Shown here: positions 1-64,000 of the stretch, piece after piece
Layout: every line of letters starts with the position of its first letter
Position numbering within the stretch: position 1 is the stretch's first letter
NCBI GenBank assembly: GCA_013177855.1
Contig: JABLYA010000001.1
Location: 1,287,231-1,351,230 of the forward strand
Length of the DNA: 64,000 nucleotides
DNA from: Ignavibacteria bacterium
Lineage (GTDB): Bacteria; Bacteroidota; Ignavibacteria; Ch128b
Direction: 5' to 3'
Position numbers and translations under genes: made by a program
The notes under the pieces: model-generated
Databases searched by the model: none
Seen by the model: the letters and a program-made list of their open reading frames with translations, nothing else
Told to the model about the DNA's origin: nothing

Positions 1-584
1 TTTTTTCTAAAAAGAAATGTCGCATAAATCAAAACCGGAACAACACTCATAGTTACAAGGGCCAGATCAAAACTCATTAAAATCATAAATACAAAAATCC
101 ATACAATGATAAATACATCACTAAAAATCATCACAATCCCTGATGAAAAAAGCTCACTCAAAGATTCAACATCATTTGTAACTCTTGTAACCAATCTTCC
201 AATCGGTGTTTTATCAAAAAATTTTAAAGCCAGTTTCTGTAAATGTTCAAAGATCTCCATTCTCAAATCGAATAAAGTCCGCTGTCCCATGTATTGAGTT
301 GCAAAAGTCATTGCGTAATTAATAATCGCCTGCAAAAGCAAGGAGAGTAAAATCAATAAGATAAGATTAATTAATCCTTTTGAATCACCAACAGCGATGT
401 ATTTATCCACCGCAATTTTTGTGAGATAAGGTCTTACGGGCTCGAGTGCGGCAGTTAGAATGTTCAAAAAAATCGCAAGGATAATATAAGCGCGATATGG
501 TCTTACATACTTCAGTAATCTCTTCATTAATCTTGAGTCGTAAGCTTTGCCTAAGACTTCATCATCTTGAAAGAAATCGGACAT
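1..584 (-). CDS. ABC exporter half-transporter, membrane-domain part (runs off left edge)
   Basis: Reading the minus strand from an ATG at 584 gives MSDFFQDDEVLGKAYD followed by a long hydrophobic, multi-helix region that stays open to the window edge (about 194 residues). It contains the segment RVTNDVESLSELF, the usual 'T(N)D' landmark of type IV (MsbA-like) ABC exporter membrane domains. The ATP-binding domain lies outside the window. The start overlaps the stop of the upstream half-transporter (TGATG), and GAGGAG sits a few bases upstream, so the two subunits are probably translationally coupled and form a heterodimer. Substrate unknown; lipids or drugs are typical for the family. Family assignment is firm, partner assignment is inference from coupling. 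Confidence 0.85.
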   Translation of the reverse strand, partial: MSDFFQDDEVLGKAYDSRLMKRLLKYVRPYRAYIILAIFLNILTAALEPVRPYLTKIAVDKYIAVGDSKGLINLILLILLSLLLQAIINYAMTFATQYMGQRTLFDLRMEIFEHLQKLALKFFDKTPIGRLVTRVTNDVESLSELFSSGIVMIFSDVFIIVWIFVFMILMSFDLALVTMSVVPVLIYATFLFRK

Positions 585-2341
585 CAAATCTCCTCTAATT
601 CTTTCTCAAGCAATTGTTTTTGATAAATTCTAAAATAAATACCTTCGAGTTCGAGTAATTCTTCGTGTGTTCCTTGCTCGGCAATTAATCCGTTGTCAAT
701 CACGATAATCTGATCCGCATCTTTTACTGTCGAAATTCGATGACTTATGATAATTGAAGTCCTGCCCTTCATAAATTCTTTGAGATTTTTCAGAATTATC
801 TCTTCAGTATTTGTATCGACAGCTGAAAGACAATCATCAAGAATTAAAATCTTTCCACCCTTTGCAACAGCTCTTGCAATCGATGTTCTCTGTTTCTGCC
901 CGCCCGATAAAGTTATGCCTCTTTCTCCAATAATTGTATCAAGACCATTCGGGAATGTTTCAATGTCTGGAATAAGATGAGCAATTTTGACAGCTTCATT
1001 TACTCTTTGATTGATAAATTCTTCAGGTAGATCAATCAAACCATAAGCAATATTATGTTTCAAAGTGTCAGAAAATAAGAATGTTTCCTGAGGAACATAA
1101 GAAGTTTCGTTCCTTAAAACTTTCAATGGAATTGTTTTAACATTATGCCCATCGATTAAAACTTCACCTTCAGTTGCATCATAAAATCTCAGGATGAGAT
1201 TGATCAAAGTCGTTTTCCCACAACCTGTGTGACCAATTATCGCATAAGTGGATCCAGCGGGAATTTTTAGATTAATATTTTTCAATACGAAAGGTAGATT
1301 TTCACGATATCTGAAAGAAACATTCCTAAACTCAATTTCACCCCGCAATTTTTCAATCGAATAATTAGTCTGATCAGTGTCTTTAATTTCCGGTTCAATT
1401 GCAAATAGTGCGTTCAATCTTTTTTGAGAAGCCGCTGCCTGTTGAGTAAGGTTTGTTATCCAGCCAAAAGCAATTGCGGGCCAAATTAAATATCCCATAT
1501 ACAAAACAAATGCTGTTAAACCACCAAGAGTTAATTCTCCATCAATTACCCTTAAACTTCCATACCACATTATTATAATGATAGAACTGCCAATAATAAA
1601 TAATAAAACCGGATGAAAAAGTGAATCGATTTTGATTTTATTTAAGTTCTTTCTGAAATATTCATAACTCAATTTTTTAAAATGATTAATTTCCGATTCT
1701 TCTCTCACATAAGCTTTGATGATCCTTATTCCTGAAAGATTTTCTTGAGCTTTTGAAGTTAAAACCGAGAAGTGTTCCTGTATCTTTGTGAAAAGAATAT
1801 GGATTTTCTTACCAAAATGATAAACGAAAAACGACATTATTGGAAATGGAAGCAAAGATAAAAGTGAGAGTTTTAAATCAATTGAGATCATCAATGCGAG
1901 AGTAAAAACAAAAAGAGTGAAAGTATCTACCGAATACATAACAGCAGGACCGACGAAATTTCTCACAGCGTTAATATCATTGGTAGCGTGAGCCATAATA
2001 TCACCAGTTTTAGTATTCTGATAAAATCTCAATGAAAGCGATTGAAGATGAGCCCACAAATCATTTCTTAAATCAAACTCAATTTTTCGGGAGGTTACAA
2101 TTATCGTTTGCCTGATTAAAAATCTAAAAACACCACTGATAAAAGTTACTCCCACAATAAGCAATGCATATTTTAATAAAGCTGGTGATGAGAGGTGTTG
2201 CCGAAGTTCATCAATTCCGTCTCTAATTAAAAGCGGGACATAAACACTTGTTATGTTTGATAAAAAGATAAAAATAAATCCTAAATAGATCGTCTTCTTA
2301 TACTTAACGAAATACTTCTTGAGTTTTAATAATGATTTCAT
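584..2341 (-). CDS. ABC exporter half-transporter, permease fused to ATPase
   Basis: A 585-residue MsbA/MDR-type exporter subunit. The first ~310 residues form six predicted membrane helices; the ATPase domain follows with Walker A GHTGCGKT at residues 370-377, Q-loop YVPQET, signature LSGGQKQR, Walker B ILILDD at 498-503 and the H-switch in ISHRIS. The residue after the Walker B aspartate is Asp503, where an active ATPase has glutamate; this substitution is typical of the degenerate site of heterodimeric exporters (TM287/288 and BmrCD type). The next gene starts inside this one's stop codon and encodes another half-transporter, which fits a heterodimer. It acts in the inner membrane; substrate not predictable. 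Confidence 0.93.
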   Translation of the reverse strand: MKSLLKLKKYFVKYKKTIYLGFIFIFLSNITSVYVPLLIRDGIDELRQHLSSPALLKYALLIVGVTFISGVFRFLIRQTIIVTSRKIEFDLRNDLWAHLQSLSLRFYQNTKTGDIMAHATNDINAVRNFVGPAVMYSVDTFTLFVFTLALMISIDLKLSLLSLLPFPIMSFFVYHFGKKIHILFTKIQEHFSVLTSKAQENLSGIRIIKAYVREESEINHFKKLSYEYFRKNLNKIKIDSLFHPVLLFIIGSSIIIIMWYGSLRVIDGELTLGGLTAFVLYMGYLIWPAIAFGWITNLTQQAAASQKRLNALFAIEPEIKDTDQTNYSIEKLRGEIEFRNVSFRYRENLPFVLKNINLKIPAGSTYAIIGHTGCGKTTLINLILRFYDATEGEVLIDGHNVKTIPLKVLRNETSYVPQETFLFSDTLKHNIAYGLIDLPEEFINQRVNEAVKIAHLIPDIETFPNGLDTIIGERGITLSGGQKQRTSIARAVAKGGKILILDDCLSAVDTNTEEIILKNLKEFMKGRTSIIISHRISTVKDADQIIVIDNGLIAEQGTHEELLELEGIYFRIYQKQLLEKELEEI

Positions 2342-2430
2342 TTCTTACCAAAAATTGAGTGCAAAAGTAAGAATGCAAGTCCTTATGTTCAATGTAAGTT
2401 TAATTATCTTAAATCCCTTTTTGAAAATTT

Positions 2431-3204
2431 CTAAAAGAAAAGATTCCAGAGTATATAATCTAAAATTAAAATTGACGCAGCTGAAATTACAAACGAACGA
2501 ATTGTTGCAAGTCCAACTCCCTCAGCACCACCTTCGGTTTTAAAGCCGATGTGACAACCGATCAAAGCCGTTACTGATCCAAAGAAAATCGCTTTTACTA
2601 TTCCATAAATAAAATCCTGAATTTGAAAAAAGCTTCTCACCGACTCAATGTAAACATTCGGTGAAATTTCAAGGAAGAAATTTGAAACAAGAAAAGATCC
2701 GAATGTTGCAATTACATTTGCAAAAATTACAAGCAAAGGCATCATAATAAGTGACGCAATATATCTCGGCATTGCAAGGTAACGAACAGGATTAATCGAC
2801 ATTGCTTCGAGTGCATCTATTTGTTCAGTAACTTTCATCGTTCCAAGCTCTGCTGCAATTGAAGCGCCTACTCTGCCTGCAATGACAATTCCAGTTAGTA
2901 CAGGACCAAGTTCCGTAATAACAGCTCGAACAGTTGCCCCGCCAATAAACGAAAGTGGTGCAAGACCCTTCAATTGATAAGCCGCCTGCCACGCCGAAAC
3001 AGCGCCTGTAAAAATTGCAATTACAATTACAAGCGGAATCGAATCTACTCCGATATGTTCCATTTGTCTTAATATTAATCTTCGATCTCTAAAAATTCTA
3101 TAGAGATGAGAATGAATTTTGAAGAATAAAACACTTATTTCACCAAACTCATCTAAGAAATTCAAAATTGCCTTTCCAAATCGATCCAATAAAAAACTAA
3201 TCAT
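2431..3204 (-). CDS. mlaE: MlaE-family lipid ABC transporter permease
   Basis: A 257-residue integral membrane protein with the MlaE/YrbE core: GAVSAWQAAYQ, ELGPVLTGIVIAGRVGASIAAELGTM and the EQIDALEAM loop between residues about 65 and 140, then three more hydrophobic segments. MlaE is the permease of the Mla-type transporter that moves phospholipid between the membranes of diderm bacteria, working with an ATPase (MlaF) and an MCE-domain substrate-binding protein (MlaD). Neither partner lies next to it here: downstream comes an exporter with its own ATPase. It starts 5 bp after the preceding membrane-protein gene, so it is probably in the same transcript. Family call is strong; cognate ATPase must be elsewhere or just not in this window. 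Confidence 0.92.
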   Translation of the reverse strand: MISFLLDRFGKAILNFLDEFGEISVLFFKIHSHLYRIFRDRRLILRQMEHIGVDSIPLVIVIAIFTGAVSAWQAAYQLKGLAPLSFIGGATVRAVITELGPVLTGIVIAGRVGASIAAELGTMKVTEQIDALEAMSINPVRYLAMPRYIASLIMMPLLVIFANVIATFGSFLVSNFFLEISPNVYIESVRSFFQIQDFIYGIVKAIFFGSVTALIGCHIGFKTEGGAEGVGLATIRSFVISAASILILDYILWNLFF

Positions 3205-3209
3205 AAGAG

Positions 3210-3779
3210 TTAATTCAAATTTTTAATTTCTGAAATTATATTTCTTATAGGGAAATAAAGCAAAGAAATCAAACAAAAACTTATCAGGTAATTTCCAAAG
3301 TCATTCATTTTTAAAATAATATGAAATGCTTTTGATGATTCTAAGATTGGAAGCAAATATTTAAATACTAAAAATCCCAAAAGAGTAAATAGGAATAAAG
3401 CACTAAAAATCAGGAGATAAACTTTTGCGTTACTGTAAAAAGATCTTATTAAGAAGAAAGAAGCGATGGCAAATGCAAAAGCATAATAAAGCAATTCGAA
3501 GCTGAGCTTCAATCGATCATTCAATGTTGAACTTTCGAAAGAATAAATTAAGAGCACAATCGAAAAGAAAAATAAAATAATTGAAAAAAGAAGAAATTTG
3601 TCGTCAATCCCTAAACTCAGATAATAATAAAAAAATGCAAAGCTAAAGATCAGGAGACTGATGCTCACCCACTCATTTGTTGTCAGATTTATCAATCCGA
3701 ACTTTACCATTATCCAGATAATACTCGAAATAATTCCAGCCAGTCCAAGATTAAATTGAATTGAAAAAATTCTATTCAT
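3210..3779 (-). CDS. Uncharacterised polytopic membrane protein
   Basis: About 189 residues with roughly six hydrophobic helices and almost no soluble sequence; no catalytic motif recognised. Two in-frame ATGs exist, at 3791 and 3779. The 3779 start is preferred because AAGG lies about 11 bases upstream of it, whereas it directly abuts the 3791 ATG; from 3779 the gene overlaps the end of the PspC gene by 8 bases. It sits between a twin-PspC protein and an MlaE permease on the same strand, so a role in envelope stress or envelope homeostasis is possible, but that rests only on context. Confidence 0.75.
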   Translation of the reverse strand: MNRIFSIQFNLGLAGIISSIIWIMVKFGLINLTTNEWVSISLLIFSFAFFYYYLSLGIDDKFLLFSIILFFFSIVLLIYSFESSTLNDRLKLSFELLYYAFAFAIASFFLIRSFYSNAKVYLLIFSALFLFTLLGFLVFKYLLPILESSKAFHIILKMNDFGNYLISFCLISLLYFPIRNIISEIKNLN

Positions 3780-4413
3780 TCGCGAACCCATCCTTAGATT
3801 TTGCCGGAATAATGAAGTTTAAAACCAGATAGACTATTGCAGCGAGTCCAAAAGATGCAAAGAAAAAAATGACCCATATTAAACGCACAAGATTTGGATT
3901 AATATTTAGATATTCACCAAATCCGGCACATATTCCAAAGATAAGTTTTCGATCCGATTTTCTTATCTCTTTTATTTCATTTTCTGGCATAATTACTTCC
4001 AATTTGTAATGGTTATTGATTAATAACGCAATACTAAACACTAAAAGAGTAAATGCATCGATCTTCTGTGAGAGGAATGCAAAAATTGTTTTGATTGATA
4101 TCATATCATTATATAAAAGAAACAGCAAAACAATTCCAATAATGAATAATAAATTCAATGTAATTGTATTTGAGTTTAATCGAGAATACTTTCCCCGATT
4201 TTCATTCACAGGTAATAAAATTCCAAATGCAGAATAAATTATAAGAATAGACTGACCCAGAAAGAAAAAAGCCGTTAAAACAATTATTCGAATAAAAACT
4301 GGATTTACATTTATGAAATTTCCAAAGGCTTCACAAACGCCCATTAAAAATTTTTCGGATGGATTAATTTCAAGACTTCTCTTTGATTGATAAGATTGAG
4401 TTTCTTCTTCCAT
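3772..4413 (-). CDS. Twin PspC-domain membrane protein
   Basis: A 213-residue protein with two PspC-type modules. The first lies at about residues 13-55 (NPSEKFLMGVCEAFGNFINVNP...), the second at about 150-205 (SDRKLIFGICAGFGEYLNINP...); each has the G-(I/V)-C-x-G/A-F-G core followed by a transmembrane helix, and two further helices separate them. PspC domains take part in phage-shock/envelope-stress signalling at the inner membrane. The duplication within one chain is visible in the sequence; functional consequences are unknown. It is the first gene of the minus-strand run that continues through MlaE and the ABC exporter pair. Confidence 0.88.
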   Translation of the reverse strand: MEEETQSYQSKRSLEINPSEKFLMGVCEAFGNFINVNPVFIRIIVLTAFFFLGQSILIIYSAFGILLPVNENRGKYSRLNSNTITLNLLFIIGIVLLFLLYNDMISIKTIFAFLSQKIDAFTLLVFSIALLINNHYKLEVIMPENEIKEIRKSDRKLIFGICAGFGEYLNINPNLVRLIWVIFFFASFGLAAIVYLVLNFIIPAKSKDGFANE

Positions 4414-4558
4414 ATTTTGATTAATTAATTTTGGAGCAAATTTACAAAAGATAAAAATTACAATTGAGGAAGAAATTAAAGGCTTGGTCTTTTTAAATCA
4501 AAAGGGAGAATTAATTTAAGATTATTCTTCTTAGATTTAATTTAAAAAGAAAAACCCC

Positions 4559-4859
4559 GATGAAAACATTCAACTTTGATGAATTAATTGCATGAATTGA
4601 AGCTATACCAGGAAGATATCTACAAAGCTCAACTTAAATAAATTTTCAAGAACTGACCTTGGATCTTGAAACAAGAAAAGTTTGTACTCATAAAGGTGAA
4701 ATTGTCTTAACCGAAAAATTAGGAATTGAAGGAATTGGATTAGGTCTCTCGCTAGTAAAAAATATTATCAATCTTATAAAAGGCGAAATTAAAATTGAAG
4801 ACAACCATCCAAAAGGAACTAAAGTTATTTTAAGATTTAAGCCAATAATATTTGAATGA
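4559..4859 (+). pseudogene. Decayed histidine kinase C-terminus
   Basis: Within the 670-bp gap between 4414 and 5083, the frame from 4659 to 4859 reads GIEGIGLGLSLVKNIINL, GEIKIEDNHPKGTKVILRF, which is the G2-box and terminal strand of a HATPase_c (histidine kinase) domain. No N-box, G1 box, dimerisation domain or sensor is present upstream; the 100 bases before it (from about 4559) contain stops and a broken MKTFNFDELI-like start. It is best read as the remnant of a kinase gene. The rest of the gap shows no gene. A short functional peptide cannot be excluded but is unlikely. Confidence 0.6.
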
Positions 4860-5083
4860 AGTTCTTACAAATTCAAACATTAAACAACCATCGATAAAGT
4901 TGCATATCATCTTAGAACCTTTAAAGAAATTTATCACTGAACTGGAGTAATTTTACGATTTCATTTTCATTCAATATTTAATCTATTCACAAAAATTTTT
5001 TTAACTTAATCCCTCATTAACTTTTCATTTCATTTTTTTTATATTAAATCACTAATAAAAACTAAATTGTGAGACTAAAAATT

Positions 5084-8000
5084 ATGACTAAAACAATTTC
5101 AATTTTTACAACACTGTTAATCTTAATTTCATTTTCAAATTCTTTTTCTCAACCTCTTGATATGAACAAACTTCACGGACTCAAAGCTCGATCAATTGGT
5201 CCAGCTGGAATGAGTGGTAGAGTTACTGCAATTGATGTGGTTCAGAAAAATCCATCAATATTTTATGTCGGAACCGCATCTGGTGGCTTATGGAAAACTA
5301 CGAGCGGTGGTGTTAGCTGGACACCTATTTTTGACACAATGAAAGCTGCATCAATTGGTGCAATTGCAATAGATCAAAACATTCCAGATATAATTTGGGT
5401 CGGAACAGGCGAAGGTAATCCAAGAAACAGTCAGAACAGCGGAAATGGAGTTTACAAATCTTTAGATGGCGGAAAGACCTGGATTCATCTTGGTTTAGAA
5501 AATTCCCGAAACATTCATAGAATTATTATTGATCCAAGAAATTCAGATGTAGTTTATGTTGGAGTTCAGGGTTCTGCTTTTGGAGATTCAGAAGAACGAG
5601 GTGTCTTCAAAACAACTGATGGAGGAAAGACCTGGCAAAAAATTCTTTATGTGAATGAACGAACAGGAATCGCTGATCTTGTAATGGATCCATCAAATCC
5701 GAATAAACTTTTTGCAGCGATGTGGGAATTCCGACGTGAACCCTGGTTCTTTACTTCAGGTGGAAAAGGGAGCGGACTTTATGTAACTTTTGATGGTGGT
5801 AAAACCTGGACTAAGCGAACAGATAAAGACGGTTTACCATCTGGTGAACTTGGAAGAATTGGAATCGCAATCGCACGCAGCAATCCAGAAATTGTTTATG
5901 CATTAATCGAAGCAAAAGTAAATGCTCTCTACAAATCTACTGACGGCGGATTTAAGTGGTTTAAAGTAAGCGATAAAAACATCGGCGATCGTCCATTCTA
6001 TTACGCTGAAATTTATGTCGATCCAAAAAATGAAAATCGTATCTACAATATTTATACTCAGGTTTCGGTAAGCGAAGATGGCGGCAAAACTTTTAATATT
6101 TTAATTTCAAAAATTCATCCCGATCATCACGCTTTTTATATCCATCCTGAAAATCCAAATTTCTTAATTGATGGGAATGATGGTGGACTTGCAATTTCAT
6201 ACGATCGAGGAAAGACATGGAGATTCGTTGAAAATCTCCCGGTTGCACAATTCTATCACATCAATGTGGATAATGATTTTCCTTACAATGTTTATGGTGG
6301 ACTTCAAGATAATGGGTCGTGGAGAGGTCCGAGCAGAGTTTTTAATTACATGGGAATTTCAAATTTCGATTGGCAGGAAGTAGGCTTTGGTGATGGATTC
6401 GATGTAATGCCCGATCCGGATGACAACAGATTTGGTTATGCAATGTCGCAAGGTGGAAATCTTTTTAGATATGATTCAAAAACCGGAATTCAAAAATCAA
6501 TTAGACCTGTGCATCCAGACGGAATTGAACTAAGATTTAACTGGAATGCGGCTCTTGCTCAAGATCCATTCGATAATTCTACAATTTATTACGGCAGTCA
6601 ATTCCTGCATAAAAGTACAAATAAAGGAGATTCCTGGGAAATCATTTCCCCAGATTTAACTACAAACGACACTACGAAACAAAAACAGAGACAAAGCGGT
6701 GGACTTACTCCCGACGTAACTTCGGCAGAAAATTTCTGCACAATTGTAGCTATCGCTCCAAGTCCAGTTAAAAAGGGTGTGATCTGGGTCGGTACAGACG
6801 ATGGTAATCTTCAATTAACAACAGATGGCGGAAAAACCTGGAAAAATGTTGTTGAAAATATAAAAGGCGTTCCAAAAGGAACATGGATTCCACAAATTCA
6901 TCCATCAAAATACAACGAAGCTGAAGCATTTGTTGTTTTTGATAATCACAGACGAGACGATTGGACGCCTTATCTTTATTATACATCAAACTTCGGTAAA
7001 AGCTGGACAAGGCTTGTTGATGAAAAGAAAGTCTATGGTTATTGTCTTTCCATTGTTCAGGACTTCCAAGAACCAAATCTACTCTTTTTAGGAACCGAAT
7101 TCGGACTTTATGTAAGTACTGATTTTGGTAAAAACTGGACTAAATGGAAAAGTGACTTTCCAACAGTCTCAACAACAGATTTAATAATTCATCCAAGAGA
7201 AAATGATTTAGTAATTGGGACATTTGGAAGATCAATTTATATCATCGATAATATTTCGCCACTAAGAGAGATTGCAAAAGAAGGCAACAAATTCTTTGAA
7301 AAAAATCTTAAAGTTTTCAATATACCAGATGCATATTTGATGGAATATGCCTCGCCGAAAGGAATGCGTTTTCCAGGTCATGCTGAATTTTATGGTGAGA
7401 ATTTACCAGCCGGCGCAATGATTACATTTTATGTTAAGCTTGATACAACCTCTAATCCAAATCAAAGTCAAACAGAAAAACAAGAAAATGAAACTCAATT
7501 AGAAAAAACTGAAAAAGTTAAAATTGAAATTTATGACGAAAAAGGAAATTTAATTAGAACATTGAACGTAACTGCAAAAGATGGATTGAACAGAACATAC
7601 TGGAATCTGGAAAGAAAAGGTATCAGAATTCCAAGATGGGAAGAGGCTCAAGTATCAGAAGATTTTGAACCTTCAGGTGCGGAAGTTTTGCCAGGGAAAT
7701 ATTTAGTTAAAATTTCATACAAGAATTTCTCTGATTCAACATATGTAAATGTCTTACCTGACCCAAGAATTAAAATCTCTCTTGAAAACTTAAAACTAAG
7801 AGAAGAGGCACTGAATAAATTGTATTCCCGAATGGAATTAATGAGTAAAGCAATCCAGAATCTTAAAGATGCAGAACGAAATATCAATCTAATCTCTCAA
7901 AAAATTTCAGCACAGAAATCAGAAAAAATCGAAGAGTTGAGGAAATTACTTAAAGCTAATAAAGACACAATTAGAACGCTTGCCGAAAAGTTTTATTTCA

Positions 8001-8257
8001 TAGAGACAAAAGGAATACAATCCGATCCCAATAAATTAACATCGAAACTTTATCGAGCTCAGAATTATCTACTTTCGAGTTATGATAAACCATCACAAAT
8101 GTTTGAAATTTCATTCAATGATTTTTCAACCTCACTCGATAAAGTTGTAGATGAAATAAATCAATATTTCCAGACAGGCTGGCTCGAGCTAATGAAAAAA
8201 ATAAACGAAGCTGATTTGAAGTTAATTGACCAAATTGAGTTAATTGAAAAGAATTGA
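5084..8257 (+). CDS. Secreted VPS10/BNR-type beta-propeller protein
   Basis: About 1057 residues. A Sec signal peptide (MTKTISIFTTLLILISFSNSFSQ) is followed by a large propeller region in which the BNR/sortilin blade motif S-x-D-G-G-K-T-W recurs (SLDGGKTW, TTDGGKTW, TFDGGKTW, STDGGFKW, SEDGGKTF, STNKGDSW, TTDGGKTW, STDFGKNW), then an immunoglobulin-like segment and a C-terminal helical part rich in Lys/Glu. Proteins of this architecture are common in Bacteroidota and are often called glycosyl hydrolases, but no sialidase catalytic set is evident. A GTG start at 5069 is possible; ATG 5084 is preferred because the signal peptide begins there. No T9SS tail is seen. Substrate unknown; location periplasm or cell surface. 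Confidence 0.88.
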   Translation: MTKTISIFTTLLILISFSNSFSQPLDMNKLHGLKARSIGPAGMSGRVTAIDVVQKNPSIFYVGTASGGLWKTTSGGVSWTPIFDTMKAASIGAIAIDQNIPDIIWVGTGEGNPRNSQNSGNGVYKSLDGGKTWIHLGLENSRNIHRIIIDPRNSDVVYVGVQGSAFGDSEERGVFKTTDGGKTWQKILYVNERTGIADLVMDPSNPNKLFAAMWEFRREPWFFTSGGKGSGLYVTFDGGKTWTKRTDKDGLPSGELGRIGIAIARSNPEIVYALIEAKVNALYKSTDGGFKWFKVSDKNIGDRPFYYAEIYVDPKNENRIYNIYTQVSVSEDGGKTFNILISKIHPDHHAFYIHPENPNFLIDGNDGGLAISYDRGKTWRFVENLPVAQFYHINVDNDFPYNVYGGLQDNGSWRGPSRVFNYMGISNFDWQEVGFGDGFDVMPDPDDNRFGYAMSQGGNLFRYDSKTGIQKSIRPVHPDGIELRFNWNAALAQDPFDNSTIYYGSQFLHKSTNKGDSWEIISPDLTTNDTTKQKQRQSGGLTPDVTSAENFCTIVAIAPSPVKKGVIWVGTDDGNLQLTTDGGKTWKNVVENIKGVPKGTWIPQIHPSKYNEAEAFVVFDNHRRDDWTPYLYYTSNFGKSWTRLVDEKKVYGYCLSIVQDFQEPNLLFLGTEFGLYVSTDFGKNWTKWKSDFPTVSTTDLIIHPRENDLVIGTFGRSIYIIDNISPLREIAKEGNKFFEKNLKVFNIPDAYLMEYASPKGMRFPGHAEFYGENLPAGAMITFYVKLDTTSNPNQSQTEKQENETQLEKTEKVKIEIYDEKGNLIRTLNVTAKDGLNRTYWNLERKGIRIPRWEEAQVSEDFEPSGAEVLPGKYLVKISYKNFSDSTYVNVLPDPRIKISLENLKLREEALNKLYSRMELMSKAIQNLKDAERNINLISQKISAQKSEKIEELRKLLKANKDTIRTLAEKFYFIETKGIQSDPNKLTSKLYRAQNYLLSSYDKPSQMFEISFNDFSTSLDKVVDEINQYFQTGWLELMKKINEADLKLIDQIELIEKN

Positions 8258-8269
8258 AATTTAATAGAG

Positions 8270-8412
8270 AGAAAAAATTCCGTCGGAGCTTTTGCGAAGG
8301 GAATGTCATTCTGACCATTCGTCAAAGGGATTGTCACACTGACCTCTCGAATGGTGATATTAGTAAATGCTAACTTATTCCTTCAGGCTCCGACATATTC
8401 AGCCTGACCAAA
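8270..8412. repeat. Degenerate REP-like palindromes
   Basis: The 314-bp gap after the propeller gene contains diverged copies of a GTCA..CTGA..TC(G)AA..TGAC module, for example around 8304-8370 (TGTCATTCTGACCATTCG, TTGTCACACTGACC, TCGAATGGTGA) and 8383-8410 (TTCAGGCTCCGACATATTC, AGCCTGACC). The same family is better preserved at 15443-15706. No gene or RNA structure beyond these palindromes was seen in the gap. Confidence 0.5.
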
Positions 8413-8571
8413 AATTAAAATTTAATCTTTGGCTTTGCTGTCATACTCTTATCTGTTTAATCTCAACAACCGAGTGTGATTTAATCTTGACGGAGAAAGA
8501 TGAACGGAAAAGACTAATTTTAAAACTTCACAGATTCGATTAGAAGTCATCATCAGAGAAATATTTTTTAA

Positions 8572-9615
8572 CTAAAATTCTAATTCATATTCCGATTTAC
8601 CATCATAATTTGGCGAAAGTGATAAAACAACTTTAATTCTCTTTTTACCCGGACCAGTTAAAAAATCAACTGAATGACTGTATATCAATGACTCAACAAG
8701 AGGAAGGTAAATAAGATTTAGATTGTAGCCATCAGGAAAGATTTTATAAGTCCCGCCTGTATAAGTTGCTAAATCTTTTGGATTTTGATTTGATAAATTC
8801 GGTGTTGACCAGAGATTTGTAAATTTTGAAGTATCGTTTGCAAAAACCACATGCACAATACCCTTACCACGAAGATTATTTATAACCCAATTCACCGACC
8901 AGTCTTCTCTTGAACTTGGTTTTACAGGAACATCAGTGAATACGACAAAAACTTTTTGCGCATCAAGTCGCCAGTTAAATAAACTATCCGCATATCGAAT
9001 TGCTGAAACTGGATTTTCATTTAATGAAGAAGAACCAAATTGCGGAAACAAAACCTGAGTTGATGTATCAATAAATCTCTTTGTTCGAACCCATGTTCTG
9101 AAATTTGCAACATCTTCTGTTAAAAGTTTTACGCCTCTTATATCTCCCACAAATCCAACTCCGCCAAATCGAGCATCAATTCCATATCTATAAATCAAAT
9201 CTGAAAAAGAAGAAATTGTGTTAGCTATAGAATCAATTATCGCATCGTTCATACTTCCCGATACATCAACACAAAATACAATATCAGCTTTTAATCTATT
9301 TTGTGGACTAACTCTTTTCACCAGAATTCCTTTATTTACACCATCAATTTCAATCCAGATATTTTGATCAGGATCGCCGGTTCCATACAAATCAATTCCA
9401 TAATTATTAACTACAACTCCACTTAAATTTAATCTTCTTCGCTCAAGCTCAAATGTGTAAAATCTTCCGGATGGAACAACATTATTTTTTACAACCTGAG
9501 GAACAGAACCAGCTGGATCAGGCGGAATTTCGGGCAGCTGTGTTTCGGTTGTATTTTCCCTGCAGGAAATTAAAGCAAAAATCGGGAATAAAATTAGTAT
9601 TAGCAGTTTCTTCAT
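8572..9615 (-). CDS. VWA-domain lipoprotein
   Basis: A 347-residue exported protein. The N-terminus MKKLLILILFPIFALISC is a lipoprotein signal with the lipobox ending in Cys18. A von Willebrand factor A domain follows; its metal-binding MIDAS motif is DVSGSMND with Asp117, Ser119 and Ser121, and FTDVPV later supplies another MIDAS-type aspartate. VWA domains bind proteins or metals through the MIDAS site; the partner here is unknown. It is a single gene flanked by intergenic stretches on both sides, on the opposite strand from both neighbours. Confidence 0.9.
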   Translation of the reverse strand: MKKLLILILFPIFALISCRENTTETQLPEIPPDPAGSVPQVVKNNVVPSGRFYTFELERRRLNLSGVVVNNYGIDLYGTGDPDQNIWIEIDGVNKGILVKRVSPQNRLKADIVFCVDVSGSMNDAIIDSIANTISSFSDLIYRYGIDARFGGVGFVGDIRGVKLLTEDVANFRTWVRTKRFIDTSTQVLFPQFGSSSLNENPVSAIRYADSLFNWRLDAQKVFVVFTDVPVKPSSREDWSVNWVINNLRGKGIVHVVFANDTSKFTNLWSTPNLSNQNPKDLATYTGGTYKIFPDGYNLNLIYLPLVESLIYSHSVDFLTGPGKKRIKVVLSLSPNYDGKSEYELEF

Positions 9616-9814
9616 AATTGCACCTTTATTTAGATAAGTTTCATTTTAATTTAAGAAATTGAAAAGAAAGTTTGTCGAAAGATATTTCATAAAAAACTAC
9701 TCCAATTACTTGCAACATTTAATTCATTATTAAGGATTGAAAGATTGGATTAAGTGAAAAGTCTTCTTGCTATGTTGTCTAATTTTTTAGTTTTGGCTAA
9801 TTTTCATTTGAATT

Positions 9815-10231
9815 ATGAATGATTGCATATTTTGCAAAATAGCAGCTAAAGAATCCCCTGCGGAAATTATTTTTGAAACGGAAAAAACTATTGCATTCCT
9901 TGATATTAATCCAATTAATTACGGACATACTCTTATAATTCCCAAAGAACATTACAAAGAATTCCACGAAATTTCAGACGATATCTCTCAAGAACTTATA
10001 GTTGTTATCTCTAAAATTTCAAAAGCGATTTTAGAGAGTTTAAAACCCCACGGTTACAACATTTTTACAAATAACGGAAGATTTGCCGGACAGGCAATTA
10101 TGCATTGTCATTTTCACATTGTTCCAAGATTTATAAATGATGGATTTAAGTTTAGACCTCATCCAAAATCTTATAAGAAAAATGAGATGCAACTTTATGG
10201 AAATTTAATTCGTGAAATGATCAAAAATTAG
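9815..10231 (+). CDS. HIT-family (histidine triad) nucleotide hydrolase
   Basis: A 138-residue HIT protein with the N-terminal zinc-site/strand [10 protein letters not shown], the conserved [11 protein letters not shown] segment and the histidine triad HCHFHIVP (His97, His99, His101; the middle histidine of the classical H-x-H-x-H triplet is the nucleophile position). Such proteins hydrolyse nucleotide phosphoramidates or dinucleoside polyphosphates in the cytosol. It is followed after 14 bp by the B12-binding mutase subunit, so the two probably share a transcript, though no biochemical link is known. Confidence 0.93.
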
Positions 10232-10245
10232 CTGGAGGTAATTTT

Positions 10246-10665
10246 ATGGAGAGAAAGATTCGTGTTTTAATTGCAAAAGCTGGACTTGATGGGCATGATC
10301 GAGGTGCTAAAGTAATTGCGGCTGCACTTCGTGATGCTGGAATGGAGGTTATCTACACTGGTCTTCGACAAACTCCCGAAATGATCGTGGAAGCTGCATT
10401 GCAGGAAGATGTCGATGTAATTGGTATAAGTATTTTAAGCGGCGCTCATATGACAATCTTTCCGAAAGTCTTGAAGTTAATGAAGGAAAAAGGTCTGGAT
10501 GATGTTCTTCTCACAGGCGGCGGAATTATTCCAAAAGAAGACATTCAAAAATTAAAAGAGATGGGAGTGGGAGAATTATTCACTCCAGGAACTCCAACTA
10601 CTGAAATTGCCGAATACATAAAAAAATGGTATAACGAACATAAAGCTGTCAAAGATGAAGCTTAA
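10246..10665 (+). CDS. Methylmalonyl-CoA mutase small (B12-binding) subunit
   Basis: A 139-residue stand-alone cobalamin-binding domain. The base-off B12 motif D-x-H-x-x-G is present as Asp15-Gly-His17-Asp-Arg-Gly20, followed by the S-x-L (GISILSGAH) and G-G-G-x-x ([11 protein letters not shown]) loops. This is the separate C-terminal domain/small subunit of methylmalonyl-CoA mutase-type enzymes, which interconvert succinyl-CoA and methylmalonyl-CoA; it needs a catalytic large subunit that is not in the window. A good ribosome-binding site (GGAGG, 8 bp upstream) marks the ATG. The next gene overlaps its stop by 11 bases. Confidence 0.92.
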
Positions 10666-11389
10666 AATTTCGTTTCTGATTTTACCTTTATTCTTTTTTT
10701 CTGATCAAATCTATGCTCAAGAAATTTTTAGAAATTCGATAAAGAACTATAATATCTCATTAACAAGAACTGGTGAAAGTCAATATTTACTTCAAATCAC
10801 CAAACAGAAAAAAACAGTCTTCAAAAAAAACTTCCCTTTCATAAAACTCTATTTTTATAATCTTGATACTTATCCAGAAGATGAAATGATTATTGTCACT
10901 GGACATATTAGAGATAATGATACTCTTAACACTCTGTATGTTTACACATTCGAAAAAGAATTTAGATTTTGCGACTCAATTTATCTTGATAGGTATTATC
11001 CTGAGTTTTATCAGTTTGATATGGACGCAAATTACTTCATTAAAATCTATGACCACGAAATTGAAAGAGCTTTCCCCTCAACAAGAAATGATTTACCTTT
11101 TTCATTCTATTATCTTAACAACTGTTTACTTGAATTTGACAACGAAAATTCTTTTGAAGAATATGAAGCCGAAATAAACTACCTTGTTGATGAAATTTAT
11201 AATTTGAAAAAAAATACGATTTGCGAAATAGAAGAACAGAAAAGAAACTTACAGAGACTTTTAGCCTGTCTTTATACAAACATTATTAATGCTGGAATGG
11301 CATTTGACTTTGATAATTTTCTAAAAAACAATTACATCTGCAGTGATAAAGAAGAATTTCTCAAAAAATTAAAATCTCTTTACGAATAG
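10655..11389 (+). CDS. Exported protein of unknown function
   Basis: A 244-residue protein starting [22 protein letters not shown], a clear Sec signal peptide with cleavage after YAQ. The mature part is rich in Tyr, Phe, Asp and Glu with a helical acidic stretch ([19 protein letters not shown]) and a Cys pair near residues 188-204. No family recognised. It overlaps the B12-subunit gene by 11 bases, and a small gene follows after 15 bp, so it sits inside a tight operon. Confidence 0.8.
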
Positions 11390-11404
11390 AAAGGAGTTAT
11401 ACCA

Positions 11405-11659
11405 ATGAAATTGGATTGGAGTAAATACTTAGGTTTCGAAATTAACATCATAATGAAAGAATATTATGGTGTGGTTCAGACTTCAAAAATGGATGAACCT
11501 TTTTACGAGATTGTTTTTAAGGCTGGAAGACTAACTGGTGTATTTGATGATGGATTAATGATTACTGGTAAATACAATGATCAAATTGTTGAGTCTTTCA
11601 TTCCATTTGAAAGTATAAAGTGTGTTGACATCTTTCATCCAATTAGAAAAGAACAATGA
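11405..11659 (+). CDS. Small soluble protein of unknown function
   Basis: An 84-residue protein without signal peptide, predicted mostly beta (GRLTGVFDDGLMITGKY, IPFESIKCVDIF), suggesting a small beta-barrel. A strong ribosome-binding site (AAAGGAG) precedes the ATG by about 8 bases, and the stop overlaps the ATG of the T9SS plug gene (ATGA), so it is co-translated with it. No known family recognised. Confidence 0.78.
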   Translation: MKLDWSKYLGFEINIIMKEYYGVVQTSKMDEPFYEIVFKAGRLTGVFDDGLMITGKYNDQIVESFIPFESIKCVDIFHPIRKEQ

Positions 11660-12918
11660 AAATTTTTTTTCTCATCTTCTCATTCTTTAATCTCACATTT
11701 GCTCAAGATTTAATTGAAATTAAAGGACTTCGAACTTATTCTATTAAGGATGAAACCCTTCCTCCAATTATTATTTATAATGATTTTGACCAAAACGGAG
11801 TTGAAGATACAAGCAACGATTATATCGTAATTGAGTTTGACATAAAATCTCAACTTAAACCAAATCTGCAAATAATCTTTAAGCTTTGTGATAAAAATTG
11901 GAATCCTGTAGATAATATTTTTCTTACCAATTTTGGAAAAGATCGATTTTATAATTTACAATACAGTGTTGCACCGAATGGCGTAAAAAGCTACGATTAT
12001 TCATTTCGTCAAACTTTCCCTGATAGCAGAGGACAAATTACATTCCCATTTTCAGGTAAGTACAAATATCTCATTACTGAATTCAACGATGAAACTAAAG
12101 TTTATGGTGAAGGATATTTTGTCGTAGTATATCAAAAATTTCCTGTCACTGCTTTTTATTCAAAAGAAATAATTGATGATAGTCTTTCAGAAATTATGAA
12201 TTTTAATCAAAGGGATAGAATTTCTGTAAATGTTGAAATTCCGAAACCCTATGATATTTTTCGTCAAAACGAAATTGAAATTGTTCAAAACCAAAAATTT
12301 TTCTTTTCAAGTCTTGTGAATTTCAATAAAAAATCTAAATATGAATTTGGTCGCTATCTTCAGCAAAATGTAAAGCAGTATATTAAACGAGATTTACTGC
12401 CGGGCAATGAATACAGGCAATTGGATCTGACCGATTTCAGAAAGTATCCTAATGATAGATTGCTGACTTCATTTGCCGGAATTGATGTAAGCAGAAAATT
12501 TAATTACGGAGGAAGTGATTTTAACGGTGGAGTGAGAATTTATTCAATTGATGATATTTACAAAGAATATCTTGATTACCGATTTGATTTAACTCTGCCA
12601 TATCCAGTAGATGGTGATGTTTATGTGATTGGAAGTTTTAATAACTGGCAAATTGATGAAAAGTATAAAATGGAAAATTCAGGAAATTATTATTCTCTCA
12701 TTGTAAATCTCAAAAGAGGAATTTATGATTACCAATATGTAATTGTGCACGAAACTCATTCTTCAAATAAAAACTTAAAACTCGATTGGCTCGAAATTGA
12801 GGGCAACAGCTGGAATACAAAAAATGTGTATTACATATTTGTTTATTACAATAATCCCGACTACGGCGGCTGGGATGAAATTGTAGCTTTCACTGAAATC
12901 AAAACAAATCTAAACTGA
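11656..12918 (+). CDS. DUF5103 / type IX secretion plug-like protein
   Basis: A 420-residue exported protein with signal peptide MKIFFLIFSFFNLTFAQ. The rest matches the DUF5103 layout: an N-terminal beta domain (IKGLRTYSIKDETLPPIIIY), the segment GKYKYLITEFNDETKVYGEGYFVV, and a C-terminal E-set/CBM48-like part (GDVYVIGSFNNWQIDEKY). Members of this family were identified as the Plug that closes the periplasmic end of the SprA translocon of the type IX secretion system. That fits the T9SS-tailed protease at 17540. It overlaps the preceding small gene by four bases and is followed after 9 bp by an oxidoreductase. Family call from pattern recall, not a search. Confidence 0.82.
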   Translation: MKIFFLIFSFFNLTFAQDLIEIKGLRTYSIKDETLPPIIIYNDFDQNGVEDTSNDYIVIEFDIKSQLKPNLQIIFKLCDKNWNPVDNIFLTNFGKDRFYNLQYSVAPNGVKSYDYSFRQTFPDSRGQITFPFSGKYKYLITEFNDETKVYGEGYFVVVYQKFPVTAFYSKEIIDDSLSEIMNFNQRDRISVNVEIPKPYDIFRQNEIEIVQNQKFFFSSLVNFNKKSKYEFGRYLQQNVKQYIKRDLLPGNEYRQLDLTDFRKYPNDRLLTSFAGIDVSRKFNYGGSDFNGGVRIYSIDDIYKEYLDYRFDLTLPYPVDGDVYVIGSFNNWQIDEKYKMENSGNYYSLIVNLKRGIYDYQYVIVHETHSSNKNLKLDWLEIEGNSWNTKNVYYIFVYYNNPDYGGWDEIVAFTEIKTNLN

Positions 12919-12927
12919 GTATTAGAT

Positions 12928-13917
12928 ATGGAAAAAATAAGAATTGGAATTGCTGGAGTTGGTCACTTAGGCAAACTGCATCTTAAAAATTTACTCGAAC
13001 AAAAAAATGCAATTTGTTCTGGAATTTTCGATATAGATCAGCAAAAAGCTCAGCAGATAGCTGAAGAATTTAAAGTTCAAGCATTTAGCAGCCTCAATGA
13101 GCTATTTAAGTTTTCCGATGGATTAATAATTTCAACCACTACTTCTAATCACTATGAAGTTGGAAAACTTGCACTTGAAAATAATCTTCACATTTTTATT
13201 GAAAAGCCAATTACATCTACCATTGAAGAGGCAGAAGAGTTAATCCAACTTGCAAAAAAAAGAAATCGATTTATTCAAGTTGGACACATCGAAAGATTCA
13301 ATCCTGCAATTCTTTCTCTTGAAAAGTATGAATTAAGCCCAATGTTTATTCAATCCGATCGATTGTCACAATTTAATCCACGAGGAACCGATGTTGCTGT
13401 TGTTCTGGACCTGATGATACATGATATTGATATAATTCTTCATCTTGTAAAAAGCGAAGTTGAAAAAATTGATGCTAATGGTGTGGCTGTTGTTTCGGAT
13501 AGCATTGATATAGCAAATGCAAGAATTCAATTCAAAAACGGCTGCGTTGCTAATGTAACCGCAAGTAGAATTTCTCAAAAGAAGATGAGAAAAATGAGAA
13601 TGTTCCAGAAAGACGCTTATATTACAATTGATTTTCTGCAAGGACTCTCTGAAATATATCGACTGGTGAAACCTGACGAAGAGACACTTGGAATTTCTTA
13701 CGGTGAAATTGGCATCGGAGAAAAAAGAAAGAAGGTAATTTATGAACAGCCTGAAATTCCAGAAGTTAATGCAATGAAATATGAGCAAGAATTATTTATA
13801 AAAAGTATTCTAACCAACACTTCTCCAGTTGTTACAGGTGAAGATGGAAAAAAAGCACTTGAAGTTGCTGATTATATTATTAAAGTCATCGATAAAAATA
13901 TTCAAAAGGTGAATTAA
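12928..13917 (+). CDS. Gfo/Idh/MocA-family NAD(P)-dependent oxidoreductase
   Basis: A 329-residue dehydrogenase. The Rossmann nucleotide motif is GIAGVGHLGKLH (residues ~7-18); EKPITSTIEEAEELI carries the conserved EKP lysine, and HDIDIILHLV the Gfo/Idh/MocA His/Asp region. These enzymes oxidise or reduce sugars and related polyols; family members close to this one often act on nucleotide sugars or lie near lipid A genes, but no substrate can be read from the sequence. It shares a base with the next gene (stop TAA / start ATG), implying coupling. Confidence 0.9.
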   Translation: MEKIRIGIAGVGHLGKLHLKNLLEQKNAICSGIFDIDQQKAQQIAEEFKVQAFSSLNELFKFSDGLIISTTTSNHYEVGKLALENNLHIFIEKPITSTIEEAEELIQLAKKRNRFIQVGHIERFNPAILSLEKYELSPMFIQSDRLSQFNPRGTDVAVVLDLMIHDIDIILHLVKSEVEKIDANGVAVVSDSIDIANARIQFKNGCVANVTASRISQKKMRKMRMFQKDAYITIDFLQGLSEIYRLVKPDEETLGISYGEIGIGEKRKKVIYEQPEIPEVNAMKYEQELFIKSILTNTSPVVTGEDGKKALEVADYIIKVIDKNIQKVN

Positions 13918-14642
13918 TGAAAAGAAATGTTTTAATATTTGCTTTCTTAATTTTCTATAGTTCATTAATAAAAGCACAGGATCACAATTCAGTTTCTCAA
14001 TTTGGTGCTGCTATCAATTTTTACACAGGCTTTCCACAAAATGAATTCAGAGAAAACATTAAAAGAAACGGATATGGACTTAACCTTGAAGGTTACTGGA
14101 AACCTGCAGTAAAACTGCCATTCTCAATTGGTTTAAACATTGGTGTTTTGAATTATGGTTCAGTTACAAGAAAAGAACCATTCAGCTACACAATTCCTGA
14201 TGTTTATGTTAATGTGACCAATCAAAATAATATCATTAACTATCATATCGTTGCACAGCTCGATCATCAGTTTGGAATTTTGAAACCTTACCTGCAGCTC
14301 CTTCTTGGCGGTTCTTACATCTACACACAAACAAAAATTGAAAACCAATCAAATCAACAGGAGATAGCTTCATCTACAAACTTTGAGGATTATGCTTTTA
14401 GTACCGGAGTAGGTGCAGGAATGATGTTTAGAGTTTCTAAAGGCAAACCGACTGAAACAGGAGAAAAAACTTTTAATGAGTTGTTCATTAATCTTAAAGT
14501 GAGTTATCTTTTTGGATCAAATGCAAAATATTTGAAAGAAGGTTCAATTAGATCTGCCGGAGGAGGTCAAATCAATTACGATGTTCTTGAATCAAAAACA
14601 GATTTATTCGGTTTGCATCTTGGAGTTGTCTTTACATTTTAA
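13917..14642 (+). CDS. Outer-membrane beta-barrel-like protein, unknown function
   Basis: A 241-residue protein with signal peptide (MKRNVLIFAFLIFYSSLIKAQ) followed by alternating amphipathic strands and a C-terminus LFGLHLGVVFTF ending in Phe, the pattern of an outer-membrane beta barrel. A Gly-rich turn GAAINFYTGFP opens the mature region. It is translationally coupled to the upstream oxidoreductase (TAATG). No named family recognised. Confidence 0.78.
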   Translation: MKRNVLIFAFLIFYSSLIKAQDHNSVSQFGAAINFYTGFPQNEFRENIKRNGYGLNLEGYWKPAVKLPFSIGLNIGVLNYGSVTRKEPFSYTIPDVYVNVTNQNNIINYHIVAQLDHQFGILKPYLQLLLGGSYIYTQTKIENQSNQQEIASSTNFEDYAFSTGVGAGMMFRVSKGKPTETGEKTFNELFINLKVSYLFGSNAKYLKEGSIRSAGGGQINYDVLESKTDLFGLHLGVVFTF

Positions 14643-14722
14643 TTTTGTGTATTTGAATTAATTAGATTTAAAAATTTTTTTAAAAAACTTGAATAACTAA
14701 GAAATCAACCATGAGGAATATT

Positions 14723-15322
14723 ATGAAAAAATATTTCTTAATAATTATTCTCATCTCGATTAGCTTCCAGAGCTGTTCTGTCTTTAAACAGATTACAAAC
14801 ATTTCAAGATTAAAATTCAAATTATACAATGTCAGCGATTTTACAATCAATGGGATTAACATTAGTAATAAATCATCATTGAAAGATTTTAATGTTTTTG
14901 ATTCTGCTCAATTGCTTAATTCAATTGCCAAAGGAAGCCTGCCCGTTAAATTCAATCTTAACATTGAAGCAATGAATCCAAATGATGGCGGTGGATATCC
15001 AAGACAAGATCTTGATATTGTTGATTTCAAATGGCGACTTATCATTGATGATGTTGAGACTCTAAGTGGAAATATTGCAAGACCAATTTCAGTTCCCGGA
15101 ACTGGTGAAACAACAATTTTCCCAATAACTGTTGAGCTTGATCTTTACAAGTTTTTCAGCCAGAGAGGTTTTGAAAACATACTTAATCTTGCTTTAGCCA
15201 TTGGAGGGAAAAATCCAAATCTTTCTCGTATAACCCTCAAAGCCCAACCAACAATTCAGACTCCTTTTGGAAAAATTAAATATCCCGAAGAGATTGATAT
15301 TATTGACAGAGAGTTTAGATAA
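14723..15322 (+). CDS. LEA-2/WHy-like lipoprotein
   Basis: About 199 residues. The start at 14723 is preferred over ATG 14711 because AGGA lies five bases upstream of it. The leader MKKYFLIIILISISFQSC ends in a lipobox Cys. The mature protein has the LEA type-2 (WHy) features: FKLYNVSDFTINGINIS, FNLNIEAMNPN and a strand-rich remainder. LEA-2 domains are fibronectin-like folds in stress-related and envelope proteins; role here unknown. It closes the + strand cluster begun at 9815. Confidence 0.8.
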   Translation: MKKYFLIIILISISFQSCSVFKQITNISRLKFKLYNVSDFTINGINISNKSSLKDFNVFDSAQLLNSIAKGSLPVKFNLNIEAMNPNDGGGYPRQDLDIVDFKWRLIIDDVETLSGNIARPISVPGTGETTIFPITVELDLYKFFSQRGFENILNLALAIGGKNPNLSRITLKAQPTIQTPFGKIKYPEEIDIIDREFR

Positions 15323-15442
15323 TTTCATTTTGACAATTATATAAATTTTTCTTCGAGGATAAGCTACTTCAAATTATTAGCATATATTTCTTTTGGAAAA
15401 GTTCAAAGTATTCCATTTCCCACTATCAGAATGACAATTCCG

Positions 15443-15706
15443 CTGTCAGGCTGAGTTCATCGAATTATGACAGCGAGTGAATACAAAATTTTAAAAGTAT
15501 CGTCATCCTTCGTCAGGGCTCAAGATGACAATTCTTTGTCAGGCTGAGCCCGTCGAAGCCTGACAGCAATAAAACTTGAAACATTCTTTTGGATCATCCT
15601 TCGACAAGCTCAGGATGACCTAAAATTTCCACTGTCATACTGAGTTTATTGAACTATGAGAGCAAAAAACAATAATATCACACCCCTACCAAAAGCTCAT
15701 GGTGAC
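15443..15706. repeat. Cluster of REP-like palindromes
   Basis: At least six imperfect palindromes of about 28-30 bp lie in a row: 15444-15472, 15502-15529, 15537-15565, 15592-15619, 15633-15660 and 15677-15706. The best reads TGTCAGGCTGAG...CGAAGCCTGACA; another reads TCATCCTTCGACAAGCTC followed by AGGATGA. They alternate orientation and their ends covary (TGTCAGG/CCTGACA, TCATCC/GGATGA). This is the dispersed GTCA-nnCTGAGC-nnTCGAAG-nnTGAC family. The 680-bp gap 15323-16002 otherwise holds only the promoter and leader described separately. Confidence 0.75.
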
Positions 15707-15827
15707 ATTCCCTTTTACAGACAAAAAGTGAATGTCTGCTGTAAAATTAAATTAATTGAAGCCTGATAACATTTATAGAAAATGCATTTCAAAAAAAGTT
15801 ACAGTTTAACAAAATCAACCACCGATA

Positions 15828-15856
15828 TTGACAATTTCTTTTATATTTTATATAAT
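15828..15856 (+). promoter_or_regulatory. Perfect sigma70-type promoter
   Basis: TTGACA at 15828-15833 and TATAAT at 15851-15856 are separated by exactly 17 bases, a full consensus housekeeping promoter. Transcription would begin near 15863 and give a leader of about 145 nt before the lipoprotein gene at 16009. Such a perfect match is unusual in this phylum, whose main promoters usually follow a different consensus (TTTG / TAnnTTTG). Confidence 0.7.
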
Positions 15857-15879
15857 CAATTAGGAATTGGAAAAATTAA

Positions 15880-15960
15880 ATGAAACAAATTAACTCAAAA
15901 AAATTTTTTCTTATTCCATTTCTCCCCCCCCCACACACACACACTCATACAAATCACTAA
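15880..15960 (+). other. Possible leader peptide over a C9(CA)6 tract
   Basis: Inside the leader of the 16009 gene, ATG at 15880 opens a 26-codon frame (MKQINSKKFFLIPFLPPPHT..., stop at 15958-15960). The frame runs through nine consecutive C (15924-15932) and about six CA units, coding Pro-Pro-Pro and His-Thr repeats. Such tracts slip easily during replication. No clear ribosome-binding site is seen, so translation is uncertain; the tract could act only through the RNA, or the peptide could be a decayed signal-peptide start. Confidence 0.35.
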
Positions 15961-16008
15961 TTTATTATTACAACACAAACAATCTAAAAAATTTCTTGAG
16001 GGATGTTT

Positions 16009-17346
16009 ATGCTTAAAATTATTAAACACATAAATCTGGTTTTGTTTATTACATTCTTTTTCTTTACTACACTCACCTGCAAAAAATCTTCACCTGTTAA
16101 TCCAGATGAAAATAATAAAATCATTTTCACATTTGAAGATGCCAGCTGCACAGAAGCCTGGTTTAATTTGAAAATTAATGATTTACAATTCCCTGTAAGA
16201 GTTGATTTGTATAAAGATAATTTTCTTAATAAGAGCTTAAATGTTTTTGGATCAACCGATACAACTTTTTACATAGAAGATTTACTCCCCAAGAAAAAAT
16301 ATGAAGTATATGTAAAAGTAAAATCAAATAATGGTGAAGAGCTTACAAGTGAAAGAATAAATTTTGAGACAATGGACACCACAAGCCACAACTTTAGCTG
16401 GCAGAGCTGGGAGTTTGGAACGATAGGCAGCAGCACATTATATGATGTGGCTATAATAGATGAGAATGATATCTGGGCAGTGGGAGAGATAAACATAGCC
16501 GATACGAGCATAAACGGTTACACAACCTACAACGCAGTCCACTGGGATGGAACGAAATGGGAGTTGAAGAGGATATATACGTATAGCAAATGCAGTTCAA
16601 TTGATTATGCTCCTTTGAGATCAATTTATGCTTTTGCATCAAATAAAATTGTTGTTACATCAGGTGGAGGAATGTGGTGGTTTGATGGAAATAGATGGAT
16701 TGCTGAATGTAGCATAAATCCTTTGCTCACTGGTGCCATCAACAAGCTCTGGGGCAGCTCGAGTGAGGATTTATATGCGGTAGGCAACAATGGCAACATA
16801 GTGCACTGGGATGGAGTGAGGTGGACAAGGATAGAAAGTGGGACAGATTTGCAGTTTCTTGATATTTATGGTGCAAGTTGCCCTAAGACAGGTGAGTTGA
16901 CAATACTTGCTGTTTGTACACGTAATAATCCGTTAGGAAAAGGTATTTATAAGATAGCTGGAAATACATCTACTGAAATTTCTTACTATCCGATTCAATG
17001 GGAATTATGGAGTGTATGGTTTGTTCCAAATAGACATTACTATGTTGTTGGATCTGGTATTTATGAGAAGATAACTCTTTCGGACAGTTTTTGGAAAAAT
17101 GGTCCATTAGATATAACACATTATGCAACAACTTGCATTAGAGGAAATGGATTGAATGATGTGTTCATTGTGGGAGCTTTCGGAGAATTATTACATTTCA
17201 ACGGATTCAGGTGGAAAAGTTTTATTGATCAATTGGGATGGTTTAATGGTAGCTACACATCAGTAGCAGTAAATGATAATTTGGTTTGTGTTGTTGGTGG
17301 TAATATGCAAAAAGCAAAAGTATTGATAGGTAAAAAATTTAATTAA
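16009..17346 (+). CDS. Propeller-type secreted lipoprotein
   Basis: About 445 residues. Start 16009 is chosen over ATG 16003 because GAGGG lies about six bases upstream of it but abuts the earlier ATG. The leader ends in a lipobox (TTLTC|KKSS). A fibronectin-like segment (YEVYVKVKSNNGEELTSE) is followed by repeats of an h-x-W-D-G-x-x-W-x-x-x motif (VHWDGTKWELKRI, WWFDGNRWIAE, VHWDGVRWTRIES, LHFNGFRWKSF), typical of a beta-propeller. Function unknown; probably on the cell surface. Parts near 16430-16580 use a noticeably different codon choice (ATA, GGG, AGG), perhaps from recombination between paralogues. Driven by the strong promoter at 15828. Confidence 0.82.
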   Translation: MLKIIKHINLVLFITFFFFTTLTCKKSSPVNPDENNKIIFTFEDASCTEAWFNLKINDLQFPVRVDLYKDNFLNKSLNVFGSTDTTFYIEDLLPKKKYEVYVKVKSNNGEELTSERINFETMDTTSHNFSWQSWEFGTIGSSTLYDVAIIDENDIWAVGEINIADTSINGYTTYNAVHWDGTKWELKRIYTYSKCSSIDYAPLRSIYAFASNKIVVTSGGGMWWFDGNRWIAECSINPLLTGAINKLWGSSSEDLYAVGNNGNIVHWDGVRWTRIESGTDLQFLDIYGASCPKTGELTILAVCTRNNPLGKGIYKIAGNTSTEISYYPIQWELWSVWFVPNRHYYVVGSGIYEKITLSDSFWKNGPLDITHYATTCIRGNGLNDVFIVGAFGELLHFNGFRWKSFIDQLGWFNGSYTSVAVNDNLVCVVGGNMQKAKVLIGKKFN

Positions 17347-17389
17347 CAAAAAGAGCATAAAAATGCAAAGGGGTCCACCTAAAAATAAG

Positions 17390-17416
17390 AACAGTGATGC
17401 ATTTAATATCACTGTT
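17390..17416. other. Perfect 9-bp hairpin between secreted-protein genes
   Basis: AACAGTGAT (17390-17398) pairs with ATCACTGTT (17408-17416) around a nine-base loop. No U-run follows directly, so it is not a textbook terminator. A further long-range pairing GCAAACA (17449-17455) / TGTTTGC (17499-17505) encloses the terminator-like stem at 17472. Confidence 0.5.
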
Positions 17417-17471
17417 CGTTATTTCCCTCTGTTATACGGAGAAAAAAGCAAACACAGCTATACTGAATAAC

Positions 17472-17500
17472 CACCTATTCAGGTGATTTATTCTTTTTGT
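17472..17500 (+). terminator. Probable intrinsic terminator after lipoprotein gene
   Basis: CACCT-ATTC-AGGTG (17472-17485) is followed by ATTTATTCTTTTTG, a short stem with a T-rich tail on the + strand. The stem is only five pairs, so strength is doubtful. Confidence 0.4.
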
Positions 17501-17539
17501 TTGCATAACAAAAATAAAATTAATTTTTGATAAAATTAA

Positions 17540-20500
17540 ATGAGATTAAAAATGAAGAGTTATTATTCAAAACTATCCTTTATGACTATTATTATTCTGA
17601 TGCTATCATCATTAACTTATAGCCAAATAATACGGTGCGGTGTTCAGGACTTGACACCGAATGAAGTCCAGCAATTAAGGGATGCGTTTAATCAATGGAT
17701 TGGAGCCGGTAACCGAGTAACTGAAGGAACAATAACGACAATACCCATTGCATTTCACATAATTAGATACGATAATGGTACAGCGGATGTTACTGATCAG
17801 CAGATAATGGATCAAATTGCAGTTTTAAATTCCAGTTTTGCAAATACAAATTTCAGATTTTCACTGCATAGTATTGAGAGAGTAAATAATACTTCATGGA
17901 CTACTCATACCAAGGGCTCTCAACAAGAAATTGATATGAAGAACACCCTTGCTGTTGACCCTGCACATATTTTGAATTTCTATACTTGTGCAGCTCCCAA
18001 AGATGAATATGGTAACATATTGTTAGGATATGCAACATTCCCTTGGAGTTATCCAGAGGATAGTTATATGAATGGGGTAGTTGTATTATTTAGTAGTCTG
18101 CCTGGAGGATCAGCAATAAATTATAATGAAGGTGATACAGGTACACACGAAGTTGGACATTTTGTTGGGCTTTTTCATACTTTCCAAAATGGTTGTAATG
18201 AACCTGGGGATGATGTAGATGATACGCCGTATGAAGTTGGACCAGCATTTGAATGTCCGGTTGGTAGAAATACTTGTCCGCAGCCTGGAGAAGATCCAAT
18301 CCATAATTTTATGGATTATACTTATGACAATTGTATGGATCATTTTACCTCGGGGCAATCATTAAGAATGAACCAAATGATGTCTCAGTATCGCCCATCC
18401 ATGCTATCAGTAAATGTACTTGTAACAGTTGATCAAAGAAACAGCAGTAATCAACAAATTGGCATTTTAAAGAAATGGGAAGATAACCATTGGGGCAATA
18501 CTTTCAATCCGGGCACCCAATTTAATTTCCCAGCTAACTCACAGCAAACTATACTGGGCGATCAGTCAATAATATCTAATCAAAAGTATAATAGATGGGA
18601 AAGAAATTTTGAAATTGAAACGGATGTGAATAATCACCATTCATTTACAATTCAACAAAATGATTTTAATTATACATCCAGATTTAATCCAACTTATTCA
18701 GGTTTAACAATCAAAAACGACTTTCCGGAAGTAGCTGGATTAAACCCTGCAAATGATATTATTCACTTCAAAGACCCGTGGTTGATTGATTATCCCGATC
18801 CGCTATACGGAAATACTTTGCGTAACCGTGGAATGGATGCACCATTCAAACAAAGACCCTCGCCCTTCTATCCCGATTACACAACAAGCTACAACGGCGA
18901 TGTTTACAAAGGCGTCTTCTTAAATCAAGATTATCATATGCCAGGACAACCCTACTACTCCTTAAAAGCAGATGCAGTTCAGGATATATACTTACAGCAA
19001 ACGGGCAGGACACACAAATTTTATTTTCAGAACTGGAGTGCAACTCCGCAAGGTAGTGCAGATTTTCAAAATGCAAATGCACTTGAGACAGGAGTTGTGT
19101 TCAAACAAGACGGAGCTGTTGTAAGTGCAAATTATAAAGGAAGTTTATTGACTAATCAGGCAAATGCTCTTTCAAATACATCACAGAGGAAAGTAATAAG
19201 AACATCCAATGGACATTTGCATGTGTTTTATATAAGTATGGGTAAGTTGTGGTATGAGAAGAGTGTGAACGGAGTAACCTGGTATGCACCAAAAGTTATC
19301 AATTACGAAACAGAAGTTATAAGTTTTTCTATCGATAGCTGGCAAAATAAAATTTACATAGCCAGCCATCAAAGAGATGGTAATGACAATGCAATTTTAT
19401 TTTATATGATTGATGAAAATGGAAATTTATCTAATATTTATTATCCGATTGAGATTGAAAGTGGAGTTGATGCTAAACCTGTAATAGGTGCTTATGATCA
19501 AAATATTATTATGGTTTATAAATATAAAGATAACGAGCCTTTAAAATATTTAAGATTATTATTTAATGGGACTTATTGGATAACATTAGAAGATAATATT
19601 AATTATTCAAGTAATATATCGATAAATCCATCTTTAAGCATTGTAAAATCTGGTACAAATAACACAGCACCTGAACAAACTTTTATTCATTTAATTTGGG
19701 AAGATAGATACAATGAGATAAGTTCAGATATTTGCTATTTAAAAATTGGTTTCATGCCGACAGATTTAAATGCAAATTATTTTTATGATTATGTTGTAAT
19801 AAGTAAAGGCAGTGGGTATGAGTTATGTACAAATGGAAATATTGTTGCAGTAGATAATTATCTAGCCCATATAGGATTTATAGGACAAAGAAAATTCTAT
19901 CCTGTTGAAAATTATTATGTCCCTGACGAAAGTCGGGCAGTATTTACTTCACTTGCCCATAAAGGTGTATTTTACTCATTTGGGGATGATGTACAAAGTG
20001 TAAGTATAAATTGTTGTAATACGAGATGGACATTTGCCTGGACGAGGGGGAATGATCTTCCAGTACAATATGTGGATTCGAGAGATATAAGGGTAATATA
20101 CCAGCTTGGTAATTTAAGAGGAGTGGATGTTCATATTACAAATGGTATAGTTCCTGAGGATATGTATGCATTTGTGATAAATACATCACAGTTGCCATAT
20201 CCGATTAATTATAGAGCAATATATGGAGATATAATACCTGAGGAATTAGTAGTAACAGAGGATAGTCGAGAAGGAATTGTAAGCAAAGAGGGAGCAGATG
20301 TTTATTACTCAATTGGTGAGATAAAAGTAGGAGATGAGAAGGTAGGATTTGTTGAAATTCCGGATACAACAGGACTAATAACACTTGAGAATGCAAACAG
20401 GTATTTAATAAGTAAGCCTTTTATGGTTAATGATAATTCAGGATTTGTTTATTCGATAAAGTATGGGGTAACAGATTCGAGTGCATTGAAGGAGGCATTG

Positions 20501-21070
20501 ACAAATACGGATTACATAAAGTTTAGAATAGAATTAATAGATTACAACACAAAGGAATTGCTTGGAGTATTTGATGAGGTTAGTTATAATTCGGAGAGTG
20601 TATCGAAATATGAGAACATAAATTACTATGTTAACACAGCTGGACTTGGTGAGCGAATGGTTCAATTGCGGCTTGTTATAACAAATAATGTAGATCCATA
20701 TTATTCGCTTTCAGATAAGTTCAGTGATGCCAATTATAATCTTTCGAAGAAAAAAGCGAGAAAGGAAATAAATTACAAAGGATTACTTGGAGAGAAAGTT
20801 TATTCTTATGAGTTGATACAAAACTATCCAAATCCATTTAATCCAGTAACAAAGATCAGATACTCAGTAAAAGAGACAAAGCCTGTGATGATAAAGCTTT
20901 ATGATATAGTAGGAAGAGAGGTCGCAACACTTGTAAACGAAGTCAAAGATGCAGGTGAGTATGAAATAGAACTTAATGCTGGGAAATTTGGATTGAGCAG
21001 CGGGGTATATTTTTATCAGATGAAAGCAGGAGATTTTACTTCAATAAAGAAGATGGTTGTGTTGAAGTAA
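17540..21070 (+). CDS. M43-type secreted metalloprotease with T9SS sorting domain
   Basis: A 1176-residue exported protein. Signal peptide at about residues 1-29 (start could also be ATG 17552). The protease domain carries the extended zinc motif HEVGHFVGLFH with His203, Glu204, His207, Gly210 and His213, plus the Met-turn MDYTYDNCMDHFT, as in M43 cytophagalysin/pappalysin peptidases. A long central region contains beta-sandwich or propeller-like sequence. The last ~85 residues are a type A T9SS sorting domain (NYPNPFNPVTKIRYSV, IVGREVATLVNE, LSSGVYFYQM, KKMVVLK), so the protein should cross the outer membrane through the T9SS and be anchored or released. Substrate unknown. Confidence 0.92.
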   Translation: MRLKMKSYYSKLSFMTIIILMLSSLTYSQIIRCGVQDLTPNEVQQLRDAFNQWIGAGNRVTEGTITTIPIAFHIIRYDNGTADVTDQQIMDQIAVLNSSFANTNFRFSLHSIERVNNTSWTTHTKGSQQEIDMKNTLAVDPAHILNFYTCAAPKDEYGNILLGYATFPWSYPEDSYMNGVVVLFSSLPGGSAINYNEGDTGTHEVGHFVGLFHTFQNGCNEPGDDVDDTPYEVGPAFECPVGRNTCPQPGEDPIHNFMDYTYDNCMDHFTSGQSLRMNQMMSQYRPSMLSVNVLVTVDQRNSSNQQIGILKKWEDNHWGNTFNPGTQFNFPANSQQTILGDQSIISNQKYNRWERNFEIETDVNNHHSFTIQQNDFNYTSRFNPTYSGLTIKNDFPEVAGLNPANDIIHFKDPWLIDYPDPLYGNTLRNRGMDAPFKQRPSPFYPDYTTSYNGDVYKGVFLNQDYHMPGQPYYSLKADAVQDIYLQQTGRTHKFYFQNWSATPQGSADFQNANALETGVVFKQDGAVVSANYKGSLLTNQANALSNTSQRKVIRTSNGHLHVFYISMGKLWYEKSVNGVTWYAPKVINYETEVISFSIDSWQNKIYIASHQRDGNDNAILFYMIDENGNLSNIYYPIEIESGVDAKPVIGAYDQNIIMVYKYKDNEPLKYLRLLFNGTYWITLEDNINYSSNISINPSLSIVKSGTNNTAPEQTFIHLIWEDRYNEISSDICYLKIGFMPTDLNANYFYDYVVISKGSGYELCTNGNIVAVDNYLAHIGFIGQRKFYPVENYYVPDESRAVFTSLAHKGVFYSFGDDVQSVSINCCNTRWTFAWTRGNDLPVQYVDSRDIRVIYQLGNLRGVDVHITNGIVPEDMYAFVINTSQLPYPINYRAIYGDIIPEELVVTEDSREGIVSKEGADVYYSIGEIKVGDEKVGFVEIPDTTGLITLENANRYLISKPFMVNDNSGFVYSIKYGVTDSSALKEALTNTDYIKFRIELIDYNTKELLGVFDEVSYNSESVSKYENINYYVNTAGLGERMVQLRLVITNNVDPYYSLSDKFSDANYNLSKKKARKEINYKGLLGEKVYSYELIQNYPNPFNPVTKIRYSVKETKPVMIKLYDIVGREVATLVNEVKDAGEYEIELNAGKFGLSSGVYFYQMKAGDFTSIKKMVVLK

Positions 21071-21080
21071 TTTAGAGATT

Positions 21081-21108
21081 AAAAGCCAGCTCAATTGAGC
21101 TGGCTTTT
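21081..21108 (+). terminator. Intrinsic terminator of the M43 protease gene
   Basis: AAAAGCCAGCTCAA and its exact complement TTGAGCTGGCTTTT form a perfect 28-base palindrome ten bases after the stop, followed by ATTGTTTT. It works in either direction by symmetry. Confidence 0.85.
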
Positions 21109-21218
21109 ATTGTTTTAAATCATCATGATTGAACTGAATTTGTACTAAATACAATTAAGAGCATTCTTAGAATTAATAGAAAATTATTATTCACAAAAAC
21201 AAAAGAAGGAGATTAACA

Positions 21219-21704
21219 ATGCCATACCAAAACATTAGTTATGAATTAAAAGACAATGAAAAGAATGAAATCATAGAGCTAATTAATCAAATAAATCAAA
21301 AACTTCCATTTTTGATCAATCTGACACCGGAAGAGAGGATGGAACTTCCAAAGATGGGTGATAAAACAATTCCATTTGTAGAGAAAGCTTTAGAGCTTTC
21401 AAATTTAAACCCAAATTTAGTTCCTCCATATATAAATTTAGATGAATTAAGGAAAGATTTAGAATTGAGTAAATCATTAAGAGAGATATTAAATTTAGTT
21501 GGACAATTATACGAGAAATTGAGCGATACATACACAGCAGTAGGGAGTGAGGCATATGTATCTGCATTAGCATTTTATAATTCTGCGAAGTCAGCTGCAA
21601 AGTCAAATGTTCCTGGGACAGATGTAATAGTTAATGAACTTGGTAAGCGATTTACAGGACAAGGAAAATCAAAATCATCAGGTAACAATCCAAATCCACA
21701 ATAA
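21219..21704 (+). CDS. Small helical protein of unknown function
   Basis: A 161-residue soluble protein with a strong ribosome-binding site (GAAGGAGA, ~7 bp before ATG). It is predicted almost wholly helical (NEKNEIIELINQINQ, SLREILNLVGQLYEKLSDTY, AYVSALAFYNSAKSAAK), with a Gly/Ser/Lys/Asn-rich tail. No signal peptide, no known family. It stands between the protease terminator and the minisatellite, inside the accessory-looking stretch. Confidence 0.8.
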   Translation: MPYQNISYELKDNEKNEIIELINQINQKLPFLINLTPEERMELPKMGDKTIPFVEKALELSNLNPNLVPPYINLDELRKDLELSKSLREILNLVGQLYEKLSDTYTAVGSEAYVSALAFYNSAKSAAKSNVPGTDVIVNELGKRFTGQGKSKSSGNNPNPQ

Positions 21705-21819
21705 AGTATTGCCAGACTGACAATTAGTTGACATTCTGACATATTTATTTATTGAATTTATGATACCCCTACCTATACAGGCGGGGGTATCCACCTATAT
21801 AGGTACCCCCTCCCACCTC

Positions 21820-22092
21820 AAAGTTGAACTAATTCAAGTTAAAGTTGAACTAATTCACCTTAGAATTGAACTAATTCAGGTCAGAGATGAACTAATTCAG
21901 GTCAAAGTTGAACTTGTTTATCTTAAAGATGAAATAATTCACCTCAAAGGTGAACTAGTTCGGGTAAAAGGTGAACTTGTTCAGGTCAAAGGTTAGCTTT
22001 TTAAGGTCAAGGGTGAACTTTTTCAGGTCAAAGGTAAACTTATCCATCTTAGAGGTGAATTAATTCATGTAAGAGGTGATGCTGATTTTGTA
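21820..22092 (+). repeat. 21-bp minisatellite (12 units plus a partial)
   Basis: Twelve consecutive 21-base units of the form AAAGTTGAACTAATTCAGGTC, then one decayed unit at 22072-22092. Units differ at scattered positions. In one frame (21760-21996) they encode a heptad (V-E-L-I-Q-V-K), but a TAG in unit 9 breaks that frame while the DNA period continues for four more units, so it is treated as a DNA repeat. Just upstream (21761-21788) is an inverted repeat ATACCCC...GGGGTAT. Confidence 0.85.
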
Positions 22093-22119
22093 AATAAAAT
22101 TCTAATAAAGAATATGTAA

Positions 22120-23803
22120 TAGGCCGCTCCTAAGGGAGCTTTGATATTTTTTTCTTTTTCCTTTCGCTACAAATAGGTTGCTTCTAAGGAAGCTTTTTGA
22201 GAAAAAAAATTATTAAGGCCAGAAAAATTGAAGATAAAATTGCAGTCCCCCCAAAAAAACAAAATCCTGAAGGGATGAAATTATATCAAAATTAAAATTC
22301 GATTGAAATATATGATTGATTTCTACCATTGATCATAAAATGTCACTCCTTCGGAGTTTTAATTTTTTCTGCGAAAATTTCATTCTACAATAATTTCACC
22401 ACTTCGTGGTTAATTCTACAAATAGGTCACTCCGATGGAGCTTAGGTTTTTTGTTTCTTGTATTTTCTACAAATAGGTCGCTTCTACGAAGCTTCTTTAA
22501 ATTTCAATAAAGACAAAAACTTACCTACAGACATTTTAAAAGAAATCGCATAACTGTAACCTGGTTGATGCACTAAATAATTATTTATGAAAATGTGAAG
22601 GTGCAGAGCAACGACCTATTTGTAATGAAGAATGTACTTTGGATAAAAATTGAAGTCGCATAGCGACAACCTCTTTGTAGAAAAAATGATGAACGACATC
22701 AAAAAAAGTTGCGTAGCAACGACCTCTTTGTAGGAAAAATGTTGAACAGCCAAAAATAAAGTCGCGTAGCGACGACCTATTTGTAGAACGAATTAAGTGC
22801 CGAATAAAAAATCAAATCCAGAATGGATGAAATTATTATAGAAAAAACAATTACACATAAAACAAAAATAAATATAAAAACCCCGCAGGGGTTTAATGTG
22901 AATAACCCCCAATCGCATTGGGGGTATATGAGAACAAAAACTCATAGAACCCCAAAGGGGTTCAATTATAACAGAATTTGTTCTAAACGATCTTAAAAAT
23001 TCAATTGCAGAACAGACATTAAAAAAATTTTGAAATTCACATTCAACCCCTTCAGGGTTGGAAACATCTTTTGACATTATTTCCCCGAGTGCAACTCGGG
23101 GCTAATCATATTCAACTCCTTCGAAGTTGGTGTAAATAGATCACAAAAGATATTGATTTAATTTCGATTAATTGAGAACCTAATCCAGAAGGGATGAAAT
23201 TATCTAAAAATCTGATTACAGAAAAAATTTTTGACACTAGAATTTTGTGTTCAATCTGATAATGTCACTCCTTCGGAGTTTTAATTTTTTCTGCGAAAAT
23301 TTCATTCTATAATAATTTCACCAATTCGTGGTTAATTATATATTTCATAATTACGACAAAAAAGAAACGATAAAAGCCAAAGAGCCAGTTCAATTGGGCT
23401 GATTCATAAAAAGACTAGATAATTCTAATTTAATTTTAATAGGTCGCTCCGATGGAGCTTTGGTATTTTTTCGTTTTATATCTTTTCTACAAATAGGACG
23501 CTTCTAACGAAGCTTCTTTAAATTTCAATAAAGACAAAAACTTACCTACAGACATTTTAAAAGAAATCGCATAACTGTAACCTGGTTGATGCACTAAATA
23601 ATTATTTATGAAAATGTGAAGGTGCAGAGCAACGACCTATTTGTAGTGAAGAATGTACTTTGGATAAAAATTGAAGTTGCATAGCGACAACCTCTTTGTA
23701 GAAAAAATGATGAACGACATCAAAAAAAGTCGCGTAGCAACGACCTCTTTGTAGGAAAAATGTTGAACAGCCAAAAATAAAGTCGCGTAGCGACGACCTA
23801 TTT
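22120..23803. repeat. Hairpin island: over 20 short variable palindromes with conserved flanks
   Basis: This ~1.7-kb stretch has no gene. It contains more than 20 hairpins with 4-8 bp stems and 3-4 base loops. One family has the head CTACAAATAGGTCG followed by a variable stem (for example near 22160, 22417, 22467, 23487 on +, and inverted near 22613, 22661, 22716, 22768 and again 23636-23790). A second has a tail TGAAATTAT (near 22262, 22398, 22812, 23178). A third is C/G-rich (CCCCGCAGGGG near 22880, CCCCAATCGCATTGGGG at 22907-22923, CCCCGAGTGCAACTCGGGG at 23083-23101). Stem bases differ between copies but pairing is kept. Confidence 0.75.
22421..22785 (+). repeat. Long direct repeat, copy 1
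   Basis: About 365 bp nearly identical to 23438-23805, differing by a handful of substitutions and single-base indels. It contains two forward and four inverted hairpin modules around a ~110-bp non-palindromic centre (ATAAAGACAAAAACTTACCT...). An earlier block at 22340-22410 is also matched at 23265-23336. Confidence 0.8.
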
Positions 23804-23805
23804 TA
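23438..23805 (+). repeat. Long direct repeat, copy 2
   Basis: Second copy of the block at 22421-22785, ending 16 bp before the stop codon of the minus-strand gene at 23821. The two copies lie in the same orientation with about 650 bp between, which could allow deletion of the intervening DNA by homologous recombination. Confidence 0.8.
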
Positions 23806-23820
23806 GAAACTATAAACCCA

Positions 23821-24708
23821 TTATTTAATTACATTTATAAATGCTTGAAGAGAAATTTTTACTTCCGTATCTGCTAGTCCTCGATAATTATCCTGATAAC
23901 GAAAACCACTATCGAGCAAAAGCCAGCGATTTATTCCAACTCTTAATCCGCCTGAAAAAACTTTTCTTAAATCCGGAGAGATCAAACCGGTTTTTGGATC
24001 GACTTTGAAATAAGGAATTGTTTGAGCTTCTGCGATCAAATAAGTAATTTCACTCAACTGAAAATCAAAACCAATAGCCCCATAAAAAGTATTTTTCATT
24101 TTTTCACTCTGGTCAATAAAGAATGAATCAACAAAATATGATTTAAGATTACGGTAACGAAGATCACCAATTCCAAATCCCAGATGCACTCTTGAAAAAT
24201 CATTCATTTTTTTCGAAAATGAAATAATTAAATGCGTAATTCTTGTATCGTATGTAAGGCTTCTCAATCCAAATTGAGCGAGTTCTGGTTTCTTTTCCTT
24301 CAAATCAAAATTTGACGATTGATACCAATCGTTATTAGTTCTCAAAGTAACAGCAATGCCGGGGATGTTCTCTCTTTCTCCAATGATTTTAATTTTTAGA
24401 GCAATTGATGCAAAATTTTCCGTCTTGCTAAAAACTGAACCAAGTAAGCTCGCTGTGCTAACCTCAATATCACCATAACCACCGAGACCAAATGAAACAG
24501 AACCAAGAAATCCATCTGAATTTTCAAGTCCAAATGAGCCTCCAACTAATAATGCCAAGTCTAATGAATTTTGAACATCTGCTGTAGGAATCGAAAACAA
24601 TCTTCCTGGATTGTGATCGAACTTCTTTTCTGGAATTTTTTCATCCTGTGAGAATAGAAAACCCGCGAGAGAAAAAAATATTAAAAGGAGAGAAAAATTA
24701 AATTTCAT
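23821..24708 (-). CDS. Exported beta-rich protein, probably outer membrane
   Basis: About 295 residues. A GTG at 24714 is in frame, but ATG 24708 has GGAG five bases upstream and is preferred. Signal peptide MKFNFSLLLIFFSLAGFLFSQ; the mature part has Gly-rich alternating strands (LALLVGGSFGLEN, SVSFGLGGYGDIEVSTAS) that look like an outer-membrane barrel of the YjbH/porin-like sort. No specific family identified. Its 3' end faces the hairpin island. Confidence 0.8.
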   Translation of the reverse strand: MKFNFSLLLIFFSLAGFLFSQDEKIPEKKFDHNPGRLFSIPTADVQNSLDLALLVGGSFGLENSDGFLGSVSFGLGGYGDIEVSTASLLGSVFSKTENFASIALKIKIIGERENIPGIAVTLRTNNDWYQSSNFDLKEKKPELAQFGLRSLTYDTRITHLIISFSKKMNDFSRVHLGFGIGDLRYRNLKSYFVDSFFIDQSEKMKNTFYGAIGFDFQLSEITYLIAEAQTIPYFKVDPKTGLISPDLRKVFSGGLRVGINRWLLLDSGFRYQDNYRGLADTEVKISLQAFINVIK

Positions 24709-24945
24709 AATCACTCCATATTTTTTGTTAATTTAATATAAGTATCAAGAAAAAGGCAAAATAAATCTCATCTTTTTTATAATGAGAGATTAAACTTTTC
24801 ACTGGGTAATTAAAAATTTATTTGATTGAACAAATTAGATTGACAAAACAATCTATCCATTAGCTTTTCAGAATTATCTAAACTCAAATCTTTATTGAAT
24901 GGTGAAGTTGATTATTAATTTAAGTCTATTGGGAGCCAAATCAAA

Positions 24946-25896
24946 TTAATCTTTGAATTCTTCTTCACTAGCAGGAATCAAATCAACACTTTCTCCGGCC
25001 TTGATCTTATCCTGTGCTTTCTTTGAAAATTTTATAAGTAAATCTTTGATTTCATTTTGATCAGGATTTCCATCCAAAATTGCAGCAATAGGAGCAGGTT
25101 CGGTTAATGTAAAAAGTTTGAATTTATTTTGAGCGATCTTAAATATCTTCTTATTCTCAGCATCATTTCTACCAAGAACAATCCATTTGTTTTCATCAAT
25201 AAAATGTCTGCCAAGAACTATAAGTTGAGCGGTTGTTTCATTGAGAGGTTTTTGCTCATTTAAAATTTTCAAAACTCTTGTTCCAATTTGAGGATCTGTT
25301 AAAAGACAACCTCCAGCCGGTGATGAAAAGTTTTGAATTCCAAATTCTTTAACAAGATGTAATTGAAATTTCCTGTTTCGTCCTTGAAATCCGTACAGTT
25401 TATTACGATCAACCCAGCCGAGTCTTTCTGGTAATGTTGGTTGTAATATTTTTGCTGATAGTGGCCTCAAAAGTAAATCATCAACATCCGCTTCTTTTCT
25501 GATAACTTCCATTGCCCATCTATTTTGAGTCATTGGACGTTGACCGACAACTTCACCGCTTATTAAGAAATCGGCACCAAGTTCTTTTAAAAGTTGTTTA
25601 GTCTTCGAAAGCATCAAAATTTTACAGGCAATACAGGGATTAGCGTATTTCCCAAATCCATATTTCGGTTTTGGTAAAATTTTTAGATAATCTTCGGTTA
25701 GATTGATAAGCAAAGCTTTTTCAAATCCATGTGATTTACAGTAGTTGTAAAATGAGTCTGGATCTTCATAATATTTCCAGTTGAAAAATGGTGTGATGTA
25801 AGTTACGGGTATGACTTCAATTCCCTGTGATTGGATTATCTTCCCTGCGAGCAAACTGTCTAATCCATTTGAAAAAAGTAAAAGTGCTTTCCTCAT
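24946..25896 (-). CDS. Thiouridylase/ThiI-MnmA-like ATP pyrophosphatase
   Basis: A 316-residue protein of the PP-loop ATP pyrophosphatase superfamily. The PP-loop is LLFSNGLDSLLAG (residues 6-18, here SNGLDS instead of SGGxDS). A CxxC (NPCIACK, about residue 88-94) and a later SSPAGGCLLTD resemble the redox cysteines of MnmA/ThiI-type tRNA thiolases. These enzymes adenylate a tRNA uridine and add sulfur. The exact tRNA position is not determinable; annotation in relatives varies between MnmA-like and generic thiouridylase. Stands alone with its own upstream region. Confidence 0.8.
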   Translation of the reverse strand: MRKALLLFSNGLDSLLAGKIIQSQGIEVIPVTYITPFFNWKYYEDPDSFYNYCKSHGFEKALLINLTEDYLKILPKPKYGFGKYANPCIACKILMLSKTKQLLKELGADFLISGEVVGQRPMTQNRWAMEVIRKEADVDDLLLRPLSAKILQPTLPERLGWVDRNKLYGFQGRNRKFQLHLVKEFGIQNFSSPAGGCLLTDPQIGTRVLKILNEQKPLNETTAQLIVLGRHFIDENKWIVLGRNDAENKKIFKIAQNKFKLFTLTEPAPIAAILDGNPDQNEIKDLLIKFSKKAQDKIKAGESVDLIPASEEEFKD

Positions 25897-26036
25897 AAGC
25901 TTCCTTTGAATTCTATGTTTTGTTAGTAATAATAATAAAAATTTATTATTCGTTGAATTAATTGTTGAATTGTGAATGAAATCTTCTCAATATATCTTCT
26001 ATCAAATAATTAAATTTGTAAAAATTTGGTGTAAAT

Positions 26037-26969
26037 ATGACAACACAACTCTGGTATTGGATAATTTTTGTTGTTGTAGTAACAATAATGCTCGCAATTG
26101 ACCTATGGTTCACAGATCATAGAAAAACCAAACTGGGAATAAAAAAAGCTTTTATATGGAGTGCAATCTGGATTGGGGTTGCTTTGCTCTACAACATCTC
26201 GATTTATTTTAAATTCCCGAATGGCCATATAAAAGCGATGGAGTTTTTAGCAGCATATTTGATAGAAAAATCTCTCTCGGTTGATAATCTTTTTGTTTTT
26301 ATAATGATTTTCACAATAATGGGGATTGAAGATAGAGATCAACCGCATATCTTAAAATGGGGGATTTTAGGAGCAATTTTTTTTAGAATAATTTTCATTC
26401 TTGCTGGTGTTGCACTTATCGAAAAATTCGATTTTGTGATTTATATATTTGGAGCAATTTTACTTTACACAGCTTATAAAATGGCATTCACACCAGAAAA
26501 GAAAATAGAACCAGAAAAAAATTTCTTCGTGAGACTTGCTTCAAAATTTTTCCCGGTTAAAACTGATAATGTGCACAAGTTTTTTGTCAAAGAAAAAGGA
26601 AAATTTTATATAACAAATCTTTTCTTAACGCTTTTGCTTATTGAATCAACCGATATAGTTTTTGCAATAGATTCGATACCTGCAGTAATTGCAATTTCAA
26701 GAGATCCATTTATAGTTATTACTTCAAACATATTTGCAATTCTTGGATTGCGGGCACTCTATTTTGCACTTGCTGGAATAATGAGCCTATTTAGATATCT
26801 CAAATATGGAATTGCTTTTCTTTTGTTTTTTGTTGGTGTGAAAATGTTGATTTCGGAGTTTTATCACATTCCAATTTATATTTCTCTTAGCGTAATTGCT
26901 GTTACTATCACTGTTTCAATTCTGGCATCAAAATTAATTAAAGAAAATCCAGAAAAGGATCAGGAGTAA
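26037..26969 (+). CDS. TerC/Alx-family membrane protein
   Basis: A 310-residue membrane protein with about nine hydrophobic helices and the TerC signatures EFLAAYLIEKSLSVDNLFVF and LLLIESTDIVFAIDSIPAV, whose acidic residues within helices are thought to bind metal. TerC/Alx proteins export manganese or act in metal loading of exported proteins and confer tellurite resistance in some plasmids. No yybP-ykoY-type riboswitch was recognised in the 140 bp upstream. It ends 4 bp from the convergent metal-transporter gene. Confidence 0.92.
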   Translation: MTTQLWYWIIFVVVVTIMLAIDLWFTDHRKTKLGIKKAFIWSAIWIGVALLYNISIYFKFPNGHIKAMEFLAAYLIEKSLSVDNLFVFIMIFTIMGIEDRDQPHILKWGILGAIFFRIIFILAGVALIEKFDFVIYIFGAILLYTAYKMAFTPEKKIEPEKNFFVRLASKFFPVKTDNVHKFFVKEKGKFYITNLFLTLLLIESTDIVFAIDSIPAVIAISRDPFIVITSNIFAILGLRALYFALAGIMSLFRYLKYGIAFLLFFVGVKMLISEFYHIPIYISLSVIAVTITVSILASKLIKENPEKDQE

Positions 26970-26973
26970 AATT

Positions 26974-27681
26974 TTACAACCCGAGGAACTGAACTCCGAT
27001 TCCGCAAAGAAGTATTGTCAATCCAGCTATTGTGTGAATATGTTTTTCAAGTTTCTTTTGTGGAATTATTTCAATACCATATAAGCCGAGAATTACCATA
27101 ACAAGCATCGTTAGAATTGTTGCAGTTCCAAAAATTAAAATCACCAGGATTAAACCGCTTATACTATGTTGTGCAGCTGGTATCATCAATACTGGAATGA
27201 GAGCTTCGCAGGGTCCAAAAACAAAAATTATGAATAATGTCCAGCTCGATATTTTTTCCGGTTCTTTGTGAATGTGTTTGTGCTCAACAGATAAATGATT
27301 GTGTTCGTGAGAGTGAACGATATTTTCTTCAATGTGATGATGAGTGTGTGAATGTTTATACTTTGCTTTAATTAATCCATATATTGTGTAACCAAGCCCA
27401 AAGGCGATCAAAAGCCAACCTGCAATTTCACCTCTTGCGTTTTCTATAGATTCCAATTTTGAAATTGATAAACCCAGAGCAATTCCAATTATTCCAATCA
27501 CAACTGTGGATAAAACATGGCCAATTCCGCATAAAGTCGTTACCCAGATCGTTTTGATTTTTGACCAATTCAGAGATTTTGAAAGAGCTATGAACGGTAC
27601 ATAATGATCAACTCCAAGAATCGTATGAATGAAGCCAAGCGATGCAGCTGTTCCAATTAATAGAGTTATTTGTTCGTTCAT
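26974..27681 (-). CDS. Histidine-rich metal transporter (NiCoT/UreH-like)
   Basis: About 235 residues. ATG 27681 is preferred over a TTG at 27696 because GAGGAAG lies just upstream. Six hydrophobic helices flank a cytosolic or periplasmic loop full of histidine (HSHTHHHIEENIVHSHEHNHLSVEHKH in pieces, residues ~113-140), typical of nickel/cobalt transporters and UreH-like proteins; HTILGVDHYVPF near the N-terminus is the H-x-x-x-x-D-H helix motif of that family. Likely moves Ni2+ or Co2+. B12 use by the mutase subunit at 10246 gives a possible need for cobalt, but that link is speculative. Confidence 0.82.
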   Translation of the reverse strand: MNEQITLLIGTAASLGFIHTILGVDHYVPFIALSKSLNWSKIKTIWVTTLCGIGHVLSTVVIGIIGIALGLSISKLESIENARGEIAGWLLIAFGLGYTIYGLIKAKYKHSHTHHHIEENIVHSHEHNHLSVEHKHIHKEPEKISSWTLFIIFVFGPCEALIPVLMIPAAQHSISGLILVILIFGTATILTMLVMVILGLYGIEIIPQKKLEKHIHTIAGLTILLCGIGVQFLGL

Positions 27682-27806
27682 CTCATTCTTCCTCAATTAA
27701 TGTTATCATAATTTAATTTTTGCCAACAAAAATATGGAAAATCTCTCAATTAACCTCGATTAGTTTTGAAATCATTTATTAATTTTGAAAAACGATAGAT
27801 GAGAAT

Positions 27807-28397
27807 ATGAACTACGATATTTTAATTAATCTAATTATCATCATTAATATTGTTCTCACATTTTCTGCAAACATTCCCCTTGCCAGTTTCTCTTTTAAGA
27901 AAAAGTTACAGCCAGTTTTAACAAGAGCTAACTCATACTTGCAAAATTATCCGAAACTCATCTCGGCGATCATCTTCTTATTGATAATTGCTGGTTTGTT
28001 TGGATTTGGGCGTGTCGAAATTGAAAATCCAAATTTTAATTTCGTCAGAATAATAGCTGCTCTAATGTATACTTTATTCTCCTGGATACAAATCTATTCT
28101 GCCAAACAACTTGGTGAGTTTTACTCACCTGATATTGTAGTTTATAAAAATCACAAAGTAATTGATAAAGGCTTATATAAATTTATTCGACATCCATTTT
28201 ATATATCTCAAATTTTGCAGGACATATTTGCCGGTATTGCCCTTTCAAACTGGATAATTCTTTTAATTACAATTGTGCTTGAAGTGCCTCTTTATGTTGC
28301 CAGAGCAAATGTTGAAGAAAAGTTACTTCTAAGAAATTTAGATGAATATAAAGATTATCAAAATAGAGTTGGAAAGTGGTTTCCAAAGTTGCGATAA
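27807..28397 (+). CDS. Isoprenylcysteine methyltransferase-like membrane protein
   Basis: A 196-residue membrane protein with about five helices and the C-terminal ICMT/PEMT core: IDKGLYKFIRHPFYISQIL, then EEKLLLRNLDEYKDYQNRVGKWFP. The R-H-P-x-Y and E-E-x-x-L motifs form the S-adenosylmethionine site in this superfamily. Bacterial members methylate lipids or small hydrophobic compounds; substrate unknown. Convergent with the TPR gene that follows. Confidence 0.88.
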   Translation: MNYDILINLIIIINIVLTFSANIPLASFSFKKKLQPVLTRANSYLQNYPKLISAIIFLLIIAGLFGFGRVEIENPNFNFVRIIAALMYTLFSWIQIYSAKQLGEFYSPDIVVYKNHKVIDKGLYKFIRHPFYISQILQDIFAGIALSNWIILLITIVLEVPLYVARANVEEKLLLRNLDEYKDYQNRVGKWFPKLR

Positions 28398-28422
28398 AAG
28401 ATTTATAACCGAAAAATTCAAA

Positions 28423-30189
28423 TCACTTTTTCAATTTGTCTTTTAGAATATTATTCTCAGGAAAACCTAATTGAACAGCCTTTTGATAATAGTAAGAACT
28501 TGAATCGATTTTATTTTGATTAAAAAAATACAGGGCGAGATTAAAATACCCTTCCGCAAAAAATGGATTTATATCAATAGATTTTCTAAAGTACTTGTAT
28601 GCAAGCAAGTCATTCTTCTTTTTTGCGTAAAGCACACCAAGATTATTATAAGCTTCGAAATAATTGGGATTGATTCGAATTGCCTGTTTAAGGTTAAGCT
28701 CTGATCTATCGAGTAAGTTTTTTTGTAAATAAAGATTTCCAAGATTATTATATGCTGTTGAAAGTTCAGGATTTTTTTGAATTGCTTTTATAAAGTAGAA
28801 TTCTGCACTGTCGAGCATACCTTTCTTTTTAAAGTTTATTCCAAAATTCAAAAATGTTTCTGCTGAGTTTGGATTTAAAGAAATAGAGAGCCGGTAATGC
28901 TCTTCTGCAAGATCATATTTATTCATTCGATGGTAAACATTTGCAAGTCCACGATGAACAAAGAATGATTCTGGTGAAGTTTTAGAAGCAGATTCATAAA
29001 AATTTAAAGGGTCGCTGAAATTTTTCGTATGCTGGAGATTTAGATAAACAAAGAAAATTAAGCAGATGCTTAAAGCAATAAATATGATGAAGGATTTTAA
29101 TTGATCAAAAATTCTCATCTGAGATAATGAAATAAGAATTCCAGCAATTGGTACATACAACCTGTGATCGAGAAAATTTGTAAAACCAATTAATCCTATC
29201 ATTCCGCTGATTGAGAAAAACAAAAACCATAATATTCCAAAAACATAAAGCTTTAAATTATGTATTCCATTCAAACTTAAAAGAGCAAAGATTAAAAATG
29301 TTGAAATCCCATAAATAAGATTTATGTTTTCAGGCAAAGTCAATACACTAAGATTTATTGGTAAAAATATTTTACCGAAATAATTGATCAATCCTTTTAT
29401 GTAGTCAGTTAAAGAAAAGGTAAGATTTTCAATTTCCAGTGATTTAATTTCAGCTTTTGTTCTCAATATGAAATAAATGATCACAGGGATGAGGTATAGC
29501 AAAAAGATTCGAAGGATTTTCACATAACTTAGTTTTTCATTGTTCAAAAAAATTAAATACAGAAGAATGAAAAGTAATAATAGTAAAGCATTTTCTTTCA
29601 CTAAAAGAGAGATAAAGAACGATATCAGACTTAGTATTATCAATATTTGTTTATTATTCTTATCAGCTGATTGAGATTTAATTAGTGCAATTAAAGATAG
29701 GCTTAAAAATATAGAAAGAAGTGAGTCGTTTCGTCCTGGTATCCAACTTACAGCTTGACTTATTGCAGGATGAATTGAAAATATCAAGCTTAAAAGAAAA
29801 GATTTGAATTTATTTTCAGTTAAACTTTTCAACAATAGAAATAATAAAAAACTTTCAACTAAATGATAGACTATATTTGATAAATGATACATAAACGGGT
29901 CATTCCCACCAATCAAGGCATCAATCATAAAACTTAACATTACAACCGGGCGGTAATAAACACCAGAATCAGAGATTAAAAGATTTGTCTGAAAAATATA
30001 AGGGATGTTTTTGAGATCTCTTAAGATGTGCTGTTTGTTTACAATTAAATCATAATCATCAAGGGCAACAAAATCAAAAGATAATGATTGGAAGTAAACA
30101 CCCGTTACAAAGAATGTGAGTATGAGAAAAACTTTAAGATTTGATTGAGAAATATTGTTTGTGAGATCTTTTAATTTTTCAATAATCAT
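28423..30189 (-). CDS. Multi-spanning membrane protein with C-terminal TPR repeats
   Basis: A 588-residue protein. Residues ~1-390 hold about ten hydrophobic helices with the early motif FVALDDYDLIVNKQHI, similar to GT39/TMTC-type membrane glycosyltransferases where an acidic pair in the first loop is catalytic. Residues ~400-588 consist of five or more TPR units (YDLAEEHYRLSISLNPNSAE, AEFYFIKAIQKNPELSTAYN, ...EAYNNLGVLYAKK). Architecture matches bacterial TMTC-like proteins, which are suspected O-mannosyltransferases or protein scaffolds. Function inferred only. Confidence 0.8.
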   Translation of the reverse strand: MIIEKLKDLTNNISQSNLKVFLILTFFVTGVYFQSLSFDFVALDDYDLIVNKQHILRDLKNIPYIFQTNLLISDSGVYYRPVVMLSFMIDALIGGNDPFMYHLSNIVYHLVESFLLFLLLKSLTENKFKSFLLSLIFSIHPAISQAVSWIPGRNDSLLSIFLSLSLIALIKSQSADKNNKQILIILSLISFFISLLVKENALLLLLFILLYLIFLNNEKLSYVKILRIFLLYLIPVIIYFILRTKAEIKSLEIENLTFSLTDYIKGLINYFGKIFLPINLSVLTLPENINLIYGISTFLIFALLSLNGIHNLKLYVFGILWFLFFSISGMIGLIGFTNFLDHRLYVPIAGILISLSQMRIFDQLKSFIIFIALSICLIFFVYLNLQHTKNFSDPLNFYESASKTSPESFFVHRGLANVYHRMNKYDLAEEHYRLSISLNPNSAETFLNFGINFKKKGMLDSAEFYFIKAIQKNPELSTAYNNLGNLYLQKNLLDRSELNLKQAIRINPNYFEAYNNLGVLYAKKKNDLLAYKYFRKSIDINPFFAEGYFNLALYFFNQNKIDSSSYYYQKAVQLGFPENNILKDKLKK

Positions 30190-30198
30190 AAATCACAA

Positions 30199-30235
30199 AG
30201 CGGCGAGCAATTTAGTTATCGAATCGCTCCCCGCT
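30199..30235 (-). terminator. Hairpin between M1 peptidase and TPR genes
   Basis: On the minus strand AGCGGGGAGC pairs with GCTCGCCGCT (one mismatch) around an 17-base loop in the 53-bp gap, followed by TTGTG. It may be a weak terminator or processing site; the U-run is short. Confidence 0.45.
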
Positions 30236-30242
30236 CTTAAGT

Positions 30243-32141
30243 TTATTTCACGAAATAATATTCATTGTTTGATCTATCTACATCAGGGATTTTTCTTGAT
30301 CCAAGTTCAATTGAAATTGGCTTCTTTTCAATTTTAAGCTCATAATGAATTTTATCTTTGTTTTTCCAGACTTTAGTTGTCTCGTAAAGTTCTTGAGTTG
30401 AATTATCATCAAATAAAATTTTAATAGAAACTGGAACAGGAATTTTTCCAATCTTTCTAACATCAAAACTTAATTTGTTTTTCACAAGTTTTACATTTTC
30501 AATTGCGAGATCTGGTACACCCCTTTCAAAGAACCACGGTATAAAGTACCAGCTTAAATCTTCACCTGCATATTTATTAAAAGTAAAGAAGAAATCATAA
30601 GGCAAAGGATGTTTACCGTTCCATAATCGGACATACTCCTTCATAACAGATATAAATTTTTCTTTACCAAGCATATCTCTTAGAAAGTCATAAGCGCAAC
30701 CAGGTCTTCTGTAAGAAGCAACCCGGTAAGCATTGCCGCTCAGTAAAAATGACGGAGTTATTAAAGGCATTTCTTCATCAGAGCCAGCAAAGTTCTCATA
30801 AGAAGTTGCATTACCTGCTCTTGGTCCATCACCCTGAGAATATCTTTCCTGCAAATCGAAAGGAAGCATAACTGCAAATCCTTCATCCATCCAGGCAAAT
30901 CGTTTCTCGTTTATACCCATATAGAATGGGAAATAAGTGTGAGCAATTTCGTGAGATGTTAGTCCAACCGCAGCAGCGTAAGACTGAACAGAACCATCAT
31001 TAACCATCATTGGGAACTCCATTCCACCTTGACCATTAAAGACGGTCATTGATGGATAAGGATATGGAATTTGTGGAAATTCATAGGAGAAATAATAAAT
31101 CACATCACGAGCAATTTTTGCAACATCGTAAAAATCTTTTGATTCTTTTTTATAAGCTGCTGATATGAAGGTTTTTCTATTGGTAGTTTTATCAACAACA
31201 AGAGTTGACGCATCCCAGAGATAATGATCACTCAATGCAAAAGCAAAATCAGGGACATATTGTGCTTTGTAATGAAATGTAATTTGGTCTTTATCACTCG
31301 TCTTTAGCCTGTTTGATTCAATATCTTCTAATCTGATTATGTTAATTACAGAGTCACTCTTCTGAGCTTGTTCAAATCTTTCAAGAACTTCTTTACTAAA
31401 AACATCTGCAGGATTTTGAAGGACTCCGGTTGCCCATACTATAAAATTTTTGGGTACAGTGATTTTTACATCGTAATTATTGAAATCATTATAAAATTCA
31501 ACTGTCCCTGTGTAAGGTATCTCATCCCATCCATAAACATCATCATAAACAGAAATTTGTGGATACCAGTAAGCAACAAAGAAAGATGTTGAATCATAAG
31601 TCCCCATTCTAACATTTGAAAATTTAGGAATGGTTAACTCCCATTCAATTTCAAATAAATTCTGAGACTTTGGATAGATAAACAGCGAAGAGTCGAGTTT
31701 TATGTTAAGATTTGTCCCAAACTGATTAACTTTTGATTTGTCATTTAAATCAATCTGTATTCCTTCGATTAAAAGTTTTTTCAGTTTTACTCCATCATGA
31801 ATATCAGAAGCATTTACCTGGAAATCTCTCGGTGAACCTTTCTTAAATAAGTCCTGGTAAATTCGAATTACAACTCGATTTAATGTATCGGGGCTGTTAT
31901 TGTTGTAAATGATTTTTTCTCTGCCAATCAATTTTCGCTCAGAGGGGAGAAATTTAGCTTCAATAAAATAGTCAGATGAATTTTGCCAGTAATTTGGTCC
32001 AGGAGAACCATCAAGTGAACGAGTCCCTTTTTTATATGCATTAAGGATATTTCTTGGAATTTCAATTTGCGAAAGTAAAACTGAGTTAGTAAAAAAGAAG
32101 AATAGTAGAAAAGAAAGAATGGCAAGTTTGTTTTTTCTCAT
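30243..32141 (-). CDS. M1-family zinc aminopeptidase, exported
   Basis: A 632-residue gluzincin. Signal peptide MRKNKLAILSFLLFFFFTNSVLLSQ, then the M1 catalytic motif HEIAHTYF (His397, Glu398, His401) with the third zinc ligand Glu420 in WMDEGFA, spaced as in HExxH-x18-E. The upstream NGQGGMEFP at ~residue 378 stands where the substrate-binding GxMEN of M1 enzymes lies, here GGMEF. Probably digests peptides in the periplasm or at the surface. The esterase gene lies 10 bp upstream, so they may be co-transcribed. Confidence 0.93.
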   Translation of the reverse strand: MRKNKLAILSFLLFFFFTNSVLLSQIEIPRNILNAYKKGTRSLDGSPGPNYWQNSSDYFIEAKFLPSERKLIGREKIIYNNNSPDTLNRVVIRIYQDLFKKGSPRDFQVNASDIHDGVKLKKLLIEGIQIDLNDKSKVNQFGTNLNIKLDSSLFIYPKSQNLFEIEWELTIPKFSNVRMGTYDSTSFFVAYWYPQISVYDDVYGWDEIPYTGTVEFYNDFNNYDVKITVPKNFIVWATGVLQNPADVFSKEVLERFEQAQKSDSVINIIRLEDIESNRLKTSDKDQITFHYKAQYVPDFAFALSDHYLWDASTLVVDKTTNRKTFISAAYKKESKDFYDVAKIARDVIYYFSYEFPQIPYPYPSMTVFNGQGGMEFPMMVNDGSVQSYAAAVGLTSHEIAHTYFPFYMGINEKRFAWMDEGFAVMLPFDLQERYSQGDGPRAGNATSYENFAGSDEEMPLITPSFLLSGNAYRVASYRRPGCAYDFLRDMLGKEKFISVMKEYVRLWNGKHPLPYDFFFTFNKYAGEDLSWYFIPWFFERGVPDLAIENVKLVKNKLSFDVRKIGKIPVPVSIKILFDDNSTQELYETTKVWKNKDKIHYELKIEKKPISIELGSRKIPDVDRSNNEYYFVK

Positions 32142-32151
32142 CTGAATTCCC

Positions 32152-32997
32152 TCACTTAATTATTTTATAATCAGATAATCTTTTAAGGAAGTTATTGATT
32201 TCTAAGTCCCAGAAGATCCAGTTGTGTTCACCTGGCAGTTCGTGATATTCATACATCGCACCTTTCTTTTGAAGCTTCTCTACAAGCTTTCGATTTGAAT
32301 CTAAAAGACCTTCAAGTGGGTCATCTTTACCGCAAGAAATGTAAAGATATGGAAGAGTTGCTGTATTGATGCTGTCAACTAAAACAAGAAGGTCATTTTT
32401 ATCCCAATGTTCGGTTCGTTTTTCGCCAAATGCTTCTTTTAAACTTTGATTAAGCAAGTTTCTATTTTTTTCAATCATTGAGGGCCATCTAAACGCTCCG
32501 CTAAATGAACCTGCATAGTAAAACAGATGAGGATACTTCATAGCAAATTTCATTGCACCATAGCCGCCCATTGAAAGTCCAGCAATCACTCTTCCATGTT
32601 TTGTCGAGATTACTCGATATCTTTTCTCGACATACGGAATTAACTCTTTTATTATATAATCTTCATAATTTCTGTTCTTTAGAACTGGTGAATTTGTATA
32701 CCAACTATTATCAGCTTCAGGTGTGACAACAACAAACGAATAGTTTGATAAGTACTGAACTAATCCTGTTCGATTTATCCAATCTGTATGATCTCCGCTG
32801 TATCCATGTAATAGAAAGATTACTTTATATCTTTCATCTGTCTTGAAATAATCTTTTGGTAAAATGATATTGAACCTCTTATATCCACCAACTGCGTTTG
32901 AGTAAACGCTGTCAAGAAAAACACGGACTTTATCCTGTGTAAAGAGTTGTTGAACGAATAATAATAAAGCGAAAAATAGAATTGTGCTTCTCTTCAT
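32152..32997 (-). CDS. Exported esterase-D-like alpha/beta hydrolase
   Basis: A 281-residue protein with a Sec signal (MKRSTILFFALLLFVQQLFTQ). It has the esterase D/feruloyl-esterase pattern: FLLHGYSGDHTDW (oxyanion region), nucleophile elbow GLSMGGYG with Ser142, SCGKDDPL carrying the acid and GEHNWIFW with the catalytic His. Likely cleaves acyl esters outside the cytoplasm; substrate unknown. Leads the two-gene unit with the M1 peptidase. Confidence 0.92.
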   Translation of the reverse strand: MKRSTILFFALLLFVQQLFTQDKVRVFLDSVYSNAVGGYKRFNIILPKDYFKTDERYKVIFLLHGYSGDHTDWINRTGLVQYLSNYSFVVVTPEADNSWYTNSPVLKNRNYEDYIIKELIPYVEKRYRVISTKHGRVIAGLSMGGYGAMKFAMKYPHLFYYAGSFSGAFRWPSMIEKNRNLLNQSLKEAFGEKRTEHWDKNDLLVLVDSINTATLPYLYISCGKDDPLEGLLDSNRKLVEKLQKKGAMYEYHELPGEHNWIFWDLEINNFLKRLSDYKIIK

Positions 32998-33269
32998 AGA
33001 CTTTAATCCTTTCTCATTATTACAATCAAATTAAAATAATAAAATTTCAAAAGTATATAAAAGAAATTTTTACAAGCGGCTTTTTAAATATTTATTTCAA
33101 TTCTTTACTGTGAACTTTTCACCACCTACAGATATTGCTTATTTTGATTAAAATAAAAATCTACTAAAGGTTGATTGAGACTTTTGATTTGTTATTTGAA
33201 ATAGACTAAGGATAAACTGAAAATGTAGAGTTTAATTTTGAATAACTTGGAAAACTTTTGGTGGAGTTT

Positions 33270-34259
33270 CTATTGATCTGATTTGGTCTTTCTCAATTTT
33301 TCCAATAATAGCTGCATATCATCGGGAAGTTCCGAATCAAACTTTACAAATTCATTTGTTGTTGGATGAATAAATCCCAATGTCTTTGCATGGAGTGCCT
33401 GTCGTTTCATAATTTCAAGAAAATTTTCTACTTCATGCTTTATTCGTGAAGTCACATTTGAGTAATGAATTTTTCTTCCGCTGTAAGTTGGATCCCCGAA
33501 AACAGGATGATTAATGTGAGATAAATGAACCCTAATTTGGTGTGTTCTGCCAGTCTTAAGTTTTAATCTGAGCAGAGTTAAATATTCAAATTCTTCCAGA
33601 ACATAATAATATGTAACAGCTTCTTTGCCATCATCTACAACAGCAAATTTTTTTCTATCCGATTTACTTCTTCCGATTTTTGTTTCAATAATGCCTTCAG
33701 GTGATTTGAAATGTCCCCAGACGATCGCCCAGTATTCTCTTTCAATCGAGTGTGCGGAAAATTGTTTTGCCAGTTTTGCATGAGCTATATCATTTTTAGC
33801 AACAACAAGCAGCCCGCTTGTGTTTTTATCAATCCGATGAACAATTCCAGCTCTATCAACATCTGAAGAACGCGATAAATTTTTAGTATAATAAAGAAGA
33901 GCATTAACTAAAGTTCCTGTGTAATTCCCGAGCGCAGGATGAACAACCATTCCAGCAGGTTTGTTAATTATAATTACATCATCATCTTCGTAAATGATAT
34001 TCAAAGGAATTGGTTCTGGAAGTGTTTGAGCAGGACGAGGTTTAACTGGAATCCTAACCTCGACAATATCTCCGGGATTTAATTGATATGATGGTTTGAC
34101 AAACTTACCATTAACCTGAACGAATTGATTTTTTATTAAGTTTTGAACTTTTGTTCGTGTGGAATTTTCAATTGCGTGAGTTAGAAATATATCAAGTCGT
34201 TCTCTTCTTTTTCCTTCAGGAATCTCAAATGTGTATTTTTTCTCGGTGATAATTTCCAT
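33270..34259 (-). CDS. RluA-family 23S rRNA pseudouridine synthase
   Basis: A 329-residue enzyme. An S4 RNA-binding domain (residues ~18-75, ERLDIFLTHAIENSTRTKVQ) precedes the RluA catalytic domain with HRIDKNTSGLLVVAK, in which Asp144 is the catalytic aspartate, and LKTGRTHQIRVHL. Domain order matches RluD, which makes pseudouridines in helix 69 of 23S rRNA; RluC cannot be excluded. Its ATG shares a base with the end of lspA, continuing the ileS-dksA-lspA-rlu run found in relatives. Confidence 0.93.
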   Translation of the reverse strand: MEIITEKKYTFEIPEGKRRERLDIFLTHAIENSTRTKVQNLIKNQFVQVNGKFVKPSYQLNPGDIVEVRIPVKPRPAQTLPEPIPLNIIYEDDDVIIINKPAGMVVHPALGNYTGTLVNALLYYTKNLSRSSDVDRAGIVHRIDKNTSGLLVVAKNDIAHAKLAKQFSAHSIEREYWAIVWGHFKSPEGIIETKIGRSKSDRKKFAVVDDGKEAVTYYYVLEEFEYLTLLRLKLKTGRTHQIRVHLSHINHPVFGDPTYSGRKIHYSNVTSRIKHEVENFLEIMKRQALHAKTLGFIHPTTNEFVKFDSELPDDMQLLLEKLRKTKSDQ

Positions 34260-34921
34260 TATTCACGATGAACTTCATCATTACTGCTTAGAGTCTCAAT
34301 CACATCGCTTTCAAAAACTTTCTCTGTTACTGCACCTTCGCTTTGATTTTCTGATTGCTGTTCTGCCTGAGATTGTTTTTCTTCTTTTGGTTCTCTGTGT
34401 AAAATGATAAGTAAAATCACGCCAATTGTGACTGACATATCTGCAATGTTAAAAATGGGCCATCGATCGTAAGTGTAACCAAACAAAGTAATGTTGAAAA
34501 AATCGAAATCAAGAAAATCAACCACTTTGCCATAAAACAGCGGCGCATCACCATAAATCAAACCATAAAACATTCGATCAATCAAATTTCCAACTGCACC
34601 ACCTAAAATCATTGCAAGCGGAAGTCTTAGCGTGAGCTTTTCATTTTTATTTTTTATCAGATAAAAGGTAATTACAATGCTGGCAATTAATGAGAATAAA
34701 GTGAGGAATAATTTTGCCTTTTCACCGAAATCAATCCCGAATGCCATTCCTGGATTTTCAATGTAAGTGATGCGGAAAAAATCACCAATTACATTGAAAC
34801 TATCATAGAGCTGCATTCCTTTTATATCAATTCCGAGCGCCGGAATTTTAATTCCTTTAATCAGAATTTTTGTAATCTGATCAGCAAGAACGATAAAAAA
34901 AGTTACATAAAATATTTTCAT
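34259..34921 (-). CDS. lspA: Signal peptidase II (prolipoprotein peptidase)
   Basis: About 220 residues, start ATG 34921 overlapping the previous stop (TGATG). Four membrane helices and both catalytic aspartate motifs: GGAVGNLIDRMFYG and FNIADMSVTIG, with ENPGMAFGI earlier. It cleaves lipoprotein signal peptides in the inner membrane, as needed for the several lipoproteins in this window. Beyond the usual ~165 residues there is a polar Gln/Glu-rich tail of about 45 residues of unknown role. Confidence 0.95.
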   Translation of the reverse strand: MKIFYVTFFIVLADQITKILIKGIKIPALGIDIKGMQLYDSFNVIGDFFRITYIENPGMAFGIDFGEKAKLFLTLFSLIASIVITFYLIKNKNEKLTLRLPLAMILGGAVGNLIDRMFYGLIYGDAPLFYGKVVDFLDFDFFNITLFGYTYDRWPIFNIADMSVTIGVILLIILHREPKEEKQSQAEQQSENQSEGAVTEKVFESDVIETLSSNDEVHRE

Positions 34922-35535
34922 CACTTACTAAACTTTACTTTACAATTAACACAATGTTGAGTGTGTGGAACAGCTTCTAATCTTCCCTTTTCAATAACTT
35001 TACCGCAATCTATGCAGTATCCGTAGGTTCCATCTTCAATTCTTTTAAGAGCGGCATCAAGATAAGATAAGAATTTAGTTTCTCTTTGAGCCCAGAGATA
35101 GTTTTTCTCTTTCTCAAATGCATCAGTTCCTTGTTCCGCCATATGCAAAGAATAAGGGGAGTTTTCGTTTACAAACCCTTCCCCGCTTTCATCGAGCATT
35201 CTCTCTCTTAAACTTTCAAGCTGTTCAAGGATTTCTTTTCTTTTTTCTAAGATAATCTGCTTGAAATATTCAAGTTCTTTCTTGGAATAAGCTGGTTTTC
35301 TCGTCATCACTGTGGTTTTTACCTCCGTCACATTGGTTTTCTGAGCTTTCTTCGCTTTTGATCTCGTTGATTTTACTTTCACTTCTGCTTTTTTTGCAGA
35401 GACTTTTTTGGGTGACTTAGTTTTAGCTAAGACTGTGGTTGTTTTTTTCGCTGCTTTTTTTGCAGTAGTCTTTTTAGCACTGGATGTCTTAGCCGACGAA
35501 CTTTTCGTCTTCTTTGCTTTTGTCGATTTTGCCAT
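34921..35535 (-). CDS. DksA/TraR-type zinc-finger protein with histone H1-like tail
   Basis: About 204 residues; ATG 35535 is preferred over 35541 because GGAG lies 8 bases upstream of it. The first ~75 residues are almost only Lys, Ala, Ser and Thr (SAKKTTAKKAAKK, KKVSAKKAEVKV), like the C-terminal tail of histone H1. The remainder is a DksA/TraR-type domain: coiled coil (YSKKELEYFKQIILEKRKE), acidic tip region and a four-cysteine zinc finger CIDCGK...HCVNCK. DksA proteins bind RNA polymerase through the secondary channel. The basic tail should bind nucleic acid. Sits between ileS and lspA, translationally coupled to lspA. Confidence 0.9.
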   Translation of the reverse strand: MAKSTKAKKTKSSSAKTSSAKKTTAKKAAKKTTTVLAKTKSPKKVSAKKAEVKVKSTRSKAKKAQKTNVTEVKTTVMTRKPAYSKKELEYFKQIILEKRKEILEQLESLRERMLDESGEGFVNENSPYSLHMAEQGTDAFEKEKNYLWAQRETKFLSYLDAALKRIEDGTYGYCIDCGKVIEKGRLEAVPHTQHCVNCKVKFSK

Positions 35536-35546
35536 TGTCATCTCTC

Positions 35547-38500
35547 CTATTTTTTAATTATGCTGATTGTACAATCTTCATTCCCAACTTTCCAACTTTG
35601 CACAAAACCACCTTCACGAACACCAAATTCAAGTTCTTCTGCAAGTGTTTCTTGCATTATATAAGATTTCATCTTCAAGATGGCTTTTTTAAGATTTTCA
35701 GTTCCATCAACATAAATTGAAATACGATCGCTCACTTCAAAGTCAGCATCTTTTCTCATATTCTGCACACGATTTACAAATTCACGAGCTAAACCTTCTT
35801 CAATTAACTCAGGAGTTAAGTTAGTATCGAGTGAAACTGTAATTCCATCCTCACTCTCAACAATCCATCCTTTAATTTCTTCGCCAACAATTTCAACATC
35901 TTGAGGAGTAATTTCTATATTTTCTCCATTAATTTGAATGGAAATATTTTTACCACTCTCAATGAGTTTTATTTGCTCTGGATTTAAATTTCGAATTTCA
36001 TTGGCAACGAGATTTACTTTCTTACCAAATTTTGGACCGATTGACTTGAAATTCGGTTTTGCTTTCTTAACTACAATGTCAGAATCGGTATCAAGCAATT
36101 CAAGCTGCTTTACATTGACTTCTTCAAGTATAACCTGCTCCATTTCCTTAACAGAGGCTTGATCTTCTTTCTTTACTACAACAAGCATTTTTTGAAGTGG
36201 CTGTCGGACCTTAAGATTATTTTTCGACCTGATTGATCGTACAATTGAAACAATCTTCAATGCAATTTCCATTTTATGAAGCAATTGCTCATCAATTGGA
36301 CCAGCTTCGGGATAATAGGAGAGATGAACTGATTCAAATGGCTCTTTATTTGTTACAGTGTTTAAGCAGCGATAAATCTCCTCAGAAATAAATGGTGCAA
36401 TTGGTGAACTTAACTTTGCGATTGTTACAAGACACTGATAGAGAGTTTGATATGCTGAAATTTTATCAGCATTCATTTCACTTTTCCAGAAGCGGCGGCG
36501 ATTTCTTCTAACATACCAATTTGAAAGTTGTTCAATTGTAAAGTAAGAAATTGCACGAGCAGCTTTTGTGATATCGTAATCGTCAAAGTATTCTTTTACT
36601 TCTTTGATCAAAACATTTAATGCAGAAAGAATCCATTTATCAATTTCTGGTCTTTGTTCAAATGGAATTTCGGGTTCTTCGTATTTGAAACCATCAAGAT
36701 TTGCATACAAAGCAAAGAAAGCATAAGTATTGATTAATGTTCCGAAAAATTTTCTTTGCATATCTGCTAAATCTTCTTCATCGAACAAAGTAACTTTCCA
36801 TGGCGGACTGTTCGCAATCAAATACCATCTTGTTGCATCAGCTCCGTATTTCTCGACGATCTCGAAGGGATCAACAGTATTGCCCAGTGACTTGGACATC
36901 TTCTTCCCTTCTTTGTCCAGAATCAATTCATTAACAATAACATTTTTATAAGCAGGTTTTTTGAACAAGAATGTTCCAATTGCATGAAGCGAATAGAACC
37001 AGCCTCGAGTCTGATCAATTCCTTCGGCGATAAAATCAGCTGGATAGTTTGTTTCAAAAACTTCTTTGTTTTCAAATGGATAATGAAATTGCGCAAATGG
37101 CATTGAACCTGAATCGTACCAGACATCAATTAATTCAGGAGTACGGCGATAAACTTTTCCATTCTTCTCAAAAATAATTTTGTCCACATAAGGTTTATGA
37201 AGGTCAAGGTCTTTTAATTCACTGACTGGAATTTTTTTACCATCATCTGTAACAAAGAAACCCTGTTTTAATTCTTCAATACTTCCAACAGCAAACATAT
37301 CACCATCATCACTGATCCAGATTGGAAGCGGAGTCCCCCAGAATCGATCTCTCGATAATGCCCAATCTTTGTTTTCCTCGAGCCAGTTGCCAAATCTTCC
37401 TTTCCCAACTTCTGGCGGAAACCAGTTAATTTGTTTGTTAAGTTCAATCATCAAGTCCACATAACGAGTCGTTGCGATATACCAGGATTCCCTTGCATAA
37501 TAAAGCAACGGCGATTTACATCTCCAGCAATGAGGATAACTGTGCTCAATCGTTTCTTTTTTGAAAAGAAGTTTTCTTGATTTAAGATTTTGAATGATGT
37601 GCGGATCAGCTTCCTTCACATGCATCGATTTGAAGTCGGAAACAATCTCCAGGAATCTTCCGCTTTTATCAACAGGATTGATTAATGGAAGATCATACTT
37701 TTTACCAACTTGATAATCGTCTTCACCAAAAGCTGGAGCTATGTGAACAATTCCAGAACCATCTTCGGTCGTAACGAAATCACCTTCAATTACATAAAAT
37801 GCTTTTTTATCGACCGGGATATAATCAAATAATCTTTCATATTCCCAGCCGAGTAAATCACTACCTTTGTATCTTTCAACAATTTCATAACCTTGAGGCA
37901 GGACAGAGATTCTCGGTTCTGCAAGAATTAAATAGTATGGATTTTTATTCTCATCAAGTAATTTTACTTTGACATAATCAACATCTTTATTTACAGCTAA
38001 AGCAACATTTGAAATTAATGTCCAGGGAGTTGTTGTCCATACCAGAAAGTAAGTATCAGGTTGATTTTTTATTTTGATTGCGACATAAATTGAAGGATCT
38101 TTTACATCCTGATATCCGAGTGAAAGTTCGTGTGAAGAAAGCGGAGTTTCACATCTTGTGCAGTAAGGTTGAATTTTGAATCCTTTGTAAATGTAACCTT
38201 CATCAAAGAATTTTTTGAGTGACCACCAGACTGATTCTATGTATTCATTTGTACAGGTAATGTAAGCATCGTCAAGATTTATCCAGTAACCAATTCTTCT
38301 TGTTAATTCATTCCAATCTTTGAGATAAGTGAAAACTGAATTTTTACAAGCTTGATTAAATTTCTCAACGCCGTAGACTACAATTTCATCTTTTGATTTA
38401 ATACCTAACTCTTTTTCAACTTCGATTTCAACTGGTAAGCCGTGTGTATCCCAGCCAGCTTTACGATTAACTCTAAACCCTTGAAGAGTTTTATAACGGC

Positions 38501-38705
38501 AGACAATGTCTTTAATGGTTCTTGCCATCACATGGTGAATGCCGGGTTTACCATTTGCAGTTGGTGGTCCCTCGTAAAAAGTAAATGAATTTTTCGGATC
38601 TCTGGATTCAATGCTCTTCTCAAAAATCTTGTTCTTTTCCCAGAATTCAAGAATGTTCTTCTCAATCTCGGAATACTTAATTTTATCTGAATATTGTTTA
38701 TACAT
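35547..38705 (-). CDS. ileS: Isoleucyl-tRNA synthetase
   Basis: A 1052-residue class I synthetase. The HIGH motif is at residues ~55-58 (GIHH in GKPGIHHVMARTIKD) and KMSKS at 602-606 (GKKMSKSLGN). A CP1 editing domain lies between (WTTTPWTLISNVALAV, TEDGSGIVHIAPAFGEDDY) and the anticodon-binding domain follows (NWYVRRNRRRFWKSE). The GIHHVMARTIKD form and the long C-terminus with a DUF5915-like region fit the eukaryote-like IleRS2 type, which tends to be mupirocin-tolerant. It charges tRNA-Ile in the cytosol and heads the ileS-dksA-like-lspA-rlu run. Confidence 0.96.
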   Translation of the reverse strand: MYKQYSDKIKYSEIEKNILEFWEKNKIFEKSIESRDPKNSFTFYEGPPTANGKPGIHHVMARTIKDIVCRYKTLQGFRVNRKAGWDTHGLPVEIEVEKELGIKSKDEIVVYGVEKFNQACKNSVFTYLKDWNELTRRIGYWINLDDAYITCTNEYIESVWWSLKKFFDEGYIYKGFKIQPYCTRCETPLSSHELSLGYQDVKDPSIYVAIKIKNQPDTYFLVWTTTPWTLISNVALAVNKDVDYVKVKLLDENKNPYYLILAEPRISVLPQGYEIVERYKGSDLLGWEYERLFDYIPVDKKAFYVIEGDFVTTEDGSGIVHIAPAFGEDDYQVGKKYDLPLINPVDKSGRFLEIVSDFKSMHVKEADPHIIQNLKSRKLLFKKETIEHSYPHCWRCKSPLLYYARESWYIATTRYVDLMIELNKQINWFPPEVGKGRFGNWLEENKDWALSRDRFWGTPLPIWISDDGDMFAVGSIEELKQGFFVTDDGKKIPVSELKDLDLHKPYVDKIIFEKNGKVYRRTPELIDVWYDSGSMPFAQFHYPFENKEVFETNYPADFIAEGIDQTRGWFYSLHAIGTFLFKKPAYKNVIVNELILDKEGKKMSKSLGNTVDPFEIVEKYGADATRWYLIANSPPWKVTLFDEEDLADMQRKFFGTLINTYAFFALYANLDGFKYEEPEIPFEQRPEIDKWILSALNVLIKEVKEYFDDYDITKAARAISYFTIEQLSNWYVRRNRRRFWKSEMNADKISAYQTLYQCLVTIAKLSSPIAPFISEEIYRCLNTVTNKEPFESVHLSYYPEAGPIDEQLLHKMEIALKIVSIVRSIRSKNNLKVRQPLQKMLVVVKKEDQASVKEMEQVILEEVNVKQLELLDTDSDIVVKKAKPNFKSIGPKFGKKVNLVANEIRNLNPEQIKLIESGKNISIQINGENIEITPQDVEIVGEEIKGWIVESEDGITVSLDTNLTPELIEEGLAREFVNRVQNMRKDADFEVSDRISIYVDGTENLKKAILKMKSYIMQETLAEELEFGVREGGFVQSWKVGNEDCTISIIKK

Positions 38706-39003
38706 ATCCCTTTCACTCGATTAGTTCAACAACAATAAAATTTCCTCTAAAAAATTGACACTAAATTAATTCTTTTGAATAATTTTTAAAAGTTAAGGAA
38801 ATTAAAGTTAATCTTTGCAAAGAACTGAAAATTGACGGTGTTTCTATTGTTGTCGAAGAAATTAGAGCTGTATCTCGCACAAACACCTGAACGTATATCG
38901 ATTAAAATCATAAAAAACTTTTTATCCATATTTTTGTTAGCCGAATTAGGTAGAAATATTTATTCAAGACAATAAAAAGTAAATCTCAATAGGACTGATA
39001 AAA

Positions 39004-40359
39004 ATGCCGTATTTTAGAATCAATAATCTGAAACTAAAATCATTTAATATAAAAGAGGAAGAGTTTGCTCAACGACTAAGAAGAATTATCCCCAACGAAT
39101 ACAAACTACAATCAGAAAGCATAGGCGGTAAAAATATTTACAAAACCGATTTTCAGATCGGAAAGCTTTTTGAACATACACTTGGTTTGCTTTATGTTCA
39201 GAGTAAATCGTCAATGCTCTCTGCTCTGACATTGTCTCCTTTCAGTGATGAAAAAGTCTTAGATCTCTGTTCAGCTCCCGGCTCAAAAACAACTCTTCTA
39301 TCCGAATTGATGAATAACGAAGGTTTTATCCTTGCAAATGAAATTTCGCTTGATCGTGCAAAAGCTTTGATGTTTAATATTGATCGACTTGGAAATTTGA
39401 ACATTACTATTTCCAACTATGATGGGGTTCGATTAGCTTCTCATTTTATAAATTACTTCGACAAAGTTCTTGTTGATCCTCCCTGTACTGCACTTGGCGA
39501 TACCAGATCAACTCCTCAAAAACAAATTGAGAGAAACTTAAGTCGTCTCGAAAATCTAACGCAAATTCAATATCAATTGCTCGTCTCAGCAGCAAAGATG
39601 GTGAAAGTCAACGGAGAGATTGTTTATTCTACCTGCACAACCACACTTGAAGAAAATGAATATCTAATTGATAAGTTTTTAGCTAAATATCCTTTTGAGG
39701 TAATTGAGCATAATCTTTCAGAATTCAAAACCGGAAATTTTGTTGGCAAAAATGTCCGTGATGAACTTTTTCGTTCAATTCGCATTGATCCAACCGAAGA
39801 TGAGGAAGGATTTTTTATTGTCAAATTGAAAAAGAAAAACAATTTTTCTGATCACGAAAATTTACAGGAGAGCAGTTTCAATTTCAACGAAAAAATATTT
39901 GATGCTGACTCAAAAGAAATTAAAGAGATTATTCATCAAATTTCGAATAACTATGGTATTGATGAAAATTTCTGTAAAGATTTTCTTTTTATCTTGAGAA
40001 GCGGGGATGTTTATTTCATTTCAAGGAACGATTTTGATTACAGCAGAATTAAATTCTTGCGAATCGGGATAAAGCTTGCTTCACTTGATAAAAAAACAGG
40101 ATGGAGATTAACTTCAAACGCTGTCCAAATTTTAGGCAATAATCTTACTCAAAACATATTAAATCTGGAGAATAAAGATCAATTAAAAACATATTTTATG
40201 GGGCAAAAGACAAAAGTTGATTTTCCCGATTCAAGTTTCGTTGTGGTTAAGTATAATGATTACTTCATTGGAAGCGGGAAAGTAAAGGATTCGATTTTAC
40301 TTTCATATTTCCCAAGAAGCAGAAGAACAATTGAAATTGATTTTTCTTTAATTCCTTGA
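39004..40359 (+). CDS. RsmB/NOP2-type RNA m5C methyltransferase
   Basis: A 451-residue SAM-dependent RNA methyltransferase. SAM motif I is VLDLCSAPGSKTT; motif IV is VDPPCTALGDTRS and motif VI YSTCTTTLEENE, giving the two cysteines of m5C RNA methyltransferases (nucleophile in motif VI, release cysteine in motif IV). A C-terminal ~150-residue PUA-like part follows, as in NSUN/RsmF-type enzymes. Target is probably rRNA or tRNA. It ends exactly where the convergent MBL-fold gene ends (40359/40360). Confidence 0.9.
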   Translation: MPYFRINNLKLKSFNIKEEEFAQRLRRIIPNEYKLQSESIGGKNIYKTDFQIGKLFEHTLGLLYVQSKSSMLSALTLSPFSDEKVLDLCSAPGSKTTLLSELMNNEGFILANEISLDRAKALMFNIDRLGNLNITISNYDGVRLASHFINYFDKVLVDPPCTALGDTRSTPQKQIERNLSRLENLTQIQYQLLVSAAKMVKVNGEIVYSTCTTTLEENEYLIDKFLAKYPFEVIEHNLSEFKTGNFVGKNVRDELFRSIRIDPTEDEEGFFIVKLKKKNNFSDHENLQESSFNFNEKIFDADSKEIKEIIHQISNNYGIDENFCKDFLFILRSGDVYFISRNDFDYSRIKFLRIGIKLASLDKKTGWRLTSNAVQILGNNLTQNILNLENKDQLKTYFMGQKTKVDFPDSSFVVVKYNDYFIGSGKVKDSILLSYFPRSRRTIEIDFSLIP

Positions 40360-41301
40360 TTACAAGGTAAATGTCTCTCCGACTTCGTAAATCATAACCT
40401 GAGTTTTGTACTTTGGAGCCGATTTTTTCAACCACTGAACTGGCTCATCAAATGGTTCTCTTCCGTGGGGAAATGTTCTTGTGTGCATTGGAAGGAAATA
40501 TTTTGCTTTGAGATCATCAGCCATCATCAATGCTTCTTCAGGATCGCAATGCGACATTCTCCAGGGATTGTAAGCTCCAATTGGCATTATTGCTACATCT
40601 ATGTTTTCGTTTCCATATTTTTTTAACCAATCTATGTAAGCAGTATCTCCTCCAAAGAAAATTTTCTTTCCCATTCTTTCAATAATATAAGCATTAAAAC
40701 TTCTCCCATTTTGAAATCCTTTTGATCTGTCTTCCTGCCAAGGATATCGCCAGCCAAAATGTTTAACCCTGATAGCTCTAATTTTTAAATCCGAAATTTC
40801 TGTTGTTTCATCCCAATCAAGTTCGATTATTTCTTTAAATGGAAGATTTTCAATAACATCTTTTGTTTTGAATGCTGTAATAACCGGAATTTTATTTGAA
40901 AATTTTTCTGCGAAATATTTCAATGTCGGGTAATCCATATGGTCAAAATGTGCATGCGATAGAAGAATTAAATCTGGTTGTGGAATTTTTTCCGGTCTGA
41001 CCGCAGGTGCAATGATTCTTTTCGGACCCAGATTTGTAATTAAAGCATAGAGTCCAATTCGATTTGAAAAAACAGGGTCAGTTAAAATTATCTTGCCGTA
41101 AAAGTTAATCAGATAAGTTGAATGCCCAATCCAGCAAAAATTTATTTTATCATTTGTCCAATAACTAAGATCGGGTTTGAAAGGTGCTTCCTTAGGTTCA
41201 AGACTATCTGTCGCAGCGAAAAGTTTTTCAAAAATTCCTGATAACAGAATACCGAAGGAACCAGCTGAAAAGATCTTCAAAAATTCTCTTCTTTTCATCA
41301 T
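40360..41301 (-). CDS. Tat-exported MBL-fold metallohydrolase
   Basis: A 313-residue beta-lactamase-fold protein. The N-terminus MMKRREFLKIFSAG carries a twin-arginine Tat motif (RREFLK) before a hydrophobic stretch. The metal site is LSHAHFDHMDYPT, with FFGGDTAYIDW and MPIGAYNPWRMSHCDPEEA and HTRTFPHGREP supplying further ligands; this resembles NAPE-PLD/UlaG-like phosphodiesterases or lactonases. Substrate unknown. Overlaps the upstream transporter gene by four bases (ATGA). Confidence 0.9.
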   Translation of the reverse strand: MMKRREFLKIFSAGSFGILLSGIFEKLFAATDSLEPKEAPFKPDLSYWTNDKINFCWIGHSTYLINFYGKIILTDPVFSNRIGLYALITNLGPKRIIAPAVRPEKIPQPDLILLSHAHFDHMDYPTLKYFAEKFSNKIPVITAFKTKDVIENLPFKEIIELDWDETTEISDLKIRAIRVKHFGWRYPWQEDRSKGFQNGRSFNAYIIERMGKKIFFGGDTAYIDWLKKYGNENIDVAIMPIGAYNPWRMSHCDPEEALMMADDLKAKYFLPMHTRTFPHGREPFDEPVQWLKKSAPKYKTQVMIYEVGETFTL

Positions 41302-42155
41302 TGATTGTTTGAGTTGTTTAAATTGATCCTTCTTTTCTCTGTGATTATGGTTCGAATAGTAATGGTTGATAAAATTATCAATCCACCCAGGATTGCATAG
41401 GGAGAAGGTTTTTCACCGTATCCAATATAAACCCAAATTGGATTCATAACCGGCTCAATCATTGCGATTAAAGCAGCTTCAATTCCTTCGATTCTTTTAA
41501 TTGAGTAAGTAAAGACCGCATAAGCTAAACCGATCTGAAATATTCCTAAATAAGCAACCATCAGAAAATTCTTTAAATCAATTTGAAATTCTGGATACAC
41601 AGAAAAGAAACATAGAACTGGAATGAAAATGTTCCCCCAGAAAATTGATGGGACCCGAAATTCTTCGCTGCTTTTTCTTATTCCGATTAAAAATGCGGCA
41701 AAGCAAACTCCAGAAAGCAAGGCAACCAGATTCCCCTCCATATGCGTGGGAGAAATTTCACCAACAAAAAACAAAATCATTCCAATAAACGAAATAAAAA
41801 CAGCGATTACATTTATAGGCTTAAGTTTGGTTTTAAGAATCAATGGTTCAAAGATTAAAACATAAATAGGAGCAGTATACTGAAGAAAAATTGCATTGGC
41901 TGCGGTTGTTAGTTTAGTTGCAACAACAAAAAGAATAAGAATTCCAGCATAGAACAATCCATTAATTAAGATTGGGAAATTAAAAACAAAAACTTTCTTT
42001 CTAAAAAGCAAAATGAAAGTCAAAGCAGAAAAAAGCGAACGATAAAATGAAAGCTGGTACGCATCAAGTGAAATTAGTTTTATAAATAAACCACCCGTGC
42101 TCCAGAGCAGAGCTGCTGTTACAATTGCTATAATTCCTTTACGATGTTCAGTCAT
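41298..42155 (-). CDS. EamA/DMT-family transporter
   Basis: A 285-residue protein with ten hydrophobic helices and two EamA repeats. First repeat opens IVTAALLWSTGGLFIKLISL; the second at about residue 145 contains SGVCFAAFLIGIRK and ends IEPVMNPIWVYIGYGEKPS. Drug/metabolite superfamily members usually export amino acids or related metabolites. Coupled to the MBL-fold gene downstream. Confidence 0.92.
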   Translation of the reverse strand: MTEHRKGIIAIVTAALLWSTGGLFIKLISLDAYQLSFYRSLFSALTFILLFRKKVFVFNFPILINGLFYAGILILFVVATKLTTAANAIFLQYTAPIYVLIFEPLILKTKLKPINVIAVFISFIGMILFFVGEISPTHMEGNLVALLSGVCFAAFLIGIRKSSEEFRVPSIFWGNIFIPVLCFFSVYPEFQIDLKNFLMVAYLGIFQIGLAYAVFTYSIKRIEGIEAALIAMIEPVMNPIWVYIGYGEKPSPYAILGGLIILSTITIRTIITEKRRINLNNSNNQ

Positions 42156-42388
42156 AATTTTTCAGAATTTTTTGTTTATTAATTTAATTGAATTTTTAAT
42201 AGATGAAAAAATTGTAATTCGATCAATGAACAAAAATATAAAATGATTATTTGCACACGATAAGTCTAACATCAATCAGAAAAAACATTTTTAGATTATC
42301 AAGAAACAAATTTAGAGCTTAAATCATCTAATGTGCTGGAAATTTACTGATCATTTTCAAATAAAGTCTTTTATTTTTAATTTTTAGT

Positions 42389-44992
42389 ATGTCTACGCCA
42401 TTAATGAAGCAATATTATAAGATAAAGCAAAAATACCCTGATACTATTTTGCTTTTCAGGATGGGTGATTTTTACGAAACTTTTGAAGACGATGCTGTAA
42501 TTACTTCAAAAGTACTTGGAATTACATTAACCAAAAGAGCCCATGGTGCATCAGGTGATGTTCCACTTGCTGGATTTCCACATCATGCCCTCGATTCTTA
42601 CTTACCAAAATTGATTCGAGCCGGATATAGAGTTGCTATCTGCGAGCAGCTTGAAGATCCTAAATTTGCCAAAGGAATTGTCAAACGAGATGTGATTGAA
42701 GTCGTCACACCCGGTGTTGCATTCTCTGAAAAATTGCTCGACCATAAATCAAATAATTATTTATGTGGAATTTACATTAAAGATGATAAAGCAGGAATTG
42801 CTTTTGCCGATGTATCAACTGGTGAATTTTATACAACCGAGATCCCGTTCAAAAAAATAAAAGAAACTCTTGAATCAATCACGCCTGCAGAAGTTTTGAT
42901 CTCCAAACGAGAATTGTCCAAACTTCAATCCATATTTGATCAAATTCCATTCAAATTTACAATTACAAAAGTAGACGATTGGATCTTTTCATATGAGTAT
43001 TGTTTCGAAATACTCACGATGAATTTTAAAACAACATCGCTTAAAGGTTTTGGGATCGATAACAATCAAACTGAAGCCATAATTGCAGCAGGAGTTGTTC
43101 TCCATTATCTTCAGGAAACTCAAAAAGCAAATCTTTCTCATATTAAAAAACTCTCTCTTTACAACCCAACTGATTTCATGATTTTAGATCCAGCAACAAA
43201 AAGAAATCTTGAGATACTTGCTTCGATGTCAGATGGTTCGAGAGCTGGTTCGTTAATTTCTATTTTAGATAAAACTAAAACTTCAATGGGCGGAAGGCTC
43301 CTCAAAAAATGGGTTTCTCTGCCACTCTTGAAACTTGAACAAATTCAAAATCGTCTTGAAGCTGTTGATGAGCTATTTCAAAATGAAAATCTCAGAAATC
43401 AACTTGCAGAAGAATTAAAACAAATTGGCGATCTGGAAAGAATCATTTCTAAAATATGCACCGGCAGAGCAAATCCAAGAGATGTGATTAACTTAAAATT
43501 AAGCTTGAAAAGGATCCCCGTTATTAAAGACATTCTGCGAAATGTAAAATCCCTTGCTTTGCAAAAAATTCGTGATAATTTAATTGGACTGACTTACATT
43601 GTTGATAAAATTGAAACGATGCTTGTTGATGATCCTCCGCTAAATATTGCAGATGGCGGAGTGATTAAAGCCGGTTTTAATGCCGAACTTGATGAACTGC
43701 GAAATCTTTCCACTTCGGGCAAAGATTATCTTGCTCAACTTCAAGCAAGAGAAAGGGAAAGAACTCAGATTCCTTCTTTGAAAGTTGCTTACAATAAAGT
43801 TTTCGGTTATTACATCGAAGTATCTAACGCTCACAAGAACAAAGTCCCTCAAGATTACATTCGGAAACAAACTCTTGTAAATGCTGAAAGATACATTACA
43901 CCTGAATTAAAACAATATGAAGAAAAAATCTTAAATGCTGAAGAAAGAATTTATCAACTGGAAACAGAATTTTTCAATGAATTGAGAATAACTATATCAG
44001 ATGAAGCCGAAAAAGTTCAAAAGAATGCACAACTGATAGCAGCACTTGATTGCTTCTTAAGTTTTGCAGAAGTAGCAATTGAAAACAATTATGTTAAACC
44101 TGAAGTCAACGACGATGATGCAATAATTATTAAAAATGGAAGACATCCAGTTGTAGAAAAGATTCTTCCTTATGGAGAAAAATTTACTCCTAACGATACA
44201 TATTTGGATAATTCAACCAATCAAATTATGATCATTACTGGACCAAATATGTCTGGTAAGTCGGTCTATCTTCGACAGGTTGGATTAATAGTTCTGCTCG
44301 CTCAGATTGGTTCATTTGTCCCAGCCGAAAGTGCCCGAATAGGAATTGTAGATAAAATCTTTGCACGAGTTGGAGCTTCTGATAATCTTGCTGCCGGCGA
44401 ATCTACTTTCCTGGTTGAAATGCACGAAACAGCAAATATCGTAAACAACGCTACTCCAAAAAGTTTAATCCTCCTCGATGAAGTTGGTAGAGGAACAAGT
44501 ACTTTCGATGGCTTATCTATCGCCTGGGCTTTGACAGAATATCTTCATGAAAATATTAATGTAGCAGCTAAAACTTTATTTGCCACTCACTATCATGAAT
44601 TAAATGAGCTCGCAAATATTTATCCAAGAATTGTGAATTATAAAGTTGATGTTAAAGAAGTTGGCGATAAAGTTATTTTCCTTCACAAAGTTGTTCCCGG
44701 CTATGCTGATCATAGTTATGGAATTCAGGTTGCAGAGATGGCTGGACTTCCGTTTTCAATTACAAAAAGAGCCAAGCAAATTCTTAAAAATCTTGAAAGC
44801 AAAGAACTAAGTCCATTAGACCATCGTAAAAAGAAAGCGAAGCAAGAAGAGGAAGAAATTCAATTATCCCTGTTTGAAATTAGAGATGATCCTCTCAGAA
44901 AAGAACTTGAAGAACTTGAAATCGAAAAACTTACTCCAATTGAAGCTTTGATAAAACTAAACGAACTTAAAAACAAAACAAAACAGAATTGA
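42389..44992 (+). CDS. mutS: DNA mismatch repair protein MutS
   Basis: An 867-residue MutS1. N-terminal mismatch-binding domain with the Phe-x-Glu motif in MGDFYETFEDDA; connector, lever and clamp follow; the ATPase has Walker A GPNMSGKS (618-625), Walker B LILLDEVGRGTSTFDG and the ATHYHEL loop. It recognises mismatches and recruits MutL. The C-terminus (KKAKQEEEEIQLSLFEI) contains a beta-clamp-binding-like QLSLF. A GroES-like gene starts 7 bp after its stop. Confidence 0.97.
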   Translation: MSTPLMKQYYKIKQKYPDTILLFRMGDFYETFEDDAVITSKVLGITLTKRAHGASGDVPLAGFPHHALDSYLPKLIRAGYRVAICEQLEDPKFAKGIVKRDVIEVVTPGVAFSEKLLDHKSNNYLCGIYIKDDKAGIAFADVSTGEFYTTEIPFKKIKETLESITPAEVLISKRELSKLQSIFDQIPFKFTITKVDDWIFSYEYCFEILTMNFKTTSLKGFGIDNNQTEAIIAAGVVLHYLQETQKANLSHIKKLSLYNPTDFMILDPATKRNLEILASMSDGSRAGSLISILDKTKTSMGGRLLKKWVSLPLLKLEQIQNRLEAVDELFQNENLRNQLAEELKQIGDLERIISKICTGRANPRDVINLKLSLKRIPVIKDILRNVKSLALQKIRDNLIGLTYIVDKIETMLVDDPPLNIADGGVIKAGFNAELDELRNLSTSGKDYLAQLQARERERTQIPSLKVAYNKVFGYYIEVSNAHKNKVPQDYIRKQTLVNAERYITPELKQYEEKILNAEERIYQLETEFFNELRITISDEAEKVQKNAQLIAALDCFLSFAEVAIENNYVKPEVNDDDAIIIKNGRHPVVEKILPYGEKFTPNDTYLDNSTNQIMIITGPNMSGKSVYLRQVGLIVLLAQIGSFVPAESARIGIVDKIFARVGASDNLAAGESTFLVEMHETANIVNNATPKSLILLDEVGRGTSTFDGLSIAWALTEYLHENINVAAKTLFATHYHELNELANIYPRIVNYKVDVKEVGDKVIFLHKVVPGYADHSYGIQVAEMAGLPFSITKRAKQILKNLESKELSPLDHRKKKAKQEEEEIQLSLFEIRDDPLRKELEELEIEKLTPIEALIKLNELKNKTKQN

Positions 44993-44999
44993 AAGGAAT

Positions 45000-45368
45000 A
45001 TGACTTTGACAAAACAATTAATTGTGGTTGGAGATCGTGTCTTAATAAGACCCGATGAAGCACATGAAAGAACAAGTGCTGGTTTATATCTTCCACCTGG
45101 CGTAAAAGAAAAAGAAAAAGTGCAAAGCGGTTATGTCGTCAAAGTTGGACCAGGCTACCCAATTCCAACTCCAGATGTTGTTGATGATGAACCATGGAAA
45201 GAAAAAAAAGAGAAGCCTAAGTATTTACCACTCCAGGCTAAGGAAGGTGATTACGCAATTTTCCTAAGAGATCAAGCTGTAGAATTCGAATTTGAGAACA
45301 AAAAATACTTGATTGTTCCACACAGTGCAATTTTGGTCTTATTAAGAGATGAATTTCTCGAAGAGTAA
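45000..45368 (+). CDS. GroES-like co-chaperone
   Basis: A 122-residue Cpn10 relative: VVGDRVLIRPDEAHERTSAGLYLPPGVKEKEK is the GroES start and mobile-loop region, and GDYAIFLRDQAVEFEFENKKYLIVPHSAIL the terminal strands. It is longer than the usual ~95 residues because of an insert (DVVDDEPWKEKKEKPKYLP) in the roof region. No groEL is adjacent; it is seven bases downstream of mutS with AAGGA as ribosome-binding site. Possibly a second, specialised GroES. Confidence 0.9.
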   Translation: MTLTKQLIVVGDRVLIRPDEAHERTSAGLYLPPGVKEKEKVQSGYVVKVGPGYPIPTPDVVDDEPWKEKKEKPKYLPLQAKEGDYAIFLRDQAVEFEFENKKYLIVPHSAILVLLRDEFLEE

Positions 45369-45420
45369 TTCAAAGCTATTTCATTGAGATTAAAGCTCAA
45401 CCGCAAGCAGTTACAAAAAG

Positions 45421-45726
45421 TTATTCTGCTAATTTTTGTAAAATCTTTTCTTTGATTTTTTCAGCTGACGGTATTCCATTTGGATAAAATCTACAGGCAA
45501 GGACAGGTTCTTCAGGTTCGGGCAAATCTTCAATATCCTGTCCATTTATAAGTAAAGTTGGTGATCCACGAAATTTAAACTTTTTGGCTGTCTCATCATC
45601 TTCAACTAAAATTTTTTCAAGCTCAATTTTATCTTCAAGTCCTTTAATCGCTTCAAGTAAGTTTTTGTGAAGTTTTTCATGATTTGGACAACCTTCAAAA
45701 TACTGGAATTGCAGCTTCAGTTTCAT
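45421..45726 (-). CDS. Thioredoxin-like protein with a single active-site Cys
   Basis: A 101-residue protein. LKLQFQYFEGCPNHEKLHKNL has a CPxH active site rather than CxxC; the fold is supported by FRGSPTLLINGQDIE, the cis-proline loop of thioredoxins. A second Cys occurs at ~residue 80 (VLACRFYPNG). Similar small proteins are found near mercury- and arsenic-related genes, but none is nearby. Function unknown. Confidence 0.82.
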   Translation of the reverse strand: MKLKLQFQYFEGCPNHEKLHKNLLEAIKGLEDKIELEKILVEDDETAKKFKFRGSPTLLINGQDIEDLPEPEEPVLACRFYPNGIPSAEKIKEKILQKLAE

Positions 45727-45966
45727 TGTATTCTAATCTCCTTTTTTAGTCGTTATTATGTGTAATGATCATTATGGAAAATAATAAAAACCATAATTCA
45801 TAATATAAAAAAATCGAACAAGCAAGAAGATCTTTTGTTTATTAAATCAGATTTCAATCAATCAACCCGAGATTTTTTAGAAATTAAAAGAATAATCTAA
45901 CGAAATGAAAGGTTTTTAAAATCTTACTGGCTCTTTTTAACTTGCAGAAAAAATTAGCAGAAAAGA

Positions 45967-47448
45967 ATGAAACGAGTAACCGTCTTTTTACCATACAGTA
46001 ATCGAGAACATTCAAACTTATTAATAAATGAATTTCTCTATCATCCGCTTGTAGAAAAAATAATTTTAATAGCTGATCAAAATTATAATAATGGTTTTAC
46101 CACCATTGTTTCAAAATCCATTTTTTCGTCTAAAGTTATTCAAGAAGTTCTGAAACTTGCAACAAGCGATTACTTTTTACTTGTAACAAAAGATACTTTG
46201 ATCAGACTAAATCAATTTGCTCTTGAAAGATTTATCTCTTTTGCAGAAACTTACGATGCCTCTCTTCTTTATTCAGATTATTATGATTTGAATAATGATA
46301 AAAAAACACCTCATCCCGTTCAGGATTATCTGCCTGGAAGTGTAAGGGACAACTTCAACTTTGGTCCGCTTTTATTCTTCTCAAATAAAAAAATTCAACA
46401 GATAAAAAAATCTTTCGGAAATCTTTCTCAAACCAATTATGCAGGACTCTACGAATTACGCTTACGAATTGCCACCGAATATTTCCAGAAGAAAAATTCA
46501 AATCCTATTCTGCGAATTCCTGAATATCTTTACTCACAGATTGAAACCGATATCAGAAAATCTGGAGAAAAACTTTTTGATTACGTAGATCCCAAAAACC
46601 GAGAAGCACAAATTGAATTTGAAATAGTCTTCACAAAATTCTTAAAACAAATTGGAGCTTACCTTCCACCAAAGTTTGAAAAAATTCCAGCCGATGAAAC
46701 AGAATTTCCAGTCAAAGCAACTGTCATTATTCCTGTTTTAAATCGCGTCAATACAATTGGAGATGCAATAGAAAGTGTATTTAAGCAAAAGACTGATTTT
46801 TCGTTCAATTGTATTGTAGTGGATAATCACAGCACAGATGGAACAACTGAAAAACTCAAAGAACTTTCTTATAAATATCCTAAACTATTTCACATCATAC
46901 CTAAATCTAAAACTCTCGGAATTGGCGGATGCTGGAACGAAGCAATCTTTCACGATAGATGCGGGAAATATGCTGTTCAACTTGATTCAGACGATATTTA
47001 CGCTGATGAAAATACACTTCAAAGAATTGTTGATTTATTAGATACCGGGAAATATGCAGCTGTAATTGGTTCCTACAGGATGGTAAACTTCGACTTGAAA
47101 GAAATTCCACCTGGAATAATTGATCATAGAGAATGGACTGATAACAATGGAAGAAATAATGCTTTAAGAATTAATGGACTTGGTGCGCCGAGAGCATACA
47201 GAACTTCGCTTCTGCGGAAAATTAAATTCCCTAATGTCAGTTATGGTGAAGACTATGCAGTTTGTCTTGAAATAACAAGAAAATATCGAATTGGAAGAAT
47301 TTACGAGCCAATTTATTTATGCAGAAGATGGGAAGGCAATACGGATTCTCAACTTTCTACTCAGGCTGAAAATCAACATAACTTCTACAAAGACACAATC
47401 CGAACAAAAGAGATATTTGACCGCATTAAATATCTAAAAGGCAAGTAA
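45967..47448 (+). CDS. GT2-family glycosyltransferase
   Basis: A 493-residue protein. Residues ~1-235 form an N-terminal domain with a degenerate nucleotide-binding look (ATSDYFLLVTKDTLI, ASLLYSDYYD), and residues ~245-490 are a typical GT-A fold: ATVIIPVLNRVNTIGDAIESV, CIVVDNHSTDGT, and the metal-binding D-x-D in QLDSDDIYAD; GEDYAVCLEI provides the ED acceptor-site motif. It should transfer a sugar from a nucleotide sugar. The DUF4922 gene follows after 4 bp. Confidence 0.92.
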   Translation: MKRVTVFLPYSNREHSNLLINEFLYHPLVEKIILIADQNYNNGFTTIVSKSIFSSKVIQEVLKLATSDYFLLVTKDTLIRLNQFALERFISFAETYDASLLYSDYYDLNNDKKTPHPVQDYLPGSVRDNFNFGPLLFFSNKKIQQIKKSFGNLSQTNYAGLYELRLRIATEYFQKKNSNPILRIPEYLYSQIETDIRKSGEKLFDYVDPKNREAQIEFEIVFTKFLKQIGAYLPPKFEKIPADETEFPVKATVIIPVLNRVNTIGDAIESVFKQKTDFSFNCIVVDNHSTDGTTEKLKELSYKYPKLFHIIPKSKTLGIGGCWNEAIFHDRCGKYAVQLDSDDIYADENTLQRIVDLLDTGKYAAVIGSYRMVNFDLKEIPPGIIDHREWTDNNGRNNALRINGLGAPRAYRTSLLRKIKFPNVSYGEDYAVCLEITRKYRIGRIYEPIYLCRRWEGNTDSQLSTQAENQHNFYKDTIRTKEIFDRIKYLKGK

Positions 47449-47452
47449 ATTA

Positions 47453-48508
47453 ATGCACAAAAGCCTTGATGATTTAATCAGGAAAAGACTGCTTTCTATT
47501 GAAGAACTTAAAAAAGTACATCCATCTCTGGATGAATCCGATTACACTGAACTGATCTATGCAACATTCCTTCATCAAAAACAAAACTGGGGAATGTTCA
47601 GCGATGGATGGAATGGCTTTTTATCAAGTGAATATAAAAAGTTTCAATTCGATTGGTTTCAAATTAAAGTTCAATTTAATCCAACAAGATTTGTAAGTTC
47701 ATCTGCCAAAGTGGACGATGAGTCAATAAAAAAACGAAAATGTTTCTTATGCCTCGAAAATCTTCCTGAAGAACAGAAAGGAATTTTGTTTGAAAGTAAA
47801 CTTAAGCCAGAAGATAAATTAATTTTTCTCTGTAATCCTGCACCAATCTTTAACGAACATTTTACAATCTCAAATGTAAAGCACAAACCGCAGGAAATTT
47901 TAAATAATTTTTCAATGATGCTTGAGCTTGCTCAGCTGTGCAATAATGAGTATACAGTTTTCTACAACGGTCCAAAGTGCGGTGCATCCGCTCCGGATCA
48001 TTTTCATTTTCAAGCCTGTCCAGCCGAAGAATTACCAACAGAAAAAGATTTTCTCAAACACCCTGAAAAGTTCCAAACATTGATTGATAAAGGTGGGATA
48101 ACTATAAAATTCATAAGTCAAAGAGAATATTTAAGAAATGTTCTGGTTTTCTCATCCAGAAACAGATTAGAACTAATTAATCAATTCCAAAAATTTTACA
48201 AGGCATTACAGGAAGTTAACGGCATTACTACAGAGCCAATGATGAACCTTTTTGCATTGATGAGAGGTGAAGATTATCATATTGTTATATTTCCAAGAGA
48301 GAAGCACAGGCCGGATTTTTATTTTGCTGAAGGCGATGCGAATATGTTAATTAGTCCTGGACTTGTTGATATGTGCGGAATGATGATAACTCCATTGCAG
48401 AAAGATTTTGAAAGAATAAATGATGAGATAATAAGGCAAGTTTATTCCGAAGTGAGTCTTTCAACTCCAAAATTTGAAAAGCTGCTCGATTTACTTAATC
48501 AATCCTGA
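47453..48508 (+). CDS. DUF4922 / HIT-like nucleotidyltransferase-type protein
   Basis: A 351-residue protein with the GalT/HIT-like signature DHFHFQACPAEELP (H-x-H-x-Q, as in ATP adenylyltransferases and GDP-galactose phosphorylases), a zinc-like pair KRKCFLCLENLPEEQ, and NEHFTISNVKHKPQ. In relatives this DUF4922 protein is often fused with or next to a glycosyltransferase, as here. It may phosphorolyse a nucleotide sugar; that is inference from fold and context. Confidence 0.82.
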   Translation: MHKSLDDLIRKRLLSIEELKKVHPSLDESDYTELIYATFLHQKQNWGMFSDGWNGFLSSEYKKFQFDWFQIKVQFNPTRFVSSSAKVDDESIKKRKCFLCLENLPEEQKGILFESKLKPEDKLIFLCNPAPIFNEHFTISNVKHKPQEILNNFSMMLELAQLCNNEYTVFYNGPKCGASAPDHFHFQACPAEELPTEKDFLKHPEKFQTLIDKGGITIKFISQREYLRNVLVFSSRNRLELINQFQKFYKALQEVNGITTEPMMNLFALMRGEDYHIVIFPREKHRPDFYFAEGDANMLISPGLVDMCGMMITPLQKDFERINDEIIRQVYSEVSLSTPKFEKLLDLLNQS

Positions 48509-48518
48509 TAAAATAAAA

Positions 48519-48548
48519 GAACTCATCACCAATTAAGATGATGAGTTC
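48519..48548. terminator. Bidirectional terminator between convergent genes
   Basis: GAACTCATCA (48519-48528) pairs with TGATGAGTTC (48539-48548), a ten-pair stem with a ten-base loop between the stop codons of the DUF4922 and RRM genes. T-runs are modest on both sides. Confidence 0.75.
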
Positions 48549-48583
48549 CTTCTGATTTATTTTTCAGAAAAGCTATTTAAGGC

Positions 48584-48841
48584 TTATTTATTTTGTGAGC
48601 CTCTGGCTTCGCTGACAACAATTTTTCTTCCTTTAACTTCACTGCCGTTTAATGCCTCTAAAGCATCGTTAGCAGCTTCATCGGAAGTCATTTCAACGAA
48701 ACCATAACCCTTTGAGCGGCGAGTTTGTTTATCTCTGATTACTACAGCAGATGTTACTTCGCCATAGGGTTCGAACAATTTTTGGAGCTCCTCATTTGTA
48801 GTTGAGAAAGGCAAGCTCCCAACAAAAAGTTTTTTGGACAT
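48584..48841 (-). CDS. RRM RNA-binding protein
   Basis: An 85-residue single RNA-recognition-motif protein: RNP2 is LFVGSL and RNP1 is SKGYGFVEM, with the expected beta-alpha-beta-beta-alpha-beta spacing, then a short basic tail. Bacterial RRM proteins of this size bind single-stranded RNA and are often cold-induced. The 418 bp upstream to cas9 contains its promoter region and the tracrRNA gene; tracrRNA transcription on the same strand points toward it. Confidence 0.95.
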   Translation of the reverse strand: MSKKLFVGSLPFSTTNEELQKLFEPYGEVTSAVVIRDKQTRRSKGYGFVEMTSDEAANDALEALNGSEVKGRKIVVSEARGSQNK

Positions 48842-49142
48842 AGAACTACGATCCTTATAAAAACATCTTGCAGCTGCCCTTCATAGAATCTTATAAAAAG
48901 ATTTTCACTCCATTAACTATGAAAGCTACTGCAATTGATTTTAATTTAGATAAATAAAAATGGATTTCAAAACGATTGAGGGGGAAATTGCTATGTTTTT
49001 TAAGATCGATCAGCCAATTAACTAAATCACTGTTTTTAGATAATAGGAAAAAGCTAGTAAGAAAAAGTTCTATAAAATGAAAAAATTAAAGTCTTAATTA
49101 AATTTTTGAAAACTTACAATCGTTACATTTTTTGCTGGGTTT

Positions 49143-49235
49143 AAAACAACAATCCCGACGAATGTCGGGACTGTTGTAAGTTATTCACTACGGAATAATC
49201 CTTATTGTGATTTGCTGGTCTAAATTAATTATTTT
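49143..49235 (-). ncRNA. tracrRNA of the type II-C CRISPR system
   Basis: Read on the minus strand from upstream of cas9: an anti-repeat AGCAAATCACAAT (about 49215-49203) that pairs with the 5' part of the CRISPR repeat (GTTGTGATTTGCT), with a bulge before a further TCTAAAT/TCAAAT match; then AAGGATTATTCCG, the nexus-like stem known from Bacteroidetes tracrRNAs; a short stem (GTAGTGAATAACTTAC); and a terminator hairpin at 49146-49177, 14 pairs (ACAACAGTCCCGAC / GTCGGGATTGTTGT) with loop ATTC and a TTTT tail. The 5' end is approximate, since no promoter was identified. It is divergent from cas9, whose ATG lies about 25 bp upstream. Confidence 0.88.
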
Positions 49236-49259
49236 TATAACAAAAAGAAAGGGCTAAAA

Positions 49260-52200
49260 ATGAAAAAAATATTGGGCTTAGACATCGGTTCCAACTCAAT
49301 AGGTTGGGCTCTCATTGAAAATAATTTTAATGAGAGAAAAGGAAAAATTCTTGGAATGGGTAGCAGAATTATACCCATTGAAACCGAGCTACTTAAAAAT
49401 TTTGAACAAGGGTTATCAGCTTCAAAAGCAGCAGAAAGAAGAGCAGCAAGGCAAATTAGAAGACTAAGGCATAGATATAAATTAAGAAGAGAAAGATTAA
49501 TAAAAGTATTTAAACAACTCGGATGGTTCCCACAGAATTTCCCTGAGAAATTTGATTCGCTTGAACAATTTAATATCAATGATTTGGTTCCATTTTCTGA
49601 GGAAACAATTAATGAAGCTAAACAAATCTTTAAAGTCGAAAAACTACCCGTTGATTGGGCAATATATTACCTAAGAGACAAAGCATTAAAACAAAAAATA
49701 ACTCTTAATGAACTTGCTCGCGTTATTTATCATTTCAATCAAAGACGAGGCTTTAAATCTACGAGAAAAGAAAAATCAGATAGTGAATCCATAGAAGAAA
49801 TTGATAACAAAAAAGTATTCTTAGAATATATTCGTGTTGAAAGTATTACAGATACTGGCGAAACCTCCAGAGGGAAAAAAGTTTTCTTACTAAATGGCAA
49901 ATCTCCTGATGGCAAAATTTATACAGGGAAATTGATCAGAAAAGAAATCCCATCTGAATGGATAAATAATACAATTCAATTAGAAATAGCAGAAACACAG
50001 ACAAGAAACGGAGAAACCAAAGTAGAATTTCGTAAACCCGATCTAACTGATTGGAAAAAACAATTAACAGCACTGGAAAAAGAAATTAAAAGTTCGGGTT
50101 TATATGTAGGTCAATATCATTTTTATAACCTCATCGCTGATCCAAATTATAGAATTAAAGAAAAAGTCGTAAGCAGAAATTTTTATCAAGAAGAACTTGA
50201 AGCAATCTGGAAAAAACAATCAGAATTTTATCCTGAATTAAATGACAGATCTAAGCTCGAAGATGTTGCTAAACTTCTCTATCCACACAATATTCAAAAA
50301 CAACAGGAACTCTTAAAAGGTGATTTATTAAACATTATTGAAAACGATATCATTTATTACCAAAGACCCTTAAAATCTCAGAAAAAATTAATCGCAGGAT
50401 GCAGATTTGAAAAGAAAAATTATGTTGATATCTATGGTAACCGACCAGGTTATAAAGTCGCACCTAAAAGTTCTCCTCTTTATCAAGAATTTAGAATATG
50501 GCAAGACATTCATAACCTTAGAGTATTTCAAAAAGAATTTAAAACTCCAGATGGGAAATATCTTTTTGACATAGAACAAACCGATATTTTGCTAAACACA
50601 GAAAACAAAGAAAAACTTTTTGAACTTTTTGATAATAACGCAAAAATTAAAGTTGATGATATTTTGAGCACTTTATCTGATTCTAACTTTAAAGTATCTA
50701 AAGACACTCATCGAATTAATTTCCCTGAGGATAAAGAATTTCCAGGCAATGAAACTAAACATAAATTCAGGCAAGCATTTAAAAAATTTAATTACACTGA
50801 AGAAGGAGAAAAAATTCTCAACGATCCTGACAAATTTTTTGAACTATGGCATATCTTCTATTCATTAGAAGACGAACTGGTAATTAAAAATGTTTTAATT
50901 AAAAAATTTGGATTTAGTAACGAACTGGCATCTTATATATCATCTTTACCTTCATTTAAGAAAGATTATGCTGCATATTCTTCAAAAGCTTTGAAAAAAT
51001 TATTACCATTGATGCGCTGTGGAAAATATTGGAGACCCGACGAAATTCATCCAGAAACAATTGAAAGAATAAATAAAATTATTTCCGGTGAATTACTTCC
51101 AAAATTTCCCGAGAACATTCAAAAGATTTTTAAAAATGGTAATTTCCAATCTTTAAATGATTTTCAAGGACTGCCGGTTTACCTTGCCACTTATGTTGTT
51201 TATGGATTGCATTCAGAGAGAGAGAATTACGAAAAATTTGAAAGCCCCGACGAAATCGATACAAACAAACTTTTACCAAATAATTCCCTAAGAAATCCTG
51301 TTGTCGAACAGGTGGTTCGTGAAACTCTAAATCTGGTCAAAGATGTATGGAAACAATACGGTCAACCTGATGAAATTCACATTGAGCTTGCAAGAGATCT
51401 AAAAAACAATAGCGAAACACGAAAAAAGATTGCAGATGCAATGAGACAAAATGAAAAAGATAGAAGAAGAATAATAGGTATCCTGAGACATCTAAAAAAC
51501 GCTAATCCATACTCTGAAAACGATATTGAAAAATTAAGACTCTGGGAAGAAACCGCCAATATCGATGCTAAACTTTCAATGCCTAAAATTTCTGATAACC
51601 CTACCGAAGCTGAAATTCAAAAATATTTACTCTGGGGTGAACAAAATCACATTTCTCCATATACAGGTAAAGTTATCCCGTTGAGTAAACTCTTCACAAA
51701 CGAATATGAAGTTGAGCACATAATTCCAAAATCTCGTTTCTTTGACGATTCTTTTGCCAATAAAACCATTTGTGAAGCAGCAGTAAATAAGTACAAAGAT
51801 CAAAGAACTGCATTTGAATTTATTTCTGAATTAGGTGGAACAACTGTACCAGATACTAACATCCGAATCTTAACAATGGATGAATTTAGACAGCATATCA
51901 ATCTTACATTTAAAGGAAAAAAGAAAAATTATTTCTTAAGGCAGTCAATTCCAGACAATTTTATAAATCGCCAGATTAATGAAACAAGATACATCAACAG
52001 AAAACTTGGACAACTACTTTTCCCGATTGCAAAAGAAAGCATTGTATTTACATCAGGACAGATAACAGCTGCACTAAAATCAGAGTGGGGCTTAAATCGT
52101 GTCTGGAAAGAATTATTGCTTCCAAGATTTGAGAGATTAGAAAAAATTCTTGGTCAACAAATTATTATTAGAGATGAAACCAATAATGATATTCATTTCA

Positions 52201-53543
52201 ATATTGATTGTGATAAAAAACGAATAGATCATCGTCATCACGCACTCGATGCGCTTGTAATTGCTGCTACAACTCGCGAACACATCAGATATTTAAATTC
52301 TCTCAATGCTGCTGATAAAGACGAAATACAGCAAATAAGATATAAACTTGTCAAAAAAGGCATACGGGAATTCCACTTACCCTGGCTAACTTTCACAAAA
52401 GAGGCTAAAGAAAAATTACAAGGCGTGATTGTCTCATACAAAAATCGTATGCGAATTGTTCAGAAAGGATACAACAAATATCAAAAATGGGTTTATGAAA
52501 ATGGGAAATGGGTGAAAAAGTTTGTCACTCAGGATAGAAGTAAACTTTATTCAATTAGAAAATCATTATTTAAGGAACCGCTCGGTGTTATTAATTTAGC
52601 CACTTATAAAGATGTAAGAGTAAACGAAGCAATAAAAATACAGTTCGAATATCTTACAAATTATAAAGACTCCCTGCAACCAAGAATTGCAAATAAAAAT
52701 CTGAGAAATCAAGTAAACCAATTGATTAAAAATTGTTCCTTTGATCTTAAGGAAACTTTAGATTACATCAAGTCAAAACCATTGAAAGATGAAAATGGAA
52801 AACCATTAGATAGAATTACAATTCTGAAGTTTGAACAATACGCAGGAAAAAGAGTGCAGCTTGATGCGACTTTTGATGAAACTAAAATTGATAAAATTCC
52901 TTACTCATATCATAATCCAATTGTAAAAATTTTAAAAGAACATCTTGCCGAATATAATAACTCTTCAAAAGAAGCTTTTACCGGCGAGGGTTTAGAAAAA
53001 CTTTACAAGAAAATTGGTTTCCCAATCCGCAAAGTGACCCGCTTTGAGGATATTGGCAATAAGTTGAATTTTAAAGGAAAACTGTTCGAAACTGATAAAG
53101 GCGGAAATGTATTTTTCATTATCTACGAAAATATTCACGATCCAACGGATAGAATAATTACAGCCGAGTCAAGTATTTCGGTTCTGGATGCAGTACAAGC
53201 TTTCATTGAAGGCAAAAAGAAAAATGATTTAGGTGAATACAAACCAGGCTATAGAAAAATTATTTTATCACCGCTTGACTTAGTTTATGTTCCGGATGAT
53301 GGTGAAGTGATTGAAAGTATTGATTGGAGTAATACAGAAAAGTTAAGTAATAAAATTTACAAAGCTGTTAGCTTTTCAAAAGGTTCTATTTTCTTCGTAC
53401 CTCATTTTGTTGCTAAACCTATTGTTGAAACAAAAGAACTGGGTTCAAATAACAAGGCAGAACGGGATTGGACTGGCAAAATGATCAAAGAAAGATGCAT
53501 TAAACTGGTTGTTGATAGACTCGGAAATATTAAACCAGAATAA
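49260..53543 (+). CDS. cas9: Cas9 RNA-guided endonuclease, type II-C
   Basis: A 1427-residue Cas9. RuvC-I is ILGLDIGSNSIGWAL with Asp8; the arginine-rich bridge helix spans ~58-82 (AAERRAARQIRRLRHRYK). RuvC-II HIELARDL has Glu709; the HNH motif YEVEHIIPKS has His820, with Asn843 at the metal-ligand position; RuvC-III HRHHALDAL has His994 and Asp997. All residues matching Asp10, Glu762, His840, Asn863, His983 and Asp986 of S. pyogenes Cas9 are present, so both nuclease sites should work. The remaining ~400 residues hold the wedge and PAM-interacting parts. It is longer than compact II-C enzymes (about 1000-1100 residues). Lack of csn2 and cas4 makes this II-C. Ribosome-binding site AAAGGG precedes the ATG. 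Confidence 0.98.
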   Translation: MKKILGLDIGSNSIGWALIENNFNERKGKILGMGSRIIPIETELLKNFEQGLSASKAAERRAARQIRRLRHRYKLRRERLIKVFKQLGWFPQNFPEKFDSLEQFNINDLVPFSEETINEAKQIFKVEKLPVDWAIYYLRDKALKQKITLNELARVIYHFNQRRGFKSTRKEKSDSESIEEIDNKKVFLEYIRVESITDTGETSRGKKVFLLNGKSPDGKIYTGKLIRKEIPSEWINNTIQLEIAETQTRNGETKVEFRKPDLTDWKKQLTALEKEIKSSGLYVGQYHFYNLIADPNYRIKEKVVSRNFYQEELEAIWKKQSEFYPELNDRSKLEDVAKLLYPHNIQKQQELLKGDLLNIIENDIIYYQRPLKSQKKLIAGCRFEKKNYVDIYGNRPGYKVAPKSSPLYQEFRIWQDIHNLRVFQKEFKTPDGKYLFDIEQTDILLNTENKEKLFELFDNNAKIKVDDILSTLSDSNFKVSKDTHRINFPEDKEFPGNETKHKFRQAFKKFNYTEEGEKILNDPDKFFELWHIFYSLEDELVIKNVLIKKFGFSNELASYISSLPSFKKDYAAYSSKALKKLLPLMRCGKYWRPDEIHPETIERINKIISGELLPKFPENIQKIFKNGNFQSLNDFQGLPVYLATYVVYGLHSERENYEKFESPDEIDTNKLLPNNSLRNPVVEQVVRETLNLVKDVWKQYGQPDEIHIELARDLKNNSETRKKIADAMRQNEKDRRRIIGILRHLKNANPYSENDIEKLRLWEETANIDAKLSMPKISDNPTEAEIQKYLLWGEQNHISPYTGKVIPLSKLFTNEYEVEHIIPKSRFFDDSFANKTICEAAVNKYKDQRTAFEFISELGGTTVPDTNIRILTMDEFRQHINLTFKGKKKNYFLRQSIPDNFINRQINETRYINRKLGQLLFPIAKESIVFTSGQITAALKSEWGLNRVWKELLLPRFERLEKILGQQIIIRDETNNDIHFNIDCDKKRIDHRHHALDALVIAATTREHIRYLNSLNAADKDEIQQIRYKLVKKGIREFHLPWLTFTKEAKEKLQGVIVSYKNRMRIVQKGYNKYQKWVYENGKWVKKFVTQDRSKLYSIRKSLFKEPLGVINLATYKDVRVNEAIKIQFEYLTNYKDSLQPRIANKNLRNQVNQLIKNCSFDLKETLDYIKSKPLKDENGKPLDRITILKFEQYAGKRVQLDATFDETKIDKIPYSYHNPIVKILKEHLAEYNNSSKEAFTGEGLEKLYKKIGFPIRKVTRFEDIGNKLNFKGKLFETDKGGNVFFIIYENIHDPTDRIITAESSISVLDAVQAFIEGKKKNDLGEYKPGYRKIILSPLDLVYVPDDGEVIESIDWSNTEKLSNKIYKAVSFSKGSIFFVPHFVAKPIVETKELGSNNKAERDWTGKMIKERCIKLVVDRLGNIKPE

Positions 53544-53557
53544 AAATTCTTGATTCT

Positions 53558-54818
<1,261 letters not shown>

Positions 54819-54822
54819 TAAA

Positions 54823-54847
54823 AAAGCGGTGAAAAATTCACCGCTTT
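54823..54847 (-). terminator. Terminator for minus-strand pre-crRNA (shared with cas2 end)
   Basis: AAAGCGGTGAA (54823-54833) pairs with TTCACCGCTTT (54837-54847), eleven pairs with a three-base loop. On the minus strand the stem is followed by TTTTTTATT, a good U-run; on the plus strand only by CAACTT. It therefore terminates transcripts coming out of the CRISPR array on the minus strand, and less well the cas operon. Confidence 0.8.
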
Positions 54848-54900
54848 CAACTTAAAAAAACAATTAAACGAGCAAAATTTTTATCCTGATTTTGCTCTAA

Positions 54901-54934
54901 CTCATTATATTTTAATGAGATATTATATAATGAG
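54901..54934. promoter_or_regulatory. AT-rich palindrome abutting the first repeat
   Basis: CTCATTATAT (54901-54910) and ATATAATGAG (54925-54934) are exact inverted arms 14 bases apart; the last base is the first base of repeat 1. An inner TAATGAG adds a second pairing option. It lies at the cas2-proximal, presumably active, end of the array, so it may help Cas1-Cas2 recognise the integration site or bind a host factor. Role is inference. Confidence 0.45.
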
Positions 54935-57750
54935 CTGATTCAATATTTGAAAAGAACTATTTGAAAGCAAATCACAACTAAACAAAGTTTCAAACGAAGG
55001 AGAACAAAGCTGATTCAATATTTGAAAAGAACTATTTGAAAGCAAATCACAACTGGAGCTGTGGGGATTCGAACCCCAGTCCTGCTGATTCAATATTTGA
55101 AAAGAACTATTTGAAAGCAAATCACAACGAAAGTATTTTCAACGAAAAAGTTGAACCGCTGATTCAATATTTGAAAAGAACTATTTGAAAGCAAATCACA
55201 ACTCAATCTCTTTTGCCTTTTCTGGATTAAGAGCTGATTCAATATTTGAAAAGAACTATTTGAAAGCAAATCACAACTAAAAATGTAAAGTTCTTTGCTT
55301 TCGAATAGCTGATTCAATATTTGAAAAGAACTATTTGAAAGCAAATCACAACACTTTACTTTCATAAATAATAAGAGAGCCTGCTGATTCAATATTTGAA
55401 AAGAACTATTTGAAAGCAAATCACAACCTAATGCTTCCTTAAAAACCTTAGCATATTGCTGATTCAATATTTGAAAAGAACTATTTGAAAGCAAATCACA
55501 ACCCCTTTCTTGGACGAATTCATTGACTATTCGCTGATTCAATATTTGAAAAGAACTATTTGAAAGCAAATCACAACACGAGTATTTGAGCCAACTAATT
55601 GGAATTTGCTGATTCAATATTTGAAAAGAACTATTTGAAAGCAAATCACAACAAGAGAATATAACGGTCACCAAGTTTTACTGCTGATTCAATATTTGAA
55701 AAGAACTATTTGAAAGCAAATCACAACAACTTATTTGCGAGAAAGTTTTCAAGATTTGCTGATTCAATATTTGAAAAGAACTATTTGAAAGCAAATCACA
55801 ACACTTTACTTTCATAAATAATAAGAGAGCCTGCTGATTCAATATTTGAAAAGAACTATTTGAAAGCAAATCACAACAAACAGAAAGCAGTGGTTAAAAC
55901 TTCGTTCGCTGATTCAATATTTGAAAAGAACTATTTGAAAGCAAATCACAACTTATATTACTAATGGCTATATAGCGTTCGCGCTGATTCAATATTTGAA
56001 AAGAACTATTTGAAAGCAAATCACAACATAAAAATCAATAGCAAATATAATCTTTGGCTGATTCAATATTTGAAAAGAACTATTTGAAAGCAAATCACAA
56101 CCTTTCTACCTTGAAATGGTCTAAGAAATTCGCTGATTCAATATTTGAAAAGAACTATTTGAAAGCAAATCACAACTTAATTTATCAATTCTATTTCTGT
56201 CCCTTTGCTGATTCAATATTTGAAAAGAACTATTTGAAAGCAAATCACAACAAAATCATCATATTCACATCTGCGAGTAAGGCTGATTCAATATTTGAAA
56301 AGAACTATTTGAAAGCAAATCACAACCCCATTTACAATAACAAGTTTATACCTTTCGCTGATTCAATATTTGAAAAGAACTATTTGAAAGCAAATCACAA
56401 CTTGATGAAAGAACACAAAAAGGAAAGACAAGCTGATTCAATATTTGAAAAGAACTATTTGAAAGCAAATCACAACGAATTCATCAATTTTCATTGTTTG
56501 ACTCCTGCTGATTCAATATTTGAAAAGAACTATTTGAAAGCAAATCACAACTAATATAGATGAAAAAGAAAGAAGGTTAGTGCTGATTCAATATTTGAAA
56601 AGAACTATTTGAAAGCAAATCACAACGAAAAACTTATTGTCATTCAAAAAGTTATTGCTGATTCAATATTTGAAAAGAACTATTTGAAAGCAAATCACAA
56701 CAGAGATAATGATACTCTTTTAGTTTGTTATGCTGATTCAATATTTGAAAAGAACTATTTGAAAGCAAATCACAACCCGATGCTTGCATAATCACTTAAA
56801 GAAAAGCTGATTCAATATTTGAAAAGAACTATTTGAAAGCAAATCACAACATATAAGTGGAGTAACTAATAACAAAATAGGCTGATTCAATATTTGAAAA
56901 GAACTATTTGAAAGCAAATCACAACTTTTAGAAAGAGCAATTGCAAATGAGTATGGCTGATTCAATATTTGAAAAGAACTATTTGAAAGCAAATCACAAC
57001 TGTTGAGTATACATTCATCAATGGTGTTTAGCTGATTCAATATTTGAAAAGAACTATTTAAAAGCAAATCACAACATGACTGTAAATATATTTTTAAATT
57101 TAAAAGCTGATTCAATATTTGAAAAGAACTATTTGAAAGCAAATCACAACAGGATTGAGATTTTAAGGATTGAGATTTTAGCTGATTCAATATTTGAAAA
57201 GAACTATTTGAAAGCAAATCACAACTGAATGAATTGAATATTAATTGTAGTTCATACTGATTCAATATTTGAAAAGAACTATTTGAAAGCAAATCACAAC
57301 GCAAATTCCGAAACGATGTCAATTACTTCCGCTGATTCAATATTTGAAAAGAACTATTCGAAAGCAAATCACAACATTCCATATAAACATCACAATCATT
57401 ACATCGCTGATTCAATATTTGAAAAGAACTATTTGAAAGCAAATCACAACACATGGAGTTCAATTGCAAAGAAATTTTACGCTGATTCAATATTTGAAAA
57501 GAACTATTTGAAAGCAAATCACAACAATTTGTTCTTTAACTCGGGAGGTATTAGCGCTGATTCAATATTTGAAAAGAACTATTTGAAAGCAAATCACAAC
57601 CGAAATCAACAATAGGAAAATTAAATTCTTGCTGATTCAATATTTGAAAAGAACTATTTGAAAGCAAATTAAAACAATAGTAACCGAAGCCTCCCGGCTT
57701 TCGTTGCTGATTCAATATTTAAAAAGAACATTTTGAAATCAAATCAAAAC
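54934..57750 (-). CRISPR. Type II-C CRISPR array, 38 repeats and 37 spacers
   Basis: A 45-bp repeat, on + strand GCTGATTCAATATTTG...CAAATCACAAC, recurs at 54934, 55009, 55084, 55158, 55233 and on to 57706, with 29-30 bp spacers (period 74-75). On the minus strand it starts GTTGTGATTTGC, the usual crRNA orientation for Bacteroidetes II-C. Most repeats are identical; single changes occur at 57031, 57256 and 57331, and the repeats at 57631 and 57706 are degenerate at the GTTGTG end, so the NUDIX side is the oldest end and the cas2 side the growing end. Spacer at 55353-55382 is identical to that at 55803-55832. Only 13 bp separates the array from the NUDIX stop. Confidence 0.99.
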
Positions 57751-57763
57751 GTATCCAAACTAA

Positions 57764-58381
57764 TCAGTCGAAATCGGTCGGTAAGGCGGGATTTTTGTAG
57801 TGTTCAAAAAATCTTTCAATTTGTTTTCGAGTTATTCTGCCAGTGCTTAATTCGGGCAATTCATCAAGTCCAAAGAAACCGACATCTTCAGTCTCGTAAC
57901 TTGTTTTTGATTCTCCGCCAATAATTTCGCACAAGAAGAAAATCTTATAAAGATGAAAAATATAAGGAGTGTGTCCCTGCTTGTTGCGATCGTAAACGGC
58001 AAGTACTTTTTTAGCTTTTACTTTATAACCAGATTCTTCAAAGACTTCTCTTTCTGCATTTTCGCTTGGAGAAGAACCAACATCAGCCCAGCCACCGGGA
58101 ACTGTCCACTTTCCATCAACTTTCTCTTTTACTAAAAGAATTTTTCCATCTTTGAACACAACACCTCGAACATCAACTTTTGGTGTTGAATGTCCAGCCT
58201 CACTCATAAACAATCTGTCAATTTCCTCTTTATCAAAACCTGTATTCATCGAAATCATTTCTTCGGCAATTTCCATTACCATTTTGTAGCGTTCAATTTC
58301 AAACTCATTATTCGAATAAAATAATCCCGATTGAGCAATTGATTGAAGTTTTTGAGCAAGCTCTAACCATTTTTCCTTCAT
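57764..58381 (-). CDS. NUDIX hydrolase with N-terminal NUDIX-N domain
   Basis: A 205-residue protein. A helical N-terminal region (~1-65) is followed by the NUDIX box GGWADVGSSPSENAEREVFEESGYKV (in pieces: GGWADVGSSPSENAEREV, EESGY), matching G-x5-E-x7-R-E-x-x-E-E-x-G. The family hydrolyses nucleoside diphosphate-linked compounds such as ADP-ribose. It overlaps the LOG-family gene by four bases (ATGA) and ends 13 bp before the last CRISPR repeat, on the strand on which the array is read. Confidence 0.93.
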   Translation of the reverse strand: MKEKWLELAQKLQSIAQSGLFYSNNEFEIERYKMVMEIAEEMISMNTGFDKEEIDRLFMSEAGHSTPKVDVRGVVFKDGKILLVKEKVDGKWTVPGGWADVGSSPSENAEREVFEESGYKVKAKKVLAVYDRNKQGHTPYIFHLYKIFFLCEIIGGESKTSYETEDVGFFGLDELPELSTGRITRKQIERFFEHYKNPALPTDFD

Positions 58382-58920
58382 CTCTTCTCCTCAAAATAAT
58401 TTGAAAAATAATTTACAATTTCCAGAACATCATTGCTCAGAAGAACATTTATTTCTTTTCTGCCTTCCAGTGTGTTTCTGTTATTCATTAATCTTGTAAG
58501 GTCAAACCAAAAGTCTTTATCAGCTGCAATTGGTTTTGAAACAATTAAGCTCTTGTTAATTAATTCGAGTATGGCAGAATATTCGAGTAATGTTCCTGTT
58601 CCGCCTTTTAAGACAATGTAACCATCTCCGAGAGAAATCAATTTTTGAATTCTATCAAAAAGATTTGTGAAGTGAATTTCTTCTTTTATATAACTATTAG
58701 CTTTAAGATTAAACGAATTGACAGTGACGCCAATTGTATGTGCGCCTGCTTCAAAGGCACCTTTTGCTGTTGCTTCCATTGTCCCGTAAAATCCGCCGTT
58801 GCAGATATTAAATCCAGCTTTTCCGAGTTCTTTACCGAGTTGATAGGCAAACTCATATTCGTCATCACCTGGTTTGGGGAATGAAGAGCCGAAGATTGTA
58901 ATAATTTTTCTTTCAGTCAT
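58378..58920 (-). CDS. LOG-family nucleotide phosphoribohydrolase-like protein
   Basis: A 180-residue Rossmann-like protein: IFGSSFPKPGDDEYEFAY, GGFYGTMEATAKGAFEAGAHTIGV, and the LOG signature PGGxGTxxE in the form LKGGTGTLLEYSAI. LOG enzymes release nucleobases from nucleoside monophosphates (cytokinin activation in plants; related bacterial proteins act in nucleotide turnover). Coupled by overlap to the receptor-like gene upstream and the NUDIX gene downstream, so the pair may process nucleotides jointly. Confidence 0.88.
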   Translation of the reverse strand: MTERKIITIFGSSFPKPGDDEYEFAYQLGKELGKAGFNICNGGFYGTMEATAKGAFEAGAHTIGVTVNSFNLKANSYIKEEIHFTNLFDRIQKLISLGDGYIVLKGGTGTLLEYSAILELINKSLIVSKPIAADKDFWFDLTRLMNNRNTLEGRKEINVLLSNDVLEIVNYFSNYFEEKR

Positions 58921-60988
58921 AAAACTCCCAGATTAATCCAAATCTAAATTGGATATCATTAGTCGGATAATATGGAATTAAATAGAATTTTCTATTCAAA
59001 AGATTCTCAATTGAAAGATAGACAATTGCCGATTCCTTAATTCTGCCGGATGCAAACAAATCGATTGTAAAGTTCGATGGAATTTTTATTAACGCAAAAT
59101 TAATTAAGCTATCGTTATAAAGCCGCACATCAACAAATGTCAACTTTGAAGGCGAAAAACTTCTCGCAGAATACGAACTAAATACATTTATTCTAAAACC
59201 AGCCATCAAGTCAAGACTTGATTTGAAAAGTAAATCGCGATAATAAGTTTCAAATCTTGTTTGAAATCTCGGCTGAGTGATTTTATGAAAAGAAGAACCG
59301 TTAAAATTCTGAATTCTGTCATTGTAAAGAAAAGAAAAATTCGAGTGAAGTTTCCAGTAAGAATATTGGAAATCAAATTTGCCGCCGTAAAGTTTTTCTG
59401 ATGAAGGATAATAATTTAGAAGATTATTGTACTGCTCAATTGAGTAATAAGTTGTTGGATTAGAAAAATATTTTTCTGTTCTAAGATAACTCTCGAGATT
59501 GATTTTTAAGTTTTCACTTGAATAATTAATCTTTCCAGAAATTATTTTATTTCGAACTTCAAAATCTGTAAGATCAAAAGCATTGAAATATCGTTCATCG
59601 AAGCTTAAAGTTGAAATAAAATCAGCGTATCCAATAATGAAATTAATTTTATCCGAAAGGTCTACACTTAAATCAGATCCGTAAGACAATAGAGTTTTAT
59701 TTGGGTTGTCCAGCTTTGTAATCTTTGAATAGAACGATGGTTTTATTTTTTCAGAAATTTTTAATCTGTAAAAAACATAACCGGATAATTGATCATCAAT
59801 AAGTTTTGAAAAGTAGAACGGCGATTCAATAATTATTCTTTCATATTTAAGCTGAAGTTCTAATACATTTATTGCGTAAGTCAGATTTTCTTTGAGTTCA
59901 AGACCAAGAACTTTTGACCAGTGATTATTAAAAATCCTCAAAGAATCAGCTTTGTGTTCATTATCACGAAATTCTCTTAAAGCTTGATTGAAATAAAAAT
60001 TTAACTGCGTCAGAGAAAAATCAATCGGCTTAAAAAGTGATTGAAAATTGACTCTGTGTATTGTCCATTTATGGTAAGCATCATCGTTAATAACAATAGC
60101 TCTTTGATTATCATAAAGAACATTCTCGACAGGTTCATCTGGAGCAAGGAGAGGATTATTTAAATTAATACCTTCATTAAAATGAACAATAGACTTTGAG
60201 TAGCGATAAACTAAATTTAGATTTAATTCATTTGACAGGAAATAAGTTGATTTTAATTTTCCTGCCCAAAGATCTTTTTCACTATTCAAAAATCTTCCTA
60301 ATGCGTTGTGTTTCGTTACGCCAAATTCAAAATTAATTTTTGGTGAAAAGTTCACATTAAACATACCATCAAAAAACAAATTATCATAGGGAGCTTCAAT
60401 GTATTTAACTTTTGAATAAGGAATGGAGGAATATCTGCTCCATTCGTTTAAGATAACGGCTCCAGCTAAGTTAGACCTGGAAAGTAAAAATGATCTTGAA
60501 GGAAATACAATCTCAATCGATTCAAATTCATCAAATCTTAAATCTCTTAAATCAACAAGGTTTGTTAACGGCTCATTTAGTTCAAGGTTATTTATTAAAA
60601 ACGAGATTGAACGATTATTCAGCTGAAATAAATTAAAATCGTAAAAGTTTGAGGGGAGACCAGTATCAAGGAGAAAGGAATTTGTCTGCCAGTTAATCAA
60701 GTGAATTGGTGAGAAAAAATTTTTTCTTTCAATTAATAATTTATCAACGATTTGAGAATTGCTTGTTATAAACGAAACTGACCTAATTGGAATAATCGAA
60801 TCTTTCACTGAAACATAGTTTAAGGAGGCGTTTAAAGAATCATCAAAAGATTTTGGAATTGACTCTAATTCGTCGTGGAATTTTATCGAAGTATTAAGAT
60901 CAAAAGGATAAACAGAATTTGTAAAACTTAATGAGAATAAAATTACAGCAAGAAATTTAGAGACGAGACTTTTCAATTTATCTTTCAA
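58913..60988 (-). CDS. TonB-dependent-receptor-like outer-membrane barrel
   Basis: About 691 residues if it starts at TTG 60988, which overlaps the previous stop (TTGA) and places a signal peptide (LKSLVSKFLAVILFSLSFTNS) directly at the N-terminus; an ATG at 61072 would give a longer, cysteine-rich, implausible leader inside the upstream gene. A plug-like region (residues ~60-160) precedes many amphipathic strands, and the end IENLLNRKFYLIPYYPTNDIQFRFGLIWEF is the last-strand pattern of TonB-dependent receptors, with aromatic residue near the end. No carboxypeptidase-like domain seen. Ligand unknown. Confidence 0.82.
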   Translation of the reverse strand: MKDKLKSLVSKFLAVILFSLSFTNSVYPFDLNTSIKFHDELESIPKSFDDSLNASLNYVSVKDSIIPIRSVSFITSNSQIVDKLLIERKNFFSPIHLINWQTNSFLLDTGLPSNFYDFNLFQLNNRSISFLINNLELNEPLTNLVDLRDLRFDEFESIEIVFPSRSFLLSRSNLAGAVILNEWSRYSSIPYSKVKYIEAPYDNLFFDGMFNVNFSPKINFEFGVTKHNALGRFLNSEKDLWAGKLKSTYFLSNELNLNLVYRYSKSIVHFNEGINLNNPLLAPDEPVENVLYDNQRAIVINDDAYHKWTIHRVNFQSLFKPIDFSLTQLNFYFNQALREFRDNEHKADSLRIFNNHWSKVLGLELKENLTYAINVLELQLKYERIIIESPFYFSKLIDDQLSGYVFYRLKISEKIKPSFYSKITKLDNPNKTLLSYGSDLSVDLSDKINFIIGYADFISTLSFDERYFNAFDLTDFEVRNKIISGKINYSSENLKINLESYLRTEKYFSNPTTYYSIEQYNNLLNYYPSSEKLYGGKFDFQYSYWKLHSNFSFLYNDRIQNFNGSSFHKITQPRFQTRFETYYRDLLFKSSLDLMAGFRINVFSSYSARSFSPSKLTFVDVRLYNDSLINFALIKIPSNFTIDLFASGRIKESAIVYLSIENLLNRKFYLIPYYPTNDIQFRFGLIWEFYD

Positions 60989-61398
60989 GAAGTTTTTGAA
61001 ATAAGTTCCCTGGTTTCGTGAGCAACTTGGGCTATATAAGAAGCGATAGCAGCAAGATCGTCGGATATGCATGCATCGGCAATTAGACTTTCGACAATTA
61101 CTAAAATATCCATATCATCTTCGTTGATAATTGCAAAAGAGCCATACTCAAGTTCAAAGTTATTTTTGAGAAATGTATAAAGTAAATCAGCATTTTTGAT
61201 AATTGGTCCTATTGTAACAGTACAATCAATTTTGGGCACATCGTAAGAGTCAATAGTTTCATAAAAACTAACTTCTTCCGTATGCCCGTCTTCGGTTTTT
61301 ATCGGCAAAGTGTAAACATCATCTTCGAGCGAGTATGTCGTCTCGAGCAATTCACAAACTTCTTCAATTAATTCTTTGAGATTAATTCTCTCTTCCAT
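60985..61398 (-). CDS. Small acidic protein of unknown function
   Basis: About 137 residues; ATG 61398 with GGAAAT nearby is preferred over TTG 61425. Very acidic, starts MEERINLKELIEEVCELLETT and has NADLLYTFLKNNFELEYGSFAII followed by a long helix. The arrangement recalls YbjN/type III secretion chaperone-like folds, but the similarity is weak. Precedes and overlaps the receptor-like gene. Confidence 0.72.
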   Translation of the reverse strand: MEERINLKELIEEVCELLETTYSLEDDVYTLPIKTEDGHTEEVSFYETIDSYDVPKIDCTVTIGPIIKNADLLYTFLKNNFELEYGSFAIINEDDMDILVIVESLIADACISDDLAAIASYIAQVAHETRELISKTS

Positions 61399-61532
61399 TT
61401 TATTTCCATTCACTTTTGTTATCAAATTAAAATTAAATAATGAAGGTTGAAAATTAAAATGAACTGAAAAAGTTGATCTGAAATCAAATCTTGAATTAAA
61501 AGAGCGAGTTTTTAGTTCGGGCTAAAAATAAA

Positions 61533-62960
61533 TTAAATCAAACTAAAATACTCACTGAAATCAATTTTGAAATTTTCAGGATAGTAGCTGCCTGTTTTTC
61601 TATCCTGTCTGTAATTTCCTTTATATTCTTTGTTAATTATTTTCCTAAGTATCTCTATGAATTCATCGATTTCTTCTCTGGTGTTGTAAATTCCAAAACT
61701 TGCACGAACAGCTCCGGGCAGATTTGAGCGATCACCAGCCAGAATTTTTTCCTTCATTAATTCATATTCTTCTTTGCTTACTTTGAGGAGTTTCTTTACA
61801 TAAGGATGGGCACAAAAACATCCGTTGCGTACTCCCACGCCTCCTTCATAACAAAGAATGGCTGCAACGAGTGAATGATACATCTCCTGAACATTAAAAG
61901 TCAAAACTCCGAGTTTATTTTCAAAACTTGCAAAATGTTTTGGACCTAATAAATCTACTTTTTCAAGTTCATTTATCTTTTTGAATGCATATTCGGTTAT
62001 TTCCATTTCGTGCTGAGCGACATTATCCATTCCAATTTTTTCAAGCATTTGAATCGCACAAGCTAAAGCGACTGCGCCGATTAGATTTGGAGTTCCAGCT
62101 TCTTCACGATCTGGAAGATGAGTCCATTTGACTTCTGTTTCTGAAACAAGATCAACTGTTCCACCGCCAACCTGATCAGGATCGCCTTCATTGAAGATAG
62201 ATTTTGGACCAATTAAAACGCCTGTTCCAAAAGGTGCATACATTTTGTGAGCTGAAAAAACAAGAAAATCTATGTGCTGTGCATCTTCGTCTGGCTTCAT
62301 ATCAATCTTTCGATGTGGGATTAATTGAGCAGCATCGACTAAAATTTTTGAGCCATATTTATGTGCCAGCTCGGCAATTTGATGAATTGGATTCACAAGT
62401 CCAGTTACATTGGCTGCACCTGTAATGGCAACAAGTTTAAGTTGTTTCTGATATTTTTTGATTTTTTCTTCAAGGTCATTTAAATCAAGAGTCCCGTCTT
62501 CATTAACATTGGAGTGAATTAAAGTTGAGTATTTTCTCCACGGCAAATCATTTGAGTGATGATCCATCAAAGAACAGATTACAACATCATCTTTTTGAAG
62601 ATTTAATCGATTAGCTACTTTGTTAATAGCTTCAGTTGTGTTCTTTGTGTAAATGACTGTATTGTTCTCAAGATTTGCATTCACAAATCTGGCGACAATC
62701 TCTCGACTATCGTCATAAGCTTTTGTTGCAACAAGTGATTTTATTCCAGCACCACGATGTACTCCCGAATACCATTCAAGAATTTCGTTAACAGCGTCTC
62801 TGATAAAAGTAAAAGTCGGAGTGCTTGCAGCGTTGTCAAAGTAAATGTATTGTTTTTCAGTTCCATCGAGGAGTTTGACTTTTTTATTGATGCCAACTAA
62901 GTAGTTTCGGACATTTTGAATTGAAAGATCGGAGGGAAATAAGTTTTTTGAACAACACAT
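61533..62960 (-). CDS. SufS/CsdA-like aminotransferase class V (cysteine desulfurase-like)
   Basis: A 475-residue PLP enzyme: YIYFDNAASTPTF, TKNTTEAINKVANRL, MDHHSNDLPWR, and the PLP lysine Lys239 in SAHKMYAPFGTG. The region VRNGCFCAHPYVKKLL places a Cys pair near where SufS-type desulfurases carry the persulfide cysteine. It probably removes sulfur from cysteine, though other class V activities are possible. The start MCCSKNLF has no clear ribosome-binding site. Unusual length compared with SufS (~406 residues) owes to N- and C-terminal extensions. Confidence 0.85.
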   Translation of the reverse strand: MCCSKNLFPSDLSIQNVRNYLVGINKKVKLLDGTEKQYIYFDNAASTPTFTFIRDAVNEILEWYSGVHRGAGIKSLVATKAYDDSREIVARFVNANLENNTVIYTKNTTEAINKVANRLNLQKDDVVICSLMDHHSNDLPWRKYSTLIHSNVNEDGTLDLNDLEEKIKKYQKQLKLVAITGAANVTGLVNPIHQIAELAHKYGSKILVDAAQLIPHRKIDMKPDEDAQHIDFLVFSAHKMYAPFGTGVLIGPKSIFNEGDPDQVGGGTVDLVSETEVKWTHLPDREEAGTPNLIGAVALACAIQMLEKIGMDNVAQHEMEITEYAFKKINELEKVDLLGPKHFASFENKLGVLTFNVQEMYHSLVAAILCYEGGVGVRNGCFCAHPYVKKLLKVSKEEYELMKEKILAGDRSNLPGAVRASFGIYNTREEIDEFIEILRKIINKEYKGNYRQDRKTGSYYPENFKIDFSEYFSLI

Positions 62961-63086
62961 ATATCACTCGATTTAGTTCAACATCTAATTCAAAAATAAG
63001 AAAGTGAACAATTAAAATTTTTTTGATTAAGAGAAAAATAAAGGTAACAACGAACTATAGAATGGACTATTAATCAAAGGCAGAAT

Positions 63087-63878
63087 TTAAATTGTGAAGT
63101 ATCTTTTTTCAAAATTTTGTTTGAGCTTTTTTGTCTTTACTGTTGAAAATGTTTTGAGGTTTGAAATTGATTTAACCGGAATAATGCCGTGCAAAGAGTT
63201 GGTTAGAAAAACTTCGTCTGCTTTCTCAAGTTCATCTTTATGAACGGTTGTTTCAATCACCTGAATATCTTTTTCCTTTAGAAAATCAATTAATATTTTT
63301 TTGGCAATTCCAGGTAAAACACCGCACTCAGTTGCTGGGGTTTTAATTGTAAAACTTTTTTTATCATCATCATCAAAAATTAGAAAGATATTTGTTCTCG
63401 AACCCTCAAGTATATGATCTTCGTTATCCAAAAAGATTACTTCATCGAAATTTTGTGTGCGAGCTTTATTAAATGCATAAATATAATGGAAAGCGTTTGT
63501 TGTCTTATATTTTCTAATTTCATCTCCATGTAATAAAATGTGATCAAAGTCTATCATTATCTTCGCTTTATCTTTAAATGTTGGTTTGAATGGAAGGATT
63601 TCATAAGTCACCACTGGCTTCGTCGGTTCACCCTGTAATGAATATGTTATTCGAATTCGAGCATCGTTTAAACTTTTTTTGTTTAATTGCATCATTATTT
63701 TTTCATAGACTTCAGGCGGATCAAGCGGCTGTAGATCAAAAACTGAAAGTGTATAATTCAACCTGAGCATATGTTCGGTAAAGAAAATAATGTTCTTATT
63801 AATTGCCCGCATTGTTTCATAAAAGCCAAAGCCAAATTTGTAAGCTGAATTTGTATATGGATCTATTACCTGTTTCAC
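63087..63878 (-). CDS. pabC: Aminotransferase class IV, likely 4-amino-4-deoxychorismate lyase
   Basis: A 263-residue fold-type IV PLP enzyme with GTG start at 63878. The PLP lysine is in KYKTTNAF, and DEVIFLDNEDHILEGSRTNIFLI plus GVLPGIAKKIL match the class IV pattern. The GTG overlaps the stop of a PabB-type gene (GTGA), which strongly suggests PabC, the lyase that makes p-aminobenzoate for folate. Branched-chain aminotransferase is the alternative. Confidence 0.87.
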   Translation of the reverse strand: MKQVIDPYTNSAYKFGFGFYETMRAINKNIIFFTEHMLRLNYTLSVFDLQPLDPPEVYEKIMMQLNKKSLNDARIRITYSLQGEPTKPVVTYEILPFKPTFKDKAKIMIDFDHILLHGDEIRKYKTTNAFHYIYAFNKARTQNFDEVIFLDNEDHILEGSRTNIFLIFDDDDKKSFTIKTPATECGVLPGIAKKILIDFLKEKDIQVIETTVHKDELEKADEVFLTNSLHGIIPVKSISNLKTFSTVKTKKLKQNFEKRYFTI

Positions 63879-64000
63879 TTTGAATCTAAAATTGCTGCAA
63901 AAATTTTTTTCCCTTTTTGAAGAGTTTCTTCGTATTCTTTTTCTGAATCGCTGTCGTAGACTATTCCGCCGCCTAAATTGAAATAAAGTTTTCCATTATC
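63875..64000 (-). CDS. pabB: Aminodeoxychorismate synthase component I, C-terminal end (runs off right edge)
   Basis: The last 41 codons of a chorismate-binding enzyme: LGGGIVYDSDSEKEYEETL is the terminal motif of PabB/TrpE-type proteins (GGGIV-D-S-x-x-x-E-x-x-E-T). Next to a class IV lyase this is most likely PabB. Most of the gene lies beyond the window. Confidence 0.82.
   Translation of the reverse strand, partial: DNGKLYFNLGGGIVYDSDSEKEYEETLQKGKKIFAAILDSK

What the first reader, a model, noticed from the sequence alone, without database searches (positions are those of the whole stretch)
55054..55083. CRISPR spacer contains a tRNA T-arm and acceptor 3' strand
Seen: the spacer TGGAGCTGTGGGGATTCG plus AACCCCAGTCCT; its complement reads TGGGG-TTCGAAT-CCCCA, a perfect five-pair T-stem with the conserved loop, then CAGCTCC-A as acceptor strand and discriminator. 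Known: phages and integrative elements carry tRNA genes or integrate at tRNA 3' ends, giving att sites with this sequence. Inferred: the target is a phage-borne tRNA or an att-containing element; a match to a host tRNA would be self-targeting.
Basis: partly seen in the sequence, partly recalled or inferred. Interest (0 to 1): 0.75.

Follow-up and report, generated by a model that had tools for sequence, protein, structure and literature searches.

The report
CRISPR spacer matching a phage tmRNA gene
One of the newest memory entries in a bacterial Cas9 immune array is the tail end of a tRNA-like gene, most likely the ribosome-rescue RNA (tmRNA) gene that some viruses of bacteria carry, and it does not match the bacterium's own copy; this is ordinary immunity aimed at an unusual target.

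Summary
Spacer 2 of a 37-spacer Cas9/Cas1/Cas2 (II-C-type) array (55054-55083) is, on the minus strand, AGGAC-TGGGG-TTCGAAT-CCCCA-CAGCTCC-A: pre-T-stem bases, T-arm, acceptor 3' strand and base 73. Anti-repeat and repeat orientation show that the crRNA is read from this strand, so the guide has the sense of the RNA gene and any PAM lies just 3' of base 73. The source is better named than "a tRNA". The GAC before the T-stem occurs in 61/61 tmRNAs examined, but tRNA-Ala has GTC (11/12). Rfam's tmRNA model, not its tRNA model, is reported on the spacer. The closest sequences found anywhere are viral tmRNA genes (29/30, eight contigs), and all 37 near-matching IMG/VR contigs carry tmRNA. The best cellular tRNA-Ala genes match 28/30. 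It is not self-targeting: no other site within 3 mismatches in the genome, own ssrA 7 mismatches, tmRNA of a co-binned phage-like contig 6. No exact protospacer was found and the PAM is unknown, so phage tmRNA is preferred, not proven; a tRNA-Ala-type gene or attachment site remains possible. Spacer 19 matches a co-binned phage contig at 28/30. Ordinary CRISPR immunity, unusual target.

The parts
55054..55083 (-). Spacer 2 of 37; guide in crRNA sense AGGACUGGGGUUCGAAUCCCCACAGCUCCA, the 3' end of a tmRNA-like gene
55079..55081 (-). GAC just 5' of the T-stem: tmRNA signature (tRNA-Ala has GTC)
55074..55078 (-). T-stem 5' strand TGGGG
   Evidence: sequence
55067..55073 (-). T-loop TTCGAAT
   Evidence: sequence
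55062..55066 (-). T-stem 3' strand CCCCA
   Evidence: sequence
55054..55061 (-). acceptor 3' strand CAGCTCC and base 73 (A); the guide ends at base 73, so a PAM would begin at position 74
   Evidence: sequence
54934..57750 (-). CRISPR array: 38 repeats of 45 nt, 37 spacers of 29-30 nt; degenerate repeats at the cas-distal end (57631, 57706) mark the old end; repeat matches Rfam CRISPR-DR49 on the minus strand, below its gathering score
54819..54933 (.). AT-rich leader region on the cas2 side (new-spacer end)
   Evidence: inferred from repeat decay
49260..53543 (+). Cas9, 1427 aa (TIGR01865, 499 bits; HNH_4 and RuvC_III domains)
53558..54505 (+). Cas1, type II (TIGR03639, 306.8 bits)
54486..54818 (+). 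Cas2 (TIGR01573)
49145..49216 (-). predicted tracrRNA: anti-repeat AGCAAATCACAA (49205-49216) pairing with repeat GTTGTGATTTGCT, then a strong terminator-like hairpin
56327..56356 (-). Spacer 19: 28/30 match to C4:12750-12779 of the same assembly, a phage contig (terminase, portal)

Best explanation
A Cas9 (II-C-type) array has recently captured a 30-nt piece of the 3' end of a tmRNA (ssrA) gene carried by a phage, or another mobile element, that infects this bacterium. The crRNA is read from the minus strand, pairs with the tracrRNA encoded upstream of cas9, and guides Cas9 to that gene in the invader's DNA, with a PAM starting right after base 73. The host's own ssrA is spared because it differs at 7 of 30 positions, three of them in the PAM-proximal ten. 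Shown: array, Cas proteins, anti-repeat, guide strand, tmRNA-type sequence, absence of a self match, and a phage target for another spacer of the same array. Inferred: that the source was phage-borne, that it was tmRNA rather than tRNA-Ala, and that Cas9 cuts it.
For: Sequence class: GAC before the T-stem in 61/61 tmRNAs (30/30 in a set of bacterial genes chosen without reference to the spacer) against 1 of 12 tRNA-Ala. The Rfam tmRNA model is reported on the spacer. Closest known sequences: eight IMG/VR contigs with 29/30, all tmRNA; all 27 contigs with 2-4 mismatches from the other scan also carry tmRNA; S-CRM01 permuted tmRNA 28/30 and Streptomyces phage tmRNA 27/30 in INPHARED. Host relevance: contig C7 of the same assembly carries a tmRNA and 7 tRNAs and is, with other low-GC contigs, phage-like; spacer 19 matches phage contig C4 at 28/30, against no better than 7 mismatches for shuffled spacers. 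Guide strand. Phages with tmRNA are known (402 of 18,146 genomes, PMC9004378; huge phages, PMC7162821).
Against: No exact protospacer in any collection searched. The 29/30 matches are in viral contigs from other samples and differ at guide position 25, in the PAM-proximal part, so they show the class and are not the target. Bacterial tRNA-Ala genes in other families of the phylum reach 28/30, closer than any cellular ssrA compared (5 or more mismatches in 30 genes). Two scan patterns fixed the GAC, so the tmRNA count among IMG/VR hits is partly built in; the one pattern leaving two bases there free found nothing. PAM unknown; the single protospacer (C4, 3' flank ACCAAGACAG) does not show the F. 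columnare PAM. The guide folds on itself strongly, which could weaken it.
Confidence: 0.6

Rival explanations
1. The spacer comes from a phage-borne tRNA-Ala gene or from an attachment site derived from the 3' end of a tRNA-Ala (or ssrA) gene in an integrative element or temperate phage.
For: tRNA-Ala(GGC) genes of several families of the phylum match 28/30 with the same T49-A65 pair and loop; Gordonia phage Yeezy has a 27/30 match directly beside a tyrosine integrase with no ARAGORN gene there, and several related Gordonia phages match equally; tmRNA genes are frequent integration sites (PMC11915505).
Against: All the tRNA-Ala-type matches inspected carry GTC where the spacer has GAC; the Rfam tmRNA model is the clan match kept on the spacer; closest viral matches are whole tmRNA genes. 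For an ssrA att site, no relative sampled has an ssrA near the spacer.
Confidence: 0.28
2. Self-derived spacer: taken from the host's own ssrA or a tRNA, giving autoimmunity or a regulatory guide.
For: Host-derived spacers are acquired in II-C systems (PMC8092290).
Against: No other place in the 3.66-Mb assembly within 3 mismatches; own ssrA 7 mismatches including guide positions 21, 22 and 25. A gene missing from the assembly is possible but its completeness estimate is 100%.
Confidence: 0.05
3. Chance resemblance: a protospacer unrelated to tRNA or tmRNA.
For: No exact target known; other spacers' targets are mostly unknown too.
Against: T-arm, acceptor strand, base 73 and pre-T-stem bases are all in place; a T-arm alone is expected 0.26 times in 64 kb of shuffled sequence; composition is far from that of the other spacers.
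Confidence: 0.03

Closest known systems
Type II-C CRISPR-Cas of Bacteroidota, e.g. Flavobacterium columnare (PMC8092290)
   Same: Cas9-Cas1-Cas2 without a further cas gene in the operon, long repeats (here GTTGTGATTT...), 30-nt spacers, PAM-adjacent end of the guide towards the leader, crRNA direction towards the leader
   Different: the PAM here is unknown; the one phage protospacer found does not carry NNNNNTAAA
Phage-encoded tmRNA (ssrA): S-CRM01, Streptomyces phage Sushi23, marine phages such as Melnitz, huge phages
   Same: the spacer reads as the last 30 bases of such a gene before CCA
   Different: no known phage has the exact sequence; best 29/30
tRNA-Ala-type att sites of integrating phages (Gordonia phage Yeezy)
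   Same: 3' end of a tRNA-like gene carried as a fragment by a phage, 27/30
   Different: has tRNA-Ala GTC instead of GAC

Membership tests
Type II-C CRISPR-Cas | Cas9 with RuvC and HNH domains | tested here: met
   TIGR01865 499 bits; HNH_4, RuvC_III
Type II-C CRISPR-Cas | cas9-cas1-cas2 only, no csn2 or cas4 beside them | tested here: met
   ORF list: the array follows cas2 directly, and the cas9-cas1-cas2 run holds no further gene; ORFs further away were not all searched by profile
Type II-C CRISPR-Cas | tracrRNA with anti-repeat | tested here: met
   12-nt exact anti-repeat at 49205-49216 and terminator-like hairpin, fold z -5.9; expression not testable
Type II-C CRISPR-Cas | 3' PAM on protospacers | tested here: inconclusive
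   only one protospacer (C4), 3' flank ACCAAGACAG
Type II-C CRISPR-Cas | Cas9 places with II-C in a tree | not tested
   no tree built
tmRNA gene (source of the spacer) | T-arm, acceptor strand and base 73 of the tRNA-like domain | tested here: met
tmRNA gene (source of the spacer) | GAC before the T-stem | tested here: met
   61/61 tmRNAs, 2 of 69 tRNAs
tmRNA gene (source of the spacer) | tag reading frame and tmRNA pseudoknots | not testable with these tools
   the spacer holds only 30 bases; exact source not found
tRNA-Ala gene or att site (source of the spacer) | GTC before the T-stem | tested here: not met
   spacer has GAC; tRNA-Ala 11 of 12 GTC. A usual rather than an absolute feature: 1 of 12 has GAC
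Self-targeting spacer | matching protospacer in the host genome | tested here: not met
   own ssrA 7 mismatches

The most novel reading that the evidence does not exclude
The guide is aimed at a conserved 3' end that serves both as the working part of phage tmRNA and as a favourite integration site, so that one spacer gives immunity to several unrelated ssrA- or tRNA-Ala-linked phages and islands while sequence drift in the host gene keeps the host safe.
Probability: 0.08. Interest if true: 0.5.

Novelty: new member of a known kind. Interest (0 to 1): 0.3.

Why it matters
It suggests that Cas9 immunity can be directed at a gene whose homologue is a conserved gene of the host, so that self and non-self are told apart by a handful of mismatches. 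It also ties this lineage to phages that probably carry their own ribosome-rescue RNA; a phage-like contig with a tmRNA is binned with this genome. Otherwise it is ordinary spacer capture.

Tried and rejected
Exact 28-30-nt scans of IMG/VR and GTDB representatives: nothing. Degenerate GTDB scan with positions 6 and 14 free: nothing. A pattern leaving two bases before the T-stem free, to let tRNAs in: nothing in IMG/VR. Spacer 1 exact in IMG/VR: nothing. The other spacers against INPHARED: no match. Spacers against 391 genomes of the class: apart from the own array and C4, only weak matches, spacer 2 hitting ssrA or tRNA-Ala at about 90%. PAM from arrays with the same repeat in relatives: none of the other 148 genomes has the repeat. 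Relatives of the co-binned phages through their terminases in IMG/VR: none. The C7 tmRNA as the target: rejected, 6 mismatches. Mean profile scores did not separate the sources cleanly: small viral tmRNA set best, tRNA-Ala next, bacterial tmRNA poor; the viral set was selected with the spacer, so I gave this no weight.

Full report
What is there. The window (G000:C1:1287231-1351230) holds cas9 (49260-53543), cas1 (53558-54505) and cas2 (54486-54818), then an AT-rich stretch and an array of 38 repeats of 45 nt with 37 spacers of 29-30 nt. Repeats decay at the far end (2 and 5 changes in the last two), so the cas2 side is the new end, and the spacer in question, 55054-55083, is the second newest.

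Strand. A 12-nt piece of the repeat (TTGTGATTTGCT) occurs just upstream of cas9 at 49205-49216. Read on the minus strand it is an anti-repeat, AGCAAATCACAA, followed by a small hairpin and a strong terminator-like hairpin (z -5.9), the layout of a tracrRNA. The repeat pairs with it in the sense GTTGTGATTTGCT, and Rfam's CRISPR-DR49 model places the repeats on the minus strand too, though below its gathering score. The guide is therefore AGGACUGGGGUUCGAAUCCCCACAGCUCCA, and a PAM would lie 3' of its last base. In Flavobacterium columnare II-C the arrangement is the same: transcription runs towards the leader and the PAM-adjacent end of the spacer faces the leader (PMC8092290).

What the spacer is. 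The guide is the last 30 bases, up to base 73, of a tRNA-like 3' end. By chance a perfect T-arm of this form is expected 0.26 times in the whole shuffled window, and the only one lies here. The spacer is also the GC-richest and the most self-structured of the 37.

tmRNA or tRNA. The bases just before the T-stem are GAC in all 61 tmRNAs examined, including 30 bacterial tmRNA genes fetched without regard to the spacer, and GTC in 11 of 12 tRNA-Ala genes; 2 of 69 tRNAs have GAC. The Rfam tmRNA model is the clan member reported for the spacer (15.8 bits, E 0.0013). In IMG/VR, eight contigs match 29/30, and all carry tmRNA by ARAGORN or Rfam, one of them a gene cut by the contig end and below the gathering score. 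Twenty-seven contigs from another pattern scan, with 2-4 mismatches, all carry tmRNA, some of permuted type; in L034 the Rfam match spans only 83 nt, and L035 rests on ARAGORN alone. In INPHARED the best is the permuted tmRNA of S-CRM01 (28/30), then Streptomyces phage tmRNA and Gordonia phage att-like sites (27/30). Against this, tRNA-Ala(GGC) genes of other families of the phylum reach 28/30, whereas 30 cellular ssrA genes of the class differ at 5 or more positions, mostly at the loop base and in the acceptor strand. Because two of the IMG/VR patterns fixed the GAC, I do not count those hits as an unbiased vote. The best reading is a phage-type tmRNA; tRNA-Ala or an att site derived from it is the serious rival.

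Not self. The only place within 3 mismatches in the assembly is the array. The host's ssrA differs at guide positions 1, 6, 7, 16, 21, 22 and 25, and the tmRNA on contig C7 at 6, 7, 16, 21, 22 and 25. Three of these lie in the ten PAM-proximal bases, so cutting is unlikely (inference from general Cas9 behaviour).

Phages of this host. The assembly contains low-GC contigs (25-29% against 33% in the window). C7 carries a tmRNA, 7 tRNAs, an Hsp70 and a family-B DNA polymerase; C5 has 14 tRNAs and a large terminase; C8 a tail sheath; C3 and C4 terminase and portal genes. Spacer 19 matches C4:12750-12779 at 28/30, while shuffled spacers reach no better than 7 mismatches. That spacer shows the array aims at phages binned with this genome. 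Whether C7 infects this host is not shown. Phage tmRNA is known: 402 of 18,146 phage genomes (PMC9004378), and huge phages (PMC7162821).

What is missing. No exact protospacer was found, the PAM could not be derived from one protospacer, and relatives of the co-binned phages are not in IMG/VR at the sensitivity used. The spacer's self-folding may make it a poor guide.

Verdict. A confirmed observation and a sharper reading: ordinary Cas9 immunity, probably against a phage's tmRNA gene. Interest is modest.

Noticed in passing
G000 contigs C5, C6, C7, C8 (loci L037-L044, L078-L080, L086, L087, L092-L105): About 0.5 Mb of low-GC contigs binned with the bacterium; together 27 tRNA genes on C5, C6 and C7, a tmRNA, a 1061-aa terminase and a tail sheath. 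They may be pieces of one huge phage or of several.
   Followed up: partly
L042:2000-2848 (C7:102000-102848): A Thg1 (tRNA-His guanylyltransferase) homologue on the phage-like contig with the tmRNA, which also carries a tRNA-His gene.
   Followed up: no
L043:10342-12207 (C7:130342-132207): A full-length Hsp70 (858 bits) on the same phage-like contig.
   Followed up: no
window 55353-55382 and 55803-55832: Spacers 6 and 12 are identical, six units apart, so the array carries an internal duplication or a repeated acquisition.
   Followed up: no
window 57676-57705: Spacer 37, the oldest, also folds strongly (-9.7 kcal/mol) and is GC-rich (50%); possibly a terminator or another structured RNA.
   Followed up: no
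L047:1126-1184 and 3937-4152: A viral contig with a glutamine riboswitch and a cyanobacterial-type tmRNA, a pairing of the kind reported for phage Melnitz (PMC9004378), plus a wcaG RNA and an abiF RNA.
   Followed up: no
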